In this document: positions 1 to 64,000 of the stretch, in pieces | Layout: every line of letters starts with the position of its first letter | How positions within the stretch are numbered: position 1 is the stretch's first letter | NCBI RefSeq assembly: GCF_000427685.1 | Contig: NZ_KE386573.1 | Span: 1,348,938-1,412,937, forward strand | Reading direction: 5' to 3' | Length of the DNA stretch: 64,000 nt | DNA from: Haloplanus natans DSM 17983 | Lineage (GTDB): Archaea; Halobacteriota; Halobacteria; Halobacteriales; Haloferacaceae | Position numbers and translations under genes: made by a program | The notes under the pieces: model-generated | The model's input: only the letters and a program-made list of their open reading frames with translations | What the model was told of the DNA's origin: nothing | Database searches by the model: none

Positions 1-138
1 GACCCCCGCGTCTCTTTCCCCTGGTTCAACGGGATGATCGTCCGCAAACGCGCCCTTTGTATTTCGGACGTGTGAGTCGACGGCGGCTTTCGCAATGTCC
101 ACGGACACCTCGTCCTCGGGAATCTCGTTCTCACTCAT
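1..138 (-). CDS. Hypothetical protein, N-terminal part (runs off the left edge)
   Basis: Reading on the minus strand from an ATG at 136-138, the frame is open for 46 codons to the window edge and begins MSENEIPEDEVSVDI. The ATG overlaps the TGA stop of the upstream gene as ATGA, the normal sign of translational coupling in an operon. The visible part is acidic and has no recognisable domain. It is the fourth gene of the leftward series HTH, Rep, Cys-rich protein, this gene, so a role in replication or maintenance of the integrated element is possible but unproven. Confidence 0.6.
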   Translation of the reverse strand, partial: MSENEIPEDEVSVDIAKAAVDSHVRNTKGAFADDHPVEPGERDAGV

Positions 139-413
139 GAGTTGTTAGCGTGAGCTTGGCATTTCTCACTGCCGCCGTCCCTAACGTGGACACTCATCGG
201 GAGGCGGATGCAGTACCTGCCGTTATCCAACTGTTCAGCACATCGGCCACACTCCTCGGCCCGTTCGCGGGTTTTAGCACCCAACTTGAACTTTCTCCCG
301 TCGCGTTTCGATAAGCCGAATTGTTCTCTCTCCTCTGCTGTGAGGGGGGCGCAATTGCCGTACTCGCTCCTCCACCGTTCATAGGGGCTATCGTCCCGTG
401 TAATCCCGTCCAT
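135..413 (-). CDS. Small Cys-containing protein of the integrated element
   Basis: A 92-residue protein of unknown function. It contains a CGRC pair near residue 55 and two further cysteines (RYCIRL and EKCQAH, the latter followed by a His), so a single zinc site of the zinc-ribbon type is plausible. The start ATG is 2 nt past the stop of the rep gene, and its own stop overlaps the start of the next gene (ATGA), so the three genes are very probably cotranscribed and coupled. Such small zinc proteins are common in haloarchaeal plasmids and viruses, often as DNA-binding accessory factors; that role here is only inference. Confidence 0.6.
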   Translation of the reverse strand: MDGITRDDSPYERWRSEYGNCAPLTAEEREQFGLSKRDGRKFKLGAKTRERAEECGRCAEQLDNGRYCIRLPMSVHVRDGGSEKCQAHANNS

Positions 414-415
414 TA

Positions 416-1546
416 TTAACTGTCGTCGTCATCGGTTTCTTTGAATGCCTGTACGTCGCCGTAATCGGGGAAGCCCTCGGAAGTCGACACCCACTGCCTC
501 GAAGACACCCACGCAGCCACGGCGCGGTCGATTTCCCATGGCTCGGTCGCTCCCGCAAGGGCAAGATGGGGCATCTGTTGGGCAACGTAGACAACACCGC
601 GAGTCGGGGTTACGTCACGGAGTCCGTCGATGCCGTCCCCCTCATCGCCACACCTCGTCGCCAGCAGCGGATCGTGTTCGATTCGCACTGCATCGGTGTT
701 GACAACGTCGTGAGCGTCCCAGGAAGCACGCGAACAGCGTTCAACGTGTTTGGCGACGGGGCGACGGAACATTTCGGGGCTTACGCTATCGTCGGGATCA
801 GCAATCCAACAGTAGATGTGCAGGTGAGGCGTAACCCACTGTCGGGTTCCCGACGTGATGCGGGCATACTCGAAGTCGAAGTCGTGTTTTTGACCGAGGC
901 TATACCGCAGGGAATCCATGACTGCTCCGACGTTGGCGTAGAGGTCTTCGGTGAGTTGCCACGGCGTCACCACCTTGCCGTTGTCGTCCGTGGGGGACAG
1001 TCGCAAGGACACCAACACCGTGGTTAGTCCTTCCATTTCGGCCCGCAGGTAGGCATCCCCGTCGAGTAGATTCGCGTACCACTGACGGGCACTTTCGACC
1101 TTGCTTGTTCGATTCGGTGTCTCACGGTTCGATCCGACCACTCGGCGGTACACTTCGCGGGCGGTCCCCCGCGTCATCGGTTGTGGAGTGGGGCACACCT
1201 CCGTCACGGGCGTTCCTCCGTTACCGAATGGGTCAACGTTGCAGTCACCACAGCCGCAACCGACGAAGGGAGCGGGGAGGCGTTCGGGATCGACACTCGG
1301 GGGAGCGATGAGTCCCTGATCGTACCTGCTCGGTGGGACTCGGTGGCTGTCGTCGCGGGGAGACGGTGGCTTTGGTGATGGTGGCTTTTCGGAGTAGGGA
1401 CATCTTGGCCCGCCCCCTTTGTCGTCACCATCTCCGACACCGCTACGGCCATCGTTTTCTCCCTCTCGATCCACGAACCGCGTGGGTGGATCGAGGGGTT
1501 CAGCCCCGCCGCTATCGGCGTAGAGGTCTTCGAGGGCGTCAAGCAT
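416..1546 (-). CDS. Putative rolling-circle replication initiator (HUH Rep)
   Basis: A 376-residue protein. Residues 241-243 form an His-Leu-His pair inside a hydrophobic strand (PHLHIYCWI), as in the metal-binding HUH motif of rolling-circle Rep proteins, and Tyr320 in VVYVAQQM is a candidate nicking tyrosine. The first ~125 residues are low in order, Pro-rich, with a Cys cluster (GCGCGDC). HUH Reps nick the double-strand origin and stay covalently bound to the 5' end through the tyrosine; in haloarchaea they occur in small plasmids and pleolipovirus-like elements. It follows the HTH gene by 12 nt and precedes the Cys-rich gene by 2 nt. A relaxase-like or transposase HUH protein remains possible. 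No obvious damage. Confidence 0.6.
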   Translation of the reverse strand: MLDALEDLYADSGGAEPLDPPTRFVDREGENDGRSGVGDGDDKGGGPRCPYSEKPPSPKPPSPRDDSHRVPPSRYDQGLIAPPSVDPERLPAPFVGCGCGDCNVDPFGNGGTPVTEVCPTPQPMTRGTAREVYRRVVGSNRETPNRTSKVESARQWYANLLDGDAYLRAEMEGLTTVLVSLRLSPTDDNGKVVTPWQLTEDLYANVGAVMDSLRYSLGQKHDFDFEYARITSGTRQWVTPHLHIYCWIADPDDSVSPEMFRRPVAKHVERCSRASWDAHDVVNTDAVRIEHDPLLATRCGDEGDGIDGLRDVTPTRGVVYVAQQMPHLALAGATEPWEIDRAVAAWVSSRQWVSTSEGFPDYGDVQAFKETDDDDS

Positions 1547-1558
1547 CCGCCGCGTCCC

Positions 1559-1792
1559 CTACCCATCGTCACCGATGATCCCTTCACCACGGAGTCGGCG
1601 CGACACCGTCGACTGACTAACCCCGAGGGCGTCGGCCATCTCGTCCTGGGTTAGACCCTCGTCGACATACAGGCGGTGGAGCAGGTCGGCGTCCCGTTGG
1701 GGAAATGGGTCATACCGTAACCGCTGTTGAACGTCGTCGGGTAATTCTGGATTCTGTTCATCGTCGGTCGCAGAGAGTCGTCCGAAAGACAT
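1559..1792 (-). CDS. Small helix-turn-helix protein
   Basis: A 77-residue protein whose C-terminal half reads LTQDEMADALGVSQSTVSRRLRGEGI, a clear helix-turn-helix with the recognition helix around SQSTVSRRL. The N-terminal half is acidic and unstructured-looking. It is the first clear gene of the leftward rep operon (12 nt before rep), so it may regulate its own operon or copy number, or help Rep at the origin. The C-terminal helix pattern resembles the sigma-70 region 4/Psq-type HTH. A TATA-like palindrome sits about 225 nt upstream (2015-2025), with another small possible gene in between. Confidence 0.7.
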   Translation of the reverse strand: MSFGRLSATDDEQNPELPDDVQQRLRYDPFPQRDADLLHRLYVDEGLTQDEMADALGVSQSTVSRRLRGEGIIGDDG

Positions 1793-1992
1793 ACTCTAAT
1801 CTCCTTGGAGACGCTATACCGACGACTAAGGCCGTGACGGATACCCGATTCAAAGCCTTTATCCGAATCCCCAGTGTAGGAACAGACGCAGTTAGGTTCC
1901 CACGTAGCTCGGTGCTCACAACACCGAGGGAGATCCCACGTCGGTATCTTTTGTAGCATCGTGTCGCGTAGACTCGTCTCTCGTTTACCCAT
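1651..1992 (-). CDS. Possible small Cys/His protein overlapping the HTH gene
   Basis: An open frame from an ATG at 1990-1992 (MGKRETSLRD...) of 113 codons. It carries a CCEH...NCVC cluster around residues 24-38 that could bind zinc. The ATG lies 28 nt from the centre of the TATA-like sequence TTTTTATAAAG at 2015-2025, as expected for a leaderless haloarchaeal gene. Against it: the last ~47 codons overlap the better supported HTH gene in another frame and look non-coding (Asn/Thr/Ser-rich). The real product may be shorter or may not exist. No homology is recognised. Confidence 0.25.
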   Translation of the reverse strand: MGKRETSLRDTMLQKIPTWDLPRCCEHRATWEPNCVCSYTGDSDKGFESGIRHGLSRRYSVSKEIRVCLSDDSLRPTMNRIQNYPTTFNSGYGMTHFPNGTPTCSTACMSTRV

Positions 1993-2014
1993 AGGCCACC
2001 CCGTCACTTAAGAC

Positions 2015-2025
2015 TTTTTATAAAG
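2015..2025. promoter_or_regulatory. TATA box, possibly bidirectional
   Basis: TTTTTATAAAG is a strong archaeal TATA element in an A+T-rich dip between genes. An ATG lies about 25 nt away on the plus strand (2045) and about 28 nt away on the minus strand (1992), both suitable for leaderless transcription, so it could fire in either direction. Confidence 0.45.
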
Positions 2026-2044
2026 TTTGTGGTACTTACGTGAA

Positions 2045-2140
2045 ATGGCCGAGACCACAACGAAAGTCATCTACATCGTCGAGTCGCCCATACTATCGTT
2101 TCTGAGCCATCCAACGGCGCTTCTGATAGCCTCCAAATGA
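2045..2140 (+). CDS. Possible 31-aa leaderless peptide
   Basis: An ATG at 2045, 25 nt after the centre of the TATA box at 2015-2025, opens a 31-codon frame beginning MAETTTKVIYIVESPILSF with a hydrophobic middle. Its TGA overlaps an ATG (ATGA at 2137-2140) that opens a further 60-codon frame to 2319 rich in Arg, Ser and Cys. The promoter spacing and the overlap suggest transcription to the right, opposite to the rep operon. Amino-acid composition is not typical of haloarchaeal proteins, so neither frame can be called with confidence; the transcript might instead be an antisense or counter-transcribed regulatory RNA. Confidence 0.25.
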   Translation: MAETTTKVIYIVESPILSFLSHPTALLIASK

Positions 2141-2859
2141 AACAGAGGGGTTTCTATCGGTCACGGCAGGAGCCGCTTTATATGCTCTATTTGCCCCGTT
2201 CACGAGACGGCGTCGACGTGGGGTGTTTCGTGTCCTACTGTTCCCAACAGAAATTGAAATACTGTGGGTTGGTGGTCGTCTCGGATAGTCGGAGACGCCA
2301 CGGCTCACGCCGCTGTTGAGTTACCCCACAGCCGAACGACAGTCTGAATCTGTGGGGTAACGGCTACTGTGGAGCCACCTACGGTCGTCGACGGCCACTC
2401 TCTCCACGGTCGCGCCATGTCCACGATAGGCCACCGACTCGTCTATAATCGTCGTGAGCGGCGCGTGATAGCCGTCTGTCGTCGTTGACGGGTAGGCACT
2501 GACCGAGGACACGACGGGAACAGCGGCCTATTTTCGTCCACACAATGGAAAAATAAAACCACTTCTTCAACGAGATATGCGGTGCGGTCTGCGGTGACTG
2601 TGGTGTACCCTGCTATCGTAGATAGTCAGTAACTCCACGACGGCTTGCGGAGTGAACCTACGTAGGGTATCAATCGAACAGTACCGAGACGTAGGTGACT
2701 GTCAGGCGTCGGTCCCTGACGGTTCGCTCCATCTCGGTCAAGATTCCCTCGATACATATAGGTACAGAACTACTCACTATTAAGCATTACCCAATAGTTA
2801 TCTACTATGAGGTGGCGCGGGGGTTCCCCGAATCGAAAAAGAACAGCTACGGGGTTCGA
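2141..2859. other. Gene-poor stretch of the integrated element, candidate replication/regulatory region
   Basis: No convincing protein gene. It holds the perfect 12-bp inverted repeat at 2320/2350, a palindrome CCTACGTAGG near 2658-2669, a GTCAGG...CCTGAC pair near 2702-2721, and two A+T-rich patches (about 2540-2565 and 2745-2810). Such a mix between rep/HTH genes and the integrase would suit an origin or operator region; that is inference. Confidence 0.35.
2320..2361. repeat. Perfect 12-bp inverted repeat with 18-nt spacer
   Basis: GTTACCCCACAG (2320-2331) is exactly complementary to CTGTGGGGTAAC (2350-2361). It lies in the non-coding stretch of the integrated element; CTGTGG also recurs nearby (around 2263 and 2366). 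It could be a Rep nick-site hairpin, an operator for the HTH protein, or a terminator. There is no T-run after it on either strand. Confidence 0.6.
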
Positions 2860-3987
2860 TTACTCCAAGCGGTCGAGTACGTCCCGTCGCTTTTCAGGTG
2901 GCGATTGATCGTAGCGGGCCGTCGTCTGCGGTGACTTGTGTCGTAGCTGGTTCTGTGCTGTGGATAGGTCCGATTCGTCGATGATGTACGTCGTCGTCGA
3001 CCGCCGTATCGAGTACCACGAGAGGGAGCGATTCGTCGTGTCGATTCCCGCGATCTCACACAGTCTATCGAGGACATACGAGAGGGAATCGGACGTGAAC
3101 GGGTTTCCCTCCCTCGTCTGCCACAGTGCCTCGGTCCCCTCGTATTTCGGTCGGTGCCGTCGTTCGGAAAGCCACCGTGAAAGCATCCGTGCCGTTCGGT
3201 CGGTCAATGCGGATGCCCACTCGTTGTCATCCTTTCGTGACCCTTCTTTCGGGACACGAAGCAGGTTTCGTTCGGTGTCGACCCACGCGACAGTAGCGCG
3301 TTCGACTTCCACGGGCCGAAGGCCACAGTCGAGAGCGGTGAACACCAACGACGGTATCTTGAATCCGTTGGCTTGCTCGAAGTGACGGGGGCCAATCTCG
3401 TCTTTCGGTATCTCGTAGCGTTGGGCCAGGTGAATCTTCCACCTGTCCCGTTCGTCGGGTGACAGTCCATTGTAGTTCGGGACCGTCCCATACTCCAAGG
3501 CGGCTTCGCGGATACGTCGTCGTTCTTCTTCTGTGAGAAAGTCCCGTGACGTAGTGGTGCTTTGATCGTTGCTGAACGTCCGTTCGGGGTCCCACTGTTC
3601 GTCTCCGATGGCGTGGTGACGCCACTTGAATAGCGTCTGAATGGCCTTCTGGACGTTCGCTTTCGAGTCGGGGGCTTTGTCCCCGTAGGCCAGTTCCTCC
3701 ATGTACGCGTCAGCATCGGCGTGTGTGACCGTCGTGGTGTAGGTGTCCCGACGGTCCCACGTCCATTCGTAGAAGTCATTAGCACGGTAACTGCGTCCCC
3801 GTGCCGTCCGTCTCGCGTATCCTTCGCCGTCGTCGGGGGACTTACCCTCGGCAAGCATCCACTGAATGAACCGTCGTCTGTGTTCGGCGTAATCGACGAC
3901 TTGGCGCGGGTTCAGATACTCCTCGGTGCCGTCAGGGACGATTGCGATACCATCTATCCGTTCGTCCAAGGGGTGAACGTCCGTCAC
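2860..3987 (-). CDS. Tyrosine recombinase/integrase
   Basis: A 375-residue phage-type integrase. The N-terminal ~130 residues look like a SAM-like core-binding domain; the catalytic half has Arg224 (CGLRPVEVE), Lys247, Arg328 in WYSIRR, His350 (LRHKSP) and the nucleophile Tyr359 (TARYDQ). The His of the usual HxxR box is Tyr325 here. It would cut and rejoin DNA at the tRNA-Glu 3' end (4249) to insert or excise the element. The start is GTG at 3985-3987, overlapping the TGA of the upstream 60-aa gene as GTGA, so translation is coupled. The order (small ORF(s) plus integrase at a tRNA) recalls the SNJ2-type haloarchaeal integrases, whose operon carries small accessory proteins. It looks intact. 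Confidence 0.9.
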   Translation of the reverse strand: MTDVHPLDERIDGIAIVPDGTEEYLNPRQVVDYAEHRRRFIQWMLAEGKSPDDGEGYARRTARGRSYRANDFYEWTWDRRDTYTTTVTHADADAYMEELAYGDKAPDSKANVQKAIQTLFKWRHHAIGDEQWDPERTFSNDQSTTTSRDFLTEEERRRIREAALEYGTVPNYNGLSPDERDRWKIHLAQRYEIPKDEIGPRHFEQANGFKIPSLVFTALDCGLRPVEVERATVAWVDTERNLLRVPKEGSRKDDNEWASALTDRTARMLSRWLSERRHRPKYEGTEALWQTREGNPFTSDSLSYVLDRLCEIAGIDTTNRSLSWYSIRRSTTTYIIDESDLSTAQNQLRHKSPQTTARYDQSPPEKRRDVLDRLE

Positions 3988-4166
3988 GGCCCGTCACCGT
4001 CCACCTGACTGTCCACGTCACCGTCCACTCGACTGTCCACGTCACCGTCCACTCGACTGTCCACGTCACCGTCCACCTGACTGTCCACGAACGGGACCGT
4101 CACTATCCGTGACGTGGTGGTTAGTCGAACGATACAACGAATCGGGTTGGTTCTATTGTCGGCCAT
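3984..4166 (-). CDS. 60-aa repeat protein coupled to the integrase
   Basis: Starts at ATG 4164-4166 and stops in the GTGA overlap with the integrase start. The N-terminal 27 residues (MADNRTNPIRCIVRLTT...) are basic; the C-terminal half is four copies of an acidic 8-residue unit VDSQVDGD/VDSRVDGD encoded by the 24-bp tandem repeat. It lies between the integrase and the attachment site. By position it could be an integration/excision accessory protein like the small partners of SNJ2-type integrases, or merely a leader frame for translational coupling. No domain is recognised. Confidence 0.5.
   Translation of the reverse strand: MADNRTNPIRCIVRLTTTSRIVTVPFVDSQVDGDVDSRVDGDVDSRVDGDVDSQVDGDGP
3995..4090. 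repeat. Four 24-bp tandem repeats before the integrase
   Basis: Units at 3995-4018, 4019-4042, 4043-4066 and 4067-4090. Units 1 and 4 carry CACCTGACTG and units 2 and 3 CACTCGACTG at the same place; the rest is identical apart from the last two bases. The unit is a multiple of three and encodes an 8-residue repeat on the minus strand. Located between integrase and attachment site, the units could also be arm-type integrase binding sites. Confidence 0.85.
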
Positions 4167-4248
4167 GGTTCGGGATTCACTGTGACGTTCGTCCCCGAAC
4201 TAATCGGACAGTAACGGGACTGTGAGCCGTAATCCACGGTGAGAAAAG

Positions 4249-4323
4249 TGCTCGGTCAGGGATTTGAACCCTGGTCGTCGGCTCGAAAGGCCAACATGAT
4301 TGGCCGGACTACACCAACCGAGC
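4249..4323 (-). tRNA. tRNA-Glu (anticodon UUC)
   Basis: Read on the minus strand from 4323 the sequence folds into a tRNA: acceptor GCTCGGT pairing with ACCGAGC, discriminator A at 4249, anticodon stem TTGGC/GCCGA around loop CTTTCGA (anticodon TTC), T arm CAGGG-TTCAAAT-CCCTG. No CCA is encoded. The 3' end faces the integrated element, and the complete tRNA is kept, so the element carries or regenerates the 3' end. The direct-repeat copy of the attachment core should lie left of the window. Confidence 0.95.
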
Positions 4324-4378
4324 GCCGCAGTTCCGACGAGGAGTGGACCCTTGATAAATCCGTCTTTTTCGGGCGCGG

Positions 4379-5992
4379 TCAGGTGACGTTCCGGAATTCG
4401 AAGCGGGCGCCGCCGTCCTCGCTCTCGGTCACGGTCACCGTCCAGCCGTGTGCCGTCGCCACGTCCTCGACGATGCCGAGGCCGATGCCGGTTCCGTCGT
4501 CGGCCGTCGTGTAGCCGAACTCGATGACGTGGTCGCGCTCCGCCTCGGGGATGCCGACGCCGTCGTCGGCGACGTAGAACCCGTCGGGGAGCGGACCGAC
4601 CGTGATCGAGAGGCCGGGTGTGTCGTCCGCGGTGTCGTCGCCACCGTCTTTAACCGAATCGTCGGACTGCGTCCGGTCGTGGATGGAGGCACGCACCACG
4701 CTACTGTCGGCCTCCGGCCGACTGCTCGTGGAACCATGCTCCACACAGTTCCGAAACAGGTTCTCGAACAGTTGCTGGATTCGGGTTCGGTCGCCGCTGG
4801 CGTCGCGGTCGAGGTCGACGGTCAACGTGGCCGTCGCCGTCTCGACCTGTGCCCAGGCGTCGGCCGCGACTTCCCCCAGTTCGAGGTCGACGGGGTCGTC
4901 GACGGCGCGGCCCGCCCGCGCGAGAATCAACAGGTCGTCGACGATAGTCAGCATCCGTTCGTGGGAGTTCGCGACGTTCCCGAGGGCCTCGCTCTTACAC
5001 TCCTCGCGCGCCACCTCGAGCCACCCCTCGGCGACGTTGAGCGGGTTCCGGAGGTCGTGGGAGACGAGCGTCGCGAACTTCTCCAGCCGGTCGTTCTGGC
5101 GGCAAAGCCGGTCTTTGGTCAGCTTGCGTTCGAGCGCGGCGCTCACCCACCGACCCATCAGATCGACGAGCGTGACCTCCCAGTCGGAGAACTGTTCGGT
5201 CCGCGGGTCGCTGTCGTAGAAACAGAACGTCCCGTACACCTCGTCGCCGACGAAAACCGGCGTGCCGAGATAGCAGCTGATTCCCCAGTCCCGGTTGCCG
5301 GCCCGCTCGACGAGGTCCGGGGCATCCTCTGCGACGTTCCCGAGGACGAGCGTCTCCTCCGTGAGGACGATCCGCTCGCAGTTCGTCGCGGCCAGGTCGA
5401 CGGTGTCGCCAGCCTCTAGGTCGCCGGGCGAGCGGACCACCTCGAAGACGTATTCGTCGCCCCGGACGCGCGAGAGCGTGCCGTAGTCCATGCCGAGAAC
5501 GCGCTGGCCGATGCGCAGGAGGTCGTCGACCCGCTCCTCGAACGTCGATTCCCGGTCGGCGATCGTCTCGTATATTTCCCGAAGGACGGTTTCGCGGCTC
5601 GCGACGCGGTCGTGGCGCCGACGCCGCTCGGTGATATCACGGAAACAGACGGACAGCCCCGTCTCGGACGGCGAGGCCCGCACCGCCAGCCACGCGTCGA
5701 GTGGTTCGTAGTACGCGTCGAAGCAAACCCGTTCCCCCGTCCGCATCGCCTCCCGGTATCGCTGCTCGAACGTCGTACCGACCGCTTCGGGGACCACCTC
5801 CCAGATGTTCCGCCCGACGAGCTCCGACACGGAGACGGACTCGCCGGCGGCGTCACGGATGACGGCGCGCCCAGTCTCGTTCAGATACGTGAACCGCCAG
5901 TCGGTGTCGAGTCCGAAGACGCCCTCGCTCAGCCGGTCGAGGACCTCCGTCGTGGTCGAATCGCCGTCGTCTCGACCGTCAGCCATCCACAC
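4379..5992 (-). CDS. PAS-GAF sensor histidine kinase
   Basis: A 537-residue cytoplasmic sensor kinase: PAS domain (about 15-122, FRDITERR end), GAF domain (about 135-290), HisKA with H-box SHDLRNPLNV (phospho-acceptor His312) and an HATPase domain with N box (LFRNCVEHG), G1 (DDGVGIP) and G2 (GTGIGLGIV). No membrane segment, so it should sense an internal signal such as redox state, light or a small ligand through PAS/GAF. No receiver gene lies next to it, which is typical for haloarchaeal orphan kinases. The ATG at 5992 is about 26 nt from a TATA box (6013-6020), fitting leaderless transcription; a second ATG lies two codons in. Ends 56 nt before tRNA-Glu. Confidence 0.92.
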   Translation of the reverse strand: MWMADGRDDGDSTTTEVLDRLSEGVFGLDTDWRFTYLNETGRAVIRDAAGESVSVSELVGRNIWEVVPEAVGTTFEQRYREAMRTGERVCFDAYYEPLDAWLAVRASPSETGLSVCFRDITERRRRHDRVASRETVLREIYETIADRESTFEERVDDLLRIGQRVLGMDYGTLSRVRGDEYVFEVVRSPGDLEAGDTVDLAATNCERIVLTEETLVLGNVAEDAPDLVERAGNRDWGISCYLGTPVFVGDEVYGTFCFYDSDPRTEQFSDWEVTLVDLMGRWVSAALERKLTKDRLCRQNDRLEKFATLVSHDLRNPLNVAEGWLEVAREECKSEALGNVANSHERMLTIVDDLLILARAGRAVDDPVDLELGEVAADAWAQVETATATLTVDLDRDASGDRTRIQQLFENLFRNCVEHGSTSSRPEADSSVVRASIHDRTQSDDSVKDGGDDTADDTPGLSITVGPLPDGFYVADDGVGIPEAERDHVIEFGYTTADDGTGIGLGIVEDVATAHGWTVTVTESEDGGARFEFRNVT

Positions 5993-6012
5993 CCACCGAC
6001 ACCATCGTCATA

Positions 6013-6020
6013 CGTATAAG
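6013..6020 (-). promoter_or_regulatory. TATA box of the PAS-GAF kinase gene
   Basis: On the minus strand CTTATACG lies about 26 nt before the ATG at 5990-5992, the spacing of haloarchaeal leaderless promoters. Confidence 0.55.
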
Positions 6021-6135
6021 TAGGCGACTGCGTTCAAAAGCTCACCGGCGGTTCGTACTGTCGACCGTCTCCGTTTCACGATAGTCGGTGGCCCGGAGTG
6101 GCGAACATCGCACCGCCAGCCCCAGTCGTGGCCGA

Positions 6136-6693
6136 TCACGACGGCGTTATCTCGAACGTCGTCGATACGCCGTCGGAAGTGCGGTGGAGCTGGAGTTCGC
6201 CGATGGCGGCCGTCGCGGTCAGTTCCCCCGTGGGCCAGTCGCCCGTCTCGAAGGTCATGGCGTCTTCCCACGTGTGGAGCCCCGCGGTGTCGACGCGCCG
6301 GTCCACGTCGCGGAACCGCCGAACCACCAGGTCGCCGTCGTGAACCACGTCGACGCCCTCCTTGAGATTGATCGTCCCCTCGGGGACCCGGAGGCGGTAC
6401 CGGAAGGCGACGACGGCTGGCTGGCCGCGCTGGATTCGCTCGACCCGGTTCGCGGTCAGATCGCCCGGCTCAGCCCACGTCGAGACGACTGCTACGTCGA
6501 GCAACTGCGGCAGATACTGTCGCTCCGGGGGCGTCATCGTCGGTGCCGGCGTCCCGGTTGGCGTCGGCGTGGCGGTGGCCGTCTCGGGCGGCGCGGCCGT
6601 CGCCGTCGGCGTCCCGTCGGTCGAGGGTTCGGTCCCCGTCGAGCCACAGCCCGCGAGTCCGGTGATCCCCGCTAGGAACGCGCGTCGATCCAT
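6136..6693 (-). CDS. Small secreted lipoprotein of unknown function
   Basis: Start chosen at ATG 6691-6693 because the product then begins MDRRAFLAGITGLAGCG, a haloarchaeal Tat-type lipoprotein signal with lipobox LAGC. A Thr/Pro/Ala-rich linker follows (to about residue 55), then a ~120-residue folded domain with no family I can name. It would be anchored on the outer face of the membrane. It follows the PQQ remnant by 23 nt in the same direction. Upstream ATGs would put extra residues before the signal peptide and are less likely. Confidence 0.75.
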   Translation of the reverse strand: MDRRAFLAGITGLAGCGSTGTEPSTDGTPTATAAPPETATATPTPTGTPAPTMTPPERQYLPQLLDVAVVSTWAEPGDLTANRVERIQRGQPAVVAFRYRLRVPEGTINLKEGVDVVHDGDLVVRRFRDVDRRVDTAGLHTWEDAMTFETGDWPTGELTATAAIGELQLHRTSDGVSTTFEITPS

Positions 6694-6716
6694 AGCATCC
6701 GGTGGGGGAGTCAGCA

Positions 6717-7004
6717 TTATAAGGATTCGTCATACACTCCGGCGCGTCCCAGCCCGGGCGTGTCGTCGTCGGATCGGTCGAGCGCGCGGAGGCCATCACA
6801 CGCCGGGACGTAGAGCCGGCCGGCGTCGACGACGCTGTCGTCGTGGAGGCAGAGCCGGCGGTCGAACTGGTCCTCGTCGTAGCCGACCGTCCACCGTTCG
6901 GTGCCGTCGGCCGACGACAGGGCGAACGCCGGCGCGCCGCGGACGCTCTTCCGCCAGCGGATGCGGTTGGCGTCGAGACCGACCGCCGCGCCCACCGTCG
7001 CCAA
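6717..7004 (-). pseudogene. Remnant of a PQQ-type beta-propeller protein
   Basis: The ~95-codon frame contains blade-like sequences (LSSADGTERWTVG and GRLYVPACDGLRALD) of the PQQ-enzyme/beta-propeller repeat family, which normally has many blades over 350-450 residues. Here only about one and a half blades remain and there is no ATG; the only starts are TTG 7004 and an internal GTG. The frame is cut at its 5' side by a TGA just inside the palindromic repeat at 7013-7068. It is best read as the 3' end of a gene truncated by repeat insertion or deletion. Confidence 0.6.
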
Positions 7005-7012
7005 CAGGAAGC

Positions 7013-7068
7013 CTATAGTAGCTCACACCTGATCGCAGGATTGCTCTGACTTACAAAGGCTACTGTAG
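7013..7068. repeat. 56-bp palindromic repeat (diverged family member)
   Basis: CTATAGTAGC (7013-7022) and GCTACTGTAG (7059-7068) are inverted repeats with one mismatch. Reading inward from the right end gives CTTTGTAAGTCAG, which matches the TTATTGTAAGTCAG of the larger palindromic family found at 8008 and elsewhere. It abuts the broken PQQ gene. Confidence 0.5.
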
Positions 7069-7162
7069 CTGCGACGACCAGCGATCCGATGACATATCGG
7101 ATGATGGATAGCTCCCCCGCTTATCATCGCCCGTCGCCGTCCGGCGTGTGGTTCGACCGGCC

Positions 7163-7822
7163 CTACACCTGCGGACCTTCCTCGTGGGGTTGGATCACGA
7201 CGAAGCCGTCGGTGCCGGTGAACTCCATCTGGATGGATTCGCCGGAGGTCTGGCCGATTTCGATGGCCTTGTTCGTCCCGACCGACGGCGAGAGGTCGGT
7301 GCTCCACGCGACGGTGGCGTCGGGATCGGTGACGACCGGCGGCGTCAACACCAGCGGGTCGCCGTGGGTCGTGACGGCGACCTGTCCGGGGCCGGAGAGA
7401 TAGACGTTCGTCAATCCGCCGGCCGCGGCTTCGGAGAGGCCGCCGATGGTACTGATCTCGTAGTCGACCGACGACTCGAACGCGAGTACGTCGGTGCCGT
7501 TGACCGAGATGGCCTCCTCCTCGCGTAGGTCGAGGACCTGTACCTTCTTGCCCTGGTCGGCGACGTAGAGGTGGCCGTGGCCCTCGGCCTCCATGACCGG
7601 CGTGCCTTCGCTCGAGACGGCGTCCTTGACGAACCCGGTCAGTCCACCTTCGGCCGAGGACTTCCCAGTGAAGGTCAGATCGCCGGTGTAGCCGATCATC
7701 GATCCGGCCTTGACCATCACCGTCCCGTCGACCGGGATATCCAGAAGGCGCTTGTTCTCCCGCTGGAAGCCGTCGCCACCCTCGGCGGGTGCGTTGGACC
7801 GCGTGAACTCCTCCAGTTTCAT
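7163..7822 (-). CDS. AIM24 family protein
   Basis: A 219-residue protein of the AIM24/DUF124 family (TIGR00266-like). The Gly-rich beta pattern is characteristic: DIPVDGTVMVKAGSMIGYTGDLTF early, GQVAVTTHGDPLVL in the middle, GFVVIQPHEE at the C-terminus. The family folds as a trimeric beta structure; its yeast namesake is mitochondrial, while prokaryotic members have no settled biochemical role. Start ATG 7820-7822 gives MKLEEFTRSNAPAEGG. It stands alone, divergent from the IS remnant region to the right. Length is normal for the family and nothing looks damaged. Confidence 0.85.
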   Translation of the reverse strand: MKLEEFTRSNAPAEGGDGFQRENKRLLDIPVDGTVMVKAGSMIGYTGDLTFTGKSSAEGGLTGFVKDAVSSEGTPVMEAEGHGHLYVADQGKKVQVLDLREEEAISVNGTDVLAFESSVDYEISTIGGLSEAAAGGLTNVYLSGPGQVAVTTHGDPLVLTPPVVTDPDATVAWSTDLSPSVGTNKAIEIGQTSGESIQMEFTGTDGFVVIQPHEEGPQV

Positions 7823-8205
7823 AGCCGCTCGGTCGTTCGTCCACGGATCACATATCGGTGGTGGAGACTCAAATCCTCGTTTGAGGGTGTCGTGGGAGTT
7901 TAGCTGTGGTACAGCGCCGTCATCATCCGCTCAGACAGCGACACAATTATTGTCTGAACGCCCGTCGGTGGTGAGCAAAATGGGCGTTCCGTGTCACCGC
8001 TCCCGACTGATAGTGTTTATTGTAACTGGTTACCGGTGGATTGCCGGACCGTCTTGGCTCCCCACCGGTAATGACTTACAATGAACACTATCACTCGTCG
8101 TCCCGAGTGGGACGACTCGCTCCTTGTGGGAGTCGGACAACAGGCCGACATTCAAATGCGACAAGAAGCGTGTGTTAGTCAGTTGAATAGTCGCATCGAA
8201 TCAAT
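7823..8205. other. Intergenic stretch with two palindromes
   Basis: No gene. It contains a perfect 7-bp inverted repeat TCAGACA (7931-7937)/TGTCTGA (7951-7957) with a 13-nt loop, and the 86-bp palindromic element at 8008-8093. The open frame running through 8081-8335 is not a gene: it joins the palindrome to the TnpB right-end remnant. Confidence 0.6.
8008..8093. repeat. 86-bp palindromic repeat, copy A
   Basis: The ends TGATAGTGTTTATTGTAA and TTACAATGAACACTATCA are inverted repeats with one mismatch. An inner arm ACCGGTGG (around 8032-8039) pairs imperfectly with CCACCGGT (8063-8070) around a GGACCGTC loop. The centre is nearly identical to the copy at 31813-31898. The whole unit would fold as one long hairpin. 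No coding capacity, so if mobile it would need a transposase in trans (MITE-like). Confidence 0.85.
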
Positions 8206-8340
8206 AGGAGTGGGACACTCCGAATCTACGCCTGCAGGGTCTGGAGCCGCTGTGTCCACGGCGGATGCACGCTCTGACACAGAAACAGGAAGCCCCACCT
8301 TCAGCGAGGCCGCCAGGCCGAGCAGGGTGGGGTAGTTCAC
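8206..8340 (+). ncRNA. Solo TnpB-type right-end/omega-RNA copy without tnpB
   Basis: The last ~135 nt match the 3' region of the tnpB element at 15525-15665: a hairpin GGAGTG-GGA-CACTCC (8207-8221), then a long terminal stem CCCCACCTT (8293-8301)/AGGGTGGGG (8324-8332) holding an inner stem GGCC-GCCA-GGCC, and the end GTAGTTCAC at 8340. In the tnpB element the inner stem is GCGC-GTCA-GCGC: a different sequence but the same pairing. The translated end (GVGHS...GSPTFSE...SRVG) also recalls the TnpB tail, so this is a truncated element whose RNA structure survived. Guide-RNA function is inference. Confidence 0.6.
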
Positions 8341-8366
8341 ACGGTCCGGTCCGCACCTGTCTACCG

Positions 8367-8801
8367 ATGTCGCCCGCCCTGTACGACCACGTCCGGCCGG
8401 TCGACGCCGACATCCCCGCCGGTGTCTATCGGGTCGTCGGCGTCGGCGACGGGACGGTGACGCTCCTCCGGGTCACCGACGCCGACGGGAACCGACGCCA
8501 CACCGGCCGGACGACCACCGTCGACGCCGGGACGTTCGCGGACTTCGCCCCCGCCGACCCGCCGACTCGCTCCCAGTCGGCCGTCGAGGCCACGGCGTCG
8601 GCGCTGGAACTGGGGTACTGGTCCCTCCGAGCGTTCACGAGGGAACTGGCGACTCGCCCGCTCCTGACCGCCCTCTCGTTCGCTCCGGTCCTGTTCGGCT
8701 TCGTCGGCGACGGGGCCGTCCCACTCCCCGACCCTGCGTTCGGCGGATCGATCCTCGTCGGCAGTCTCGCGCTTGCCGCCATCGGGAGCGGGCGGCTGTA
8801 A
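8367..8801 (+). CDS. Haloarchaeal membrane protein of unknown function
   Basis: Start chosen at ATG 8367, giving a 144-residue product MSPALYDHVRPVDADIPAG...; upstream in-frame sequence belongs to the IS remnant. Residues 1-60 form a compact beta-rich soluble part (GVYRVVGVGDGTVTLLRVTDADGNRRHTG), followed by two predicted membrane segments near 97-114 and 127-142. Its sequence resembles small conserved haloarchaeal proteins with no assigned role. The start lies only 27 nt after the end of the solo TnpB right end, so its promoter region has probably been replaced by that insertion. Confidence 0.65.
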   Translation: MSPALYDHVRPVDADIPAGVYRVVGVGDGTVTLLRVTDADGNRRHTGRTTTVDAGTFADFAPADPPTRSQSAVEATASALELGYWSLRAFTRELATRPLLTALSFAPVLFGFVGDGAVPLPDPAFGGSILVGSLALAAIGSGRL

Positions 8802-8989
8802 TCGGCCCGATGGCTATCCGCGTGCGATGCCATCCGGCAAACCCCCGACTCGTGAGGAATGCCGACGCCCCGCCGCGAAATTCGGCAGTCTGCGACGTGT
8901 CATTTTCGAATCGAAAGTTGAACAGGGTTTGAATCACCTCCTTCGAAAGAGTAACCGAACTAAGTGTGGGTCACGTAGCACTACCCGAG

Positions 8990-11677
8990 ATGGGAGCACG
9001 CACGACGCACCTCGACGTCACGGGGATGACCTGTGCCAACTGTTCGACGACGGTCGAGGACGCGCTGACGGCCCTCGACGGCGTGAGGGGCGCGACCGTC
9101 AACGCTGCCACCGACGGTGGGACCGTGGAGTACGATCCCGACGCGATCTCCCTTCGGGAGGTGGTCGACGCCATCGAAGACGCCGGCTACGGCGTAGTCA
9201 CGGAGACGGTGACGGTCGCAATCACCGACATGACGTGTGCGAACTGCGCGCGGACCAACGAGGTGGCGCTCGAATCGGTCCCGGGCGTCGTCGATGCGGA
9301 GGTGAACTACGCCACCGACGAGGCGCGGGTCACCTACCTCCCCCGGGACGCCTCGATCGACGCCCTGTACGACGCTGTCGAGGACGCGGGCTACTCGCCG
9401 GTCCGTGAGGAGAGCGACGGCACCGACGCCCGCGACGCCGCACGACGGGGCGAAATCCGCAAACAGCGTCGGCTGACACTGTTCGGCGCGGTGCTGGCGA
9501 CGCCGCTGCTTCTCGCCCTCGCCGAGAAGTTCCTGCTCGGCGGCGGCGTCTTCCCCGACCGAATCTTCGGCGTCACCGTCGGCTGGGTCATGTTCCTCCT
9601 CGCGACGCCGGTACAGGCCGTCCTCGGCCGGCCGTTCTACAGAAACGCCTACAAGGCCCTCGTGAAGAACCGCCGTGCCAACATGGACGTGCTCATCGCC
9701 CTCGGGTCGTCGACGGCCTACCTCTACTCCGTGGCCGTCCTCCTCGGCGCCGTCGCCGGGGGCCTCTATTTCGACACGGCGGCGCTCATCCTCGTGTTCA
9801 TCACGCTCGGCAACTACCTCGAAGCCCGGTCGAAAGGGCAGGCGGGCGAGGCGCTCCGGAAACTGCTGGAGATGGAAGCCGACACGGCAACTGTCGTCCG
9901 CGACGGGCGTGAGGAGGAGATTCCCCTCGAAGATGTCGAGGTAGGTGATCGGATGAAGGTCCGTCCCGGCGAGAAGGTGCCGACCGACGGCGTCGTCGTC
10001 TCCGGGCAGTCGGCGGTCGACGAGTCGATGGTGACCGGCGAGTCCGTCCCCGTCGAGAAGGGCGTGGGCGACGAGGTGATCGGCTCGACGATCAACGAGA
10101 ACGGCGTCCTCGTCGTCGAGGCGACGAAGGTGGGTGCGGACACGGCGCTCCAGAGCATCGTCCGGACGGTCAGCGAGGCCCAGTCCCGTCAGCCCGAGAT
10201 TCAGAACCTCGCCGACCGCATCTCCGCGTACTTCGTTCCCGCGGTCATCGCCAACGCCGTCGTCTGGGGCGTCGGCTGGTATCTCGCGCCCGAGACCCTC
10301 GCCGAGGCCGTCGCGTGGCTTCCGGTCTGGGGCCTCGTCGTGGGCGGCCCCGTCGTCGCCGGCGGCGCGGTGTCGACTTTCGAGTTCGCGGTGATCGTCT
10401 TCGCCTCCGCCGTCCTCATCGCCTGCCCCTGTGCGCTGGGACTCGCGACGCCGGCGGCGACGATGGTCGGGACGACCATCGGCGCACGACACGGTGTGCT
10501 GTTCAAAGGCGGCGACGTGCTCGAACGCGCGCGCGACGTGGACACGGTCGTCTTCGACAAGACGGGGACGCTGACCCAAGGCGAGATGGAACTGACCGAC
10601 GTGGTGGCGCTCGGGGAGGGGGCGCTCCCCGACGGCGGGCAGTTGAGACGCCCCGACAGCCGCACCGAAGACGACGTACTCCGCCTCGCCGCGACGGCGG
10701 AACGCGGGAGCGAACACCCCCTCGCTCGCGCTATCGTCGCCGGTGCCGAGGCCCGCGGGATCGAGGTGGGCGACGCCGACGGCTTCGAGAACGTTCCGGG
10801 CCACGGCGTGCGGGCGCGGATCGACGGAAGCGCACTTCCGGGGACGGGTGGTGACGGCCCCGTCGAGGTGCTCGTTGGCAACCGGAAGCTCCTCCGTGAC
10901 AACGGGATCGACCCCGCGCCCGCCGCCGACACGATGGAGCGACTGGAGCGTGAGGGAAAGACGGCGATGCTGGTGGGACGCGTGCCCGCCGGCACGGATG
11001 GCGTGCCCGCCGGCACGGATGGCGTGCCCGCCGGCACGGATGGCGTGCCCGCTGGCACGTTCGACGCCGACGGGGGCGAACTCCTCGGCATCGTCGCGAC
11101 CGCGGACACGGTCAAGGAGCGCGCGACCGAGGCCGTGAGCGGGCTCCGGGCGCGCGGACTGGACGTACTCCTGCTCACCGGGGACAACGAGCGCACCGCC
11201 CGCGCCGTCGCGGAGCGGGTCGGCATCGACCCCGCGAACGTCCGCGCCGGCGTGCTCCCCGAGGACAAATCCGACGCGGTCGAGGCGATCCAGTCGGAGG
11301 GACGGCGGGCGATGATGGTCGGCGACGGCGTCAACGACGCGCCCGCCCTCGCCGTCGCGTACGTGGGGTGTGCCATCGGTTCGGGGACGGACGTGGCCAT
11401 CGAGGCGGCGGACGTGACGCTGATGCGGGCCGACCCGCTGGACGTGGTGAAGGCGATCCGGATCTCCGAGGCGACGCTCGCGAAGATCAAGCAGAACCTC
11501 GTGTGGGCGCTCGGCTACAACACCGCAATGATTCCACTGGCGTCGCTCGGCCTGCTCCAACCCGCCCTCGCCGCGGGGGCGATGGCCATCTCCAGCGTCT
11601 CGGTGCTGACCAACAGCCTCCTGTTTCGCCGGTACGTGCCGGACCACGACTACGAACTCCTCGGACGGCTGCGCTGA
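8990..11677 (+). CDS. copA: Copper-exporting P1B-type ATPase
   Basis: About 895 residues. Two N-terminal heavy-metal-associated domains, each with MTCANC (near residues 13-18 and ~83-88), then eight membrane segments with the metal-transport CPC motif (ACPCALGLA, nt ~10420), the TGES actuator loop, phosphorylation site DKTGTLT (nt ~10556), the SEHP motif (nt ~10710) and hinge GDGVNDAP. These are the marks of Cu(I)-translocating ATPases that pump copper out of the cytosol. Start at ATG 8990 ([15 protein letters not shown]) is preferred to an in-frame GTG 24 nt upstream. The nucleotide-binding domain contains an in-frame heptapeptide repeat (see repeat). A TTTCG-AAT-CGAAA dyad upstream could be an operator; no copper regulator gene is adjacent. 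Confidence 0.93.
10980..11060. repeat. 21-bp tandem repeat inside copA
   Basis: Units at 10980-11000, 11001-11021 and 11022-11042 are identical (GCGTGCCCGCCGGCACGGATG core) and a fourth partial unit follows to 11060. They encode VPAGTDG three times plus VPAGT. The GTGCC/GGCAC arms within each unit are self-complementary. The repeat falls in a loop of the ATP-binding domain, so length changes would keep the frame. Confidence 0.9.
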
Positions 11678-11718
11678 CGACCGAGCGCCTTTAGACACCC
11701 CCCATCGAAAGCGGCGGC

Positions 11719-12228
11719 ATGGTACTCAGAACTCTCGATGGCGTCGAACCGACCGTCCACGAGGACGCCTACGTCGACGACGACGCGGTCGTCATCGGCG
11801 ACGTGACGCTCGAACGCGCGGCGTCGGTCTGGCCCAACGCCACGCTCCGTGGTGATCACTATCCCATCGTCGTCGGCGAGGAGTCGAACGTACAGGACAA
11901 CGCCGTCCTCCACGAGGACGCCGTCCTCGGCCCGCGGGTCACCGTTGGCCACTCCGCCATCGTCCACGCCGCGACGGTCGAGGAGGAGGCACTGATCGGC
12001 ATGGGCGCCATCGTCCTCGACGACGCCACGGTCGGCGAGGGCGCCATCGTCGCCGCCGGAAGCGTCGTTACCGGCGGGACCGACGTCCCGCCCGGGTCGC
12101 TGGTGGCGGGCACGCCCGCCGAGGTAATCAAAGAGGTCGACGGCGAGATGGGTTCGATCGCCGCCGACGAGTACGTGAAACGGGGCGCTCAGTACGCCGA
12201 GTCCTCGCGGGTCGTCGACGAGGACTAG
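11719..12228 (+). CDS. Gamma-carbonic-anhydrase-like hexapeptide-repeat protein
   Basis: A 169-residue left-handed beta-helix protein: hexapeptide repeats run from about residue 20 to 135 (VVIGDVTLERAASVWPNATLRGD..., GHSAIVHAATVEEEALIGMGAIVLDDATVGEGAIVAAGSVV), ending in a helix. RGD...GH....H residues match the family's zinc ligands and its Arg, so carbonic anhydrase activity (CO2 hydration) is possible, but many members (YrdA/PaaY-like) have other or unknown roles. The start is 41 nt after copA. The TAG stop shares a CTAG with the stop of the convergent acyl-CoA ligase gene. Confidence 0.85.
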   Translation: MVLRTLDGVEPTVHEDAYVDDDAVVIGDVTLERAASVWPNATLRGDHYPIVVGEESNVQDNAVLHEDAVLGPRVTVGHSAIVHAATVEEEALIGMGAIVLDDATVGEGAIVAAGSVVTGGTDVPPGSLVAGTPAEVIKEVDGEMGSIAADEYVKRGAQYAESSRVVDED

Positions 12229-13865
12229 CCTTCGCCGACCATCCGATCCTCGTCTTCCCACTCTTTCGATCGGAGTTCGTACTTCTGGATCTTTCCGGTT
12301 GCCGTGGTGGGGAGGGTGTCGACGAACTCGACCTGTTTGAGCGTCTTGAACCCCGCGAGGCGCTCGCGGGTGAACGCGATCAGTTCCTCGGCGGTGACGC
12401 CCGGATCGTCCGGATTCCCGTTCGCTGGCACGACGAATGCCTTCGGTTCCTCGCCCCACCGCTCGCTCGGGGCGGGGACGACCGCCACGTTTCCGACCGC
12501 TTCGTGGTCGAACAGCGTGTCCTCGAGTTCGATGCTGGAGACGTTCTCGCCGCCGGTGATGATGATGTCTTTTTTCCGATCCTGGATCGAGATCATGCCG
12601 TTCTCGTCGACGGTCGCGAGGTCCCCCATGTGGTAGTAGCCCTCGGCGCGTTCGGAGAAGGCCTCCTCGGTCGCTTCCGGCATCTCCCAGTAGCCTTCCA
12701 TCACCTGGTTGCCGCGGACGACCACCTCGCCGATGGTCTCGTCGTCGCGGGGGACGTCCTCGCCGTCCTCGTCGACGACGCGCACTTCGGTGCCGAGGAA
12801 GCCGAGACCCTGTCTCTTTTTCACCCTGAAGCGGTCGCGGCTGTCGTCGTCGAAGTGGCGCCGGGCCTCGGAGGTGGTGATGAGTGGCCCCGTCTCGGTG
12901 GCACCGTAGACCTGCATGAGATACCAGCCGAACTCGTCCTCGACGGTCCGGATAGTCGCCTCCGGCGGCGCCGACCCCGCGGTGGCGATGCGCACGTCGT
13001 TGTCACCCTCCGTGGGTTCGTCGTGGTCCTCGTAGTAGTCGATGAGCATATTCAGCACCGTCGGCGCACCACAGAGATAGGAGACGTTCTCCTCGCGCAC
13101 CGTCTCGAAGATCCACTCGGCGTTGATGCCACGCGTACAGACGTGTGTCGCGCCCATGCCGGTGATGGCGTAGATGTGTCCCCACCCGTTGACGTGGAAC
13201 ATAGGGAGCGTCCAGAGGTAGACGTCGTCGTCCGTGATCTTCTGGTGAATCGCGGTGAGATAGGCGTGGAGCGTCTCACACCGGTGAGTCCGCATCACGC
13301 CTTTCGGGTCGCCGGTCGTCCCCGACGTGTAGTTGATGGTGATGACCTCGTCCTCGCTCATCTCCGGTCGGTCGTAGTCGGCCCCCGCCGATTCGACAAC
13401 GGCGTCGAAGCCCTCCCAGTCGCCGTCGACGGCGTCGGGGTCGTTCGTGACGAACGTGCTGGTCGGTACGTCGTCGCGGATGGCTTCGACCTTCTCGGCG
13501 TAGTCGTAGTCGGCGTAGATGGCGTCGACACCGGCGTCGTTCAGGATGTACTCGAAGTCGTTCGGCGTGAGCCGGTAGTTCAGCGGCGTGTGGATCGCGC
13601 CATTCTGCATGATGCCGTAGGCGGCTTCGAGGTGGTAGTGGGTGTTCGGATCGAGCACCGCCACCCGGTCGCCCTTCTCGATACCGCGGGACTGGAGGAA
13701 GGCGGCGAACCCATCCGCTCGCTCGCCGACCTCGTCGTACGTGTAGCGTTCCCCGGTCGTCGCCACGACTGCCTCCTCGTCACCGTAGTACTCGCGGGCC
13801 CTGTCGAGGAACTCCGTCACCAGGAGCGGTTTCTGCATGCTCTCACGGTCTCCGTGCGAGTCCAT
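12225..13865 (-). CDS. AMP-forming acyl-CoA synthetase (long/medium-chain type)
   Basis: About 546 residues of the ANL superfamily: P-loop-like A3 motif YTSGTTGDPKGV, A5 YGATETGPL, A7 YHMGDLATVDENG, A8 RKKDIIITGGENVSS and the C-terminal catalytic lysine region TATGKIQKYELR. It activates a carboxylic acid to acyl-AMP and then acyl-CoA; the TETGPL and GGENVSS patterns are those of haloarchaeal fatty-acid--CoA ligases, feeding beta-oxidation (an acyl-CoA dehydrogenase gene lies at 27387). Start taken at ATG 13863-13865; ATG 13836-13838 (MQKPLLVTEF) is a good alternative. Further upstream the frame is open but non-coding in appearance. Confidence 0.92.
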   Translation of the reverse strand: MDSHGDRESMQKPLLVTEFLDRAREYYGDEEAVVATTGERYTYDEVGERADGFAAFLQSRGIEKGDRVAVLDPNTHYHLEAAYGIMQNGAIHTPLNYRLTPNDFEYILNDAGVDAIYADYDYAEKVEAIRDDVPTSTFVTNDPDAVDGDWEGFDAVVESAGADYDRPEMSEDEVITINYTSGTTGDPKGVMRTHRCETLHAYLTAIHQKITDDDVYLWTLPMFHVNGWGHIYAITGMGATHVCTRGINAEWIFETVREENVSYLCGAPTVLNMLIDYYEDHDEPTEGDNDVRIATAGSAPPEATIRTVEDEFGWYLMQVYGATETGPLITTSEARRHFDDDSRDRFRVKKRQGLGFLGTEVRVVDEDGEDVPRDDETIGEVVVRGNQVMEGYWEMPEATEEAFSERAEGYYHMGDLATVDENGMISIQDRKKDIIITGGENVSSIELEDTLFDHEAVGNVAVVPAPSERWGEEPKAFVVPANGNPDDPGVTAEELIAFTRERLAGFKTLKQVEFVDTLPTTATGKIQKYELRSKEWEDEDRMVGEG

Positions 13866-14039
13866 AATTGTTTTTGTGAATGGTTCGGCGCGACGGGAGT
13901 CGGCAGTCGCCGGACGGAGTTGAGAGTGTGACACGTACCCACAGGTTGAAGTCTGTCGGGGGCAGAGAGGTCGGTAAGCCGGTCGGATCGGCCGACGGAG
14001 CCGTGACCGGACGACTGACCGCACCCGTCTTCCACGTCC

Positions 14040-14246
14040 GTGGCGGACGACGACAACGAGATCATGAGCGATACGAGCGACACCCGATCCCGACTCGACC
14101 GTGCACAGCGCCGCGAACTACGCAGTCTCGGCTGGCGATGGCTCGGTCGGAGTCGGGCGAAACGCCCCCGATCGATCGACCGCCGCCACCTCCTCGACGC
14201 CGACGCCGAGGAGACGACGCTCGTCGACTTGGACGCGCGGCTTTAG
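14040..14246 (+). CDS. Short hypothetical protein, probably cut by the TnpB element
   Basis: A 68-residue frame (GTG start; ATG at 14064) with typical haloarchaeal composition at its end (LLDADAEETTLVDLDARL). Its TAG lies just before the presumed left end of the tnpB element at about 14247, so the gene may be truncated by that insertion or may simply end there. No domain is recognised. Basic centre, acidic tail. Confidence 0.4.
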   Translation: MADDDNEIMSDTSDTRSRLDRAQRRELRSLGWRWLGRSRAKRPRSIDRRHLLDADAEETTLVDLDARL

Positions 14247-14256
14247 ACACAGGGTG

Positions 14257-14397
14257 ATGGATCGGCATGCAATCAAAGGCCATGAAGTCATCGAAGGCGA
14301 AGTAAAAGCCACTGGCAATGGCGCACACGTCCTCGTCCCAAAACGGTGGCGTGGAGCAGACGTAAAAATCGTCAGAACCTCTGAGTCTGACGAGTAA
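14257..14397 (+). CDS. DUF2080-type transposon-associated small protein
   Basis: A 46-residue protein, MDRHAIKGHEVIEGEVKATG...HVLVPKRWRG..., matching the small DUF2080 proteins that precede tnpB in many haloarchaeal IS1341 elements. The VLVPKRW core looks like an AbrB/SpoVT-type swapped-hairpin half, suggesting DNA binding or element autoregulation. The TAA stop is 3 nt before the tnpB ATG, so the two are cotranscribed. Role in transposition or in TnpB control is not established. Confidence 0.75.
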   Translation: MDRHAIKGHEVIEGEVKATGNGAHVLVPKRWRGADVKIVRTSESDE

Positions 14398-14400
14398 CCG

Positions 14401-15660
14401 ATGAACTACAATTACAGGTATCGCCTCACGCCGACTGTAGACCAGCGCGAGACGCTGGACTACCACCGCGATACCTGTAGACAACTCTATAACCACGCCC
14501 TGTACCGCTTCAACCAAATCCCCGAAGACGAGGGTACCGTCAAACAGCGCGTCCGCACGATCCGTGACGAGCTTCCCGACCTCAAAGACTGGTGGGACGC
14601 ACTTACCGACGTGTACTCGAAGGTGCTCCAGCCTACCATCATGCGGGTCGCCAAGAACATCAACGCACTGGGGAAGCTCAAAGAGCAGGGCTACAAGGTC
14701 GGTGAACTTCGGTGGAAGTCACCTCGGGAGTTTCGCAGTTTCACGTACAACCAGTCTGGCTTCGAGCTCGACAAGAAGGGCGGCCAGACTGTGCTGTCAC
14801 TGTCGAAACTCGCGGACATCCCCATCGAGTTCCACCGACCGCTGCCCGACGACGCCACGGTCAAGGAAGTCACGCTCAAAAAGGAGAAGACTGGCGAGTG
14901 GTTCGCCATTTTCGGGATCGAGAGGGACACAGAACCGCCAGCGAAGCCATCGCTGGAGGAGATCGACGCCGAGGAGGTGGTCGGGATCGACGTGGGCATT
15001 CGGAAGTATGCCCACGATACAGACGGCACAGCGGTCGAATCACTCGACCTCTCGGAAGACCGCGACAGGCTCGAACGAGAGCAACGGACGCTCTCCCGGA
15101 AAGAGTACGAGTCGACCAACTGGGAGAACCAGCGCCAGCGAGTGGCCGAGTGCCATCTCGACATCAAACGCAAGCGGCGTGATTTCCTGCACAAACTCTC
15201 GAACTACTACGCTCGGGAGTACGACTTGGTCGCCGTCGAAGACCTCGACGTGAAAAGGATGCTCGAATCGCCGCGCAACAGCCGCAACACGGCGTCAGCG
15301 GCGTGGAATACCTTCACCGATATGCTCGAATACAAGTGTGAGCGGGAAGGCACACACTTCGTGGAAGTTGACCCGGACGGCACCACCAAAGAGTGCGCTC
15401 AGTGTAGTGTCGAAACCGAAAAACCGCTGTGGGTGCGTGAGCACTCCTGTCCTGCCTGTGGCTTCGAGGACGACAGAGACGCAAACGCGGCGTGGAACAT
15501 CCTTTCTCGCGGACTCACCAAACTAGGAGTGGGTCACTCCAAAGGAACGCCTGTGGAGACTGCGCTCCCTGCGGGAACCTCCCCGGTTCCTGCAAAGCGC
15601 GTCGTGGAAGCAGGGAGCCCCACCCTCAGCGAGCGCGTCAGCGCGAGCAGGGTGGGGTAG
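14401..15660 (+). CDS. tnpB: TnpB RNA-guided nuclease of an IS200/IS605 element
   Basis: A 419-residue TnpB (OrfB), the family ancestral to Cas12: N-terminal helical domain, split RuvC with Asp197 (GIDVGIRKYA), Glu280 (VAVEDLDV) and Asp360 (DRDANAAWNI), and a zinc ribbon with Cys332/335/350/353 (CAQC, CPAC). All catalytic and zinc residues are present, so an active nuclease is expected. TnpB uses an omega-RNA from the element's 3' end to cut DNA next to a target-adjacent motif, which favours element retention. The C-terminal ~45 residues (LGVGHSKGT... to SRVG) are encoded by the omega-RNA region itself, and the TAG is the foot of its terminal stem. Confidence 0.92.
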   Translation: MNYNYRYRLTPTVDQRETLDYHRDTCRQLYNHALYRFNQIPEDEGTVKQRVRTIRDELPDLKDWWDALTDVYSKVLQPTIMRVAKNINALGKLKEQGYKVGELRWKSPREFRSFTYNQSGFELDKKGGQTVLSLSKLADIPIEFHRPLPDDATVKEVTLKKEKTGEWFAIFGIERDTEPPAKPSLEEIDAEEVVGIDVGIRKYAHDTDGTAVESLDLSEDRDRLEREQRTLSRKEYESTNWENQRQRVAECHLDIKRKRRDFLHKLSNYYAREYDLVAVEDLDVKRMLESPRNSRNTASAAWNTFTDMLEYKCEREGTHFVEVDPDGTTKECAQCSVETEKPLWVREHSCPACGFEDDRDANAAWNILSRGLTKLGVGHSKGTPVETALPAGTSPVPAKRVVEAGSPTLSERVSASRVG

Positions 15661-15665
15661 TTCAC
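15525..15665 (+). ncRNA. omega-RNA (sotRNA-like) region of the tnpB element
   Basis: Overlaps the tnpB 3' end. Hairpin GGAGTG-GGT-CACTCC at 15526-15540; terminal stem CCCCACCCT (15618-15626)/AGGGTGGGG (15649-15657) with an inner GCGC-GTCA-GCGC stem; element end GTAGTTCAC at 15665. In this family the RNA scaffold is the 3' part of the element and the guide is the flanking DNA just outside, here starting at 15666. Sense-overlapping RNAs of tnpB genes are known in Halobacterium. The 5' end is not determined. Confidence 0.65.
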
Positions 15666-15979
15666 GGCGCGCCGGCGATGACGAACAGCGAGTCGGCCTC
15701 GGCGTCGATCCGTCGGGTCGCATCGGGGTCGACGCGCAGGGCGTCGCCGGCCGCCATCGACACCGTTTCGTCCTCGACCGTGATGGTCGCCGCTCCCTCG
15801 ACGAGGACGTACACCTCCTCCTCCCCGTCATCGGCGTGGTCGTGAGCCATACCGCTCCAGCCTGCTTCCACGTCCAGCACCGACACGCCGAGGTTCGCAC
15901 AGTCCAGGGCGTCGCGCAGGAAGTGAAGCCCGTCACCGACCGGATCGACGTCGTCGTAGTTGACGAGTGCGTGTGCCAT
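15662..15979 (-). CDS. Cupin-domain protein
   Basis: A 105-residue single-domain cupin. Motif 1 has the His pair in GMAHDHADDGEEEVYVLVEG; motif 2 is degenerate (GDALRVDPDATRRID, no His). It is the size of small metal-binding cupins that act as isomerases, dioxygenase-like enzymes or sensors; substrate unknown. It is the third gene of the leftward series antiporter, TrkA-C protein, cupin (34-nt gap). The TGA stop lies inside the last bases of the tnpB element (TTCAC at 15661-15665), so the insertion supplied the stop codon and may have changed the last residues. Confidence 0.85.
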   Translation of the reverse strand: MAHALVNYDDVDPVGDGLHFLRDALDCANLGVSVLDVEAGWSGMAHDHADDGEEEVYVLVEGAATITVEDETVSMAAGDALRVDPDATRRIDAEADSLFVIAGAP

Positions 15980-16013
15980 ACTCCGACGGTCGGCCGCGAC
16001 GGATAAAAAGGGT

Positions 16014-16496
16014 CTACTCCGGTTCGACCAGCGCGTCGAGTTCGGCCTGTTCCTCCCGCGTCCCGACCGCCACCAGCAGGTCGCCGGGTTCGAGCGCCGT
16101 CTCCGGTGCCGGGTTCGAGATGGTCTCCTCGCCACGCTGGATCGCGATGATCGAGGTGCCAGTCTCCGTTCGCACCCGTGAGTCCCCGAGGGTCTTGCCG
16201 GCGACCGGCGAGTCGGGCACCACTTCGACCCACTCGATGATGGCGTCCCCGAGGGGCACCGACAGTGAGTCCACGTCGACCGACTCGAAGTACGCACCTT
16301 CGAGAATCGAGCCCAGTCGGTTGGCCTGTTCGCCTTTCAGATCCAGGATTTTCTCGCCATCGGCGTCGGAGCCGTCCCGGCGGAAGAGTTCGCACCGGCC
16401 GTCGTGGTGGACGACCACCACCACGCTTCGCTCCCCCGTGAGTTCGAGTTCGAACTTCCGGCCAACGCCGGGCACCTCCGACTCGTACACCCGCAT
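16014..16496 (-). CDS. TrkA-C domain regulatory subunit of a K+/H+ antiporter
   Basis: A 160-residue soluble protein. The N-terminal half (MRVYESEVPGVGRKFELELTG) resembles the KhtT-type sensor domain; the C-terminal half (about 80-155: VVPDSPVAGKTLGDSRVRTETG...IIAIQRGEE...LEPGDLLVAVGT) is a TrkA-C (RCK-C) ligand-binding domain. Together with the adjacent CPA2 antiporter it forms a KhtT/KhtU-like pair in which the TrkA-C protein gates cation efflux in response to a nucleotide such as c-di-AMP. The start is 40 nt after the antiporter stop, in the same operon. Confidence 0.88.
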   Translation of the reverse strand: MRVYESEVPGVGRKFELELTGERSVVVVVHHDGRCELFRRDGSDADGEKILDLKGEQANRLGSILEGAYFESVDVDSLSVPLGDAIIEWVEVVPDSPVAGKTLGDSRVRTETGTSIIAIQRGEETISNPAPETALEPGDLLVAVGTREEQAELDALVEPE

Positions 16497-16536
16497 ACCC
16501 CAACTCCTCGCGGTTTCGGGTTAAGCGTGTCGTCCA

Positions 16537-17727
16537 TCAGACGGTCACGAACCGCTCGAACCATCCGGACGCCCCCATCAGCGTCGTCCCCAGCGCGCTC
16601 ATGACGAGGACGTAACCCACGGCGGCGGCGTAGATGGTGCGGGCCGTCTCGGGGGCGAGCGTCCCGCCGGCCGCCGAGAGCGCCACCGCGGCGATGATGA
16701 GCGAGAACTCGCCACGGGTGACCATCGCCAGCCCGACCCGAAGCGAGCGGCGGTCGTCGAGGTCGTACGTTCGGCCGCCGAGGAAGCCGCTGAGAAGCTT
16801 GGTTGGGGCCGTGACGACGACCAACAACAGGATGACGCCTGTAGCCTCGACGACCACGAACGGGTCGGTGACGACGCCGATCCAGAAAAAAAAGACCGCG
16901 GCGAAGACGTCCCGAATCGAGGAGAGCGCGGTCTCTAGGTCGTGGACATACTCCGTCGAACTGAACGCCATGCCGACGAAGAAGGCGGCGACGGCCTCGC
17001 TGACGCCGACGGCGAGGGCCGCGCCCGCGAGCAGGACCGTCACCCCGACGGCCCGGAGGATGAAATACTCCGTAGAGGGGGTGTCGAGGAGGCGTTCGAA
17101 CAGCGTCGTCCCCGCGGCGACGAGGACGAGGAGGAAGGCGATGAAGGCGAAGGCGACGCCGATGGCGCGGGCCGCCGACCACACGTCGCCGCCACCCGAG
17201 ACCAGCGCGACGACGACGGCGAGGTAGACGGCGACGACGAGGTCCTCGAAGACGAGGGTGCCGAGCAGGGGGCTGCTCTCGGGGTTGGCGATCCACCCAA
17301 GATCGAGCAGCGATTTCGTGATGATGGCGCTGGAGGAGATGTAGACGACGCCGGCGAGCAGGAGTGCGGGCAGGGGGTCGCCGAACAGGTAGACGCCGAG
17401 GGCGAGTCCGACCCCGAAGTTGACGACGAGGTCGATCACCCCCGCGCGTCCGATGCGTTCCTTGTCGGCCAGCAGGCGCTCCAGGTTGAACTCCAGTCCG
17501 AGAAAGAACAGGAGGAAGACGATGCCGAGTTCGGCGCCGATGCCGACGAACTCGCTCGCCGACACGGCGGGGAGGCCGGCGGCCCCGAGGACGAACTCGT
17601 TCAGGCCGATGCCCGCGAGGATGTAGAACGGGATGGGCGAGAGGTCGAGTCGGGCGGCGAGTAAGCCAACGGCGCCGATGGCCGCGAACATCACGCCGAC
17701 TTCGAGCAGGCTCGTCTCAGCGGCCAT
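16537..17727 (-). CDS. CPA2-family cation/proton antiporter (Kef/KhtU type)
   Basis: Start at ATG 17725-17727 (MAAETSLLEVGVMFAAIGAVGLLAARLDL) gives about 396 residues with 11-13 hydrophobic segments and the conserved PFYILAGIGLNE, ELGIVFLLFFLGLEF, TLVFEDLVVAVYLA and MVTRGEFSLIIAA motifs of CPA2 antiporters. It lacks the C-terminal RCK-N domain of KefB/C; the separate TrkA-C protein downstream takes that place. It should exchange K+ (or Na+) for H+ across the membrane, relevant to the very high K+ of haloarchaea. First gene of the operon antiporter-TrkA-C-cupin. Confidence 0.92.
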   Translation of the reverse strand: MAAETSLLEVGVMFAAIGAVGLLAARLDLSPIPFYILAGIGLNEFVLGAAGLPAVSASEFVGIGAELGIVFLLFFLGLEFNLERLLADKERIGRAGVIDLVVNFGVGLALGVYLFGDPLPALLLAGVVYISSSAIITKSLLDLGWIANPESSPLLGTLVFEDLVVAVYLAVVVALVSGGGDVWSAARAIGVAFAFIAFLLVLVAAGTTLFERLLDTPSTEYFILRAVGVTVLLAGAALAVGVSEAVAAFFVGMAFSSTEYVHDLETALSSIRDVFAAVFFFWIGVVTDPFVVVEATGVILLLVVVTAPTKLLSGFLGGRTYDLDDRRSLRVGLAMVTRGEFSLIIAAVALSAAGGTLAPETARTIYAAAVGYVLVMSALGTTLMGASGWFERFVTV

Positions 17728-17922
17728 CGGCCCATCCTCCGTTCGATCGCTCGTCGTCGCGAACGGCGCCGACCCGTACCGGCCCACCCGGGGTCCGGCC
17801 CGCCTCCGTATGCATATCCTACGCCGACCCGTTCCAGGGGTATCAATCTCCCGCCATCGATGTCTCAAACGGCCGTCTGTGCCTTCACGAGTGATTTACT
17901 CGCGGCCGCCGACGGAGCGGCC

Positions 17923-18722
17923 ATGCGCCGACACAGACACGCACTCGCCGCCATCGGCCTCGCACTGTTGCTCGTAGCCGCCGGCTGTTCGGCCGGCACC
18001 GACTCCCCGGGAGCGACCACGGAAACGCCGGTGGAGCGCACGCCAGCATCCGAGACGGAGAGCACCATCCACGTCGCCGGCAGCGGCAGCGCGGACGCCG
18101 AACCGAATCAGGCGGTCGTCCGGGTCGCCGTCGAGGCCGTCGGTGCCGACGCCGCGACTGCCCGGCGTCGTCTCGCCGCGAAAACCTCGCCTATGCGAGC
18201 GGCGCTCGACGACATCGGCATCGACGACGATCGAATCACCACGGAACGCTACGACATCTACCGGGATCGGCGGCGTCCGCGTGAGGACGGTGTCGACCCC
18301 CGCGTTCAGACCGCGCGCCCCACGACTTCGAGATCACGGTCGCCGACCCCGACCGCGTCGGCGAAGTGATCGACACCGCTGTCCGCAACGGCGCCACCGA
18401 AGCCGCCGACGTGTCCTTTACCCTCTCGACCGAGTGCCGCCGGACCCTCGAACGGCGGGCCCGGAGCGCCGCGATGGCCGACGCCCGGTCGAAGGCACGC
18501 GCCCTCGCGACCGACGCGAACCTCACCGTCACCGGGGTGCAGGTGATTCGGACGGCACGGAGCGGCGCGCCCCGTCCCGTCGACGCCGGGGCGGCGATGA
18601 CGGAGACGCCCGTCCCGACCGGCGCGTCCCCGTCCGACATCGAATCCGGGCCGGTCTCCGTGACGGCGACGGTTCAGGTCGTCTACGAGGCCCGTCCTCG
18701 GACGAACGCGACCGCCCGATAG
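17923..18722 (+). pseudogene. SIMPL (DUF541) lipoprotein, frameshifted
   Basis: The 5' part starts at ATG 17923 with a lipoprotein signal (LLLVAAGCSAG lipobox) and a SIMPL domain start (STIHVAGSGSADAEPNQAVVRVAVEA). The remainder (HDFEITVADPDRVGEVIDTAVRNGATE... to VQVVYEARP) is in a second frame and runs to TAG 18720-18722. A one-base loss in the C5 run at 18297-18301 accounts for the shift: continuing in the other frame from there gives a readable join (PPRSDRAPHDFEI). The protein would be an outer-face membrane-anchored SIMPL protein. Either a recent frameshift or a sequencing error at the C run. The stop codon lies in the palindromic repeat that begins at 18718. Confidence 0.75.
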
Positions 18723-18798
18723 TGATATACGTCATCGCTGGTGGTTCGTCGGCACGGGTGGGCGAACCACCGGCACACAGGTACGATACACACTACGA
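18718..18798. repeat. 81-bp palindromic repeat at the SIMPL gene end
   Basis: Ends GATAGTGATATACG and its imperfect complement CGATACACACTACGA; centre CTGGTGGTTCG/CGAACCACCGG forms a strong stem. The first bases (GATAG) contain the TAG stop of the SIMPL gene. Same architecture as the copies at 26904, 28797 and 30623. Confidence 0.75.
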
Positions 18799-18841
18799 GA
18801 CGGACCGCCGGTACTGACGGACGACGATCCGTCTTGTCCGG

Positions 18842-19360
18842 TTAGTCGAGGAGGCGCCCGTGTTCGTCGATTTCGCCGTTTCGAATCCGGGTGCTGCTGA
18901 TTCGGTCGCCGTCCTCGGCGACGACGAAGGGCGGAGTGTGGATTTCGAGGGGTCGGAGGCCGTCCGCCTGCCGTGCCCGGTTGAGTTCGTGGGCGCGATG
19001 CTGCGCCTTCGCCTCCGGTGAGACGACGAGGGCGTCCACGTCCGCCCGTGTCGCGGCCGGGCCGCGTTCGTCCGTCAACTCGACGATTTCGTAGGTGGCC
19101 GTGTAGGCCCCGGCCGTCTCGTCGAGTTCGGCGTCGAGGGCCGCCCGCCGCTCCTCGAAGGGGCCGAGGAGGTCGGCGTGAGTGGGGTCGCTCCGCGTCC
19201 GCTTTGCCAGTTCCGTCGCGGTGAGGCCGACGATCACGTGTCCGTCGCCGGGGCCGTCGTGGCTGGCCGTCTGGAACGCGTCGTGTAGGAGGGCACGATG
19301 CCCGTTGTGGATCGGCGTGAACGTGCCGCCGAGGATCACGGTTCGATCGGCTCGGCTCAT
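18842..19360 (-). CDS. coaD: Archaeal-type phosphopantetheine adenylyltransferase
   Basis: Start at ATG 19358-19360 gives 172 residues: MSRADRTVILGGTFTPIHNGH carries the nucleotidyltransferase HxGH motif (HNGH), and ISSTRIR near the C-terminus is the second signature (ISSTxxR). Length and the GGTFTPIHNGHRALL start match the archaeal PPAT family, which transfers AMP from ATP to 4'-phosphopantetheine to make dephospho-CoA. Lies alone between the palindromic repeat and a divergent usp gene. The longer upstream frame has no support. Confidence 0.88.
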   Translation of the reverse strand: MSRADRTVILGGTFTPIHNGHRALLHDAFQTASHDGPGDGHVIVGLTATELAKRTRSDPTHADLLGPFEERRAALDAELDETAGAYTATYEIVELTDERGPAATRADVDALVVSPEAKAQHRAHELNRARQADGLRPLEIHTPPFVVAEDGDRISSTRIRNGEIDEHGRLLD

Positions 19361-19449
19361 ACGTCGGCATCGCACCTGAGTCACGTCAACGTGCCGGACC
19401 CACGGGAAGAATGACAAATAGTTAATTGGTGTGCGGCTGTAGGGTGGAT

Positions 19450-19875
19450 ATGGGACCGATCTTACTGGCGACGGACGGGAGCACGGACGCACGACAGGCC
19501 GCCCGTGAGGCGCTTGACCTCGCCGAGGACCGTAACGCCACGCTCCACGTCGTCTGCGTCGTCGACGAGCGACGCTTCGACGACCCCGCTCTCAGTTCGG
19601 CCGAACTCGCGACCATCTACGCGGAGGATCACGCGGTCGTGTCCGTCGACGAGGTGGTCGGGATGGCAGAGGGTCGACCAGTGACGGTCGAGGGGGACAC
19701 CCGCCACGGCATCCCGGACGAGATCATCGTCGAGTACGCCGACGAGGTGGACGCGGACACCATCGTCATCGGCGAACGCGGCGACCACGAGGAACACTTC
19801 TCCGGCGTGGGCCGGCACGTCAGGGCCGCGACCGACCGGGACGTGATGATCGTCAAGGCCGACTCCGAGTCGTAA
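19450..19875 (+). CDS. Universal stress protein (UspA family)
   Basis: A 141-residue single Usp domain: ILLATDGSTDARQAAREALDLAED at the start and the ATP-binding signature GERGDHEEHFSGVGRHVRAATDRDVMIV at the end. Residues 39-80 are shorter and more acidic than usual. Start at ATG 19450 (MGPILLATDGS) is fixed by the family N-terminus. Haloarchaea have many such genes with unassigned stress roles. It stands between the divergent coaD and the truncated ATPase gene. Confidence 0.9.
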   Translation: MGPILLATDGSTDARQAAREALDLAEDRNATLHVVCVVDERRFDDPALSSAELATIYAEDHAVVSVDEVVGMAEGRPVTVEGDTRHGIPDEIIVEYADEVDADTIVIGERGDHEEHFSGVGRHVRAATDRDVMIVKADSES

Positions 19876-19977
19876 CCGCCGCCCCTGCGGCGCGTGGCTT
19901 TATTTGCCCTACCGACGGATATGCGACGGAATGGGGGAAGCCGTCGTCCGACCCGTCCGGCGCCCTCACGTCGAGCC

Positions 19978-20961
19978 ATGAGCGCCTCGTCAGGCGATGA
20001 TGTCGACGGCGACGTGGACTGGCACACCCTGTCCGCCGAGGAGGCGGTCGAGCGTCTGGAGACGGACGTCGCGGGACTCGACACCGACGAGGCCCGTGAC
20101 CGCCTCGACGCCTACGGGCCCAACGAGATCACCGCGAGCAACGAGTTGTCGCCGTTCCGAATCCTCCTCGCGCAGTTTCAGGATTTCCTCATCTACCTGC
20201 TCCTCCTTACCGCCGCTCTGTCGCTCGGGATCGGACTACTTCCGGGGTACGACCCCGACTACGCCGACGCGACGCTGATTCTCCTCATCCTCCTCGCCAA
20301 CGGCGTCTTCGGGTTCGTCCAGGACTACCAGGCCGAGAAATCCATCGCCGCGCTCCGCGAACTGTCGTCGCCCGAGGCGACCGTTCTGCGGGAGTGCGAC
20401 CCGACCGTCGTCGACGCGACGGCCGTCGTTCCCGGAGATATCCCCGTGCTCGAAGCGGGGGATTCGGTTCCGGCCGACGCCCGTCTCGTCGAGACGACGG
20501 AGCTACGGATGGACGAGTCGGTCCTCACCGGCGAGAGCACGGGCGTCGCGAAATCGGCCGAGTCGGTCGCCGCCGAGACGCCACTGGCCGAACGGGCCGA
20601 CATGGTCTACATGAACACCCCGGCCGTCGAGGGCCGGGCGCGGGCCGTCGCGGTGCGGACGGGGATGGACACCGAAGTCGGGAGCATCGCGACCCAGATT
20701 CGCTCGGCACCGGACGAGCCGACGCCGTTCCAGGCGGAGGTTGACCGCCTCGGCAAACGGATCGGCTACGGCATCGTCGCGCTCATCCTCGTCGTCGTTG
20801 AGGTGGTTTGCATCGAAGTGATCCAGTCGCGCTACGAACTCTCGTTGCACTCGAACCCCTGGCTGGTCGGCGCCATCGCGACGACGATGGCGATGGCGAT
20901 GGTGATCTGGGCCGTCTCCGAGCCGACGATGTTGCCGACGACGAGGTCGCCCGCGCTGTAG
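19978..20961 (+). pseudogene. Truncated P-type (Ca2+/cation) ATPase, N-terminal third
   Basis: From ATG 19978 (MSASSGDDVDGDVDWHTLSAEEAVERL) the product has the cation-ATPase N-domain, two membrane segments, and the actuator domain with DESVLTGEST (TGES), as in P2-type ATPases of about 880-900 residues. The homology ends near residue 275 (nt ~20800), just at the third membrane segment; there is no PEGL, DKTGT or hinge. The remaining ~50 codons read antisense to a cation/Ca2+ exchanger fragment. No transport function is expected from this piece. Confidence 0.82.
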
Positions 20962-21146
20962 TAGGCGGCGTAGACCGACGTGACCATCTCCGGGACCGAC
21001 GTGCCGATCGACACGAGCGTCACGCCGATGAAAAAGGGTGAGACGCCGTAGTAAAGCGCCAGATCCCCCGCTCCAGTCACTGCCCGGTCGGCACCCAACA
21101 CGAGCGCCGCCAATCCCCCGAGAAAGAGCGCGGCCTCGACGAGCAT
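20832..21146 (-). pseudogene. Truncated Na+/Ca2+-exchanger (CaCA family), N-terminal part
   Basis: Read from ATG 21144-21146 (MLVEAALFLGGLAALVLGADRAV) the product shows the first half of a CaCA exchanger repeat including the alpha-1 signature SPFFIGVTLVSIGTSVPEMVTS and GDLVVGNIVGSETAQI. Homology stops near nt 20870, after about 95 residues of the normal ~320; the last residues to the stop at 20832 come from unrelated sequence shared with the end of the truncated ATPase frame. Together with the ATPase it marks a deletion or rearrangement junction. Confidence 0.78.
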
Positions 21147-21247
21147 CAGGTCCACAGTCGATCCGGGGGTGCTAAAGCGTGGGCGCTCCTCGCCACGGTG
21201 TGACAACGTCCCGATGTTTATAGCCCGTGCCGCTCTCACTCCGAGCT

Positions 21248-21290
21248 ATGCCCGCCGTCCGACGACTCGTCCTCGACGTACTCAAACCCG
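21248..21290 (+). pseudogene. Start of a DUF211 gene, truncated
   Basis: An ATG at 21248, about 30 nt after a TATA-like TTTATAG (21215-21221), opens MPAVRRLVLDVLKP, the characteristic N-terminus of haloarchaeal/archaeal DUF211 proteins (about 95 residues). Homology ends after the KP, and the frame continues into sequence I do not recognise. The promoter and first 14 codons appear to be all that remains, beside a tRNA gene that may have been an integration target. Confidence 0.6.
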
Positions 21291-21545
21291 TAGGATTCGT
21301 TCGTCACCAAGAGTTGAAGCGGGCCGACAAGCCGGAACGGCCGGACCGATCGATTGGCTGTCTTCACCCACAATTTGGTTACTATGAGTCTTGTCCGGGA
21401 ACGATGGAAACACCAACCGCCAAGACTCGCCGGGATTCTGAACCACGGGAGGACGGTCGCCTCGCGCCGCTCGGCGCTGCGACTTCCCTGATTAAAATCC
21501 CGCCTCGACCATTCTCACTCCCTCGCCACGGCTCGGTCGTTCCGA
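21291..21545. other. Unassigned sequence between the DUF211 stub and tRNA-Ala
   Basis: About 255 nt with open but unconvincing frames on both strands. It joins a broken DUF211 gene to the 3' end of tRNA-Ala, so it is probably the residue of an element that entered through the tRNA and decayed. No integrase fragment is recognisable. Confidence 0.4.
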
Positions 21546-21617
21546 TGGACTCGCCGGGATTTGAACCCGGGGCCTCTCCCATGCCAAGGGAGTGATCTAC
21601 CCCTGATCTACGAGCCC
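21546..21617 (-). tRNA. tRNA-Ala (anticodon GGC)
   Basis: Minus-strand 72-nt cloverleaf: acceptor GGGCTCG/CGAGTCC including the G3-U70 pair that identifies alanine tRNAs, D arm GATC/GATC, anticodon stem CTCCC/GGGAG with loop TTGGCAT, T arm CCGGG-TTCAAAT-CCCGG, discriminator A at 21546. No CCA encoded. Its 3' end faces the decayed region 19978-21545. Confidence 0.95.
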
Positions 21618-21850
21618 GCGTCGCAACGAATCGTACCGCGGTCCGAATAATAAGGGCTTCGACTCGTCCGTATGCGGGGCGGTCACACCGGCCTCGAGGC
21701 CTTCGAAACGGTTTAGTGCTCGATTCCCGAACGGTTCGACGGGAACGGCGCGACCGCAAATCCGACTCGCCTTCGGGCTTGGGATTGCGGGAGTGCGTGT
21801 ACCGATCAGGTGCACATACGCTTCTGCGGTCCGTGCAGTTCCAATCATCT

Positions 21851-22315
21851 ATGGCACGAATGCACACCCGCCGCCGTGGCTCGTCCGGATCGGACAAGCC
21901 GGTGGCAGACGAACCCCCGGAGTGGAGCGACGTAGACGAGGCAGACATCGAGGAGCGCGTGGTCGAACTCGCCGAGCAGGGCCACGACCCGAGCGTCATC
22001 GGGATGAAGCTCCGTGACGAGGGCGTGAAGGGCACGCCGATCCCCGACGTGAAGTTGGCAACGGGGAAGAAGCTCACGGAGATTCTCGAGGAGCACGACG
22101 CCGACGGCGACCTGCCGGCGGACCTCCGGAATCTGATGGAGCGGGCGATTCGCCTGCGCCGGCACATGGAGACGAACCCACAGGACCACCAGAACAAGCG
22201 CGCGCTCCAGAACACGGAGTCGAAGATCCGTCGCCTGGTCAGCTACTACCGCGGCGACGCGCTCGACGAGGACTTCAGGTACAGCTACGACGTGGCCGTC
22301 GAACTGCTGGAATAA
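21851..22315 (+). CDS. rps15: 30S ribosomal protein uS15
   Basis: A 154-residue archaeal-type S15: N-terminal extension MARMHTRRRGSSGSDKPVADEPPEWSD typical of archaea/eukaryotes, then the S15 core (DLRNLMERAIRLRRHMETNPQDHQNKRALQNTESKIRRLVSYYRG) that binds 16S rRNA helices 20-22. First gene of the operon rps15-recJ-like-pcc1-rps3ae; the next gene begins 1 nt after its stop. Confidence 0.97.
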   Translation: MARMHTRRRGSSGSDKPVADEPPEWSDVDEADIEERVVELAEQGHDPSVIGMKLRDEGVKGTPIPDVKLATGKKLTEILEEHDADGDLPADLRNLMERAIRLRRHMETNPQDHQNKRALQNTESKIRRLVSYYRGDALDEDFRYSYDVAVELLE

Positions 22316-22316
22316 G

Positions 22317-23468
22317 ATGTCGACCGCGCCCGCAACGCCGGCGGACGCCGTCGCCGCGAGCGACATCGCCGCCGTGCTCCGCGAGGCCCCGTTCGTTCGG
22401 GTCGTCGCGGCCGCCGACGGCGATTCGCTGGCCGCCAGCGGCGTTCTCGCGCGGGCGTGCAGGGAGTTATCGATCCCCTTTCAGGTGCGCGTCGATCCGG
22501 TGCCCGATCCGGCGCCCGGCGAGGGCGACGACCTCGTCGTCGGCGTCGGCGCGGCGGGCGGCGATATCGCGCTTGCAGGCGCCGAGGCGGCCAGTCTCGT
22601 CGCGGCCGCGGTGGCGCGCGAACTCGGCGTCGCGCCCGACCCGATGCTGGCACTCGCCGGCGTAGCGTCGGCGGGTCGGCCGCTGGATGCGGGTGATGCG
22701 GCGACGCTGCTCGATGCGGCCCGCGAGCGCACGACCGTCGACCGTCGCCCTGGCGTAGCGACGCCGACGGCGGAGCTCGCGGACGGGGTGACACACTCGA
22801 CGCTCGTCCACGCGCCGGTTTCGGACGACCCCGAGGCGGCGGCAGCGGCGCTGTCGGCGCTCGGTATCCCGTCGACCCCGAGCGACGAGGACCGGCGACG
22901 GCTCGCGTCGTGGCTAGCCATCGAGGCGACGGCGTCGTCGGCGCGGGCCGCCGAGGCAGTCGAGTGGGCACTTCGCCCGCACGCGACGCCCGAGGCGCCG
23001 TTCGCGTCGATCGAAGGCTTCGGCGACGCTCTCGACGCGGTCGCACGCGAGCGGCCGGGGACGGGTGTCGCCCTCGCTATCCGCGACGACGACGGCCTGC
23101 GGACGGCGGTCCTCGACGCGTGGCGCGATCACGCGCGGGCGGCCCACGGGGCTGTGACCGCGGCGACGACGGGCCGGTACGACGGCGTCCTCGTTGCCCG
23201 CGTCGAGTCGGACGACCCCGGCCGACTCGGGACGGTCGCGCGGCTCCATCGGGATTATCGGTCGCCGGAGCCGGTCGTCTTGGCCGTCGGCAACGACGCG
23301 GCGGCGGCCGCGAGCGTCGACGACGCACGCCTCGGCGACGCGATGCGCGAAGCGGTGCGGTCGGTCGACGCGGACGGATCGAGCGCCGGCGACGCTCGGC
23401 AGGCGACGGCGCGGTTCGACGGAATAGATGTATCGAGGTTCAGCACGGCGTTCAGGGAGGCGCTATGA
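22317..23468 (+). CDS. DHH-family exonuclease-like protein (archaeal RecJ-type)
   Basis: A 383-residue Ala/Asp-rich protein in the position held by a DHH/RecJ-like phosphoesterase in haloarchaeal ribosomal operons. The N-terminal motif (RVVAAADGDSLAASGVLARACREL) is the DHH domain's first Asp motif (normally ADxDG(D)xS), and GDDLVVGVG matches the following strand. The classical DHH triplet is not visible: many haloarchaeal members of this operon are degenerate and may be non-catalytic partners, comparable to Cdc45-like proteins. It likely acts with KEOPS or replication factors, but no activity can be promised. It overlaps pcc1 as ATGA. Confidence 0.7.
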   Translation: MSTAPATPADAVAASDIAAVLREAPFVRVVAAADGDSLAASGVLARACRELSIPFQVRVDPVPDPAPGEGDDLVVGVGAAGGDIALAGAEAASLVAAAVARELGVAPDPMLALAGVASAGRPLDAGDAATLLDAARERTTVDRRPGVATPTAELADGVTHSTLVHAPVSDDPEAAAAALSALGIPSTPSDEDRRRLASWLAIEATASSARAAEAVEWALRPHATPEAPFASIEGFGDALDAVARERPGTGVALAIRDDDGLRTAVLDAWRDHARAAHGAVTAATTGRYDGVLVARVESDDPGRLGTVARLHRDYRSPEPVVLAVGNDAAAAASVDDARLGDAMREAVRSVDADGSSAGDARQATARFDGIDVSRFSTAFREAL

Positions 23469-23701
23469 AACGCGCTTGCATCGAGACGACCCACGACGAC
23501 GCGACGACGATTGCGGCCGCACTCCGGCCGGACAACACGCCGTCGATGTCGACGGACGTGACGGACGACGTCGTCCGTACGACGATCGAACGCGACACCG
23601 TGGGCGGCTTGCAGTCGACCGTGGACGACTACGTGGTGAACCTGACGGTCGCGGCGACCGTCACACGAACGGCACGCGGACACAGACCCAACCATGAGTG
23701 A
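23465..23701 (+). CDS. pcc1: KEOPS complex subunit Pcc1
   Basis: A 78-residue protein starting MKRACIETTHDDATTIAAALRPDNTPSM, the pattern of Pcc1/CGI121-type small KEOPS subunits (beta-alpha fold that dimerises two Kae1 molecules). KEOPS makes the universal t6A37 modification of tRNAs reading ANN codons. The start overlaps the upstream stop (ATGA) and the end overlaps the start of rps3ae by 8 nt. The position between recJ-like and rps3ae genes is conserved in haloarchaea and supports the call. Confidence 0.88.
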   Translation: MKRACIETTHDDATTIAAALRPDNTPSMSTDVTDDVVRTTIERDTVGGLQSTVDDYVVNLTVAATVTRTARGHRPNHE

Positions 23702-24338
23702 ACGCTCAGTATCCAAGCAGAAACGCGGCAAGCGCTGGTATACGATCTTCGCCCCGGAGCAGTACGACCGGGCGGAACTCGGCCAGACGGTTGCCGATGA
23801 ACCGGACAAGATAATCGGACGAACGATCGAAACGACCCTCGGCGAACTCACCGACGACGCCGGGGCGAACAACACCAAACTCACGTTCAAGATCACGGAC
23901 GTGGGGTCGGACTCGGCGTACACCGAGTTCGTCAAGCACGAACTCACGCGGGACTACTTGCGGAGTCTCGTGCGCCGTGGCGCCTCGAAAGTCGACGCGA
24001 CGATCACGGTGCTGACGACGGACGACTACCGCGTCCGCATCCAGCCCGTCGCGTTCACGACGAAGAAGGCCGACCGCAGTCAGGAGCAGGCCATCCGTCG
24101 CATCATGATCGACATCATCGAGGACGCCGCCGCCGAACGCGACTTCCAGTCTTTCGTCGAGAGTGCCGTCGAGGGCCGACTCTCCTCGGCCATCTACGGC
24201 GACGCGAAGACGGTCTACCCGCTCCGCCGGGTCGAAATCCAGAAACTCACCCTCGAAGCGCGACCCGAAGAGGTCGCCGCCGAGGAAGAGGCCGCCGTCG
24301 ACGTGGACGAAGAGGACGTCGCCGTCGACGAGGACTGA
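23694..24338 (+). CDS. rps3ae: 30S ribosomal protein eS1 (S3Ae)
   Basis: A 214-residue archaeal/eukaryotic-type S3Ae: MSERSVSKQKRGKRWYTIFAPEQYDRAELGQT, IIGRTIETTLGELT, and VRIQPVAFTTKKADRSQEQAIRRIMIDIIEDAA, with the usual acidic haloarchaeal tail. Sits near the mRNA exit of the small subunit. Last gene of the rps15 operon; 75 nt separate it from the next gene, which has its own operator. Confidence 0.97.
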   Translation: MSERSVSKQKRGKRWYTIFAPEQYDRAELGQTVADEPDKIIGRTIETTLGELTDDAGANNTKLTFKITDVGSDSAYTEFVKHELTRDYLRSLVRRGASKVDATITVLTTDDYRVRIQPVAFTTKKADRSQEQAIRRIMIDIIEDAAAERDFQSFVESAVEGRLSSAIYGDAKTVYPLRRVEIQKLTLEARPEEVAAEEEAAVDVDEEDVAVDED

Positions 24339-24396
24339 GTCCGAATCCGACTTTTTTGCCGTTCGATCCCGAGCCGAAGGCTTATCACCACACCTA

Positions 24397-24414
24397 TTTT
24401 AGGCCAACCTAAAA
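24397..24414. promoter_or_regulatory. TTTTAGG-N4-CCTAAAA operator at the kinase start
   Basis: TTTTAGGCCAACCTAAAA is a perfect 7-bp inverted repeat with a 4-nt spacer. It ends on the A of the ATG at 24414, with a TATA-like CTTATCA about 30 nt before the ATG, so a bound repressor would block start of transcription. It resembles DtxR/IdeR-type iron boxes and is nearly identical to the site at 33254-33271. Confidence 0.7.
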
Positions 24415-25652
24415 TGGAGGGATCGACCGACCAGGTCGCCGGCGCGGTGTTCCGTGCGCTCACCCGGCGCGGACACGACGAGGTCAGGCGGGCAGTCGTG
24501 GAGACGTACGCCGCGGCGGACGAGGGAGTGGTGTCGGATCGCGAGTATCTCTCGCGGACGCTGTTTGTCGAGTTGCTCGACGCGCTCGATCACTACCTGG
24601 ACAGCGAGCAACAGGTGAACGTGCTCACTGCGGCCGTCGAGGGGTTGGTGGATCGGTTCGCGACGGTCGTCGACGCCACGCCGGTTCCCATCTGCGCCGT
24701 CGATGCCGAGGGGACGGTCCAGCTGTGGAACCCCGCGGCCGAACGGACGTTCGGTCGCGACCGCTCGTCGATGCTGGGGCGGCCCTTCCACACTGTGTGG
24801 GCCGAGGGTACCGATACGGTCACCTTCGAGTCGTGTTTCGACCGCCTTCGTGCGGGGGAGGGGGTCGACGGCGTCGAGACGCGCCATCGCCGCCCCGACG
24901 GCTCCCTCCTCGATACGCGGGTCTGGGCCGCCCCGCTCGACGACGGGCGTGACCGGCCCGCCGGGGCGACGTTCGTCGTCCTCGACGTGACCGAACGGCT
25001 GGGCCGCCGCCAGCAACTCTCCGTGCTCAATCGGGTGTTGCGCCACAACGTCCGCAACGACGTAAACGTCGCGACCGGCCACCTCGACCGCCTCGCCGAA
25101 CGGCTCCCGGACGACGATCCGAGCCTTCGGATCGTCCGTGAGCGTCTCGATGCGATCCTCGAACTGAGCGACACCGCACGTCGCATCGAGCGAGTCGCCG
25201 ACCCCGAGCGTGCGGAGACGGTTCGGTTCGACCTCGTCGACGTCGTGACCGACTGCGTCGACCGGCTCCGCCGGACCGATCCCGAGGTCGACCTGTGGCT
25301 GTCGCTCCCGGAGCGGGCGCCGGTCGTCGGTCACGAACTGCTCCCGTACGCCGTCGAGAACGTCTTCGAAAACGCGGTCGAACACAACGACGCCAACCCG
25401 AGCGTGTCGGTCGATCTTGTCCCTCCCGCGGCCGACGCAGACCGACTCGTGGTCCGTATCGCCGACGACGGTCCGGGGTTGCCGCCGGTCGAGCGACAGG
25501 TGCTCCGGACGGCCGACGAGACGCCGCTCGCCCACAGCACCGGGCTCGGCTTGTGGCTCACGAACTGGATCGTCCGGGCGTCGAGCGGCCGGATCGACGT
25601 TCACTCCGACGACGACGGGACGACCGTCGCGATCGAACTCCCGACCGCGTAG
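24414..25652 (+). CDS. PAS-domain sensor histidine kinase of haloarchaeal type
   Basis: A 412-residue soluble kinase: helical N-terminus (1-75), PAS (about 80-195, VVDATPVPICAVDAEGTVQLWNPAAERTFG...DVTERLGRRQ), a haloarchaeal HisKA with LNRVLRHNVRNDVNVATGH (phospho-acceptor His211), and HATPase with ENVFENAVEHND, IADDGPGLP and GLGLWLTNWIV. No membrane segment and no neighbouring receiver gene. The start codon abuts an inverted repeat resembling an iron-regulator box, so expression may follow iron or manganese status. Converges with the halocyanin gene (1 nt between stops). Confidence 0.92.
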   Translation: MEGSTDQVAGAVFRALTRRGHDEVRRAVVETYAAADEGVVSDREYLSRTLFVELLDALDHYLDSEQQVNVLTAAVEGLVDRFATVVDATPVPICAVDAEGTVQLWNPAAERTFGRDRSSMLGRPFHTVWAEGTDTVTFESCFDRLRAGEGVDGVETRHRRPDGSLLDTRVWAAPLDDGRDRPAGATFVVLDVTERLGRRQQLSVLNRVLRHNVRNDVNVATGHLDRLAERLPDDDPSLRIVRERLDAILELSDTARRIERVADPERAETVRFDLVDVVTDCVDRLRRTDPEVDLWLSLPERAPVVGHELLPYAVENVFENAVEHNDANPSVSVDLVPPAADADRLVVRIADDGPGLPPVERQVLRTADETPLAHSTGLGLWLTNWIVRASSGRIDVHSDDDGTTVAIELPTA

Positions 25653-25653
25653 C

Positions 25654-26070
25654 TCACTCCTCGACGACGACCGTTCCGACCATCCCGCCTCGCTCGTGGG
25701 GGATACAGAAGTAGTTGTAGGTGCCGGGCACCTCGAAGGTGTGGGCGTACCGCTGGCCGTTGGTGATGGCGCCGTTCATGCCGTCCCACGCCTCGCGGGC
25801 GGCGGCTTCGGAGTCGTAGCCGCCGGTGGCGAAGTACGCCGCGTCCGCGGGGATGCCGTCCTCGTAGGCGGTGATGGAGTGTGCGCGGGCGCTGTTGTTG
25901 TACCAGACGACTTCGTCGCCCACGGCGACGGTGATCGTCGCGGGTTCGAACGCCACCGCGGTCATGCCCACGTCGCCGTCGACGCCGCCGAGCGATCCGA
26001 CGGCGGTACAGCCGGCTCCCACCGTGGCGAACGCCGTTCCCAGCGCCGTGAGTACCCGACGTCTGCGCAT
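25654..26070 (-). CDS. Halocyanin (blue copper lipoprotein)
   Basis: A 138-residue halocyanin: Tat/lipoprotein signal MRRRRVLTALGTAFATVGAGC (lipid Cys21), then a plastocyanin-like domain with copper ligands His64 (ARAHSI), Cys122, His125 and Met130 (YFCIPHERGGM). It is a membrane-anchored one-electron carrier on the outer face, serving respiratory chains of haloarchaea. The domain is closely similar to the C-terminal domain of the large protein at 33275, including GIPADAAYFATGGYDSEAAAREAW. The gene faces the sensor kinase tail to tail; its own upstream region (26071-26228) shows no iron-box-like repeat. Confidence 0.93.
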   Translation of the reverse strand: MRRRRVLTALGTAFATVGAGCTAVGSLGGVDGDVGMTAVAFEPATITVAVGDEVVWYNNSARAHSITAYEDGIPADAAYFATGGYDSEAAAREAWDGMNGAITNGQRYAHTFEVPGTYNYFCIPHERGGMVGTVVVEE

Positions 26071-26228
26071 ATGTGGGTCTCAGGGGCCGACGGATAAATG
26101 TGGTCTGGTTCGGCAGTCGATACGGATCGTTGCACCGGCCGGCGCCGACCACGGGGACGGGACCGACCGTCCAGCCGTAGAAACGGGCGATATAAAGACG
26201 TAAATTCCCGGTGGCAGAGTGAGCGACT

Positions 26229-26906
26229 ATGCAACCGCGGTTCGTGGGGCGACTCGGTCTCGCGGACGCCGTCACCGTCGGCAACGCGATGCTCGGCTTT
26301 CTGGCGGCGTTCGTCGCCACCCGTGACGCCGGCCTCGCCGCCAGAATCGTCCTGCTGGCGGCCGTCATGGACGGTCTCGACGGCGTCATCGCCCGCAAGC
26401 GCGGCGGAACGCTCGCCGGCCCCTACCTCGACTCGCTCGCGGACGTGGCCTCCTTCGGCGTCGCCCCCGCCCTCCTCGTCGCCTCGCGGGCGACGGATAT
26501 GTGGTCGTTCGGGAACGATCCGCTCGCCTACGTCCTCGCCTTGCTTCTCCCGGCCGTCTACGTCGCGATGGCGGTCACCCGTCTCGGCCTCTACACCGCC
26601 TACGACAGCGACGCCTCGGAGACCAAAGGCGTGCCGTCGACGCTCGCGGCGACGGTCCTCTCGGCGGGCGTCCTCGCCGGTTTCGTCGGACCCGGCTTCC
26701 TCGTTGCGCTCTCCGGCCTGCTCGCGGGGCTGATGGTGACCCAGATCACGTACCCCGACCTCCACCCACAGGACGCACTCGTGATGGGTGTGGTGCAGGT
26801 GCTCGCCATCCTCCTCCGTGGGCGCCCCGGCGAGGTCTTTGCCTTCGCCCTCCTCTTTCTCGCACTCGCCTACCTGTTTCTCGGACCGCGATTTTATTGG
26901 GACTGA
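26229..26906 (+). CDS. pssA: CDP-alcohol phosphatidyltransferase (archaetidylserine synthase type)
   Basis: A 225-residue integral membrane enzyme with six or more hydrophobic segments and the CDP-alcohol transferase signature DG-x2-AR-x8-G-x3-D-x3-D, seen as MDGLDGVIARKRGGTLAGPYLDSLAD. Length and N-terminus (RFVGRLGLADAVTVGNAMLGFLAA) match the haloarchaeal PssA that makes archaetidylserine, which is needed for archaeosortase-dependent lipid anchoring of surface proteins. Substrate is inferred from family. The TGA stop forms the first bases of a palindromic repeat (26904-26985). Confidence 0.85.
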   Translation: MQPRFVGRLGLADAVTVGNAMLGFLAAFVATRDAGLAARIVLLAAVMDGLDGVIARKRGGTLAGPYLDSLADVASFGVAPALLVASRATDMWSFGNDPLAYVLALLLPAVYVAMAVTRLGLYTAYDSDASETKGVPSTLAATVLSAGVLAGFVGPGFLVALSGLLAGLMVTQITYPDLHPQDALVMGVVQVLAILLRGRPGEVFAFALLFLALAYLFLGPRFYWD

Positions 26907-26985
26907 TACCGATGTACGTCATCGTCGGTGGTTCGTCGACCCGTTCTGGCGAACCACCGGGACACAGGTACAGTAAACACTGTGA
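26904..26985. repeat. 82-bp palindromic repeat at the pssA end
   Basis: Begins TGATACCGATGTACG at the pssA stop codon and ends CAGTAAACACTGTGA; the centre TCGGTGGTTCG/CGAACCACCGG forms a long stem. Same family as the copies at 18718, 28797 and 30623. A weak further palindrome follows to about 27050. Confidence 0.8.
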
Positions 26986-27060
26986 GACGGGTTATGATGG
27001 TCCAGTACCGGCAGGTCGCCGGATCGTTCCGACCGGTCCCCGTTCGCCCCCGACCGACGC

Positions 27061-27342
27061 TCACATCCCCATATCACGGGCCGCCTCCGGGATCGGCAGG
27101 TCGCCGACGCGAACCCCGAGGCGTTCGGCCGCGTGGTCGAGCGCCATGTCGAACCCGTAGTACTTCTCCAGTTCGTCGCCGTCGGCCGCGGGTCGGACGG
27201 TCACCATCGCGTACCCCTCGCTGTTCTGGGCGAGCGCCGCCGTCCGGCCGTCGCGCTCGAACGCGAGGACGCGTTCCTCGCCGGTCTCGTAGTAGCGTGC
27301 GGTGACGCCGTTCTCCGTCGTCTCGTCTCCGGAGTCGTTCAT
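27061..27342 (-). CDS. Conserved haloarchaeal hypothetical protein
   Basis: A 93-residue acidic protein starting at ATG 27340-27342 (MNDSGDETTENGVTARYYETGEERVLAFERDGRTAALAQNSEGYAMV). Alternating beta pattern, no membrane segment, no named domain. It follows the acyl-CoA dehydrogenase gene by 44 nt on the same strand and may be cotranscribed. Composition and spacing support a real gene; I do not recognise the family. Confidence 0.7.
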   Translation of the reverse strand: MNDSGDETTENGVTARYYETGEERVLAFERDGRTAALAQNSEGYAMVTVRPAADGDELEKYYGFDMALDHAAERLGVRVGDLPIPEAARDMGM

Positions 27343-27386
27343 ACGACCCCTTCGGGACGCCGGGGAGTCGAACGTTCCGGTTCGTG

Positions 27387-28526
27387 TCACCGGACCTCGT
27401 CCGCGATGGTGTTGCGCAGTATCTCGCTCGTGCCCTCGTAGATCTCGTTGAGTTTGGCGTCGCGGTAGAACCGCTCGACCGGGAAGTCCTTCGTGTAGCC
27501 GTAGCCGCCGTGGATCTGGATCGCCTCGTTGGCCACTTCCCGACTCACTTCGCTGGCGTAGAGTTTGGCCTGTGCCGCTTCCTTGACGAACCGCTTTCCC
27601 CGCATCTTCCGGTCGGCGGCGTAATGCATCAGCAGGCGCGCCGCCTCCACCTTCGTGTCCATATCCGCGAGTTTGTGCCCGATGGCCTGGAAGTCGCCGA
27701 TGGCCTGCCCGAACTGCTCGCGCTCGGTCGCGTAGGCGGCGGCCTCGTCGAGGGCCGCCTGTGCGACGCCGACGCCCCGGGCCGCGATGGTGATGCGGCC
27801 GGCGTTGAGCGTCTTCAGCGCCTGGACGAAGCCGTCGCCCTCCTCGCCGAGCCGTCGGTCCGCCGGGACGCGGAGGTTCGAAAACCGAAGCTCCGCGGTC
27901 GGACAGCCCTTATCTCCCAGTTTGTCCTCCGTCCCCTCGACGTGGAAACCGTCGTCCTCGTCGGGGCGGATGATAAAAGAGGAGATACCCTTCCGGCCCG
28001 CGTCGGGGTCGGTCTTGGCGAACAGCACCACGGTGTCGGCGACCGAGCCGTTGGAGATCCAGAGTTTCTCGCCGTCGACGACGTAGTCGTCGCCGTCCCG
28101 GACGGCGGTCGTCTCCATCGCGGGCACGTCGCTGCCCGCGCCGGCCTCGGAGAGCGCGAACGCGCCGATGTCCGTCCCCTCGTTCAGCGGCGTCAGAAAC
28201 CGTTCTTTCTGCGCGTCGTCGGCGAACGCGTCTAACATCCCGCCCGCGAGGCTGGTGTGGGCCGCGACGACGGTCCCGAGGCCGCCGCTTCCCCGACTGA
28301 TCTCCGCGAGCGCGGCGGCGTAGGCGTGGTAGTCGAGCCCGGCGCCCCCGTACTCCTCGTCGAAGGGCATACCCATGAGGCCGAGCGTGGCCATCTCGTC
28401 GATCAGATCGTGCGGGAACTCGTCGGCTTCGTCGATGTCGCCGGCGACGGGAACGATCTCCTCGTCGACGAACTCGGCCACCATGTCTCGGATCTGCGCC
28501 TGCTCGGCGGAGAGGCTGAAGTCCAT
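27387..28526 (-). CDS. Acyl-CoA dehydrogenase
   Basis: A 379-residue FAD enzyme of the ACAD family: [16 protein letters not shown] start, [11 protein letters not shown] and [11 protein letters not shown] motifs for substrate and FAD binding, [24 protein letters not shown], and near the C-terminus [33 protein letters not shown], where the Glu of NEIYEGT is the usual catalytic base of short/medium-chain enzymes. It oxidises acyl-CoA to trans-2-enoyl-CoA, passing electrons to ETF. With the acyl-CoA ligase at 12225 it indicates fatty-acid or branched-chain acid catabolism. Full length. Confidence 0.95.
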
Positions 28527-28616
28527 ACCGGGCGTACGGTCCCCGTCGCTTATATCTTGGTCGTCGCCCCGTCGACAGTCGAAGGGGCTAAGTGGGCTCC
28601 CTCGGATCTGCCGTAC

Positions 28617-28799
28617 ATGGCACTCGACGCGGTTGGAACGGACAAGGGTGTGGGCTTCGGCGTGCTGTTCGGTATTCTCGCCGTTGTGGGTGCGATGGTG
28701 ATGCTCGCCGCGCCCGGGCAGTTGGCGAAAGCCGCCGGCTTCGCGCTCGCGATGGTGGCCGCGCTGGGATCGGTCGTCGCCGTGCAGGCATACGCCTGA
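28617..28799 (+). CDS. Small two-segment membrane protein
   Basis: A 60-residue protein ([35 protein letters not shown]...) with two hydrophobic helices and a short loop, of the kind conserved in haloarchaea without assigned function. It is divergent from the acyl-CoA dehydrogenase gene. The TGA stop is the start of the 28797-28882 palindromic repeat, so the last residues could have been altered by repeat insertion. Confidence 0.7.
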
Positions 28800-28882
28800 T
28801 AGTGCTCGTTGTAAGTCAGTACCGGTAGTTCGCCAGGACGGGTCGGCGAACCACCGGTAAACAGTTACAATAAACGGTATGA
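28797..28882. repeat. 86-bp palindromic repeat
   Basis: Begins TGATAGTGCTCGTTGTAA at the stop codon of the small membrane protein gene and ends TTACAATAAACGGTATGA. Centre ACCGGTAGTTCGCC/GGCGAACCACCGGT. A degraded second unit appears to follow (about 28883-28960: GTCGGTGGGGCGCCGG...CGGCGAACCGCCGGTG). Confidence 0.85.
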
Positions 28883-29062
28883 CACGGGGTGTCCGGAGTC
28901 AGTGTCGGTGGGGCGCCGGACTATCTCGGCGAACCGCCGGTGAACGGACACGGTCGCCCGCCGTGGAGAGCAGGTGAGACCGACCGCCGACTCGCCATCC
29001 GACCGCTTCGCCGATCGGGCTTGAAAGAGTTAAGACGCTGAATCACCTACGGAGCGTGAACG

Positions 29063-29287
29063 ATGACCTCACTGACCGAAGAGGAACGGCGAATTCTCGC
29101 GTACCTCCACGACAGCGTCTCCCGGGGTGAACGTTACTTCCGCGCGAAGAACATCGCCGACGCAATCGGATTGACGGCCAAACAGGTCGGTTCTCGTCTC
29201 CCTCACCTGGCCGAGAAGTCCGAAGACGTCGAAATCGAGAAGTGGGGACGCGCTCGGTCGACGACCTGGCGTGTCACACAGGGGTGA
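29063..29287 (+). CDS. Small winged-helix-like protein
   Basis: A 74-residue protein MTSLTEEERRILAYLHDSVSRGERYFRAKNIADAIGLTAKQVGSRLPHLAEKS... with a winged-HTH layout: helix, helix, recognition helix TAKQVGSRLPHLAE, then a short wing (VEIEKWGRARSTTWRV). Conserved in haloarchaea as a small protein of unknown role, probably DNA-binding. It stands alone; an A+T-richer sequence upstream (AAAGAGTTAAGACG, ~29022) may be its promoter. Confidence 0.75.
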   Translation: MTSLTEEERRILAYLHDSVSRGERYFRAKNIADAIGLTAKQVGSRLPHLAEKSEDVEIEKWGRARSTTWRVTQG

Positions 29288-29393
29288 CCGGGGGAATCGC
29301 AACCGTCGAAATCGGCTCCATGCCGTCCGTGGGCGGCCGCTCCGGCGACGTGCGATCCCACGGCTTTTTTACGATTCGACGGGACCACACGGT

Positions 29394-29819
29394 ATGACTG
29401 TACGTGTCCGGCGGGCGTTCGAGTTCGAGGCACCGGCCGAACGCGTCTGGGAGTTCATCTCCGACCCCGGTAAGCGTGCCGACGCCATCAGCGTCGTCCG
29501 CGACTACGAGGTCGACGGCAACGCCGCGACGTGGCAGATCGACCTCCAGTTACCCCTCGTCGACCGCACGGCGACCGTCGAAACCGAGGACATCGAGCGC
29601 GAGGAGCCCCGGTACGTGAAGTTCGTGGGCAAGTCCTCGGTGATGCGTGTCACCGGCGAGCACCGGATCGAGGACACCGAGATGGGCTGTCGGCTCCACA
29701 ACGAGTTCGTCGTCGACGGCCGGTTGCCCGGCGTCGAGCGGTTCTTCAAGAAACGCCTCGATACCGAACTCGACAACCTCGAATCGGCGCTCCGCCGTGA
29801 TCTCGAACTGCCGGCATGA
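29394..29819 (+). CDS. SRPBCC/START-like fold protein (coenzyme-binding type)
   Basis: A 141-residue protein beginning MTVRVRRAFEFEAPAERVWEFISDPGKRADAIS, the entrance of SRPBCC (Bet v1/polyketide-cyclase) proteins; RLHNEFVVDGRLPGVERFFKKRLDTELDNLESALRR is the long C-terminal helix. Such proteins enclose a hydrophobic ligand; the ligand is unknown. The stop overlaps the start of the carbon-nitrogen hydrolase gene (ATGA at 29816), so the two form an operon. A CTTTTTTACG TATA-like stretch lies about 28 nt before the start. Confidence 0.85.
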   Translation: MTVRVRRAFEFEAPAERVWEFISDPGKRADAISVVRDYEVDGNAATWQIDLQLPLVDRTATVETEDIEREEPRYVKFVGKSSVMRVTGEHRIEDTEMGCRLHNEFVVDGRLPGVERFFKKRLDTELDNLESALRRDLELPA

Positions 29820-30625
29820 AACTCGCACTCGCCCAACTCGACCAGACCGCCGGCGACGTGTCCGACAACCTCGACCGCGCGGCGACGGCCGTCGCCGACG
29901 CCACAGTCCGTGGTGCCGACTTGGTCGTCCTCCCCGAACTGTTCACGGTCGGTTTCTTCGCCTTCGAGTCGTACGCCCGTGCCGCGGAGGGGCTCGACGG
30001 CCCGACGTTTGCCCGCCTCTCTGAGATGGCAGCCGACCACGGCGTCGGGTTGTTGGCGGGTAGCCACGTTGAGGACCTGGAAGCCAGCGCCGACGCCGGC
30101 GTCGACGTGCCGACCGACGAGGGCTATGCGAACACCTGTGTCTTCTACGACCGCGACGGTCGCCAGCGCGCCGTCTACCGCAAACACCACCTCTTCGGCT
30201 ACGATTCGGCCGAGGCGCGCCTGCTCACGGCCGGTGAACGTCTCCAGACCGTCGACTTCGAAGGATTCACCGTCGGCATGTCGACGTGTTACGACCTCCG
30301 CTTTCCCGAACTCTACCGCCGGCTCGCCGACCGTGGGGCGACACTCGTCTGCGTCCCGAGCGCGTGGCCGTACCCCCGCGTCGAACACTGGGAGACGCTG
30401 GCCCGTGCCCGCGCCATCGAGAACCTCGCGTACGTCGCGGCGACGAACGGCGCCGCCGAGTTCGAGGACGCGACGCTCCTTGGCCGCTCAACCGTCTACG
30501 ACCCGTGGGGGACGACGCTCGCGAGCGCGGGCGACGACCCGACGCTCGTCGTCGCGGACCTCGACCCCGACCGGATCGAGGCGGTCCGCGAGGAGTTCCC
30601 CGCCCTGCGCGACCGGCGGGACTGA
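29816..30625 (+). CDS. Carbon-nitrogen hydrolase (nitrilase superfamily amidase)
   Basis: A 269-residue nitrilase-fold enzyme with the catalytic triad in normal context: Glu in LVVLPELFTVGFF, Lys in VYRKHHLFGYD, Cys in GMSTCYDLRFPELYRRLAD. The pattern is closest to omega-amidase/Nit-type enzymes that hydrolyse C-N bonds of small amides such as 2-oxoglutaramate; the exact substrate is not determined. Coupled to the SRPBCC gene. Its TGA begins a palindromic repeat. Confidence 0.9.
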   Translation: MKLALAQLDQTAGDVSDNLDRAATAVADATVRGADLVVLPELFTVGFFAFESYARAAEGLDGPTFARLSEMAADHGVGLLAGSHVEDLEASADAGVDVPTDEGYANTCVFYDRDGRQRAVYRKHHLFGYDSAEARLLTAGERLQTVDFEGFTVGMSTCYDLRFPELYRRLADRGATLVCVPSAWPYPRVEHWETLARARAIENLAYVAATNGAAEFEDATLLGRSTVYDPWGTTLASAGDDPTLVVADLDPDRIEAVREEFPALRDRRD

Positions 30626-30700
30626 TAGTGATCACTGCAAGTCCTCACCGATGGGTCGCCAGAACGGGTCGGCGACCCACCGGGATAATAAACACTACGA
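30623..30700. repeat. 78-bp palindromic repeat at the nitrilase gene end
   Basis: Starts TGATAGTGATCACTGCAA at the stop codon and ends ATAATAAACACTACGA; centre CCGATGGGTCGCC/GGCGACCCACCGG. Uses the GGGTCGCC version of the core. Confidence 0.8.
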
Positions 30701-30764
30701 GACGCTGTGTCGGTCGCCACCGCCACACGACAGCCCGTGACACGGGATCGGCCGGGGTCGGTGG

Positions 30765-30774
30765 CTTTATAAAT
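30765..30774 (+). promoter_or_regulatory. Strong TATA box without an obvious gene
   Basis: CTTTATAAAT is a near-ideal haloarchaeal TATA box reading rightward; the predicted start would be near 30796. The following ~165 nt to the end of the convergent kinase gene have no convincing protein frame (GTG-started frames are Arg/Ser/Pro-rich), so a small non-coding or antisense RNA is possible. Confidence 0.4.
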
Positions 30775-30961
30775 CAGAGAGCGTAAGCTGTGTGTGCCGA
30801 CGCATCGACGCTTTTCTCGTCGAGAATCGGCACTCAAAACTCCACTCGCCGTCGCTCGCCCCGGCTTCGGCCCGGATCACCTTTCGCCCGGCAGGTCGAT
30901 TCGGGCCCTCTTCGTCCCGTCGACTCACGACTCGCCGAACGCCAGGTCCGACGGTCCTTCC

Positions 30962-31759
30962 TCACGCGGCGCGTTTCTCGATTTCGCCCTTGAGCGCCGC
31001 GGCGTCGAAGTCGTGATCCGGGCGGATGTTGACGAAATCCAGGAACTCACGCGCCGCGAGGAGTTCGTCGGCCGTGTACACCGTCGCCGCGGCGTCGACG
31101 GTCGCCGCCGCGCCGATGAGGGGTTCGAGCGCCGCCAGACCGCAGGCGGCGTCGTACGACCACGCGTCGTTGCGGCTCTCCGAGCCGACGTTCGTCGCGT
31201 CGATGAAGTAGAGTTCGTCGTCGAGGATGAGGACGTTCTCGGCACGGAGATCACCGTGTGCGAGGCCGTGATCGTGCATCGCCCGGAGCGCTTCGAACAG
31301 ACGGGGGGCGAGTTCGCGTTCGGCCTCCCGGTCCAGTTCGTCGAGCGGCCGGAACTCGGGGAGATACTCCAGAACGACCACGCCGAGACCGTCGATTTCG
31401 AGCGCTTCGAGCGGTTCGGGTGCGTTCAGGCCGACCTCGCGCATCCGTTCGGTCGCTTCGAGTTCGTGTTTCGCCATGCCGTACGGCGTCCCGAAATGCT
31501 CGAAGAAGCCCTCGGTGCCGGCGGAGAAGACGCCGATGTTGCGGCCGGTGGTGATCAGCGCGTGGACCAGCGAGTTCTGCTTCGAGATCACCTTCACGAA
31601 CAGATCCTCGTCGAGGACGAGCGGCGTCGAGAGCCAGTTGTCGGCGTCGAGACAGCGGACCGACGGGTCCTCGCGGTCGTATCGCGCCGCGATCTCCTCG
31701 ATCACCCGGTCGAGGCGGTCGTCGTCGATCCGACCGCGGAGGAACCGCCGAACTTCCAT
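30962..31759 (-). CDS. RIO-like/atypical serine kinase
   Basis: A 265-residue protein kinase-like fold: LDEDLFVKVISKQ (strand with the ATP-binding Lys), the catalytic loop MHDHGLAHGDLRAENVLILDDELYFIDATNVG, where HGDL..EN matches the HRD loop and IDAT replaces DFG. This is the pattern of RIO and InaA-type kinases, which lack the substrate-binding lobe segments of ordinary kinases. Target unknown; RIO proteins act in ribosome maturation, but this is not clearly a Rio1 or Rio2 orthologue. Divergent from the zinc-ribbon gene, with a palindromic repeat between. Confidence 0.75.
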   Translation of the reverse strand: MEVRRFLRGRIDDDRLDRVIEEIAARYDREDPSVRCLDADNWLSTPLVLDEDLFVKVISKQNSLVHALITTGRNIGVFSAGTEGFFEHFGTPYGMAKHELEATERMREVGLNAPEPLEALEIDGLGVVVLEYLPEFRPLDELDREAERELAPRLFEALRAMHDHGLAHGDLRAENVLILDDELYFIDATNVGSESRNDAWSYDAACGLAALEPLIGAAATVDAAATVYTADELLAAREFLDFVNIRPDHDFDAAALKGEIEKRAA

Positions 31760-31812
31760 CGACCCCCCCTACGCCATCGGCGGGGATATATTGTCGGTCG
31801 GCACAAGAGCTT

Positions 31813-31898
31813 TCATAGTGTTTATTGTAAGTCATTACCGGTTGGTCGCCGGACCGTCTTGGCGACCCATCGGTAACCAGTTACAATAAACAGTATCA
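31813..31898. repeat. 86-bp palindromic repeat, copy B
   Basis: Ends TCATAGTGTTTATTGTAA and TTACAATAAACAGTATCA; centre ACCGGTTGGTCGCCGGACCGTC..., nearly the same as copy A at 8008. It lies between two divergent genes, 53 nt from one start and 24 nt from the other, so it may influence their promoters. Confidence 0.85.
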
Positions 31899-31922
31899 GT
31901 CCGCGTGTTCGTCTCCCCAGCC

Positions 31923-32339
31923 ATGTCCAGCCACGCCCTCCTTCTGGTCGTCGCCCTCTTCTGGATCACCGTCGCCGTAGCCGTCGGAATCCACGCCAGC
32001 AGTCGCGGCCGCTCCGGCTTCGTCTGGGGCCTCGTCACGTTTCTTTTGGGTATCGTCGGCGTCGTCGTCTACCTGCTGGCACTGCTGATCATCGACGACC
32101 CGCCCCACGAGGACGACGGCGACGACGACTCCGAGCGCTTCCGGCGCTGTCCCGCGTGTGCGACCGACCACGACGGGGAGCCGAACTACTGTGCCGAGTG
32201 TGGCGAACCCCTCGACGCGGACGACGACGTGGTCGCGGCGCGCATCCTCCGCAGCGGATCACGGGGCTACTGTAGCAACTGCAAGTTACAGGTCGCCCTC
32301 GATGCGGACGGCTGTTCGGACTGCGGCGCCGTCTTCTAG
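31923..32339 (+). CDS. Membrane-anchored double zinc-ribbon protein
   Basis: A 138-residue protein: two membrane segments (about 4-25 and 33-55), an acidic linker, then two CxxC pairs CPAC...CAEC and CSNC...CSDC forming two zinc ribbons in the cytosol. Proteins of this plan are frequent in haloarchaea without assigned function; they may be membrane scaffolds. The TAG stop shares CTAG with the stop of the convergent gene at 32336. Confidence 0.8.
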   Translation: MSSHALLLVVALFWITVAVAVGIHASSRGRSGFVWGLVTFLLGIVGVVVYLLALLIIDDPPHEDDGDDDSERFRRCPACATDHDGEPNYCAECGEPLDADDDVVAARILRSGSRGYCSNCKLQVALDADGCSDCGAVF

Positions 32340-33013
32340 TCACGACCGAGCGCCGCCGACAGCGCGTTCGCCGCCCGCTCGCCGTCCCCTCGTGGCGCCG
32401 GTAGCCGAACCGGGTCGTCGCCGAAGCGGTCGACCACGAGCGCCGGCCGGCGCGTTCGGAGGTAGCGAGCGAGGATGCCGAGCGATCCGACGACGAGGGC
32501 GATGCCGCCGAGCAGCAGCAGCGTCGTGAGGAGGGAGAGCGCGGCGGCGAGGGTGTCGGTCACCGCGAGGACGCTCCCGACGGGGGCGGCGCCCGCCCCC
32601 GCCTCGGCGCCCATCGACAGCGTCTCGCCGAGGTCCATCGCCCGGAGCGCGACGCCGCCGCCCAGTCCCGCCAGCCCGTAGACGGCGGCACGTAAGCCCC
32701 AGTCGAGGAGCCGTCTCTCGCCCGTGGCGTCGACGGAGACGCCGCTCACGTTCGGGCGGTCGACCGCTTCGAAGCGCCGGCCGTCGGCGGCCGGGTTGTA
32801 CGCCAGCACCCGGTGTGTGGTGACGGCCGCCCAGCCGGCGCCGAGGGGTGCCCGCTCGAGGACCCGTTCGCCGTCGTAACAGAGCGCGTCGGGGTCGTCG
32901 CCGCTCGACGCCCCAGGCGAATCGCTCGGCGTCACCGCCGCGCCGTCGGGTCCGCCGGTCCCGGCGGTGACGCCCGGCGTGTGCCTCCGTCCGTCGCCGC
33001 CGTCCTGTGCCAT
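32336..33013 (-). CDS. Hypothetical membrane protein
   Basis: Start chosen at ATG 33011-33013 (MAQDGGDGRRHTPG): the longer frame upstream is only the translation of a degraded palindromic repeat. 225 residues: disordered start, a PH-like beta region (CYDGERVLERAPLGAGWAAVTTHRVLAYNPAADGRRFEAVDRPNVSGVSVD), two to three hydrophobic helices and a cytosolic tail ending LVVDRFGDDPVRLPAPRGDGERAANALSAALG. The N-terminal part resembles bacterial PH (DUF304-like) domains. Function unknown. Confidence 0.7.
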   Translation of the reverse strand: MAQDGGDGRRHTPGVTAGTGGPDGAAVTPSDSPGASSGDDPDALCYDGERVLERAPLGAGWAAVTTHRVLAYNPAADGRRFEAVDRPNVSGVSVDATGERRLLDWGLRAAVYGLAGLGGGVALRAMDLGETLSMGAEAGAGAAPVGSVLAVTDTLAAALSLLTTLLLLGGIALVVGSLGILARYLRTRRPALVVDRFGDDPVRLPAPRGDGERAANALSAALGRD

Positions 33014-33071
33014 CGAGCGTGTCCACGCCCGCCGCCGCCCTGACGCTTTCGGCCGTTCCGATCCGGTCGAT

Positions 33072-33122
33072 TTTAGCGGTGAGTCGCCGGAACGGGTCGG
33101 CGACCCACCGGTACTGACGTAC
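33072..33122. repeat. Degraded palindromic repeat
   Basis: GCGGTGAGTCGCCGG and CCGGCGACCCACCGGT-like arms around an AACGGGT loop match the centre of the palindromic family (closest to 30623), but the terminal TGATAGTG-type ends are lost. It lies upstream of the hypothetical membrane protein gene. Confidence 0.5.
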
Positions 33123-33182
33123 GAGGCAGGGCGCGTCCGTCGGAACTGACCGACCTCAGTTCGCGCGAGCACCGGTCAATTT

Positions 33183-33271
33183 TTTAGGATGGCCTAAACA
33201 GCTAGCGATGCTCGTCTGTTTTGGCAGGCCTAAAAATCGGAGGGATTTTGTATTTTTAGGCCAGCCTAAAA
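33183..33271. promoter_or_regulatory. Three TTTAGG...CCTAAA operators before the six-repeat halocyanin gene
   Basis: Site 1 TTTAGG-ATGG-CCTAAA (33183-33198), site 2 TTTTGGCAGGCCTAAAA (33219-33235, left arm imperfect), site 3 TTTTAGGCCAGCCTAAAA (33254-33271). Centres are about 36 bp apart. Site 3 ends 3 nt before the ATG at 33275 and overlaps the TATA region. The motif equals that at 24397 but for one spacer base and looks like a metal-dependent DtxR-family box. Confidence 0.7.
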
Positions 33272-33274
33272 TCT

Positions 33275-35749
33275 ATGCGACACACCAGACGACGGTTGCT
33301 CAAGACAACCGGCATCGCCCTCGGCGGCGTCGGGTTGGCCGGTTGTGGTGGACAGAGCGGGACCGACGCGGACGAATCGACGGCGACGGAGACGGACGCC
33401 GGGACGGCGGCGCCGACGGAAACGCCCGAACCGCCGTCCGACGCCTCGGCTGCGACGGCGCTCGCCGCCGAGTGGAACGTGATGCGCGCCCGCCTCCACG
33501 ACGCGATGGCGCTCGGCCACGCCGGTCGGAACGCCGCGGCGGCGACGCTCGTCGGCGACGTGTTCGCCCGCTTCGAGAACGCGGGCGGCGAGTGGGGCGC
33601 CCACGAAGGGTTGGAGTCGACCAGCGAGTCGGCCTACGAGTCCTTCGAGGAACACCTCGGATCGGCCCGCACCGGCTTCGAGGAGGGATCGACCGACGAG
33701 GCGATGGGGGCGCTCGCCGAGGCGGGGACGAACCTGCTCGCGGCCCAGCGCGGCCGCACCTCGGGCGAGGTGGCTCAGGTGTTCACCATCATGGTGTACG
33801 CCGCCCGCGTCCGCGACGTGGACGCGCTAGCGACGGCCGGCATGACCGATGCGGCGGCGACGGTGGGCCAGCAAGTCTTCGGCGACTTCGAGCAAGCGGC
33901 GGTCCACGACACCGTCGAGTCGGCGGGACAGGAGTATTACGAGGCCTTCGAGGGTGGCATGGAGGAGGCCGTCTCGGCGGCCCAGTCCGGCGACGCTGCG
34001 GCGGTCCACGAGGCCGCCCTCGCCTCGTCGCAAGGGGCCGTCGACGCGGCTTACGAACTCACGTCCGACGCCGTCGCCGGTGTTGCCCACCTCTCGCTGA
34101 TGGGTACCGTCGGCTTCGACGCCGAGATGGCTGCGGGCATCGGCGGAGCAGGTGTCGGACTCGCCCACGCCGCCGGCCTGAACGGCTACCGGGTCCGCGT
34201 CCGCGACGCCGCGTGGCTCTACGACGCCGGCGCGACCGAGGCGGCGAAAACCGCCGCGCAATCCATCTTCCAGCATTTCGAGGGCGCCCGCGCCCACGAG
34301 GCGCTGGAATCCGCGAGTGAGGAGGCGTACAACCGGTTCGAACACGAGGGGCTCGAAGCCCTCATTTCGGCCATCGAGGACGGCGACGACGCCGGCGTCG
34401 ACGAGGCCGTCACGACCGTCCACAACGGTCTGACGACGGGTATCGACGCGCTGGCCGGCGAGAACGCGGCCGTCCTCCAGTCCGGCTTCTTCCGTGCCCG
34501 CCTCGCCGACGCCCACGAGCGCTACCTGCAGGGCGAGGGGGAGGTGGCCGCGACCATCGCGGAGAACCTCTTTGCCCTGTTCGAGCAAAACCAGTCCGGC
34601 TTCCACGAGTCCTTAGAGGAGACCAGTGAGGACCTGTACGGGACGTTCGAGGAGGAGCATCTGACTGCCCTGCCGGACGCCTTCCGGAACGGCGACGACG
34701 AGGCGGTGCAGACACACGTCACGGGCGCGATGGACGCGCTAGTCGAGTACGAGGCGATGGCCGGATCGACGCCCGTCGCGAGCGCCGCCGCCGCGGGCTA
34801 TATGACCGGCCGCGCCGGCGACGCGGGCGCCCTGGCGACGGTCGGTGCGACCGACCGCGCCGAAACCGTCGCCAGCGACGCCTTCGCCTACTTCGAGGCC
34901 GGCGCCAACGGCTTCCACGAGGCCGTCGAGGAGGCCAGCGAGGAGCGCTACCACGCCTTCGAGGAGGCGCTGGGTGCGCTCCGGTCGGCGACGACCGGCT
35001 CGGCCGACGCCTACGCCGCCGCGACGACGTTCGCCGACGAGGCGACCGCGGCCGTCTACGCCGTCGTCGAGAACGGCGGCACCGGGGGCGATGTGAACGC
35101 CGCACCTCTGATGGCCGACGTGTTCGCCACCTTCGAGAACGCGCGCGTCCACGAGGCCGTCGAGGAGGGCGACCAGGAGACCTACGAGACGTTCGAGTCG
35201 GCGCTCTCGAACTACGTCTCCGCCCTGGAGAGCGGCGAGGGGGTCGATTCGGCCGCCGAACGGTTCGCGCAGGCGACCCGGAATGCGGCTTTCGCCGTCG
35301 CCGGCGCCGCGAGCGAGGCGCCCGAAATCTCCGCGGGCGGCTCGGGTGGTGGAAGCAGCGGTGGTGGCTCGTCGAACCTCCAGGGCGGCCCCAACGTCGT
35401 CTCCGGCGTCCCCGAGGACGCCGATCACGTCGTCGACATGACGGCCGTCGCGTTCGAGCCGGCGGAACTCGCCGTCTCCGTCGGCGACAAAGTCGCGTGG
35501 AAACACGCCGGCGGCGAGGCCCACAGCGTCAGCGCCTACGGCGACGGGATTCCGGACGGCGCGACCTACTGGGCCTCCGGCGGCTTCGAGTCCGAGGAAG
35601 CCGCCCGGGCCGGCTGGGAGAACGGCAAGGGTGCCGTCCAGTCCGGCCAGTCCTACGTCCACACCTTCGAGACGGCGGGCGAACACGCCTACTTCTGTAT
35701 CCCGCACGAGGCGGCGGGGATGGAGGGAACGGTCGTCGTCGAAGAGTGA
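33275..35749 (+). CDS. Secreted six-repeat (DUF5059-like) halocyanin-domain lipoprotein
   Basis: 824 residues. Tat lipoprotein signal (RHTRRRLLK...LAGC, lipid Cys24), a Thr/Glu-rich linker, then a long Ala-rich helical region with six units of the form (V/I)FxxFE-x(4-9)-H(E/D)x(V/L)E-x(6-8)-YxxFE at about 97-126, 202-227, 332-357, 433-460, 537-564 and 617-642. A Gly/Ser linker leads to a C-terminal halocyanin domain with copper ligands His750, Cys808, His811 and Met816. It should sit on the outer membrane face. The regular His-Glu pairs suggest metal binding, and the iron-box-like promoter suggests a role in iron acquisition with the copper domain as redox partner; this is inference. I recognise the helical part as resembling haloarchaeal DUF5059. 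Confidence 0.75.
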   Translation: MRHTRRRLLKTTGIALGGVGLAGCGGQSGTDADESTATETDAGTAAPTETPEPPSDASAATALAAEWNVMRARLHDAMALGHAGRNAAAATLVGDVFARFENAGGEWGAHEGLESTSESAYESFEEHLGSARTGFEEGSTDEAMGALAEAGTNLLAAQRGRTSGEVAQVFTIMVYAARVRDVDALATAGMTDAAATVGQQVFGDFEQAAVHDTVESAGQEYYEAFEGGMEEAVSAAQSGDAAAVHEAALASSQGAVDAAYELTSDAVAGVAHLSLMGTVGFDAEMAAGIGGAGVGLAHAAGLNGYRVRVRDAAWLYDAGATEAAKTAAQSIFQHFEGARAHEALESASEEAYNRFEHEGLEALISAIEDGDDAGVDEAVTTVHNGLTTGIDALAGENAAVLQSGFFRARLADAHERYLQGEGEVAATIAENLFALFEQNQSGFHESLEETSEDLYGTFEEEHLTALPDAFRNGDDEAVQTHVTGAMDALVEYEAMAGSTPVASAAAAGYMTGRAGDAGALATVGATDRAETVASDAFAYFEAGANGFHEAVEEASEERYHAFEEALGALRSATTGSADAYAAATTFADEATAAVYAVVENGGTGGDVNAAPLMADVFATFENARVHEAVEEGDQETYETFESALSNYVSALESGEGVDSAAERFAQATRNAAFAVAGAASEAPEISAGGSGGGSSGGGSSNLQGGPNVVSGVPEDADHVVDMTAVAFEPAELAVSVGDKVAWKHAGGEAHSVSAYGDGIPDGATYWASGGFESEEAARAGWENGKGAVQSGQSYVHTFETAGEHAYFCIPHEAAGMEGTVVVEE

Positions 35750-35837
35750 GCCACCCGGCGGCGCCCTGACCGCCACTCCGACCATGCGGTCCCCGTACCG
35801 TGGGCAAACGGTAACGTACACTCCCTCCATTCCGTTC

Positions 35838-36600
35838 TCACCGCTCGCTAGCGACGGCGTCGCAGTCGGCGGCTTCGGCGTTCGCCTCGCGTGTCGACCG
35901 GTGCGTCACGTCGCTTCGTGGATACGGAATCTCGATGTCCGCGTCCGCGAGGGTGTGGTAGATGGCGCGGTTGAGTTCGTGGCGGGCCCGTGCCGCCCGA
36001 GTCGGGCCGTTAACCCAACAGAGGAGTTCGTACTCCAGCGCCGAGTCGCCGAAGCGCCGGAACCGTATCCGCGGCTCGGGGACGTCGAGCACCAGCGACT
36101 CCGACAGCGCGATATCGACCAGCAGATCCTCGAACGCATCGATGTCGGTGCCGTAGGCGACGCCGATGGGGACGCGGACCCGCCGTCGCCGGCCCGGCGC
36201 CGACTCGTTGGTGACGCGGGTGGCGTTCAGGACGGAGTTGGGCACCGTGACGAGCACCTCGTCGCGGGTCAGCAGCGTCGTCGAGCGGACACCCACCTTC
36301 ACCACCGTCCCGGACTCGCCGGAGTCGAGGACGACGAAGTCGCCCGGTTTGTAGGTGTCGTCGAAGTAGAGGGCGATCCCGTCGTCGGACTATCCGACTG
36401 GCGGTCGAGCTTCGCTCGACGACCCCGAAGAAGTTGGCGACGGTGTCCTTGGCGGCGAAGCCGACGGCGATGCCGGCGATGCCCGCGCCCGCCAGCAGGG
36501 GTGACACGTCGTACTCCCAGAGTGAGAGGAGGACGGACTGCCGAAGGAGACGGCGAGGAGTCCGTCGAACACGGCTTCGAGAGGCGCCCGACGGCGATAA
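35838..36600 (-). pseudogene. mscS-type mechanosensitive channel gene, broken
   Basis: The pore helix and beta domain of an MscS channel are clear (LWEYDVSPLLAGAGIAGIAVGFAAKDTVANFFG, then GIALYFDDTYKPGDFVVLDSG...RSTTLLTRDEVLVTVPNSVL and a C-terminal domain to 35838), but two defects exist. A 43-nt insertion at 36381-36423 splits FFG from GIALYF and shifts the frame; deleting exactly 43 nt restores it. The N-terminal membrane segments are absent: homology stops near 36600, where a palindromic element begins. The C-terminal part alone could not form a channel. Confidence 0.85.
36381..36423. repeat. 43-nt double-hairpin insertion in mscS
   Basis: On the minus strand it reads as GTCGAGCGAAGCTCGAC (7-bp stem, GAA loop) followed after CGCCA by GTCGGATAGTCCGAC (6-bp stem, TAG loop), with the outer ends GTCGTCG/CGACGAC complementary to each other. 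Its removal regenerates an uninterrupted, canonical MscS sequence (FFG-GIALYF), so the boundaries are well defined; a short CCC at the join could be a target duplication. Confidence 0.8.
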
Positions 36601-36685
36601 CTATAGGCGTTATCGGAAGTTATCAGAGATTCTCGCCGGGACGGTCCGGCGAGAATCTATGGACAGTTACGATAACCCCTATATA
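36601..36685. repeat. 85-bp palindromic element, second subfamily
   Basis: CTATAGGCGTTATC at the left and GATAACCCCTATATA at the right are inverted repeats; the centre AGATTCTCGCCGG/CCGGCGAGAATCT is a perfect 13-bp stem around GACGGT. An inner GTTACGATAAC/GTTATCGGAAGTTATC region copies the TTGTAA-CTG layout of the main family. It terminates the mscS remnant. Confidence 0.75.
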
Positions 36686-36799
36686 ATGGCGTCCGGAGCG
36701 ATTTGCACGCCGTCTTGTGATCGGGCGTGGACTGGCTCACGGAGGCGACTCCATCCTCCGGCCGAAAGGTTCTGGTTCGTGCCCCGCTCACGACGCGGT

Positions 36800-37288
36800 A
36801 TGTATCGCCGTGGTCACTGGGGCGTCTCCCTGCTCGTGTTCGCGCCGGTCGGTTTCGCACTCCTCTGGCTGGGCCGGCCCGACCTCGCGTTCGTCGGCGG
36901 CGGCGCGATGCTCTGGCTGTCGACGCTCCCCGACGTGGACCACCGGCTCCCCGGCATCTCCCACCGCGGTCCCACCCACACCCTCGCCTTTGCCCTCCTC
37001 GTCGGCGCCGTCGGCGCCGGTGCGGGCGCCGGCCTCGCGGCCGTCCTCGGCGGCGGCCGGACGACTCTGATCGCCTTCGGCTTCGGGATCGGAACGCTCG
37101 GGATTCTCGCGCACCTCCTCGCCGACGCGCTCACGCCCGCCGGCGTTCCGTTCCTGTGGCCGCTCTCCGGCCGGGACTTCTCCGTCTATCTCACCCGCGC
37201 CGACAACACGCTCGCCAACTACGCCCTCCTCGCGGTCGGGGTGTGTGCAACGGCGGCCGCGGGCGTCGCTGCCCTGCGGGTGGTGTGA
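36800..37288 (+). CDS. Membrane-bound metal-dependent hydrolase (YdjM/DUF457 type)
   Basis: Start at ATG 36800 (MYRRGHWGVSLLVFAPVGFALLWLG); upstream frame belongs to the palindrome and the mscS remnant. 162 residues with four hydrophobic helices and the conserved metal motif LPDVDHRLPGISHRGPTHTLAFALL plus HLLADALTPAGVPFLWPLS of the YdjM/DUF457 family (putative membrane hydrolases related to phospholipase C). Substrate unknown. Its promoter is likely supplied by the A+T-rich end of the palindromic element at ~36675. Confidence 0.88.
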   Translation: MYRRGHWGVSLLVFAPVGFALLWLGRPDLAFVGGGAMLWLSTLPDVDHRLPGISHRGPTHTLAFALLVGAVGAGAGAGLAAVLGGGRTTLIAFGFGIGTLGILAHLLADALTPAGVPFLWPLSGRDFSVYLTRADNTLANYALLAVGVCATAAAGVAALRVV

Positions 37289-37318
37289 GTTTTTGGTTCC
37301 GGGCGCCGTGGCCGACGT

Positions 37319-37891
37319 ATGAACGACGACGCGATGCGCCGCTTCCCGGTGCCCGACTACGACGATCTGCCGGACGACCTGCGGGAACGGATCGACGCGG
37401 AGACGGAGCGTGCGGGCTTTACGCCCAACGTCTTCGCCGCCCTGGCGTACGCGCCCGCACAGTTCCGCGCGTTCGTCGACTACCACGACGCCCTCGTCGA
37501 GGAAACCGAACTCGACCGCGAGGAGGTGGAGATGATCGTCGTCGCCGTCTCGGGTGTCAACCACTGTTACTACTGCAACGTCGCTCACGGCGCACTCGTG
37601 CGCATCTACGCCGACGACCCACACCTCGCCGACCAGCTCGTCGCCAACTACCGGACTGCGGACGTGAGCGACGAGCGACTGCTCATGCTCGACGTGGCGG
37701 TGACACTCACCGAGCGCCCCTGGGAGGTGACGGAGGCGGACCTCGACGCCCTCGCCGAGGCCGGCTACTCCGAGCGCGAAATCTGGGATATCGGCGCTAT
37801 AACGGCGTTTTTCAACCTCAGCAACCGGCTGGCGAGCTTCGCGGATATGCGACCGAACGCGGAGTTTCACACGCTCGGACGGGACGACTAG
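37319..37891 (+). CDS. AhpD-like peroxidase-related protein
   Basis: A 190-residue protein of the carboxymuconolactone decarboxylase/AhpD superfamily. The catalytic helix reads MIVVAVSGVNHCYYCNVAHGALVRIYADD, containing the CxxC pair and the His three residues on, as in alkylhydroperoxidase-related enzymes; the second half (FNLSNRLASFADMRPNAEFHTLGRD) is typical of the YciW/peroxidase-related subgroup. It probably reduces peroxides through a thioredoxin-type partner; several thioredoxin genes lie downstream (41449-44753). The gene is 30 nt after the hydrolase gene. Confidence 0.88.
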   Translation: MNDDAMRRFPVPDYDDLPDDLRERIDAETERAGFTPNVFAALAYAPAQFRAFVDYHDALVEETELDREEVEMIVVAVSGVNHCYYCNVAHGALVRIYADDPHLADQLVANYRTADVSDERLLMLDVAVTLTERPWEVTEADLDALAEAGYSEREIWDIGAITAFFNLSNRLASFADMRPNAEFHTLGRDD

Positions 37892-37908
37892 AACGTCGCT
37901 GTCGAGAT

Positions 37909-37961
37909 TAGATATATACTGATCAATTATTCACAAACGGGCGATTTCGCCGAAACGCCCG
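37909..37961 (+). promoter_or_regulatory. cspA promoter and structured 5' leader
   Basis: TATA box AGATATATAC at about 37909-37919; the expected start is near 37942-37945, leaving a leader of about 55 nt before the ATG at 38000. The leader region carries a hairpin CGGGCG (37938-37943)/CGCCCG (37956-37961) with a nested GGCGA/TCGCC alternative. A structured leader is unusual where most genes are leaderless. Confidence 0.5.
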
Positions 37962-37999
37962 GAAACCTTATGACTCTCCTTTTCGTCGTAGTGGACGCA

Positions 38000-38194
38000 A
38001 TGGCGACAGGTACGGTTGCGTTCTTTAACGACACTGGCGGTTACGGGTTCATCGAGACTGAAGATTCGGACGAAGACGTCTTCTTCCACATGGAAGACAT
38101 CGGTGGTCCGGACCTAGAAGAAGGGCAGGAGGTGGAGTTCGACATCGAACAGGCCGACAAGGGCCCACGAGCGACCAACCTCCAGCGGCTGTAG
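38000..38194 (+). CDS. cspA: Cold-shock domain protein
   Basis: A 64-residue CSD protein: [34 protein letters not shown] with RNP1-like GGYGFIE and RNP2 VFFH, and the acidic surface usual in haloarchaea. It binds single-stranded RNA/DNA as a chaperone. The start is fixed by the family N-terminus (MATGTV); an in-frame ATG at 37970 would add ten residues not found in CspA proteins and lies in the leader. Confidence 0.95.
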
Positions 38195-38269
38195 GACCGA
38201 TCCGAGTCTCGGCTCGGGCGGTCGGTAGCGACGCAACAACGACGGGTTCACTTTTCTCGACGCCCCGAG

Positions 38270-39760
38270 CTACAGCGATCCCTCGGCGGCCCGTTCGCGC
38301 AGTCGCGCGGCCCGTTCGCGGATGGCCGTCCACTCCGCCTCGTCTTTCCGGTCGGCGTGGCTGTACATCAGCCCCATCCGTCCCGTCCCCCGAAGCGTCT
38401 CCTCGTGTTCGTCCAGGAAGTCCCAGTAGAGCGCGTTGAACGGGCAGGCGTCCGCGCCCGTCGTCGCGTTCACGTCGTACGGACAGGCCGCGCAGTGGTC
38501 GCTCATCCTGTCGACGTAGTTGCCCGACGAGACGTAGGGCTTCGAAGTGAAGGCGTCGGTGGCGAACGTCCCCATTCCGAGGACGTTCGGCGTCGTCACC
38601 CAGTGGTAGGCGTCGACGAACCCGAAGTGGAACCACTCGTTCAACTCCCCCGGATCGGCGCCGAAAAGCGTCGCGAAGTTCGAGAGAACCATCAGGCGCT
38701 CGATGTGGTGGGCGTAGCCGTGGTCGTAGACGTGGGAGACGGCCTCGTCCAGACACCGCATCCGCGTCTCGCCGTCGTAGTAGAGCGGGGGAAGGGCACG
38801 CGAGCGGTCGAGCAGGTCGCCCTCGACCAACTCGGGCATCGTCCGTCGGTAGACGTGACGCATGAACTCCCGCCAGCCGAGCACCTGCCGGACGAAGCCC
38901 TCGACGCTCTCGATCGGGGCGTCGTCCCGCTCCCACGCCCCGACGGCGGCGTCGATGGCCTCCCGTGGCTTCAACAGCCCGAGGTTCAGCGACGACGAGA
39001 GCAGGGAGTGAGCGAGCGTGGACTCGCCGCCGACTATCGCGTCCTGATACGGGCCGAACTCGGGGAGGCGGTGGGTGACGAAGTGATCGAGGGCGTCGAG
39101 CGCCTCGTCGCGCGTGACGGGCCACGCGAACCCCTCGGGGGCACCCCACGTGTCGAACCGCTCCGCGACCCAGTCGAGCGTCTCTCGGGTCAGTTCGTCG
39201 GGGTCGTAGCGCGGCACCGGTGGCGGCGACCAGTCGTCGGGCGGCGTCTCGCGGTTCGACTCGTCGAAGTTCCACTGGCCGCCCACGGGGTCGTCGCCGT
39301 TCATCAAGATGCCCTCGCGTCGGCGGAGCCAACGGTAGAAGTTCTCGTGGCGGAAGGAGTCGTCGCCGTGCCACTCGTCGAACGCGTCGGGCGAACACAG
39401 AAATCGGTCGTCGTCGACGAGCGTCAGCGATCCGCCCCGGGACTCGACGAGTTCGCGCAGGCGCGCCGCGGCGCCGTCGCTCGGCGGACACATGAGGCGG
39501 AGTTCGTCGCCCGGCGACGCCTCGAAGTGAGCGTCGAGGGCGTCGCCGAAGCTGTCGGCGCGGCGGTACTCCACGTCGTAACCCGCCTCGCGAAGGGCGT
39601 CGCGGGCGTGGCGCATCGCCGCGAAGACGAGGCCGAGTTTCTGGGGGTGGTACGGGCGCCGGTCGGCGAAGTCGGCCGCCTCGATCAGCAACACCCGATC
39701 CGCGCCGTCGAGGACGTGGTGTTCGGGGTGGAGTTGGTCGCCGAGGAGCCAGACGGTCAT
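38270..39760 (-). CDS. FeS-type photolyase/cryptochrome (PhrB-like)
   Basis: A 496-residue protein of the FeS-BCP family: MTVWLLGDQLHPEHHVLDGADRVLLIEA start, HPQKLGLVFAAMRHARDALR, and a C-terminal cluster region with cysteines in RMRCLDEAVSHVYDHGYAHHIERLMVLSN and DHCAACPYDVNATTGADACPFNALYWDFL, which supply the four ligands of a [4Fe-4S] cluster. Family members bind FAD and a ribolumazine-type antenna and repair (6-4) photoproducts (Agrobacterium PhrB) or act as light sensors. Full length. Alone in its transcription unit. Confidence 0.9.
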   Translation of the reverse strand: MTVWLLGDQLHPEHHVLDGADRVLLIEAADFADRRPYHPQKLGLVFAAMRHARDALREAGYDVEYRRADSFGDALDAHFEASPGDELRLMCPPSDGAAARLRELVESRGGSLTLVDDDRFLCSPDAFDEWHGDDSFRHENFYRWLRRREGILMNGDDPVGGQWNFDESNRETPPDDWSPPPVPRYDPDELTRETLDWVAERFDTWGAPEGFAWPVTRDEALDALDHFVTHRLPEFGPYQDAIVGGESTLAHSLLSSSLNLGLLKPREAIDAAVGAWERDDAPIESVEGFVRQVLGWREFMRHVYRRTMPELVEGDLLDRSRALPPLYYDGETRMRCLDEAVSHVYDHGYAHHIERLMVLSNFATLFGADPGELNEWFHFGFVDAYHWVTTPNVLGMGTFATDAFTSKPYVSSGNYVDRMSDHCAACPYDVNATTGADACPFNALYWDFLDEHEETLRGTGRMGLMYSHADRKDEAEWTAIRERAARLRERAAEGSL

Positions 39761-39841
39761 GGTCGGCGTTGGGAGCGGGCGAGCAAAACGGTGTGGGCCG
39801 ATGCGCCGTAGCTTTTTATCACCCCACGGTCACCTGCCGGT

Positions 39842-40039
39842 ATGGAGTACACCACCCTCGGAGACACCGGGGTGGAGGTTTCCCGCCTCTGTCTGGGCTG
39901 TATGAGCATCGGGACGAGCGACTGGCGCGATTGGGTGCTGGACGAGGCGGACGCGATGGAACTCATCGGCCTGTCGGAGAGCGACGTCGAGTTCCTAGAG
40001 GAGCCGTACGAACCCGTTCCCGTCTCCGGGCACGACTAG
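39842..40039 (+). pseudogene. Aldo/keto reductase with large internal deletion
   Basis: The 65-codon frame keeps the N-terminus of an aldo/keto reductase (MEYTTLGDTGVEVSRLCLGCMSIGTSDWRDWVLDE... ) and its last ~20 residues (LSESDVEFLEEPYEPVPVSGHD) joined in frame near nt 39966-39972; about 270 residues including the catalytic Tyr/Lys/His are missing. The promoter looks intact (CTTTTTATC, 26 nt before the ATG). The stop shares CTAG with the stop of the convergent sco gene. Enzymatic activity is excluded; expression of a micro-protein is possible. Confidence 0.8.
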
Positions 40040-40713
40040 AGGAAGCCCCCGCCCGATCGAACCGTCTCCAGATCCTCGATATACCGGCCTTCCGTCCCCT
40101 CCTGCCCGCGATACGCGCGCTCGACGTAGCCGTCGGCGTTCACGAGGAGGACGAGGCCGATGTGAGTGAACATGTACTTCCCGCCGTCCTCCGGTTCGTT
40201 TCGCTGGAACTTGAACCCGAACTCCTCTTCGAGGACGGCCTTCGCCCGGTCACGGCCGTCGGGGCGGAGGAAATGCCAGTTGCCGGCCGACAGGTCGACG
40301 TTCATCGTCTCGGCGTACTCGCGTAAGGTCCCCGCGGTGTCGCGTTGCGGGTCGAACGTGATGGGGTAAAAGCCCACCTCGTCGGCGTACCCGTTCTCGA
40401 CGCTGTGGATCTGCACCTCGCGGAGCGCGGAGATGAGCCGCGGGCAGACGCTCATGCAGTTGGAGTAAAAGAAGCTCACGAGCGCCGGTCGATCCACGCC
40501 GCGCAGGTCGACTCGCTCCCCCGTCAGCGGATCCGGAAGCGTCACGTCGGGCACCCGCTCGCCCCACGCGGGGTAGGCCAGCGCCTCGCTCGTGAGTCCC
40601 TCGGGTCGGTCCGGTTCGCCGAGCGTCGTGTTCGGATCACCGCCGCCGAGACAGCCGGCGGCTGCGCCGAGCGCCGCCGCACCCAGCGTCCCGACATACG
40701 TGCGTCGGTTCAT
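40036..40713 (-). CDS. SCO1/SenC-family copper-binding lipoprotein
   Basis: A 225-residue thioredoxin-fold lipoprotein: signal MNRRTYVGTLGAAALGAAAGC (lipid Cys21), copper-binding CxxxC in FFYSNCMSVCPRLISALRE, and a distal His in YMFTHIGLVLLVNADG, the three ligands of SCO proteins. SCO proteins deliver copper to the CuA site of haem-copper oxidase or reduce its thiols, on the outer membrane face. Last gene of the operon dsbA-like, tlpA-like, ccdA-like, sco. Confidence 0.92.
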   Translation of the reverse strand: MNRRTYVGTLGAAALGAAAGCLGGGDPNTTLGEPDRPEGLTSEALAYPAWGERVPDVTLPDPLTGERVDLRGVDRPALVSFFYSNCMSVCPRLISALREVQIHSVENGYADEVGFYPITFDPQRDTAGTLREYAETMNVDLSAGNWHFLRPDGRDRAKAVLEEEFGFKFQRNEPEDGGKYMFTHIGLVLLVNADGYVERAYRGQEGTEGRYIEDLETVRSGGGFL

Positions 40714-40789
40714 ATCGGCTGCAGGAACTCGACGCTCAAAGCGCGTCTGGTCCGGCCGTCGAATTGTAGCCGACTGCCACCGGTCCCGG

Positions 40790-41452
40790 TCACACGACGC
40801 CGAGATATCGGAACGAGGCGACGATCTGGGCCACCCCGGCCAGGATCATGACAGCGCCGGCGAGGCGCTGTACCGTTCCCACGCGCGCGCTCCACGCCCG
40901 GAGCGCGTCGTTACCGACGGCCGCGAGGAGCGTCACGCCGGTCAGCGGGAGCGCCGTCGCCGCCGCGTAGCTTCCGAGGGCGACGGCCGCCTGCGGCGGC
41001 GCGAGCGTGAGCGCCTGTGTGAACACGCCGAGCACGACGGGGACGACACAGCCCGCGGCAGCGAGGGCGTAGCCGCCGCCGAAGACGGCGGCGCCAGCCA
41101 CCGACGACCGGCGCTCCGGGAGACGGAGGTGGAGCGTCGGCGCCCGATCGGCCAGTACGAGGACGCCGAGGACGACGAGCACGGCGCCCACCACCGGTTC
41201 GAGCAGCGGCAGCCGGCTGGCGAGTCGACCGCCGACGGCGAGAAGCAGCCCCCCGAGGGCCGCGAGAACGACGACGGCGCCGGCGGAGGCCGCGAGGCCG
41301 CGAAGCGTCGCCCCGCCAAGCCCCGTCCCCTCCTCCTGGAGCGCGTAGCCCACGTACCCCGGGAGCAGCGGGTAGGCACAGGGTGCGAAGAAGGTGGCGA
41401 GACCGGCGCCGACCGCGAAGGTGACGGTGCCGGCGAAGGCCGTCTCGATCAT
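40790..41452 (-). CDS. CcdA/DsbD-type transmembrane thiol reductase
   Basis: Start at ATG 41450-41452 (MIETAFAGTVTFAVGAGLATFFAPCAYPLLPGYVGY) gives 220 residues with six membrane helices. The redox cysteines are in FFAPCAYPLLPGY (helix 1) and AAAGCVVPVVLG (helix 4), the two symmetric half-sites of CcdA. It carries electrons from cytosolic thioredoxin to the exterior, for cytochrome c maturation or copper-site assembly. Start overlaps the upstream TlpA-like stop (ATGA). Confidence 0.9.
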   Translation of the reverse strand: MIETAFAGTVTFAVGAGLATFFAPCAYPLLPGYVGYALQEEGTGLGGATLRGLAASAGAVVVLAALGGLLLAVGGRLASRLPLLEPVVGAVLVVLGVLVLADRAPTLHLRLPERRSSVAGAAVFGGGYALAAAGCVVPVVLGVFTQALTLAPPQAAVALGSYAAATALPLTGVTLLAAVGNDALRAWSARVGTVQRLAGAVMILAGVAQIVASFRYLGVV

Positions 41453-42033
41453 CGGAGGACCGACGTGATCTCCCGGTCCAGCGTCTCGACGGACGCGACG
41501 CCCCCGTGGGTCCAGACGATCGATCCCGCCCCGTCGGTCACGGCGAGGTAGGGGAGGCCGGTCGCGCCGAGGGCCGCCAGCAGGTCGCCCTCGGGGTCGT
41601 GGCCGAGTGTCCAGCGGCCGTCGTGGTCGCGCCACCACGCCCGCACGTCGTCGGGGCCGAGCCCCCCACCGAAGCGCTCGTTGGTGACGGAGACGAACGC
41701 CGCGCGGTCGCCATACCGGTCGTAGACCGTCCCGAGCGCGTCCATCTGCTCGACACAGGGGCCACACCACGTCGCGAAACAGTCGATCACGGTCGGCGTC
41801 TCCGGCACCGGCACCGCGGCGATGCCGGCGGTCGATCCGACGGCGTCGAGAGTCGTCACATCGATCGGGAGACGATCGGTATCGTCGCCGGCCCCCTTGG
41901 CGCCCCCGCTGCTCACTCCGACGTCGACGACGCCGCTGCCCACCACCCCGGCACTCACGAGGCCGGTGCCGACCAGTCCGGCGAGGAGGTGTCGGCGGCC
42001 GAGCGTCGGTCCACCGTCCGAATCGTCGCTCAT
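41449..42033 (-). CDS. TlpA/ResA-like membrane-tethered thioredoxin
   Basis: Start at ATG 42031-42033 (MSDDSDGGPTLGRRHLLAGLVGTGLVSAGVVGSG). 194 residues: Tat-like RR signal/anchor, then a thioredoxin fold with active site DCFATWCGPCVEQMDAL and the cis-Pro TGLPYLAVTDG. It should face outward and receive electrons from the CcdA protein encoded by the next, overlapping gene. Confidence 0.9.
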   Translation of the reverse strand: MSDDSDGGPTLGRRHLLAGLVGTGLVSAGVVGSGVVDVGVSSGGAKGAGDDTDRLPIDVTTLDAVGSTAGIAAVPVPETPTVIDCFATWCGPCVEQMDALGTVYDRYGDRAAFVSVTNERFGGGLGPDDVRAWWRDHDGRWTLGHDPEGDLLAALGATGLPYLAVTDGAGSIVWTHGGVASVETLDREITSVLR

Positions 42034-42097
42034 CGGATTCGGATTGGGCGCCGATAAATAAGTGCCGCTTGGTTCGGGCGTCGAAGGCGCCGTGGCG

Positions 42098-42733
42098 CTA
42101 CGCGTTCTCGATGGCTGACGCGATGGAATCGTACGTGGGGGAGACCGGCCGGCCGTCGACGTAGACGGCGGGCGTGCCCTGCGCCCCGAGGTCGACGGCC
42201 CGCTGGCGGTCGGCCTCGACCACCGGCCGGTACGTCTCGTTGACGGCATCGGCCTGAATCGCACACCCCGGTGCCCCAACGTCGTTCGCCAAATCCGTGA
42301 TCAGTCCCGGCGAGAAGCTTCCCTGATTCTCGAAGAGCGCGTGGGCGTACTCGAAGAAGGTCGCGTCGTCCGTCTCGTCTTGCACGCCGCGGGCGGCGCT
42401 CGCGGCCTGCCACGACCACGTCTCGTCGACGGGGAGTGGGAAGTCGTGGAACTCGTAGTTTACGACGCCCGGATCGACGTACTCCGAGCGAAGCCGTGGG
42501 AACACCTCCAGGCTGTAGGTCGCACAGTGGGGGCAGGCGAAGTCCTCGAATGCCATGACCGTCACGCCGGCGTCGCTCGATCCGAGCGTCGGTGCCGGCA
42601 GTTCGCTCACCGTCGGTTCGTCTTCGATCGTACAGCCGTTCGCACCGCTGCTGCCGCCGCCGAGACAGCCGGCTGTCGCACCGAGGCCGACGCCCGCCGT
42701 TGCGGCGAGATACGCGCGCCGTGTTCGCTCCAT
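42098..42733 (-). CDS. DsbA-family thiol-disulfide lipoprotein
   Basis: A 211-residue lipoprotein (MERTRRAYLAATAGVGLGATAGC, lipid Cys23) with the DsbA active site FEDFACPHCATYSLEVFP and the cis-Pro loop QGTPAVYVDG, separated by the helical insert of the DsbA/DSBA-oxidoreductase family. It forms or shuffles disulfides in exported proteins. First gene of a four-gene redox operon; gap of 64 nt to the next gene. Confidence 0.92.
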   Translation of the reverse strand: MERTRRAYLAATAGVGLGATAGCLGGGSSGANGCTIEDEPTVSELPAPTLGSSDAGVTVMAFEDFACPHCATYSLEVFPRLRSEYVDPGVVNYEFHDFPLPVDETWSWQAASAARGVQDETDDATFFEYAHALFENQGSFSPGLITDLANDVGAPGCAIQADAVNETYRPVVEADRQRAVDLGAQGTPAVYVDGRPVSPTYDSIASAIENA

Positions 42734-43199
42734 ACGTCCACGTGGCCCCTGCCGGACTTATCTTTTTGTGAGAGAGAATCCCGCCGTTCAGGGCGGGCGT
42801 GAATCCGACAACTCCTCGACAAACTACGTGCTGACGCTAATCCGGATATTTAATTGGTGTCGTGACGTAGCACAGCGTACACCGAGGCGGCACACCCGCC
42901 GTACTAATCGGACAATATCGGGACTCCGAGAACCAGAATGTTCGAGACACCATCTCGAACCGCTGTGGTGTCTCGGTTAGCAAGATAACTCCGAGTCCCC
43001 CTTCCGGGGATAGGAGAACGGCGGTGTGGCCCCGCCATCTGTTTGTCATACCGACAAGTCGTCAACTAGCAAATATCCCAACTCAGCGGCGCGGTGCCGT
43101 GGGAAGCTTCGCCGTTTACGGCGAGGAGGAGGTCACAGCCGTGGGCCTGCGTTCCCCCGAATCAGCGCGCTTAAATATGCGCCGGCGAAACGACGGATC
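42734..43199. other. Intergenic stretch with two IS-end-like hairpins
   Basis: No credible gene. CCCGCC-GTTCAG-GGCGGG at 42780-42797 and CTTCGCCG-TTTA-CGGCGAGG at 43107-43126, the latter followed by AGGAGGTCAC, resemble right-end hairpins of haloarchaeal IS200/IS605 tnpB elements, so this is probably the residue of one or two such elements. A 22-bp sequence at 42904-42925 (CTAATCGGACA...CGGGACT) recurs with two mismatches at 4200-4221 beside the integrase. Confidence 0.5.
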
Positions 43200-43391
43200 A
43201 TGAGCTTCGAGAAAGACGATGCGGTCGTGCTCCACGACAAACACAGCGAGTACGACGGCGAGACGGGGACGATCACCCAGGTGATGGAGACGATGTTCGG
43301 CGACGCCACGTACACGATCAGCTTCGAGGACGGCCAGGAGACCGGCGTCCCCGAGGACGCCCTCGAAGCCGCCGAGGGCGACGACGAGTAA
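43200..43391 (+). CDS. Small SH3-like (DUF1918-like) protein
   Basis: Start at ATG 43200, 26 nt after the TATA box CTTAAATATG (43169-43178), gives a leaderless 63-residue acidic protein MSFEKDDAVVLHDKHSEYDGETGTITQVMETMFGDATYTISFEDGQETGVPEDALEAAEG. The strand pattern is that of small KOW/SH3-like barrels such as DUF1918. Function unknown. The next gene starts 16 nt later. Confidence 0.8.
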   Translation: MSFEKDDAVVLHDKHSEYDGETGTITQVMETMFGDATYTISFEDGQETGVPEDALEAAEGDDE

Positions 43392-43407
43392 CGTCATCAC
43401 CGCCCGC

Positions 43408-43842
43408 ATGTCGAGTGTCCCCTTTCATTACGTCGACCTCCGCACCTTCTGTTACGACACCGAGGACGAGAAACGCGTCGAAGCCGCCCTTCGAACCTAC
43501 CTCCCCGAGGAGTGCGAACTAGAGCGTCAGGTGACGACGGGACACCACGGCGACCGAATCGTCGTCCTCTCGGCGCGGCTGGAGAACGCCGACGACGTGC
43601 GGGTCGTCCTCGACCGTCTGGTCGAGCTTCCCGACTACGACACCTTCCTCGACGAACTCGACGACCGAGTGTCCGAGGACTGTTCGCTGTATCTCACCCT
43701 CGACAAACAGGCCGCTTTCCGCGGCGAACCACGCCAGGGCGACGGCATCACCCTTCGTGCGAAGGTCGAAGCCTACCCCGCGAAACGCGAGTCGGCCGTC
43801 GCGAACGCCCGTGAGGCGCTCGAAGCGCGGGCGGACCGTTAG
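43408..43842 (+). CDS. RNA-binding protein of the archaeal exosome-associated type (PF01877)
   Basis: A 144-residue protein MSSVPFHYVDLRTFCYDTEDEKRVEAALRTYLPEE...RIVVLSARLENADDVRVVLDRL...CSLYLTLDKQAAFRGEPRQGDGITLRAKVEAYPAKRE, matching the archaeal family PF01877 (formerly DUF54), described as an RNA-binding, exosome-related protein. It likely works in RNA processing. The stop shares TTAG with that of the convergent thioredoxin gene. Confidence 0.88.
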   Translation: MSSVPFHYVDLRTFCYDTEDEKRVEAALRTYLPEECELERQVTTGHHGDRIVVLSARLENADDVRVVLDRLVELPDYDTFLDELDDRVSEDCSLYLTLDKQAAFRGEPRQGDGITLRAKVEAYPAKRESAVANAREALEARADR

Positions 43843-44162
43843 CTCAGGAACTCGATCAGCCGCTCCGCTCCGACGAACCCCTCGGACAGCCGGTCGACCG
43901 CCTCGCCGTCCTCGAACCGGACGAGCGTCGGGACGCTCCGCACGTCGAAGCGCTCGATCAGAACGGGGTCATCGCGGGGGTTTATTACCACGACCGGCAC
44001 GCCCGTCTCCGTCGCGACGACGCCCAGTACCGGCTCCATCGCGGCGCAGAGGCCACAGCCGTCGGTGACGAGTTCGACGAGGAGATGCTCGTGATCGTCG
44101 ATCAGGGCGTCGAGTTCGGCGGCCGTCTCGACGCGGACGGGTTTCGTGTCGGTGTCTTGCAT
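43839..44162 (-). CDS. Thioredoxin-like protein
   Basis: A 107-residue single-domain thioredoxin fold with active site VTDGCGLCAAMEPVL (CGLC instead of CGPC) and cis-Pro in VRSVPTLVRFEDGE. Cytosolic, probably a disulfide reductase or glutaredoxin-like partner; the CGLC pair suggests a different redox potential from classical thioredoxin. Next to a second redoxin gene (44202) on the same strand. Confidence 0.9.
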   Translation of the reverse strand: MQDTDTKPVRVETAAELDALIDDHEHLLVELVTDGCGLCAAMEPVLGVVATETGVPVVVINPRDDPVLIERFDVRSVPTLVRFEDGEAVDRLSEGFVGAERLIEFLS

Positions 44163-44201
44163 ACGCTCCCTACGTGGTCGACCCTTCTGAACCGTTCGCC
44201 C

Positions 44202-44753
44202 CTACGGCCACTTGATCCCACAGCCACGGGATGGGCCGGGGTCGAGGGTCACGTCCTCGCCAGCGTGCACGCTGTCGATAGCCTGGCGGACGTAGAACTC
44301 CGTCGCTTCCTCGTCCGGGCCGAGGGCGTCGTCGAGGCGGCCGTGATACGCCAGCCGGTATTCGTCGCCCTCGCGCCGAAAGAGGAAGGGGTCGGGCGTG
44401 CAGACGGCGCCGTATGCGCGAGCCACGTCGGCCGTCCCGTCGCGGAGGTAGGCGTCGTAGGCGACGCTGCCCTCCTCGACTGCGTCCCGCATCTTCTCGA
44501 ACGAGTCCTCGGGATACGCCTCGGCGTCGTTGGCGTTGATGCCGACCACGGCCACGCCGTCCTCGGTCGCGATGTCGTTCAACAGGTCGAACTTCGCTTG
44601 GGCGTACGGGCAGTGATTACAGGTGAACACGACCAGCAGGGCGTCGGCGTCGAAGGAATCGAGTGTGTACGTCTCGCCGTCGACGCCCGGCAGTTCGAAA
44701 TCGGGGGCTGGGTCGCCGAGTTCGAGTTCGGAATCGGACTCCTGTAGTGCCAT
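44202..44753 (-). CDS. AhpC/TSA-type thioredoxin-family protein
   Basis: A 183-residue redoxin: LGDPAPDFELPGVDGETYTLDSFDADALLVVFTCNHCPYAQAKFDLLNDI has the CxxC (CNHC) at the N-terminus of helix 1, and TPDPFLFRREGDEYRLAYHGRLDDA is typical of the peroxiredoxin-like/thioredoxin family with a CNHCP motif. Probably a cytosolic thiol oxidoreductase or peroxiredoxin-like protein. Start ATG 44751-44753. Confidence 0.9.
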   Translation of the reverse strand: MALQESDSELELGDPAPDFELPGVDGETYTLDSFDADALLVVFTCNHCPYAQAKFDLLNDIATEDGVAVVGINANDAEAYPEDSFEKMRDAVEEGSVAYDAYLRDGTADVARAYGAVCTPDPFLFRREGDEYRLAYHGRLDDALGPDEEATEFYVRQAIDSVHAGEDVTLDPGPSRGCGIKWP

Positions 44754-44828
44754 ACGCCCGGTAACACCGCGACGGTAAAATACTCCCCGCCGGCAACGAC
44801 GTACGGCACGCCGTCCATCGGGACGGTC

Positions 44829-44914
44829 TCATACTGATCATTGTAAATCAGTACCGGTGGTTCGCCGACTCGCTCTGTCGAACCACCGGTAAACAGTTAC
44901 AATAAACACTATCA
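44829..44914. repeat. 86-bp palindromic repeat at the 44912 gene end
   Basis: TCATACTGATCATTGTAA at the left and TTACAATAAACACTATCA at the right, centre ACCGGTGGTTCG/CGAACCACCGGT (12-bp perfect stem). Read on the minus strand its first bases TGA are the stop codon of the membrane protein gene at 44912-45187. Confidence 0.85.
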
Positions 44915-45187
44915 GTCCACCGTCGCCGAGCGGCGTCGGCCGGTCTTTTTCGACAGCCAGTCACCGAGGGCGACGCCGACGGCGCCGACCACCGCGGCCA
45001 GTGCGAACGCCAGCAGGGTGAAAAGTAGCGACGCGACGACGCCCACCCCGCCCGCGACGGCCCGGAACCACGCCGGGCCGTCGACGCCGGAAACGGAGCC
45101 GAGCGCGTCGGCCAGCAGATAGAGTGCGGGGAGGCCACCGACCAGGCCGTATCGCCACGTTTCGGGGAGGGACCCGATTCGGGTCAC
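44912..45187 (-). CDS. Small membrane protein
   Basis: About 91 residues from GTG 45187 (VTRIGSLPETWRYGLVGGLPALYLLADALG...); a TTG 27 nt upstream is an alternative. Two to three hydrophobic helices and a basic tail WLSKKTGRRRS. No family recognised. Cotranscribed possibly with the EamA-type gene upstream. The TGA stop is contributed by the palindromic repeat 44829-44914. Confidence 0.65.
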   Translation of the reverse strand: MTRIGSLPETWRYGLVGGLPALYLLADALGSVSGVDGPAWFRAVAGGVGVVASLLFTLLAFALAAVVGAVGVALGDWLSKKTGRRRSATVD

Positions 45188-45226
45188 GCCCGACCGTTCG
45201 GCGAACCGACACAAAACCGTTGGGGA

Positions 45227-45649
45227 CTACACCGAGACGAGGTAGATGCCGAGCATCGCACAGCCGATACCAGCCACTTTCCGGAGCGTGAGCGACTCGT
45301 TCAGGAAGACGATACCGACGACGGAGCTGATGACGAGGAAGGTGCCGAAGATGGGGACGACGGCGCTGACGGGGCCGAGCGAGAGCGCGCGGTAGTACGC
45401 GAGGATGCCCACCGCGAGGAAGACGCCGGCGAGGTAGAGATACGGCGCCTTGGGGTGGCCGAGATACGTCAGCACCGACTGGCCATCGTAGAGGACGACA
45501 CCGATGGTCGCGACGAGGAGGAGCCCGTTCGTGATGAACGCGGCGACGAAACTCGGGATCTTCGGATCGCCGGTCGTCGCGAAGCCAACGAGCGGTGCGA
45601 CCGCCGAGTACGCCAGCAGCGCGAGCACCGACCACTGCAGATATCCCAT
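45227..45649 (-). CDS. Single-EamA-domain transporter (half-size DMT)
   Basis: Start at ATG 45647-45649 (MGYLQWSVLALLAYSAVAPLVGFATTG). 140 residues, five predicted membrane helices, with the EamA pattern LSLGPVSAVVPIFGTFLVISSVVGIVFLNESLTLRKVAGIGCAMLGIYLVS at the end. Full-size drug/metabolite transporters have two such domains; half-size ones act as dimers. Substrate unknown. 38 nt after the PfkB gene on the same strand. Confidence 0.85.
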   Translation of the reverse strand: MGYLQWSVLALLAYSAVAPLVGFATTGDPKIPSFVAAFITNGLLLVATIGVVLYDGQSVLTYLGHPKAPYLYLAGVFLAVGILAYYRALSLGPVSAVVPIFGTFLVISSVVGIVFLNESLTLRKVAGIGCAMLGIYLVSV

Positions 45650-45686
45650 ACGGAGGCCCCGGCCGGACAACAGTATAGGGTTTCGA

Positions 45687-46691
45687 TTACGGCCGGTGGG
45701 CGCCGACGTGTGCCCGCAAGGCGTCGACACTGCCGGTGCCCTGGCCGGCGACGTAGTGGGCGGCGCAGGCGTTGCCCATCGCGACGGCGAGGTCCCAGTC
45801 CCACCCTGCCGCCAGCGACCGGGCGAGGCCGGCGCTGAAGCGATCCCCGGCCCCCGTCTCCGTCATCCCACGCGACACGTCGAGGGTGGGTACCCGGACG
45901 TACCCCGTCGGCGTCGACGCGACGGCGGCGTCGGCCCCGTGGACGACGACGCCCGTCGCGTCCGCGGCTCCCCGGAGGTCATCGAGTACCTCGGCGTCGG
46001 TCGCCGATCCCTCGCGCCCCGCCGCCGCGGCCAGCGCCCGCGCTTCGTCGTCGTTTACGCTCACGACTACGTCGTAGGCGCCCCCCAGCGGTTCGAGTGC
46101 CGCGAGCAGGTTGCCGGCCTGCGCCGTCGAGAGGGGGCCGGGGTCGACACAGCAGACGCCGCCGTCGGGGTCGTACGCCGCCACCTCACGGAGCGCCGCG
46201 CCCAGTCCCGGTACGGACGCCCAGTTGGTACAGCAGAGCGCGTCGCGTTCGAGGAAGGCGTCGATGTCGACGGCGGCGCGCAAGTCCGCGAACGCCCAGT
46301 CGGCGAGGTCCGCCGACTCCTCGACGAACATCACGTCGTCGGCCTCGAAGAGACAGACCCGGACGCGGGCGGGGTCGCCCATCGAGGCCGTCTCGAAGTC
46401 GAACTCGAAGACGGGGTGGTCGAGGTGGCCGGCGAGGGAGACGTCGTCGCCGAGCGCCGCCGCCTGTCGCGCCGCGTTGACTGCCTGTCCGCCGGCGTCG
46501 GTCACGACGTGGTCGAACGTAAAGGAGTCCCGTCCCGCCGTGACCGCGTCGGCGAAGGACGCCCGCGAGGTGACCGTCTCGTCGCCCTCACGGAGCCGGT
46601 AGTAGTCGTCGACGCTCCCGTCGGGGAAGGCGCCGACGGCGACGGGGTCGAGGCCGTCGGCCAGGCGGTCGACGAGCGCGTCGTACGGCAT
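45687..46691 (-). CDS. PfkB-family sugar/nucleoside kinase
   Basis: A 334-residue ribokinase-fold enzyme: DAGGQAVNAARQAAALGDDVSLAGHLDHP matches the GG..N substrate motif and MTETGAGDRFSAGLARSLAAG is the PfkB signature with the catalytic Asp in GAGD. It phosphorylates a small hydroxylated substrate (sugar or nucleoside) with ATP. A rather divergent N-terminal half leaves the substrate open. It follows the DUF58 gene by 32 nt, possibly the end of the MoxR operon. Confidence 0.88.
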   Translation of the reverse strand: MPYDALVDRLADGLDPVAVGAFPDGSVDDYYRLREGDETVTSRASFADAVTAGRDSFTFDHVVTDAGGQAVNAARQAAALGDDVSLAGHLDHPVFEFDFETASMGDPARVRVCLFEADDVMFVEESADLADWAFADLRAAVDIDAFLERDALCCTNWASVPGLGAALREVAAYDPDGGVCCVDPGPLSTAQAGNLLAALEPLGGAYDVVVSVNDDEARALAAAAGREGSATDAEVLDDLRGAADATGVVVHGADAAVASTPTGYVRVPTLDVSRGMTETGAGDRFSAGLARSLAAGWDWDLAVAMGNACAAHYVAGQGTGSVDALRAHVGAHRP

Positions 46692-46723
46692 CCCGTCGGC
46701 GTAGGGCGGCCGGGGTCAAAACG

Positions 46724-47584
46724 CTAGCCAATCCAGACCGACGAGAAGGCGTCGAAAAAGTCCTGGTCGGTCGCGACGAGGGTGTGCGTGATCCGGAGGT
46801 CCTGGGCCCGGTCTTCCACGTCGTCGACGAACTCGTCGACGCGACTGCGGTACTGCTGGGCGAGACGGCCGCCGAAGTACGTCCGCCGCGTCAGGTCTGA
46901 TTCGAGGTCCTCGAAGATGGTGTCGCCGCCGGTTTCGGGGTCGAGTTCGTCCGGCGAGAGGGGCTGAATCAGGACCACCTCGTTGCGCGCGAGCGACGCC
47001 AGTCCCGTTTCCAACCCGTCGAGGTCGCCGATACAGTCGGTGACGACGACGACCAGCGAGCGCGACCGGATCGACGCCGCGTACGTCGACAGCGCCGACT
47101 CGAAGTCGGCCTCGCCGTCGGGCGTCGTCTCGTTGAGTCGGTCGACGAGCGCCAGCACCTCCCCCCGCGTCGACTTCCCGGTGTCGATGCGCTCGGTCCG
47201 CTCCCGGAAGCAGGAAAACCGGAAGTCGTTGTGCTCCTCCGCGGTGAGGTAGGCGTAGCCGAGTCCCAACTTCGCGCCGAACTCGAACTTGTGTTCCTCA
47301 TCCGTGCCGAAATCCATCGACGCGCTCGCGTCGAGTAGGACGTGGACGGTGAGGTTACGCTCCTCCTCGAACTGCTTGATAAAAAACTCCTCCGTGCGGG
47401 CGTAGAGCCGCCAGTCGATGAGGCGGGTGTCGTCGCCGGGGGAGTAGCGCCGGTAGTCGCTGAACGTGAGTCCCTCGCCGACGCTCGGCGACTCCTGTTC
47501 GCCCTTCTTGATCGCCGTCGTCTGCTGGTTCAACGACGCCTCGAAGCGATCGAGTTCGTCGAGAAAGTCGGGATCGATCGTCAT
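46724..47584 (-). CDS. DUF58 domain protein
   Basis: A 286-residue protein with the DUF58 core (SVGEGLTFSDYRRYSPGDDTRLIDWRLYARTEEFFIKQFEEERNLTVHVLLDASASMDFG), followed by a VWA-like domain whose metal site is DASASM. DUF58 proteins are partners of MoxR AAA+ ATPases in chaperone-like systems that mature metal- or cell-surface proteins. Start overlaps the moxR stop (ATGA), so translation is coupled. Confidence 0.93.
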   Translation of the reverse strand: MTIDPDFLDELDRFEASLNQQTTAIKKGEQESPSVGEGLTFSDYRRYSPGDDTRLIDWRLYARTEEFFIKQFEEERNLTVHVLLDASASMDFGTDEEHKFEFGAKLGLGYAYLTAEEHNDFRFSCFRERTERIDTGKSTRGEVLALVDRLNETTPDGEADFESALSTYAASIRSRSLVVVVTDCIGDLDGLETGLASLARNEVVLIQPLSPDELDPETGGDTIFEDLESDLTRRTYFGGRLAQQYRSRVDEFVDDVEDRAQDLRITHTLVATDQDFFDAFSSVWIG

Positions 47585-48537
47585 ATCTCGTCGACGAGAT
47601 CGGCGATCACCTCGTCCGTCGAGAGGCCCTCACGCTCCGCGCGGAAGTCGAGGAGGATGCGGTGCCGGAGCACCGGCGCCGCCATCGCCGCCACGTCCTC
47701 CCACGAGACGTGATTCCGCCCTCGCATGAACGCCCGCGCCTTCGCGGTGAGGACGAGGCCCATGCTGGCGCGGGGACTGGCGCCGAACTCGACCGTCTCG
47801 GCCTCGCGGGTCGCCCGAACCAGTCGGATCGCCCGGTCGCGCACGTCGTCGGCGATGGGCACCTCCCGAACCAGCGACTGGATCTCCTTGATCTCCTCGC
47901 GCGTGAGCACTTTCTCGACCGGGGGCGTCGACCCCGATCCGCCGCCGGTGTAGAGGTCGACGATGTCGCGTTCCTCCTCGTAGGACGGGTAATCGAGGAC
48001 GAGTTTGATCAGGAAGCGGTCGGTCTGGGCCTCGGGGAGCGGGTAGGTCCCCTCCTGGTCGATCGGGTTCTGGGTCGCGAGGACGAAGAAGGGCCGCGGC
48101 AGGTCGTACGTCTCGCCCGCCGCGGTCACCTGTTTTTCCTGCATTGCTTCGAGCAGGGCCGCCTGGGTTTTCGGCGTCGCCCGGTTGATCTCGTCGGCGA
48201 GGACGACGTTCGCGAAGATGGGGCCTCTCTCGAAGACGAACTCGCGTTCGCCGCCGGCCTCGCGGATGATCTCCGTCCCCGTGATGTCTGAGGGCATCAG
48301 GTCGGGCGTGTTCTGTACCCGCGAGAAGTCGAGGTCGGTCACGTCGGCGACGGTGCGGACCATCGTGGTCTTGCCGAGCCCCGGATTGCTTTCGAGCAGG
48401 GCGTTGCCGTCCGCGAGGATACAGACGAGGAGGCCTTCCAGCACCTCCGTCTGGCCGATGATACGTTTGCCGACTTCCTTGCGGACGTCGGCGAGTCGCT
48501 GCTGTAACCGATCGATGTCCGTCGTGGGTTCGCTCAT
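47581..48537 (-). CDS. MoxR-family AAA+ ATPase
   Basis: A 318-residue AAA+ protein: Walker A LLESNPGLGKTTMVRT, Walker B VVLADEINRATPKTQAALLEAM, sensor 1 FVLATQNPIDQEGTYPLPEAQTDRFLIK and sensor 2 GASPRASMGLVLTAKA. MoxR ATPases work with DUF58 and VWA proteins as metal-insertion or folding machines. It overlaps the genes on both sides (ATGA at 48534-48537 and 47581-47584). Confidence 0.96.
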   Translation of the reverse strand: MSEPTTDIDRLQQRLADVRKEVGKRIIGQTEVLEGLLVCILADGNALLESNPGLGKTTMVRTVADVTDLDFSRVQNTPDLMPSDITGTEIIREAGGEREFVFERGPIFANVVLADEINRATPKTQAALLEAMQEKQVTAAGETYDLPRPFFVLATQNPIDQEGTYPLPEAQTDRFLIKLVLDYPSYEEERDIVDLYTGGGSGSTPPVEKVLTREEIKEIQSLVREVPIADDVRDRAIRLVRATREAETVEFGASPRASMGLVLTAKARAFMRGRNHVSWEDVAAMAAPVLRHRILLDFRAEREGLSTDEVIADLVDEI

Positions 48538-49472
48538 TCGTTGTCGGTCTCCTCCCGAATCCGCAGGTTGTATTCGCGGATCAGCTCCGCGTCTTCGAGC
48601 TGTTCGCGCTCGCTAAAGCCCGCGCGCTGGCTCTCGACGGTCTCCGGCCCGGCGAAACCGCTATCCTCGTAGGACGCCGCCGACTCCGCGTCGGTGCCGT
48701 CGCCGCTTCCCGACCCGCTGGTGTCGATGGTCGCGTTCAGGTCCTCCGATCCTTCCGGCACGTCCTCGGGGTCGCCGAGGATCGCCGAGCCGTCCTGGAG
48801 GCCGGTGTAGTCGGGGTCGGTACCGCCGGTCTGGACGCCCGACTCCGACCCGCCGAGGCCGCCGAGCGAAATGTCGACGACGGCCACCTGGATGGTCGCG
48901 ACGCTCACCGCGGTGATCAGGAGGACCGTCACCGCGACTCGCCGGAGGTCGAGGAGGCCGAGGCTCGACGCCCGCTCGAGGTCGGCGAGCACGCTCTCGT
49001 AGAGCCGGCGGGCCATCCGGGAGTGCCGGTCGGCGCGGACGGCGTCCCGTGCGGTCCGAAGCGACTCCTGGAGAGCGGGATTGGCCGCCTCGAACTGCTC
49101 GACGAGGGGGCGGTGCACCCGCAGGACCACGTCGGCGACGAAGACGACGAGGCCGACGGCGACGCCGACGACCGCCGCGCTCGACACCGTCGGCTCGGCG
49201 AGAGTCACGCCGGCCGTCTCGCGCAGGAACCGCAGGAGCGCCCGCGGGATGGGAAGCCGGGCTGGGAGCCGCGGGACGCCGCCAGCCACCGTCGCGGCGA
49301 GGTTCACGACGAGCGTCGCGAGCGTCGCGTCGATCACGGCGTAGATGGCGGCCACTTTCCAGCCCTCGCGTCGGATCTGGACGAGCGCGCGGCGGATCTT
49401 GCGCTCCTCCGTTGGCCGGTCGGGTTCGTCGTCACCGGCGTCGGAACCGCCCGGTGTCGCCGTTGCGGACAT
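48534..49472 (-). CDS. Membrane protein of the MoxR operon (DUF7502-like)
   Basis: Start at ATG 49470-49472 (MSATATPGGSDAGDDEPDRPTEERKIRRAL). 312 residues: N-terminal amphipathic segment, hydrophobic helices near 35-65, 95-125 and 180-205, and a long acidic Gly/Ser-rich exterior tail ending REYNLRIREETDNE. It is the membrane partner always found beside haloarchaeal moxR/DUF58 genes; I do not know its biochemical role. Start 2 nt after the coiled-coil gene. Confidence 0.8.
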   Translation of the reverse strand: MSATATPGGSDAGDDEPDRPTEERKIRRALVQIRREGWKVAAIYAVIDATLATLVVNLAATVAGGVPRLPARLPIPRALLRFLRETAGVTLAEPTVSSAAVVGVAVGLVVFVADVVLRVHRPLVEQFEAANPALQESLRTARDAVRADRHSRMARRLYESVLADLERASSLGLLDLRRVAVTVLLITAVSVATIQVAVVDISLGGLGGSESGVQTGGTDPDYTGLQDGSAILGDPEDVPEGSEDLNATIDTSGSGSGDGTDAESAASYEDSGFAGPETVESQRAGFSEREQLEDAELIREYNLRIREETDNE

Positions 49473-49474
49473 GG

Positions 49475-50119
49475 TCAGGCTAACTGACACCCCTGGGGCC
49501 GCTCGCTGGCGTTGAGCGCACGACACGCGTTCGCGAGCGCGTCGCGAAGGTTTCCGTTCTCGCGGCGCAGCCGTTCGTTCTCCGACCGCAGGCTCGAGAT
49601 GTCGGACTCCAGTTGCGAGATTTCGTCGTTCAACTCCTCGACGTCCTGTTGTAACTGGTCGCGCTCCTCGCGGAGGTCCTGATTGGTCGACTCCAGATCG
49701 CTGACCTCGGAGCGAAGCTCGCTGTTCCGATCCTGGAGCGTGTCGACGCGGCTTTCGAGGCTCTGGACCTGCTGGCGGGCGGCCTGCAGGTTCTCACGTG
49801 TCGACGCGAGTTCCTGCTGTGTCGAGTCCAGTTGGCTTTCGGTCTCTTCGAGGTTCTCGGAGACCTGGCTCACGTCGCTCCGGGTGGTGTCGAGGGTCTG
49901 GTTTAGCTCCCGGAGCCGCTGGCGGGCGGTCTGTAGGTCGCTTCGCGTCGACTGGAGGTCTTCGCGGAGCTGTTCGTTCTGCTGGCGAAGCTGGCTGTTT
50001 TGGGTGTCGAGTTCCTCGACCGATTCCTGATAGAACAGGGTCGCCCCGGCGGTGCCCGCGACGGACACGCAGATGAGGAGGGCGAGCGCGAGGTTAATCG
50101 AGCGACCGATGAGGCTCAT
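49475..50119 (-). CDS. Membrane-anchored long coiled-coil protein
   Basis: Start at ATG 50117-50119 (MSLIGRSINLALALLICVSVAGTAGATLFYQESVEEL). One N-terminal membrane helix (about 8-29), then a nearly unbroken coiled coil from ~32 to ~195 made of heptads rich in Leu, Gln, Glu, Arg and Asp (QLRQQNEQLREDLQSTRSDL...), and a short Cys-containing tail NACRALNASERPQGCQLA. It overlaps the VWA gene (ATGA). Probably an extracellular or cytosolic spacer/scaffold of the MoxR-VWA machine; orientation is not determined. Confidence 0.85.
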   Translation of the reverse strand: MSLIGRSINLALALLICVSVAGTAGATLFYQESVEELDTQNSQLRQQNEQLREDLQSTRSDLQTARQRLRELNQTLDTTRSDVSQVSENLEETESQLDSTQQELASTRENLQAARQQVQSLESRVDTLQDRNSELRSEVSDLESTNQDLREERDQLQQDVEELNDEISQLESDISSLRSENERLRRENGNLRDALANACRALNASERPQGCQLA

Positions 50120-52488
50120 GGGAGACCACTCTCGCTCCGTGTACGCCCGTTGTACACTTGAAGCCGCCGGACGACAACCTCCGTCACGAAGAGGAGGAGG
50201 CCGGCGAGAAGGAAAGCCCAGTCCCACGTCTGACGCACGTCGCGGACGCGCGTCGCCTGCTGGCGGGCGAACGCGGCGATTTCGGCCGCTTGCCCGCGAT
50301 CGAACTGTCGGCCGCCAGTCGCCCGCACGGCGTTGGCAAGCGCCGACGACGTGCCGAACCCGGCGTACTCGGCGGGGTAGTTCGCGGCGTACGTCGCCCC
50401 CACGACGCGCTTGAAGCCGACGCTCGTGGGCGTCACCTGCGCCCGGTAGACGCCCTCGTCGACGGCGGTGAAGGGGAGGTCGGTGTCGCTCGGCGGGCTC
50501 TCGCCGCGGTAGATGACCGTCGTCGGCTCGCCGACCCGGGTGTCCGCCACGTCGGTCACGCCGGTTGCCTTGCGCTCTGGGTCGCCGATGGCGTAGTTGA
50601 CCGACTTCGTGACCAGCAGGGAGTCGGGTTGCTGGAGCAGGCCGTCCAGTCCCCCGTCCGGTCCGTAGGCGGTGATGGTGGCGACTCGGCCGAGGCCGTA
50701 GCGCCACGAGGCGACGGCCGGCGTGCCGTCCGGGGCGGCGACGAGGAAGTTCGCCCCGGGGCGAATCGACACGTCGTTGACCCGCCCGGGGTTCGACTCC
50801 AGGGTCACGCCGCTGGTGATGAAGTTCCCGGAGTCGACGATCGTCAGCCCCTCGCCCTGGAACTGTCGGCTCCCCCCGCCGAACAGGAGGCGAAGCCGAT
50901 CCGTCTCGTCGGCGCGGAAGTAGTTACCCCCGGACTCCTCGGCGATCCGACGGAGGACGCCCTCGTTGACCTGCCGTCCGGCGCCGACGGCGACGACGCG
51001 GACGCCCTGCCGGCCGAGGGCGTCGGCGACCACCGCCGACGGGCTCTCAGTGTCGCCGCCGTCGCTGACGAGGATGATCGTCCCGCGCTGGCCGGCGAGC
51101 CTCTCAGCCGCGCCCCGCAGGCCGTTGGCGATGCTCGTCGCGCCGCCGGCCTGCAGGCGCCGGATGCTGTCCGCCACCGTCTCGCGGTTCCGGCTCAGCG
51201 GCGCCGGTTCGACGACGCTGTAGGCCTGGTAGTTGAAGCCGACGACGCCGACGGTGTTGTCGTCGTCGAGTTGCGAGAGGGCGTCGAGCGCGATGGCCTT
51301 CTGAATCCGCATCCCCGACCCCGCGCTCCCGGAGACGTCGATCAGCATGACGATCCGGGCGCTGCCGGGCGCCGACTCCCCGAACGTCACCGGAAGCGCC
51401 GCGGCGATAGAGGAGTTGGCGTACCCACCGTTCTCGAAGCTGTTCTGCCCGCCGACCATCAGGAGGCCGCCGCCGTCGATGACGAACCGCTGGAGTTCGT
51501 CGACGTTTCCGAGGTCACCCGCGGCGACGTTCTGCACCACGACCGCGTAGTACGGCGACAGGTCGTCGGGAACCGACGACGCCGTCTCCACGTCGTACAG
51601 CCGTTCCAGGTACGACTGCAGGGCGTAGTTGCCGCGGGTGACGTAGAGGATTCGCGGCTGATCGACGACGCGGACGGTCTTCAGCGCCCGGTCGTTGATC
51701 GGGTAGGCGTCGCTGCCGTCGATTTCGGCCGTGACCTCGTGACCCCCCGTCTCCTCGAACGTGTAGCTCACGGGGACGCTTCCGGTCCCGTTGTCGAGCC
51801 GTTCGGTCGTCACCGTCTCGCCGTCGACGGAGACGGTCACCTCGGTCGGGGTGTCGACCTGTACCCCCTGTACTTCCACCAGGAACCGGCTCTCGACGCC
51901 GACGCTGGCCTTGCTCGGCCCGGCGAGGGTCACGTACCGTTCGGTGCGGCTCGGCTCGGTCCTGACGGTGCTGATGGTGGCGTTGAGCGAGCGGGCGAAC
52001 TCCGCCGTCTCGGTCAGGCTCTGCCCGCCCGTCACCTGTCCGTCGGAGACGACGACGACCGAGCCGTTCTCGCGGAGGTTGGCGGCGATGCCGTCGCCGA
52101 TCCGGGAGTCCGTCCCCTGGGCGATGGTCGAGGTGGTGACCGGGACGCCCTGGTCCTCGATGGCCGTCGACAGGCTCTCGGCCACGTCGGGCGAGACGGT
52201 CGTGCTGTCCGAGCGGTCGACGAGGAGGGAGACGGTCGGGTCGCCCTGGGTCTCCATCGTGACGACGCTGAAGGGGCCGGCGGCGGCGACGACGATCAGC
52301 GTCGTGACGACGACCCGCGACGCGAGCAGGAGGCGACGGCTCCGCTTCGAGGCCGTCCCCGTCGCCCGGTAGCGGACCAGGAGGACGAACAGGACGGCCA
52401 CGACGGGCAGCGCCACGACCAGTTCCGGGCGTTCGAGCCCGATCACGGTGCCGTCCGAGAGCGTCGTCCGGATGGCGAGTGGCAACAT
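50116..52488 (-). CDS. Large VWA-domain membrane protein
   Basis: A 790-residue protein: two membrane helices at the start (about 22-42, 54-74), a first VWA-like fold (TVSLLVDRSDSTTVS), a beta-sandwich (residues ~195-270), a class I glutamine-amidotransferase-like region (LYVTRGNYALQSYLERLYDVE..., FVIDGGGLLMVGGQNSF) and a second VWA domain with an intact MIDAS (MLIDVSGSAGSGM), plus a C-terminal membrane helix. This is the architecture of large BatA/BatB-like proteins of MoxR operons, with the exterior VWA domain as client-binding part. Its ATG shares the A of the upstream TGA. Confidence 0.9.
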   Translation of the reverse strand: MLPLAIRTTLSDGTVIGLERPELVVALPVVAVLFVLLVRYRATGTASKRSRRLLLASRVVVTTLIVVAAAGPFSVVTMETQGDPTVSLLVDRSDSTTVSPDVAESLSTAIEDQGVPVTTSTIAQGTDSRIGDGIAANLRENGSVVVVSDGQVTGGQSLTETAEFARSLNATISTVRTEPSRTERYVTLAGPSKASVGVESRFLVEVQGVQVDTPTEVTVSVDGETVTTERLDNGTGSVPVSYTFEETGGHEVTAEIDGSDAYPINDRALKTVRVVDQPRILYVTRGNYALQSYLERLYDVETASSVPDDLSPYYAVVVQNVAAGDLGNVDELQRFVIDGGGLLMVGGQNSFENGGYANSSIAAALPVTFGESAPGSARIVMLIDVSGSAGSGMRIQKAIALDALSQLDDDNTVGVVGFNYQAYSVVEPAPLSRNRETVADSIRRLQAGGATSIANGLRGAAERLAGQRGTIILVSDGGDTESPSAVVADALGRQGVRVVAVGAGRQVNEGVLRRIAEESGGNYFRADETDRLRLLFGGGSRQFQGEGLTIVDSGNFITSGVTLESNPGRVNDVSIRPGANFLVAAPDGTPAVASWRYGLGRVATITAYGPDGGLDGLLQQPDSLLVTKSVNYAIGDPERKATGVTDVADTRVGEPTTVIYRGESPPSDTDLPFTAVDEGVYRAQVTPTSVGFKRVVGATYAANYPAEYAGFGTSSALANAVRATGGRQFDRGQAAEIAAFARQQATRVRDVRQTWDWAFLLAGLLLFVTEVVVRRLQVYNGRTRSESGLP

Positions 52489-54287
52489 CAGAGATCACCC
52501 CGCCGGCGAAGGTAGGCGATTTCGCCCACGGCGACCAGCAGGGCCGCGAGGGCGACGAAGGGCGTCAGCGGCCGGGGCACCCGTCGCTCCTCTTGCCGCG
52601 TGGTGACGCCGGTCCCCTCGCTCCGACTCTCGAGCGGTTCGGCGGCCACGTCGGATTCGGCCTCGCTGTAGAGCGAGACGCCGATCCGGCGGGTCTCCGT
52701 GGCGTAAAAGCCCGTTCGGTCGAGCGGGACGACGCGGGCTGAGACGGTGCCGTCGGGCGTCCCCACCCGCGTCTCGTTCGCGAACTGGAGGCGGCCGCCG
52801 GTCTCGCGGTTCAGCGTCGGAAGCGGATCGCGTCCCGCGAGGTAGAACGTCGCTCGCTTCCAGAAGACGGGATACTGGTAGTTGAACCGGAACGGATCGT
52901 CGTTCACGACGTAGCCGTAGTAGAGGACACGGCCCGGGCCGCGTTGCTGGGTCGCCACGACCGGCGTCCCGTTGCGGGTCTGGACGAGGGCCGTGCCGGC
53001 GTCGAGCGAGCCCCGAAGGTACCGCTCCGGCGGCGGGAAGTCGATGCCGCGGGTGAGGTCGTCCGTCGCCACCGGGCCGAGCGAGGGGTTGGTGCCGACG
53101 CCGGACGGCGAGAGCAAGAGGAGGTCGCCGAGGAGAGCCGGCGGCGACGACTGCGCGAGGACGCCGACGCCGCCACCCGCTTCGAGCAGGTCACGGCCGG
53201 CTTCGACGTTGCCCCGGAGGAGGCGCTCTGGGTCGAGGTTGCTGTAGAGGATCACGTCGTAGTCGCCCTCGACGGTCGTCGGCGGCTGATCGACGGTGAG
53301 ACGCACCTCGTCGACGACGGAGAGGGCGGTCGTGAGATATCGGTTCCGATCGTTGGTCAGGAGGAGCACGTCGACCGTCGGATCGGCGGGGGCGGCCAGA
53401 TACGCCGCGTCGTCGGTGGGGAAGTCGTCGCCGGGGTTCAGTTCCGCCCGTCCGCCGCCCGCCGGGACGGTAAAGGACACGCGTTCGAGGGCGCCGGGAC
53501 CGAGCGAGACGGACCGGCGCTGGTTTCCGAGCGTCACCGACCGGGTGACCCCCTCGGTCCCGAAGTTCTTCACCGACAGCGTGACGTTGCGCCCGGAGAA
53601 CGCGCGGTCGACGATGCCGACGTTCGCCGTCCCGCCGCCCGCGAACTGCCGGAGGTCGACCTGTAGGTCGCGGGCGCGAGCGGAGCGGACGGCGTCGGTC
53701 CAGCCCGCGTCGTCCGCGAAGTCGCTGAGGACGACGATCCGGGCGTTCTCGCCGGCGATGGAGGCCGCCTGTGAGATGGCGGCGCCGAGGTCGGTCGGCG
53801 CGTCGACGACGGCGAGGCCGTCGAGCGTGGCGTCGACTTCGTCGCCGCCGCCGGAGCGGAGGGCGATCCGGCTCTCAGCGCCGGCGAAGACGACGGCGTT
53901 GGTTCCGGTCGTCACCTCACGGGCGGCGGCGACGGCGGCCGAAAAGCGCGTACCACCGTCGGTTTCGACGCCCATGCTCGCGCTACCGTCGAGGACGATG
54001 ACCGTCTCCTCGACGGTCTGACTCTCGGAGACGGAGACGTAGGGGCCGGCGAGTGCGACGGCGAGGCCGACGACGACGAGCAACTGCAAGAGGAGGAGGA
54101 GACTGCGACGAAGCCGTTCGAGCAGGGGGTTCGACGCGTCCCGCTCGTCGTCGTCGAGCAGGAACCGGAGGGTGGGGAGTTCGATTCGGCGGGGGTCGGG
54201 CTGGACGAGATAGAGGACGACGATGGGGACCACGGCCAGCAGGGCGACCAACCCCAGCGGCGTGAGAAAGGCGTCCGAGAGGGCCAT
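52488..54287 (-). CDS. BatA-like VWA membrane protein
   Basis: A 599-residue protein starting MALSDAFLTPLGLVALLAVVPIVVLYLVQPDPRRIELPTLRFL, the N-terminal BatA signature; two membrane helices (about 10-28, 62-82), VWA domain with MIDAS VIVLDGSASMGVETDGG, a beta domain, a GATase-like region (RDLLEAGGGVGVLAQSSPPAL) and a C-terminal helix followed by LRRRGDL. First gene of the operon BatA-like, VWA, coiled coil, DUF7502-like, MoxR, DUF58, all overlapping or within 2 nt. Works with MoxR as a chaperone-type system for surface or redox proteins (inference from family). Confidence 0.92.
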   Translation of the reverse strand: MALSDAFLTPLGLVALLAVVPIVVLYLVQPDPRRIELPTLRFLLDDDERDASNPLLERLRRSLLLLLQLLVVVGLAVALAGPYVSVSESQTVEETVIVLDGSASMGVETDGGTRFSAAVAAAREVTTGTNAVVFAGAESRIALRSGGGDEVDATLDGLAVVDAPTDLGAAISQAASIAGENARIVVLSDFADDAGWTDAVRSARARDLQVDLRQFAGGGTANVGIVDRAFSGRNVTLSVKNFGTEGVTRSVTLGNQRRSVSLGPGALERVSFTVPAGGGRAELNPGDDFPTDDAAYLAAPADPTVDVLLLTNDRNRYLTTALSVVDEVRLTVDQPPTTVEGDYDVILYSNLDPERLLRGNVEAGRDLLEAGGGVGVLAQSSPPALLGDLLLLSPSGVGTNPSLGPVATDDLTRGIDFPPPERYLRGSLDAGTALVQTRNGTPVVATQQRGPGRVLYYGYVVNDDPFRFNYQYPVFWKRATFYLAGRDPLPTLNRETGGRLQFANETRVGTPDGTVSARVVPLDRTGFYATETRRIGVSLYSEAESDVAAEPLESRSEGTGVTTRQEERRVPRPLTPFVALAALLVAVGEIAYLRRRGDL

Positions 54288-54373
54288 ATCGGCACGTCGG
54301 CGTCGCTACCTATCGGTCTTTCGCCGGCCGCCGGCGACGGGATTGGGGATCGGCGGCGCGTCGAGGGGCAAAA

Positions 54374-54397
54374 TATCATCAACGTTTCACATTGATA
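54374..54397. promoter_or_regulatory. Dyad between the Lrp gene and the VWA operon
   Basis: TATCATCAA-N9-TTGATA: arms TATCA (54374-54378)/TGATA (54393-54397) and ATCAA/TTGAT overlap within an A+T-rich gap between divergent transcription units. It is a natural candidate site for the adjacent Lrp-family regulator. Confidence 0.45.
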
Positions 54398-54443
54398 CTG
54401 ACGCGTAGACAAACCCTTTTAGGCAGGCCCCCGACCCCGAGGT

Positions 54444-54932
54444 ATGGACGCGAAACGCGAACTGGTCGACTTGCTGCTGGAGGACGCCCGCGAGGACACG
54501 GAGACGATGGCGCGTCAGCTCGGCCGGTCGCAGGCCGAAGTCGAGGAGATGCTCGACGAACTCGAAGCCGAGGGCTCCATAGTCGGCTACCAAGCCGTCG
54601 TCGACTGGAGCAAGGTCGACGAGGACCACGTCACCGCCGAGGTCGAACTGAACCTCGAACTCGACCGTGACACGAAGTACGCGCAGGTTGCCCGACGGAT
54701 CACGAAGTTCGACGAGGTGACGGCCCTGCATCTCGTCTCCGGCGACTACGACTTCGACGTGACCGTCGAGGCCGAGTCGATGCGCGCCGTCTCCATGTTC
54801 GTCTCCGAACAGATCGCGCCGATTCCGGAGGTGACACAGACGGTGACGCACTTCGTGATGAACACGTACAAGAACCGAGGTATCGAGTTCACCGACCGCG
54901 ACGACGACGACCGGCTGTCGGTTTCGCCATGA
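54444..54932 (+). CDS. Lrp/AsnC-family transcriptional regulator
   Basis: A 162-residue Lrp protein: N-terminal winged HTH (LVDLLLEDAREDTETMARQLGRSQAEVEEMLDELEAEGSIVGY) and a C-terminal RAM domain (VTALHLVSGDYDFDVTVEAESMRAVSMFVSEQIAPIPEVTQTVTHFVM) that binds amino acids and builds octamers. The ATG is about 26 nt after CCCTTTTAGG, a TATA-like element. Overlaps the aminotransferase gene by 4 nt, so it likely regulates amino-acid transamination together with itself. Confidence 0.95.
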   Translation: MDAKRELVDLLLEDAREDTETMARQLGRSQAEVEEMLDELEAEGSIVGYQAVVDWSKVDEDHVTAEVELNLELDRDTKYAQVARRITKFDEVTALHLVSGDYDFDVTVEAESMRAVSMFVSEQIAPIPEVTQTVTHFVMNTYKNRGIEFTDRDDDDRLSVSP

Positions 54933-56068
54933 AGCTGTCGGATCGCGCGGAGTCGACACCGCCCTCCGGCATCCGTCGGTTCTTCGAACTCGCCGAGGAG
55001 ATGGACGACGTCATCTCGCTGGGCGTCGGCGAACCGGATTTCAGCGCCCCGTGGAAGGCCCGCACCGCCGCTATCCACTCCCTGGAGCGCGGGCGGACCT
55101 CCTACACCACGAATCGCGGGATGTACGACCTCCGGACCGCCATCTCCGAACACGTCACGCGGTACGACCTCGACTACGGCCCCGAGGAGGAGGTGCTGGT
55201 GACGACGGGCGCGAGCGAGGCGGTCGACCTGGCGCTCCGGGCCATCGTCGACCCCGGCGACACCGTGGCGGTCCAGTCGCCGGCGTACATCTCCTACGGA
55301 CCCGGCGTACGCTTCTCCGGCGGCGAGCCACTGCCCGTCTCTACGCGCGCGGAAAACGACTTCGTGCTCACCTACGACGACCTGGAGCGGGCCGGGGCCG
55401 CCGACGCCGAGGTGCTGATGCTCTGTTATCCGAACAACCCGACGGGCGCGACGGCCACGGAGAGCGATCTCGCGGAGATTGCGACGTTCGCCCGGGAACA
55501 CGATCTGACGGTGCTGTCAGACGAAATATACGCGGCGCTCACCTACGACGGCGACCACACTTCGATATCGACGCTACCCGGTATGCGCGAGCGAACGGTC
55601 GTCTTCAACGGCTTCTCGAAGGCCTACGCCATGACGGGGCTTCGCCTCGGCTACGCCCTCGGCCCGCCCGAGGCAATCGACGCGATGAACCGCATCCACC
55701 AGTATACGATGCTCTCGGCGCCGACGACGGCGCAGTACGCCGCCCTCGAAGCCCTGCAGTCGTGTGACGACGACGTCGAGGAGATGCACACCCAGTACGA
55801 CCGCCGGCGGCGCTTCGTCATCTCGCGCTTTCGGGACATGGGACTCGACTGCTTCGAGGCGACCGGCGCCTTCTATGCCTTCCCCGAGGCGCCGTACGAC
55901 GACGAACAGTTCGCCGAGGACCTCCTCCACGACCAGGGAGTCGCGGTGGTGCCCGGCCGGGTCTTCGGCGAGGAAGGGTACGGCCACCTTCGGGTCTCCT
56001 ACGCCACCGGGATGTCGGAGTTGAAGGAGGCGCTGAACCGGATCGAGGCGTTCCTCGACGAGCGATGA
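54929..56068 (+). CDS. Class I/II PLP aminotransferase
   Basis: A 379-residue fold-type I aminotransferase: GVGEPDFSAPWKAR, the PLP-lysine motif VVFNGFSKAYAMTGLRLGYALGP, PNNPTGATAT and, at the end, DLLHDQGVAVVPGRVFGEEGYGHLRVSYATG with the carboxylate-binding Arg. It resembles archaeal aspartate/aromatic aminotransferases (AspC subgroup Ib). Coupled to the Lrp regulator; substrate specificity is not determined. Confidence 0.95.
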   Translation: MKLSDRAESTPPSGIRRFFELAEEMDDVISLGVGEPDFSAPWKARTAAIHSLERGRTSYTTNRGMYDLRTAISEHVTRYDLDYGPEEEVLVTTGASEAVDLALRAIVDPGDTVAVQSPAYISYGPGVRFSGGEPLPVSTRAENDFVLTYDDLERAGAADAEVLMLCYPNNPTGATATESDLAEIATFAREHDLTVLSDEIYAALTYDGDHTSISTLPGMRERTVVFNGFSKAYAMTGLRLGYALGPPEAIDAMNRIHQYTMLSAPTTAQYAALEALQSCDDDVEEMHTQYDRRRRFVISRFRDMGLDCFEATGAFYAFPEAPYDDEQFAEDLLHDQGVAVVPGRVFGEEGYGHLRVSYATGMSELKEALNRIEAFLDER

Positions 56069-56141
56069 CGACGCGGTGGGAATATTACCAGTGATTCCGC
56101 GATAAGAAGTATTATTTGTGACCGTTCCCTTCGTCGAGTTG

Positions 56142-56870
56142 ATGGTTACGGGTGGTGGGATGGGACCCGACGACGACGGCGTCAGCTTCGCCCACGCCCT
56201 GGCGACGCTGAAAGAGCAGGGTAGCGCGCTCCTCGTCGTGGGGTCAGTCCCCGAAGAGATGTTCGCAGACGCGTCAGCGACGATGCTGGGCGATCCGTCC
56301 GCCGACCCCCCGCGGCGGCGTCTCGTCGTGACGCCGGAACCGAATCGATCGAGCGCGATCCGTCGGCTCCGCGAGACCGGACCGCTCTCCTCGGAGTACG
56401 CCCGGCTCGTCACGCGCGGCGAGGAGGCACGCAGCGCCGCGGCCACCGAACGGTTGCTCGATCAGGCCAGACCACGAACGCACGTGATCGACGGATCGAT
56501 CCGCGATCTCGGCACCACGATCGGCGAGGTGATAGAGGAGTTCGACCTGTTCGCGGGCGGCCTCGACGCCGCCGAATTCCGGATGGCGTTCGACTGCCTG
56601 CCGACGCTCCTGTCGGCGTACGGCCGGGAGACGGCGTTCAGATTCCTGCACGCCGTCGTGGCACAGGCCCGCGCGGTGTCCGGACTCGTCCACTTCCGGC
56701 TCCCACGGCCGTTCGACTCCGAACTCGTCCGCCTGTTTCGGCCGCTGTTCGACGCGACGGTCGAACTCCGGATCGATGGCGAGAGCCTGGATCAACGGTG
56801 GCACTTCCGGGATCGGGAGCTCACGTCCGATTGGCTGCCGATCGATCGTCCGTCGGGACGGTCGGAATGA
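56142..56870 (+). CDS. DUF7504/MEDS-like protein (degenerate RecA-type fold)
   Basis: Start at ATG 56142, about 30 nt after the TATA-like TATTATTT (56108-56115), as for leaderless genes; GTG 56118 and ATG 56160 are alternatives. ~242 residues: FAHALATLKEQGSALLVVGSVPEEMFADASATMLGD, RRRLVVTPEPNRSSAIRRL, and IGEVIEEFDLFAGGLDAAEFRMAFDCLPTLLSAYGRETAFRFLHAVVAQARAVSGLVHFRLP match haloarchaeal DUF7504-type proteins, which look like ATP-binding-site-less RecA/MEDS folds. Role unknown; it precedes the CHAT gene by 50 nt in the same direction and may belong to that system. Confidence 0.75.
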   Translation: MVTGGGMGPDDDGVSFAHALATLKEQGSALLVVGSVPEEMFADASATMLGDPSADPPRRRLVVTPEPNRSSAIRRLRETGPLSSEYARLVTRGEEARSAAATERLLDQARPRTHVIDGSIRDLGTTIGEVIEEFDLFAGGLDAAEFRMAFDCLPTLLSAYGRETAFRFLHAVVAQARAVSGLVHFRLPRPFDSELVRLFRPLFDATVELRIDGESLDQRWHFRDRELTSDWLPIDRPSGRSE

Positions 56871-56920
56871 CAGTGAAACAACAATATCCTTTTGTGACCG
56901 ACGACTGACTTACACACACG

Positions 56921-59044
56921 ATGAGTCGTACCGAGCGGCCGCGCGGGGACTCCTCCGAATCGGGGAGTGACGCCCTCGAAGTGTCGTTTTCGGTGCTCGA
57001 AGACGGAACGGGGCTGGTCGTGTCGGATCTGATCGAGCGCAACCAGTTCCGCCTGTTCACCGACTGCCCCGTCGCCCCGACACCGGCCGATCCGGACGGA
57101 CACCAGTTCCCCATCGACGCCGCGGTGGCGGTCGATGTCGCGGCGATCACGCTCCCGACGGTCGTCTCGGTCTGTGTCAGAAACGAGGCGGGCGATATGC
57201 TCGCCGAGACTGATCACTCCGCGTACGAGGAGTTTCCGCCCGGTAGTTACAGCCTCGAACTCTGTGGGCCGATCAAGATCTACCTCCGTGTCGACGGTTC
57301 GGTGACCGTCGCTTCGGACGTGGAGCGCACCCACATCGACTTCGACGGGGCTCGCGAGGTGCGTGTGGGCGCTCGATCCCACCACGAGGGGCCGGCGGCG
57401 ACGCTCACCACGACGGCGGACCCCGTCGACGTGATGGGTGCGGTGTCGGAGTTCTCCTCGGCGCTGAAGACCACGTCGCCCGAGCGGTCGTATCCGACGC
57501 TCCGGGGCCACCCGCCGCTCGTCGAACTCGGCGATCGGTTCGAGGTGCCGGACGGTGTCGTCTCCCCGGAGACGGGCATCAGGATCGAACTCCCGCCGGA
57601 GTACGAATCGATCTACGTGGCGGCGCCGCTCGCGTACTATCTCGCGGCCGACGTGGTGCCCGGCGACCGACCGCGACTCGTGACCGACGACGGCTTCGAA
57701 CACGATCTGGATACGGTTCGCGGGTTCGAGACGGAGGTCGAACGCGTCCTCAAACAGACGTTCTTCCTCGACTGTGTGACCCGGACGGAGGGGTACTACT
57801 CGGTCGACCTCCACGAACGGGAGGCGGTCGAAGCCGACCTCGACCTGGATTTCGAGTGGCTGTACGACCAGCCGCTTCGGACGCAGGTCGAGGAGTATCT
57901 CTCCCTCCCCTTCGGGACCGTCGAGGACGAACTCCCCGAGTGGCGGATGACCTCCCACGTCGCTCCCACCCCGGAGAACGTCGAACTCCTCCCGTTCGTC
58001 ACGAACGACCTCGCGGTGGTACGGACGCCACAGGACCAGCCCGAACCGAGTTCGGAAGTGCAGACGACGGCCGCGAGCGAGTTCTTCCGCGACGCCTCCT
58101 TCACCCGGAGCGCGTCGGCGGACGCGGCGGCCCGGTCGTACGTCCAGCCGGAGGCGACGGACTCGCTCGAACAGTCATGGATCGGCGACGGCGCCCCCAT
58201 CGGCGCCAGCAAGGCGACGACCAACGCCTTCTACAACCGCCTCGACCGGACGCCCACCGACGGCGACATCGGGATCACGGTGGTCTGTAACGACCCCCGC
58301 ATGGCCGATGAACGGGACGTGGTCGACGAGGTGTACGCCTCCAGCGAGGAACTCCCCTTCGACGTGCGCGTCCACCACGACCTGACGCGGGCGGAGCTTC
58401 GCGAGGTGCTCTCCGTCGACGCCGACCTCCTCCACTACATCGGTCACATCGACGGCGAGGGATTCGAGTGTGCGGACGGCAAACTCGACGCGACGACGCT
58501 CACGACGGCCGGTCCCGACGCCTTCCTGCTCAACGCCTGCCAGTCGTACGAACAGGGGTCGGCGCTGATCGACGCGGGCGCCATCGCCGGCATCGTCACG
58601 CTGTCGGACGTGATCAACAGCGGTGCGGTCCGGATGGGGCGGATGCTCGCCCGCTTGCTCGACCGCGGCTTCACCGTCGGGAGCGCCCTCGAAGTCGCTC
58701 GCGACGACTCGATCATCGGCGACCAGTACACCGTCATCGGTGACAGTAGCCTGTCGCTCGCCCGCACGGACGGCGGCCCGCCGAACGTCTGTGTCGTCCG
58801 GCGACGCGGCGGCGACGAGTTCGAACTGGAGTGGCAGAGCCACCCCTCTACCTCCTTCGGGATGGGAAGTCTCGTGATGCCGTTTCTCGACGACGTGGAC
58901 GAACATTACCTCTGGTCCGGCGAGGCTCGGACGTTCGACTTGACCCGCGAGGAGCTACAGCAGTTCCTTTCGCTGGAGACGGTACCGGTGAAAATCGACG
59001 GTTCGCTCGTCTGGAGCGACGAACTAGACTTCTCGAAGCTCTAG
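56921..59044 (+). CDS. CHAT-domain (caspase-like) protease with novel N-terminal region
   Basis: 707 residues, no signal or membrane helix. The C-terminal ~280 residues are a CHAT peptidase: catalytic His509 in LLHYIGHIDGEGF and Cys540 in AFLLNACQSYEQG, followed by GSALIDAGAIAGIVTLSDVINS and IGDQYTVIGDSSLSLAR. CHAT proteases (relatives of caspases and separase) cut specific partner proteins, often in defence or cell-death systems. The first ~360 residues are beta-rich (VSFSVLEDGTGLVV..., PGSYSLELCGPIKIYLRVDGSVTVASD) and unlike any sensor I know. A peptide gene with five identical repeats lies tail to tail with shared CTAG stop, a likely substrate. Promoter ACAATATCC about 35-40 nt before the ATG. 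Confidence 0.88.
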   Translation: MSRTERPRGDSSESGSDALEVSFSVLEDGTGLVVSDLIERNQFRLFTDCPVAPTPADPDGHQFPIDAAVAVDVAAITLPTVVSVCVRNEAGDMLAETDHSAYEEFPPGSYSLELCGPIKIYLRVDGSVTVASDVERTHIDFDGAREVRVGARSHHEGPAATLTTTADPVDVMGAVSEFSSALKTTSPERSYPTLRGHPPLVELGDRFEVPDGVVSPETGIRIELPPEYESIYVAAPLAYYLAADVVPGDRPRLVTDDGFEHDLDTVRGFETEVERVLKQTFFLDCVTRTEGYYSVDLHEREAVEADLDLDFEWLYDQPLRTQVEEYLSLPFGTVEDELPEWRMTSHVAPTPENVELLPFVTNDLAVVRTPQDQPEPSSEVQTTAASEFFRDASFTRSASADAAARSYVQPEATDSLEQSWIGDGAPIGASKATTNAFYNRLDRTPTDGDIGITVVCNDPRMADERDVVDEVYASSEELPFDVRVHHDLTRAELREVLSVDADLLHYIGHIDGEGFECADGKLDATTLTTAGPDAFLLNACQSYEQGSALIDAGAIAGIVTLSDVINSGAVRMGRMLARLLDRGFTVGSALEVARDDSIIGDQYTVIGDSSLSLARTDGGPPNVCVVRRRGGDEFELEWQSHPSTSFGMGSLVMPFLDDVDEHYLWSGEARTFDLTREELQQFLSLETVPVKIDGSLVWSDELDFSKL

Positions 59045-59295
59045 GGACCGGAGATACCGCTGCTGTTGCCGTCGGCGGTCATGGGGCCTGAAATGCCGGA
59101 GCTGTTGCCGTCGGCGGTCATGGGGCCTGAAATGCCGGAGCTGTTGCCGTCGGCGGTCATGGGGCCGGAGATACCGCTGCTGTTGCCGTCGGCGGTCATG
59201 GGGCCGGAGATACCGCTGCTGTTGCCGTCAGCGGTGTAGGAATCCGACTGCTCTTCGAGGGCCGTTACCATTGAATCGTTGTCACGTTCGGACAT
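59041..59295 (-). CDS. Small pentarepeat peptide facing the CHAT gene (candidate protease substrate)
   Basis: An 84-residue protein: 20-residue leader MSERDNDSMVTALEEQSDSY followed by five copies of TADGNSSGISGPM (the last lacks Met). All copies are identical in amino acids, but copies 3-4 differ from 1, 2 and 5 in several synonymous codons, so the peptide sequence is held by selection. No signal peptide, Cys or hydrophobic stretch; Gly/Ser-rich and flexible. It has its own strong promoter (TATA at 59320-59334) and its TAG shares CTAG with the CHAT stop. The acidic leader plus identical cores resembles multicore precursor peptides; cleavage by the CHAT protease is the leading hypothesis. Confidence 0.8.
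   Translation of the reverse strand: MSERDNDSMVTALEEQSDSYTADGNSSGISGPMTADGNSSGISGPMTADGNSSGISGPMTADGNSSGISGPMTADGNSSGISGP
59044..59235. repeat. Five 39-bp tandem repeats
   Basis: Coding repeats of the peptide gene (four of 39 bp, one of 36 bp). On the coding strand copies 1, 2 and 5 use AGCAGCGGTATCTCC where copies 3 and 4 use AGCTCCGGCATTTCA for the same SSGIS; copies 1 and 5 also carry single synonymous differences. Confidence 0.95.
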
Positions 59296-59319
59296 TGCAA
59301 TTGGACCGTCGGGCGACAA

Positions 59320-59334
59320 CAAAATATAATTTTT
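59320..59334 (-). promoter_or_regulatory. Strong promoter of the repeat-peptide gene in an A+T-rich island
   Basis: On the minus strand AAATTATATTTTG contains a TATA element about 30 nt before the ATG at 59293-59295. The surrounding 59320-59400 is the most A+T-rich segment of the window (ATATAAT, TTAAATATAATCAATTAAAG), in contrast to its G+C-rich surroundings. Confidence 0.65.
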
Positions 59335-59450
59335 CGAGAATATCTGATATTAAATATAATCAATTAAAGCAGTTGATCACTGACATAAAATGTCGGTGAA
59401 AAAGAACCGGCGGACGGGAGCGGGATAGAGCGAAACGGCCGGCCGTCCGG

Positions 59451-60041
59451 CTACTCGTTGCGGTCCGTGTCGTCGCGTTCGAGGTCCTGATAGATCAGGG
59501 TGAGGTCGTCGCTCTCGCTGAGTCGAGCGAGTTTGTCGTCGAGTTGGGTGCGAAGGTCGGTCAGATCCGCACAGAGCTGCCGATACTCCGAGCTAGCCTC
59601 GAGCGCGTTGGACTCTTTCTCGGATTCGAGGAGTGCCTTCTTCGAGGCGAGAGAAAAGAGGCGTTTGACGCCGTCACTGTACGCGTCCCGGATTCGGAGG
59701 TTCTCGACCATCCGGACGAGTTCCTCCTCGGACACCGGCTTGACGAGGTAGTCGTCGAACGCCATGTCGACGATGTCGGTGTCGGGTTCGACGGCGGTGA
59801 CCATCGCGACCCGGCAGTCGAACCCGCGCTCGCGGATTCGGTCGAGCACTTCGTCCCCCGAGAGGTCGGGCATCCGGCGGTCGAGCAACACGACGTCCAC
59901 CTCGTCGTCGAGTTCGTCGAGCGCCGCTCGGCCGTCCTCCGCCGTCCGAACTCGGTACGAGCCGGCGAGCCACGTCCGGTAGAGATCCGACAGGTCGCGT
60001 TCATCCTCGACGACGAGGACGAGGGGGGTGTCGTCGCTCAT
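59451..60041 (-). CDS. Response regulator with HalX domain
   Basis: Start at ATG 60039-60041 (MSDDTPLVLVVEDERDLSDLYRTWL). 196 residues: receiver domain (1-120) with the acidic pocket ED near 11-12, phospho-acceptor Asp in VVLLDRRMPDLSG, Thr in VTAVEPDTD and Lys in DDYLVKPVSEEEL, followed by a C-terminal HalX domain (RDAYSDGVKRLFSLASKKALLESEKESNALEASSEYRQLCADLTDLRTQLD), a haloarchaeal coiled-coil output module. No DNA-binding domain; output is probably by protein contact with a kinase or partner. It reads away from the CHAT/peptide locus and 155 nt separate its stop from the A+T island. Confidence 0.92.
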   Translation of the reverse strand: MSDDTPLVLVVEDERDLSDLYRTWLAGSYRVRTAEDGRAALDELDDEVDVVLLDRRMPDLSGDEVLDRIRERGFDCRVAMVTAVEPDTDIVDMAFDDYLVKPVSEEELVRMVENLRIRDAYSDGVKRLFSLASKKALLESEKESNALEASSEYRQLCADLTDLRTQLDDKLARLSESDDLTLIYQDLERDDTDRNE

Positions 60042-60149
60042 GTGTACGCCCGACAAGGACTGGTGCCACTCACGGTTTCCAATGTGGGGTCGATGTATAT
60101 CAAAATACCTCTTGCGGAAGGTCGATAGACGGTCGACCCCGCCCGATTC

Positions 60150-61646
60150 CTACTCCTGCGGGCTGTAGTTCGGTGCCTCGTCCGTGATCATCACGTCGTG
60201 TGGATGGCCTTCGGTCTGGCCGGCGGCGGAGACGCGGACGAACCGCGAGCGCTCCTTGAACTCGGGAATCGTCGCCGCGCCGACGTAGCCCATCCCCGAT
60301 TTCATCCCGCCGACGAGCTGGTGGAGTTCCGAGGCGAGGGTGCCCTTGTACGGGGTGGCCGCCTCGACACCCTCGGGGACGAATCCCTCGTCCTCGTCTT
60401 CCTCTTTCAGGTAGCGGTCGCCGCCGCCCGAGCGCATCGCGCCGACCGAGCCCATGCCGCGGTACTGTTTGTACTTCTTCCCGTTCATCGTGATGACGCG
60501 ACCCGGCGCCTCCTCGGTGCCCGCGAAGTAAGAGCCGAGCATGACGGCGTCGGCGCCGGCGGCGATGGCCTTGATGGCGTCCCCGGAGTAGCGGATGCCG
60601 CCGTCGGCGATGACCGGCACGTCGTGCTGGCTGGCAACGTCCGCCACCTCGGAGACGGCGGTGATCTGGGGCATCCCCGCACCCGTGACGACGCGGGTCG
60701 TACAGATCGATCCCGGCCCGATGCCGACCTTCACGCCGTCCGCGAAGTCGACGACGGCCTCGGCGGCCTCCTGCGTGCCGACGTTGCCGACGACCACGTC
60801 CGCGTCGACCGACTCGCGGATCGCCCTGGCGCTGTCGATCACGTTTCGGTTGTGAGCGTGCGCGCAGTCGATAAAGAGCACGTCCGCGCCGGCCTCGTCG
60901 GCGGCGCGCGCGCGGTCGTCCTCGAAGGGGCCAACGGCCACGCCGACGCGGAGGGAGCCGGTGTCGTCGCGGGCGGCGTTCTCGTGTTCCCGACGCTGGA
61001 GGATTCCCTGCATCGTCACCAGGCCGACGAGGCGGTTCTCGTCGTCGACGATGGGCACCCGTTCGATCTTGTGGTCGTACATGAGTTCCAGCGCGTCACG
61101 GGCCGTGACGCCTTCGCCCGCGGTGATGACCTCGTCGGTCATCGCCTTGCGTACCTCGTCTGACTCCCCGACCTCCAGATACGGCCGGATGTCCGTCCCC
61201 GAGATGATGCCGAGCACCGTGTCGTCGTCGTCGACGACGGGGGCGCCGCTGACGCCCTCGTGTTCCATCATCTCGTCCACCTCGCGGACGGTCTGGTCCG
61301 GTTCGGCCGTCACCACGTCCTCACGCCGGATCACGAGTTCGTCCGCGCGCTTGACGCGCTCGATTTCGACGATCATCTCGTCGACGGTCATGTTGCGGTG
61401 GAGCACGCCCAGCCCCCCGTTTCGCGCCATCGCGATTGCGAGGCCGCTCTCGGTCACCGTGTCCATCGCCGCCGAGAGGACGGGAATGTTGAGCGTGACG
61501 CTCGTCGATACCCGTGTCGACACGTCGGCCTCGTCGGGTTCGACGTGGCTCTCCATCGGTCGCAAGAGTACGTCGTCGAACGTCAGCGACTCCGGTACGC
61601 GCAGTTTCTCCGAGAAAGGTCCGGCCTCGGGAACGTCGTTCGCCAT
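60150..61646 (-). CDS. guaB: IMP dehydrogenase
   Basis: Start at ATG 61644-61646 ([30 protein letters not shown]); 498 residues. TIM barrel with [13 protein letters not shown], phosphate loop and catalytic Cys in [48 protein letters not shown], mobile flap [14 protein letters not shown]; the inserted Bateman module has two CBS domains (about 105-225). Converts IMP to XMP with NAD+, the committed step of GTP synthesis. The longer upstream frame has no homology. Start ~70 nt from the ABC permease stop. Confidence 0.97.
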
Positions 61647-61717
61647 GTAAACCGTCGTCTCGCCGCCGGGAAAAACGTTGCGAGACGGCGTCTGCGGGTG
61701 TGTGTCGGTCCCACGCG

Positions 61718-62952
61718 CTACTCGTACCGCAACGCGTCGATGGGGTCGACCCGCGCCGCCCGCCACGCGGGGTACAGCCCGGCGACGACGCCGACAACGA
61801 CGCCCACCACCACCGCAGTCGCCATCCACGTCGGCGCGAGCGCGAAGGTCACCTCGGCGTACCGGGTAGCGGCGTAGCCAACCGCGAGCCCGACCGGGAG
61901 CGCGAGGACCGCCCCGACGGTACCCAGCAGTCCCGATTCGACGAGAAAGAGAACGAGCACGTCACGGTTGCGCGCGCCGACGGCCTTCATCACGCCGATC
62001 TCTCGGGTCCGCTCCGTGACGCTCACGAGCATGATGTTCGCGATACCGATGGCGCCGACCACCAGCCCGATCACCGCGACGCCGGTCACGAAGCGCGTGA
62101 TCCGTTCGATGACCGACGCCACCTGCGCCACGAAGTCGCCGCTCGTCCGCGCCGTCAGCTCCGCTCCCCCCGGGAGCAACTGTCGGGCGTCGGACTCCTC
62201 ACGCAGGTACGACTCGACGGCCGTCCGCGTCGCCGCCGTCGTCGTCGGCTCGGTCACGACCGTCACCTGCGGATACGCCCGCTGGCGGACGCCGACGCTC
62301 GGGCTCTCGACGACCGTCCGGTAGAAGGGGTCGATCGGCACGTACACCCGCGACTCCTCCGCGAAACTGCTGACGGGCAACTCCCCTCTGGTTCCGTTGA
62401 CGATTCCCACGACGGTGAGCTCGGCCGTCCGGTTCTCGGCCAGCGAGAGCGTCAGGCTGTCGCCGACGGTGACGTTCTCCTCGAACGACTCCGCCGCCCG
62501 CTCGTTGAGAACGACCTCGTTCGTTCCCGAGCGAAACCCACGGCCCGCGACTATCTTCCCCGCCTCGAACGTCTCGGGGGTCGTCGCCGTCACTCGCTGG
62601 CGAGCGATGGTGTCGCCTCCATGGGTCAACGAGTTGGCGTCGACGGTCCCCCGCGGGACGACGGTTATCACCCCCGCGAGCGACTCGAGTTCGGACACGT
62701 CCCGCTCCGTGAACACGGGCTGGATCACCCGGTCGAACCCCTCGTCGTCCTCGGGTGTCGCGAAGGCGTAGACGTTGTCGGCGTTCGACCCCTCGATGTC
62801 GCTGATCACTTCGGTCTTTACGCTCGCGCCGAAGGTGGCGAAGACGATGACCGACGCGATGCCGATGACGAGGCCGACGACCGTCAGCGTCGACCGCAGT
62901 TTGTGGCTCCGGATCGACCGGAGCGCGATCCGAACCGCCTCGGAGAGGTCCA

Positions 62953-62956
<4 letters not shown>
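61718..62956 (-). CDS. MacB/FtsX-type ABC transporter permease
   Basis: A 412-residue permease with one N-terminal helix (SHKLRSTLTVVGLVIGIASVIVFATFG), a large outer MacB_PCD domain (~55-280) and three C-terminal helices including GAIGIANIMLVSVTERTREIGVMKAVGARNRDVLVLFLVES, the FtsX signature. Pairs with the ATPase encoded by the overlapping gene (62953-62956 ATGA). Type VII mechanotransmission exporters act on lipoproteins or peptides; substrate unknown, and the LolA-like gene next door may be functionally linked. Confidence 0.94.
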
Positions 62957-63672
<716 letters not shown>

Positions 63673-63794
63673 CGCTCCCCGTTTGGACGGGACGCTTATG
63701 AGTCGTGCGCCCGGTGCCGGCCGAGCGCGTTACTCGACTATGCGTGGCCCGTCTCCCGCGGAAGCTTCTTTGGAACCCGCCCGTAATGGGGGCC

Positions 63795-64000
63795 ATGCAA
63801 CCGACATCCGGCGGCGTGCGTCGGACGACGCTCGTGGCCGTCACGGTAGCCGCGCTCGTGGCCGTGGCCGTCGCCGGCGCCGCGATAACCTCCGGCCAGT
63901 CCTCCCAACCGTCCGCCGACGCGGTGCTCGACGATACGCGCGACCGGTACGCGGACGCCGAGAGCCTCGTGACGACTGCGGACGTGACCGTCGGCAACGA
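63795..64000 (+). CDS. LolA-like secreted lipoprotein-carrier protein, N-terminal part (runs off the right edge)
   Basis: From ATG 63795 (or 63786, MGAMQPTSGG) the frame encodes a signal/anchor helix (TTLVAVTVAALVAVAVAGAAITS) and then SADAVLDDTRDRYADAESLVTTADVTVGN, the start of the haloarchaeal outer-membrane-lipoprotein-carrier-like (LolA/DUF2092) family. The rest is outside the window. Divergent from the MacB-type ABC transporter, with which it could share a lipoprotein-handling role. Confidence 0.7.
   Translation, partial: MQPTSGGVRRTTLVAVTVAALVAVAVAGAAITSGQSSQPSADAVLDDTRDRYADAESLVTTADVTVGN

Follow-up and report, generated by a model that had tools for sequence, protein, structure and literature searches.

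A 43-nucleotide (nt) insert in an mscS pseudogene of Haloplanus natans DSM 17983 is almost certainly one copy of a dispersed, non-autonomous mobile haloarchaeal DNA that belongs to a mobile coding palindromic family. The best overall explanation is, with high probability, that the insert represents a decayed copy of a dispersed coding mobile palindrome of about 45 nt. The stretch analyzed here, referred to as the window, comprises 64,000 nt (contig NZ_KE386573.1, positions 1,348,938 to 1,412,937). Movement has never been observed, and mobility is inferred from the presence or absence of the element at orthologous sites of different species.

The insert and its decayed host gene

The insert occupies positions 36381 to 36423 of the window and reads GTCGTCGGACTATCCGACTGGCGGTCGAGCTTCGCTCGACGAC in window letters. 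On the minus strand, which is the strand of mscS, it consists of the 5' end triplet GTC (36421 to 36423), hairpin 1 (GTCGAGC-GAA-GCTCGAC, 7 bp with a GAA loop, 36404 to 36420), the spacer CGCCA (NGCCA in the family, 36399 to 36403), hairpin 2 (GTCGGA-TAG-TCCGAC, 6 bp, 36384 to 36398), and the 3' end triplet GAC (36381 to 36383). Hairpin 1 is supported by the sequence, by a DNA fold, and by covarying pairs in the family, and the other parts were delimited in a family alignment (A2), in which hairpin 2 of the window copy lacks 2 nt at the loop relative to the family form GTCGGAC-GNA-GTCCGAC. Among 82 in-frame copies, 63 also end with the codon GAC. Both hairpins fold as single-stranded DNA (z −2.96). 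The first-pass annotation of the window had proposed a 43-nt insertion of two perfect hairpins with GAA and TAG loops at this position, which is confirmed here with stems of 7 bp and 6 bp. Strict parsimony places the 43 nt at 36382 to 36424; the phase of the other family members favors 36381 to 36423, and the preceding codon would then have changed from GGC to GGG.

The host gene (35838 to 36590, minus strand) was recognized as an mscS pseudogene by Pfam MS_channel domains in the joined translation and by alignment with its orthologs. A protein search of 12 genomes of the genus, with the joined mscS translation as the query, revealed close mscS orthologs in three other genomes (L003, L004, and L005; 86 to 91% identity), and DNA alignment showed that all three lack the 43 nt, with TTCTTCGG running uninterrupted into CGGGATC. 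Removal of the 43 nt brings FFG and GIALYF into one frame. The earlier claim that removal restores the reading frame therefore holds locally but not over the whole length, since alignment with the three orthologs also revealed that mscS has a 4-nt deletion near 36540 and that unrelated DNA has replaced its N-terminal part; the gene is thus a pseudogene in spite of the locally restored frame. Measured from the ends of the element, both flanks of the window copy are in frame 0, which indicates that the 2 missing nt, and not the insertion, break the frame. The insertion into mscS itself was probably frame-neutral, and the window copy is probably a decayed 43-nt version of a 45-nt in-frame element, with the frameshift being secondary. 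The element would have entered mscS as 45 nt while the gene was still readable, and afterwards mscS would have decayed through its N-terminal loss and 4-nt deletion and the element would have lost 2 nt.

No second near copy of the 43-mer was found in the window, no near copy arose in 100 shuffles, and BLAST at an E value of ≤0.001 detected no second match to the 86-nt stretch in the genome of H. natans. A plasmid search with the mscS stretch returned only a related mscS and apparent chance matches of GC-rich DNA. The replaced 5' region of mscS contains a separate palindromic element of about 80 nt (36603 to 36682), with ends near TATAGGCGTTATCG...CGATAACCCCTATA and a long central hairpin (DNA fold z −6.1). 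Counted over both strands, this element has 26 matches in the genome of H. natans, and 9 of the 12 genomes of the genus contain matches; it looks like a miniature inverted-repeat transposable element (MITE).

A dispersed family with conserved structure and reading frame

A 61-nt query around the insert was searched against 170 genomes of the taxonomic family. The matches spanned the element only (query positions 10 to 53, best E value 5e-7), and many of those extracted, several of them from Halolamina, were plainly the same object with changed stems. Among 38 extracted BLAST hits, 15 were combined with the window copy in alignment A2 (45 columns), on which the covariance model R1 is based; L082 (an ortholog of L040) and L084, L085, L053, L081, and L093 (length variants or divergent) were left out, as were others regarded as chance. 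R1 matched 158 of the 170 genomes of the taxonomic family at an E value of ≤0.01. At ≤1e-6, it matched 234 of the 392 order genomes searched, representing 66 of 95 genera. At the looser threshold of ≤0.1, eight genomes yielded 18 to 109 matches each, with 28 in the genome of H. natans; these counts are based on at most 150 scored candidates per genome and include some places matched on both strands. In 424 kb of haloarchaeal DNA (the window and 18 stretches), the highest scores were 61.9 bits for the window copy, which is itself in the seed alignment of R1, then 36.2 and 25.9 bits, and the window copy is the sole match above 26 bits within the window. In 115 kb of bacterial DNA, the top match reached 23.1 bits. 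An exact-pattern scan of a contig collection found seven stretches, five haloarchaeal and two bacterial; the bacterial ones (L300 and L304) are chance matches, having no second hairpin and R1 scores of ≤23.1 bits. No Rfam family matched any of six loci up to an E value of 0.5.

The standard unit in the 16-copy alignment is 45 nt long, begins with GTC, and ends with GAC; between these triplets lie two 7-bp stems, each with a 3-nt loop, separated by NGCCA. The structure is conserved in the family with compensatory pairing. In total, 98.7% of 223 stem cells are paired, and for 8 of the 14 pairs at least one copy has both partners replaced (26 cells in all). The observed pairing, the counts of both-side changes, and the covariation score were each unmatched in 500 shuffles, and slid controls were 18 to 43% paired. 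The number of further pair types did not exceed that of the shuffles (481 of 500 as high). The loops of hairpin 1 are GAA in 13 copies, GGA in 2, and GGG in 1, and those of hairpin 2 are GCA in 11, GGA in 2, and GTC in 2, with TAG in the decayed window copy. Trinucleotide loops of the type C-GNA-G form very stable DNA mini-hairpins.

The coding frame of the flanks was called for 117 copies from the GC content at the codon positions, with parameters set by us; the content of Asp and Glu had been tried as a frame caller and was replaced because it did not separate sense from antisense. Since R1 was built on the 45-nt subtype to which the search with the mscS copy had led, the frame statistics cover that subtype and not longer variants. 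Every called flank was in sense frame 0 in 83 of the 117 copies (59 with both flanks called and 24 with one), 25 copies had no frame call, and 9 were other or mixed, namely, a0/? (twice) and a0/a0, ?/a0, s0/a0, s0/s1, ?/s1, s2/?, and s2/s0 (once each). After 14 duplicate loci were dropped, 71 of 103 were in frame 0, 23 were uncalled, and 9 were other or mixed. The 83 in-frame copies represent 69 host-site clusters, and 76 of them have the standard length of 45 nt, 6 have 51 nt, and 1, the window copy, has 43 nt; for none of the six 49-nt copies was a coding frame called. A frame could be called at seven of nine loci that belong to other families of the order (five s0/s0, one s0/?, and one ?/s0); of the other two, L305 was open through the element but uncalled, and L313 has a stop in the element frame. 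Comparison of element and flank frames thus shows that in genes, with few exceptions, the element is apparently read in one of the six frames and adds about 15 residues. The predicted peptide, approximately VDERSSSASQTQSDD, is rich in Ser, Asp, and Glu, with the consensus V-D/A-E-R-S-S-S/A-A/G-S-R/Q-T-Q-S-D/G-D, and the 63 site representatives retain E at position 3 in 58 cases, T at position 11 in 59, and S at position 13 in 59.

Ten further copies have an empty ortholog, which was sought with flank-only proteins and then aligned as DNA, and all ten are exact 45-nt in-frame insertions. They are located in an MFS transporter (L101 filled, L173 empty), L103 (L167 empty), L104 (filled in G062, occupied by a divergent copy in G065, and empty in five genomes), UvrC (L110 and L140 filled, five of seven Halolamina genomes empty), L132 (L169 empty), an ABC transporter (L143 filled, five empty), a creatininase (L148 filled, six empty), L133 (L179 empty), and, in the genome of H. 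natans, tryptophanyl-tRNA synthetase (TrpRS; L138 filled, all 11 other genomes of the genus empty) and a pyridoxal phosphate (PLP) decarboxylase (L146 filled, L195 empty). Five of these sites (L101, L103, L132, L133, and L146) rest on a single aligned ortholog each, and nine other orthologs of the PLP decarboxylase have a shorter loop at the site and do not settle it. None of the ten requires a target duplication of more than a few ambiguous bases. Pfam searches with ten host fragments matched MFS, UvrC RNase H, DHO dehydrogenase, tRNA synthetase 1b (E value 9e-5), creatininase, SelR (MsrB), HATPase_c, iPGM, CBS, and Orn/DAP decarboxylase; the labels TrpRS and ABC transporter are our own reading of the sequences.

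The first-pass annotation had taken the insert for a cleanly bounded miniature element, to be recognized by presence or absence in orthologous genes, and this is borne out by the three empty mscS orthologs and the ten additional copies. Both observations that it had named as speaking against such an element, a lack of other copies and orthologous mscS genes carrying the same bases, are contradicted. Its suggestion that the element is active or recently active is not demonstrable for the window copy; what the data show is that the family is patchily present within genera.

Relation to known repeats

Judged by published descriptions, the family is a haloarchaeal analogue of the Rickettsia palindromic elements (RPEs), distinguished from its relatives as a new, unusually short, double-hairpinned family. 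According to the consulted portions of the reports, RPEs and the Wolbachia protein-coding repeats are palindromes inserted in frame into unrelated conserved genes, and also located in intergenic regions, which are translated and have shorter orthologs (PMC2229807, PMC3733652, and PMC2996958). The present family likewise consists of dispersed hairpin repeats inserted in frame into unrelated genes whose orthologs lack them, and its inserts would be translated as well. However, compared by description with RPEs, for which a length of 105 to 146 bp is given in the consulted part of PMC2229807, it is only 45 nt long, has two separate short hairpins, is read in nearly one frame, prefers a GAC-GTC target, and is archaeal and order-wide. 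Coding palindromes of Methanocaldococcus jannaschii are likewise archaeal, palindromic, and in frame, as the passages of PMC2229807 and PMC2996958 that cite them describe, but they are from a different archaeal class and are likened here through those descriptions.

The CGTC-tagged REPs, which include RPE-4 and RPE-6, are described in the consulted portion of PMC3733652 as having a (C)GTC tag, CCA by the stem, dimers, some intragenic copies, and no dedicated transposase; they have 8- to 9-bp stems, 4- to 5-nt loops, and A/T at the first two stem positions and occur in five bacterial phyla. A text search of that article for haloarchaea gave no match. The present family resembles them in its short hairpins, and its GTC start and GCCA spacer may correspond to their tag and CCA, but it differs in its 7-bp stems, 3-nt loops, and mostly G-C outer pairs, so that its stems and loops are outside the REP range. 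Its start is GTC in 31 of 82 copies and GTT in 14 of 82, and the preceding base is C in 69 of 82 but is part of the flank. Closer in host range are the PATEs and SMRs of Haloquadratum walsbyi, mobile repeats that lack transposases and target duplications, with near-terminal palindromes in PATEs and terminal inverted repeats in the approximately 110-bp SMR-A (PMC3119063, in part). The present family is also haloarchaeal, transposase-free, and without target duplication, and it differs, in a comparison by description, in its in-frame coding property, of which there is none in the consulted passages of PMC3119063. No description of the family was found in the literature searched, the scope of which excluded most subscription journals and supplementary files, and the consulted parts of PMC12306157 and PMC3404096 contain no mention of a double-hairpin family.

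In-frame selfish palindromes are known chiefly from intracellular bacteria and one methanogen. The present family occurs in most of the haloarchaeal genera tested, with hosts including UvrC, TrpRS, MsrB, iPGM, and histidine kinases, and would make movement and protein tolerance testable in organisms that are easy to grow and transform. It also holds a warning for annotators, since 15-residue Ser/Asp-rich insertions in haloarchaeal proteins may represent mobile DNA and not salt adaptation.

Target sites, arrays, and movement

The target was analyzed with the 82 in-frame copies whose length is divisible by three. Directly before the insert, 45 of the 82 copies have the codon GAC and 15 have GGC (background, 8.7% and 4.7%); directly after it, 23 have GTC, 21 have GCC, and 10 have GGC (background of GTC and GCC, 5.1% and 5.7%), which shows that GAC-GTC-like sites are preferred for insertion. 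Of 144 RRCGYC sites in coding flanks, 111 are in phase 0, as are 8 of 8 GACGTC sites, and the preference for such sites would go far to explain why the insertions respect codon boundaries. In addition, the start of a copy resembles its own downstream flank. In a permutation test of 64 copies, performed after 14 duplicate loci had been dropped, positions 1, 2, and 5 were each matched in 0 of 2,000 permutations, whereas positions 3, 4, and 6 to 16 were not significant singly; the likeness of the element end to the upstream flank was unconvincing (best single P value, 0.012). The likeness of start and downstream flank extends over 7 nt in MsrB (L264), and in iPGM of H. natans (L256, 1517 to 1561) the first 16 nt, including the loop, are repeated directly downstream, which gives hairpin 1 the look of a copy of target sequence. 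Such likeness may reflect a short target duplication, a homology-based choice of target, or later conversion.

Inserts are located in the N-box of histidine kinases in H. natans (L266, 1501 to 1545), G066 (L228, 1546 to 1590), and apparently G006 (L068), and the start of the insert again resembles the downstream flank there. The ATP-binding N-box of histidine kinases is seemingly a preferred site, with AVEHG/SVEHG repeated on both sides (also in L356, 346 to 396). Six of 127 plasmid records with a related kinase were examined; a Halolamina plasmid kinase carries an apparent tandem insert (29.1 bits), the site is empty in a Halobacterium salinarum plasmid kinase, and the other four have loops of differing length and sequence with no convincing R1 match. 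Units also abut exactly in arrays, with three in G066 (L252) and several each in L208, L209, L222, L223, L241, L242, and L257, for which no coding frame was called. Two adjoining units in L124 are open in the element frame (flank calls, a0/? and ?/?). L208 and L209 are related stretches of about 600 nt on one G065 contig (near 493 kb and 544 kb) that are 89% identical, lie in opposite orientations, and contain several units.

The sites receiving insertions would be those that resemble the unit's own end-to-end junction (GAC-GTCGA). In haloarchaea, GAC-GTC sites would mostly fall at Asp-Val codon boundaries, and a unit of a multiple of three would usually be frame-neutral there. Insertions in other frames and orientations, whose peptides are basic or interrupted, would be purged; the sense orientation probably results from selection, since the antisense peptide is arginine-rich. 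The folded single strand would be the likely substrate, moved by an enzyme supplied in trans, and we hold movement as single-stranded DNA by an HUH-type or other such enzyme only tentatively, at slightly less than an even chance. A mobilizing enzyme that has since been lost or that is supplied by a plasmid or virus is possible. Some other route of movement is somewhat unlikely, and insertion guided by short homology without a dedicated transposase is rather unlikely. The likeness of start and downstream flank, the 16 nt repeated in iPGM, the kinase N-boxes, and the exactly abutting arrays are the grounds for a more specific form of the latter, in which a class-wide, transposase-less coding element finds its site by short homology, with its end-to-end junction pairing with similar target sequence, the GAC/GTC codon bias phases the insertion to codon boundaries, and the 5' arm of hairpin 1 takes up target sequence; as a whole, this form is doubtful.

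Weak hairpin pairs are common in GC-rich haloarchaeal DNA (many matches of 13 to 25 bits), and a template switch or fold-back during replication might have made a quasi-palindrome once in mscS, but such a local mutation is next to impossible to reconcile with similar copies that have covarying stems at dozens of unrelated sites in many genera. That translation bypasses the 43 nt, or that they are spliced out of the RNA, has an equally negligible probability: the length is not divisible by three, and the flanks share one frame once the insert is taken away, but mscS is broken elsewhere too, and the family form of 45 nt is readable, so that skipping is unneeded. Spread by selection, as a functional peptide tag, an RNA structure, or a regulatory site, would account for the conserved E3, T11, and S13 and for sites that are common across families, apparently including one oxidoreductase site in L108, L109, L305, and L308. 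However, this selected function is very unlikely, since the host proteins are unrelated, most orthologs examined lack the insert, and arrays of units also occur where no coding flank is callable; the peptide is conserved because the DNA stems are conserved.

A further rival is a terminal-only derivative of IS200/IS605 (a PATE). Its hairpins would be the left-end and right-end palindromes remaining after an IS605-type element had lost its core, and TnpA, a Y1 HUH transposase, would move it in trans as single-stranded DNA. The family has the near-terminal (subterminal) palindromes of PATEs, is tiny and too short for a transposase, and has no target duplication beyond a few ambiguous bases, no long terminal repeats, and no terminal inverted repeats, its end triplets GTC and GAC forming a 3-nt inverted pair only and its start being partly similar to the downstream flank. 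Haloquadratum PATEs share these features, and terminal-only forms of 52 bp have been reported (PMC3119063, in the part consulted). Y1_Tnp matches were also found in 9 of 14 genomes tested, among them G000, G065, G066, and G067, and number five in the genome of H. natans. However, Y1_Tnp had no match in G074, G075, G061, G041, and G029 of these 14 genomes, and no TnpB was found in G075 in spite of 66 R1 matches there among the candidates scored; the many copies in G074, G075, and G061 indicate that a Y1 transposase is not universal among the carriers. A longer relative with a transposase, which the first-pass annotation had thought worth seeking, did not emerge either, as no R1 match exceeded 27.9 bits at 30 Y1 transposase (tnpA) loci. 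Derivation from IS200/IS605 is, on balance, rather unlikely. At 30 tnpB loci, two R1 matches exceeded 40 bits (47.2 and 41.4), neither of which was shown to be an IS end, and a weaker pair (25.0 bits) was found in two related TnpB genes; we read the matches at tnpB loci as insertions or inherited variants. Two related TnpB genes of H. natans (L324, 1394 to 1450, and L334, 1746 to 1802) contain in their C-terminal part, in antisense orientation, a 57-nt double-hairpin variant whose other strand reads as an acidic peptide.

Follow-up and report, generated by a model that had tools for sequence, protein, structure and literature searches.

CHAT-type protease genes of Halobacteria are mostly paired with convergent mini-protein genes, whose tail is tandemly repeated in most Haloplanus

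Bacterial caspase-like proteases are known to cleave adjacent gasdermins. A CHAT peptidase with an adjacent dedicated partner has been described in type III-E CRISPR (Csx29-Csx30), where binding of Csx30 requires its C-terminal domain (PMC10028731). Tandem peptide precursors are likewise known: RRNPPA quorum-sensing propeptides can carry pheromones in one to four copies (PMC11343458). Extracts of Haloferax volcanii show strong caspase-like cleavage of LEVD, VEID and IETD that is inhibited by zVAD and for which no gene homologue was reported (PMC3615174). No description of the pairing of a CHAT-type protease with a mini-protein reported here was found in the open-access literature searched, which did not mention DUF7503, DUF7504 or their Pfam numbers and did not join the CHAT domain with Haloferax.

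The window, a stretch of 64,000 nucleotides from Haloplanus natans DSM 17983, contains the two genes in convergent orientation (Table 1). An initial reading of the letters alone (the sequence-only reading) had described a 707-aa protein with a CHAT dyad converging, with CTAG stops, on an 84-aa protein made of a leader and five repeats, and the ORFs and the sequence bore this out. The small ORF runs from an ATG at 59295 to a stop at 59041-59043 on the minus strand, facing the CHAT ORF. The ATG agrees with the conserved MSE.. start of the homologues; an alternative TTG at 59322 would add nine residues. The product consists of the leader MSERDNDSMVTALEEQSDSY, four TADGNSSGISGPM units and a fifth unit, TADGNSSGISGP, which ends at GP and thus lacks the Met found elsewhere (TADGNSSGISGP(M)). 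Tandem repeat analysis (TRF) scored the array at 286, far above chance (39-nt period, 4.9 copies, 92% matches). Two further short tandem repeats were detected by TRF in other parts of the window, at 3992-4089 and 10980-11059 (24-nt and 21-nt periods).

Table 1. Features of the CHAT/tail-array locus, in positions of the window.
Feature	Position	Strand	Basis
DUF7504 gene, frequent upstream neighbour	56118..56870	+	Pfam E 1.5e-49
CHAT-type (caspase-like) cysteine protease gene, 707 aa	56921..59044	+	ORF; Pfam CHAT E 2e-4; relatives in 365/391 Halobacteria genomes
Predicted catalytic His509 codon, motif HYIGH	58445..58447	+	kept in 177/178
Predicted catalytic Cys540 codon, motif LLNACQS	58538..58540	+	kept in 177/178
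CTAG common to both stop codons	59041..59044		-3 offset seen again at other loci; genes 1-20 nt apart at many others
Tail-array gene, 84 aa, DUF7503-derived, lacking the hydrophobic segment	59041..59295	-	ORF, homologues; faces the CHAT gene convergently in Haloplanus
Unit 5 TADGNSSGISGP, free C-terminal Gly-Pro	59044..59079	-	sequence, TRF, codon analysis
Unit 4 TADGNSSGISGPM	59080..59118	-	sequence, TRF, codon analysis
Unit 3 TADGNSSGISGPM	59119..59157	-	sequence, TRF, codon analysis
Unit 2 TADGNSSGISGPM	59158..59196	-	sequence, TRF, codon analysis
Unit 1 TADGNSSGISGPM	59197..59235	-	sequence, TRF, codon analysis
20-residue leader MSERDNDSMVTALEEQSDSY	59236..59295	-	sequence; start MSE.DSGTVA common to Haloplanus arrays and DUF7503
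Conserved AT-rich promoter-like element TATCAGATATTCTCGAAAAATTATATTTTG (BRE/TATA-like)	59320..59349	-	before the small gene
HalX-type response regulator gene, frequent downstream neighbour	59451..60038	-	Pfam Response_reg and HalX

The match of the 707-aa protein to Pfam CHAT covers residues 455-603 and scores 21.3 bits. Scores for PF12770 ranged from 21.3 to 23.1 bits against a curated cut-off of 24, and the protein is therefore filed as CHAT-like rather than as a member of PF12770 by threshold. Seven of 55 relatives matched Pfam CHAT at E ≤ 0.01; at the same threshold these 55 proteins showed no TPR match, the only other match being one weak Peptidase_C25. Two plasmid relatives carry the annotation CHAT or caspase family, and in the close relative Haloplanus ruber the CHAT protein matches at 85%. 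Both members of the dyad, in GH and NACxS motifs, were conserved in 177 of 178 aligned relatives, the sole exception being a short divergent ORF (locus L099), and the family is accordingly predicted to be catalytic. AlphaFold models built from four sequences were poor (pLDDT 45-46). A fold search with the model of the CHAT domain (pLDDT 46) returned a SAVED-CHAT filament as the best PDB match (E 0.007) with caspases lower, which only hints at a CHAT or caspase fold; a fold search at full length gave no meaningful match, and single-sequence and profile searches of solved structures with the CHAT protein found nothing useful. No export signal was evident in the CHAT protein.

CHAT relatives were found in 365 of the 391 sampled Halobacteria genomes (93%), and were absent from viral contigs, which gives no link to phages. 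A large lineage expansion is seen in genomes G273, G124, G174 and G345, each of which gives 12-18 rows of family matches, partly from split genes. Outside the haloarchaea, relatives in another family of the phylum (L231-L234) adjoin acetyltransferase-like and UPF0146-like ORFs, as judged by eye, with no obvious mini-protein partner; the dyad motifs appear to be lost in L232.

The sequence-only reading had named conservation of the pair across genomes among its tests, and the pair was indeed conserved. In most relatives, the convergent position is occupied by a DUF7503 peptide of about 45 aa, consisting of a hydrophobic segment and a short tail. DUF7503 (PF24335) scored over its cut-off in 334 genomes (85%) and never in the 26 genomes that lack CHAT, which were identified from the listed genomes and include one (G001) with a sub-cut-off match only (Fisher p 5e-25, uncorrected for phylogeny). 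In 30 fully searched genomes, at least 90 of the 92 DUF7503 matches face a CHAT gene convergently, the two genes lying a median of 25 nt apart. A profile made from the locus peptides recognised a DUF7503-like peptide at 100 of 142 CHAT loci. A convergent ORF ending in Gly-Pro was present at 104 of 141 CHAT loci compared with 1/140, 1/141, 4/141, 1/141 and 1/142 in control windows, these pairing and Gly-Pro counts being uncorrected for shared ancestry. The pairing of the small gene with CHAT is real and haloarchaea-wide. H. volcanii has DUF7503 (a control match), and the CHAT/DUF7503 module is probably present there too. At locus L229 (genome G012), the partner has doubled independently: two tandem, near-identical DUF7503 genes lie beside a single CHAT gene.

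Codon analysis supported translation of the small gene, on which the sequence-only reading depended. The five unit cores of the window are identical in protein and different in DNA; the nonzero pN of this array is due to two-step serine codon changes (AGC to TCC), not to protein differences. In the orthologous arrays L003, L004, L005 and L006, the 11-residue core ADGN..GISGP had a pN of 0 and a pS of 0.39, 0.21, 0.58 and 0.20, respectively. This identity of the cores despite differing DNA indicates that the gene is coding. In L005 all 13 units differ in DNA, which makes recent homogenisation less likely and points to selection acting on each unit. L002 has one real core replacement, AAGN, in its first unit.

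Arrays were found in nine of 12 Haloplanus genomes, all without the hydrophobic segment and with 2 (L238), 4, 5, 7, 7, 10, 13, 14 and at least 9 units (the last interrupted by an assembly gap). A search of the class with the array protein gave clear matches in Haloplanus only, where they lay at the CHAT locus, and the remainder were at chance level. The other three Haloplanus genomes have ordinary DUF7503 (L007, L008 and L237). The arrays do not match the DUF7503 model, whereas L007, which occupies the same place, scores over the cut-off; the 17-aa Kyte-Doolittle maximum is -0.11 for the window array against a DUF7503 median of 1.73. The arrays nevertheless share with DUF7503 the convergent CHAT neighbour, the tail and the start, MSESDSGTVA being common to L004 (array) and L007 (DUF7503), and the first units of L002, L235 and L236 read AAGN, much as in DUF7503, in place of the ADGN of later units. 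The common start and AAGN first units mark the arrays as derivatives of DUF7503, and by sequence the repeats are a Haloplanus-only form of this known orphan family. On the tree, L237 and L004 group together, which leaves room for two origins of the array or for a single replacement. The expectation of repeat ORFs beside haloarchaeal CHAT genes thus held within Haloplanus and not as the general form, which is the single-tail DUF7503. Likewise, the proposal that the small protein is a substrate or multicore precursor gained partial support from the conserved pair, the selected small gene and the family-wide dyad, but its repeats proved to be a local form of DUF7503.

The feature common to these partners is the C-terminal tail. 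In divergent CHAT clades, many partners outside the DUF7503 profile still end in Gly-Pro, both membrane-type (L074, L075, L211, L213 and L218) and without a clear hydrophobic segment (L101, L102, L204-L207, L210, L214 and L217). Most partners have a single hydrophobic segment, but at no fewer than three separate places on the CHAT tree (FastTree, with long branches) it is absent and Gly-Pro is kept: the Haloplanus arrays; L134/L135/L140 beside L138/L144, with L134 borderline at 1.24 (17-residue Kyte-Doolittle); and an outer clade of L204-L217 with L101/L102, in which the segment may have been lost or may never have been present. The Gly, Pro and stop codons vary among loci, so the constraint acts on the protein. 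A DNA-level cause of the Gly-Pro end was ruled out by this variation and by most loci being non-overlapping.

The Gly-Pro end is not universal. Of 100 DUF7503-like tails at CHAT loci, 17 end otherwise, in ID, IR, GI, GT, TY and others, and in the L079-L095 group, comprising several divergent CHAT clades, no convincing adjacent GP peptide was found. Among the DUF7503 tails ending in TID, IR, GI or TTY are those of L109, L120, L153 and L154; L148, L151 and L152; L156, L169 and L180; and L176 and L182, and such endings are often common to related CHAT proteins. In DUF7503, conservation is strong in the hydrophobic body and exceeds that of the whole tail, and tails diverge faster; the body must therefore also matter in most species.

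The neighbourhood of the pair is less constant. Among 106 DUF7503- or array-linked CHAT loci, 48 have a DUF7504 gene upstream of CHAT, on its strand, and 31 have a gene for a HalX response regulator downstream, on the minus strand, so neither neighbour is obligatory. A block of the TATCAGATATTCTCGAAAAATTATATTTTG type precedes both arrays and DUF7503 genes in nearly identical form in Haloplanus and at L062; it can be recognised in other genera, and its sequence suggests promoter function. No PADLOC model was matched by the three proteins scanned (CHAT, array and DUF7504), and the defence role put forward in the sequence-only reading accordingly found no support.

These data suggest a haloarchaeal protease-and-partner module in which a caspase-like CHAT protein would act with a mini-protein dedicated to it, whose gene converges on the 3′ end of the CHAT gene. 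The recognised part would be a tail of about nine residues, usually ending in Gly-Pro (GNxxGISGP in the window). In most species the tail would be presented once, on a membrane peptide, behind the hydrophobic, signal-peptide-like segment of DUF7503; in Haloplanus, where this segment was lost and the tail multiplied 2-14 times, the product would be soluble and would offer a row of equivalent sites for docking or cleavage. We put the probability that the tail is what the CHAT protease directly recognises at about 0.6. The tail would bind in the CHAT substrate groove, and would then either be cut, within it or at its end, or regulate the protease; given direct recognition, cleavage and non-cleaved regulation appear about equally likely, and a bound tail might be a cut substrate, an inhibitor, an activator or, in the array, a means of clustering CHAT. 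Array-facing and single-tail-facing CHAT proteins differ consistently at three positions only (89, 146 and 639), which favours recognition of the common tail over a newly evolved processing site. Against this reading, forms resembling signal peptides would put their tail on the outside of the cell, yet CHAT shows no export signal, and both the non-GP endings and the CHAT clades without an adjacent GP peptide count against it.

The near identity of the two sorts of CHAT protein also weakens the idea that the array is a multicore precursor, cut by CHAT after Asp at [YFM][TN]AD|GN to free several peptides containing GNxxGISGP. In the six arrays first surveyed, the junctions were mostly YTAD (13), MTAD (10), MNAD (9), FTAD (5) and YNAD (3). 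These resemble caspase tetrapeptide sites, of which YVAD is one, and AD|GN of the arrays coincides with the signal-peptidase-like AA|GN of DUF7503. The zVAD-inhibited activity of H. volcanii extracts against LEVD, VEID and IETD fits such a cut as well (PMC3615174). However, the peptides faced by most family members have no Asp at the junction, no Asp-binding pocket was identified in CHAT, and internal products would keep four extra residues after GP. Processing of this kind appears unlikely.

A secreted propeptide would fit the build of DUF7503, a short precursor with a signal-peptide-like segment and an AxA site followed by a variable C-terminal tail. The C-terminal nonapeptide would then be a pheromone sensed by the cognate CHAT, as proposed by analogy with Rap-Phr and Rgg-SHP, and the array a multi-copy propeptide like the tandem RRNPPA precursors. 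Paralogous pairs within one genome mostly differ in their tails, as such signalling would predict, although these differences (n = 10 pairs) were not clearly unlike those of other pairs at similar CHAT distance, and a HalX response regulator often adjoins. Yet the hydrophobic segment, and with it any evident export, is missing from the arrays and from several further partners, and a protease whose dyad is intact would have to serve as the receptor, for which we know of no precedent. We regard secretion and sensing of the tail as rather improbable. A broader scheme, in which CHAT proteases are the sensors or processors of C-terminal tails in haloarchaeal peptide signalling, with a different tail for every paralogous pair, and also account for the unassigned caspase-like activity of haloarchaea, is improbable.

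The single hydrophobic segment of most partners would also suit a membrane-active peptide restrained by its tail and freed by CHAT cleavage, in the manner of gasdermins; with several separate lineages keeping the tail without the segment, and with arrays that hold nothing able to insert into a membrane, such effector release is very improbable. Scarcely any weight can be given to ribosome stalling at the Pro-stop end by an arrest peptide of the SecM type, whose known motifs a Gly-Pro end behind a signal-like segment resembles, given that no regulatable gene lies downstream (what follows is CHAT, encoded on the other strand), that 17/100 tails lack GP, and that many internal array units have no evident arrest role.

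Direct recognition of the tail thus remains the preferred reading, and the pairing supplies a partner for a protease family in 93%, and for the orphan peptide family DUF7503 in 85%, of sampled haloarchaeal genomes. Natural variation has performed the equivalent of a deletion experiment, in which the membrane segment was dispensable and the tail was retained, and contact between tail and protease is therefore directly testable.

Compared with its closest relative, DUF7503 (PF24335), the array has the same convergent position beside CHAT, the same N-terminus and, in Haloplanus relatives, an AAGN..GISGP-like tail; it differs in having no hydrophobic segment, in its mismatch to the model and in the repetition of the tail. 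The module resembles Csx29-Csx30 and the protease-gasdermin pairs in joining a caspase-like protease to an adjacent dedicated partner. Here, however, the partner is a mini-protein marked by its C-terminal tail and encoded convergently, there is no CRISPR or gasdermin, the family is widespread, and DUF7504 and HalX neighbours occur in a subset. In particular, the window partner is not a gasdermin, being 84 aa long and non-hydrophobic, with no Pfam gasdermin match at E ≤ 1. RRNPPA pairs also comprise a small precursor beside a cytoplasmic protein, with a variable C-terminal peptide and tandem copies in some, but in the haloarchaeal pairs a CHAT protease replaces the TPR receptor, the array lacks an export signal, the genes are convergent and the copies number up to 14 rather than one to four. 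The orphan activity of H. volcanii is, like this family, haloarchaeal and caspase-like, and differs in that the paper names no gene for it (PMC3615174); we propose the CHAT family as a candidate gene family for that activity.
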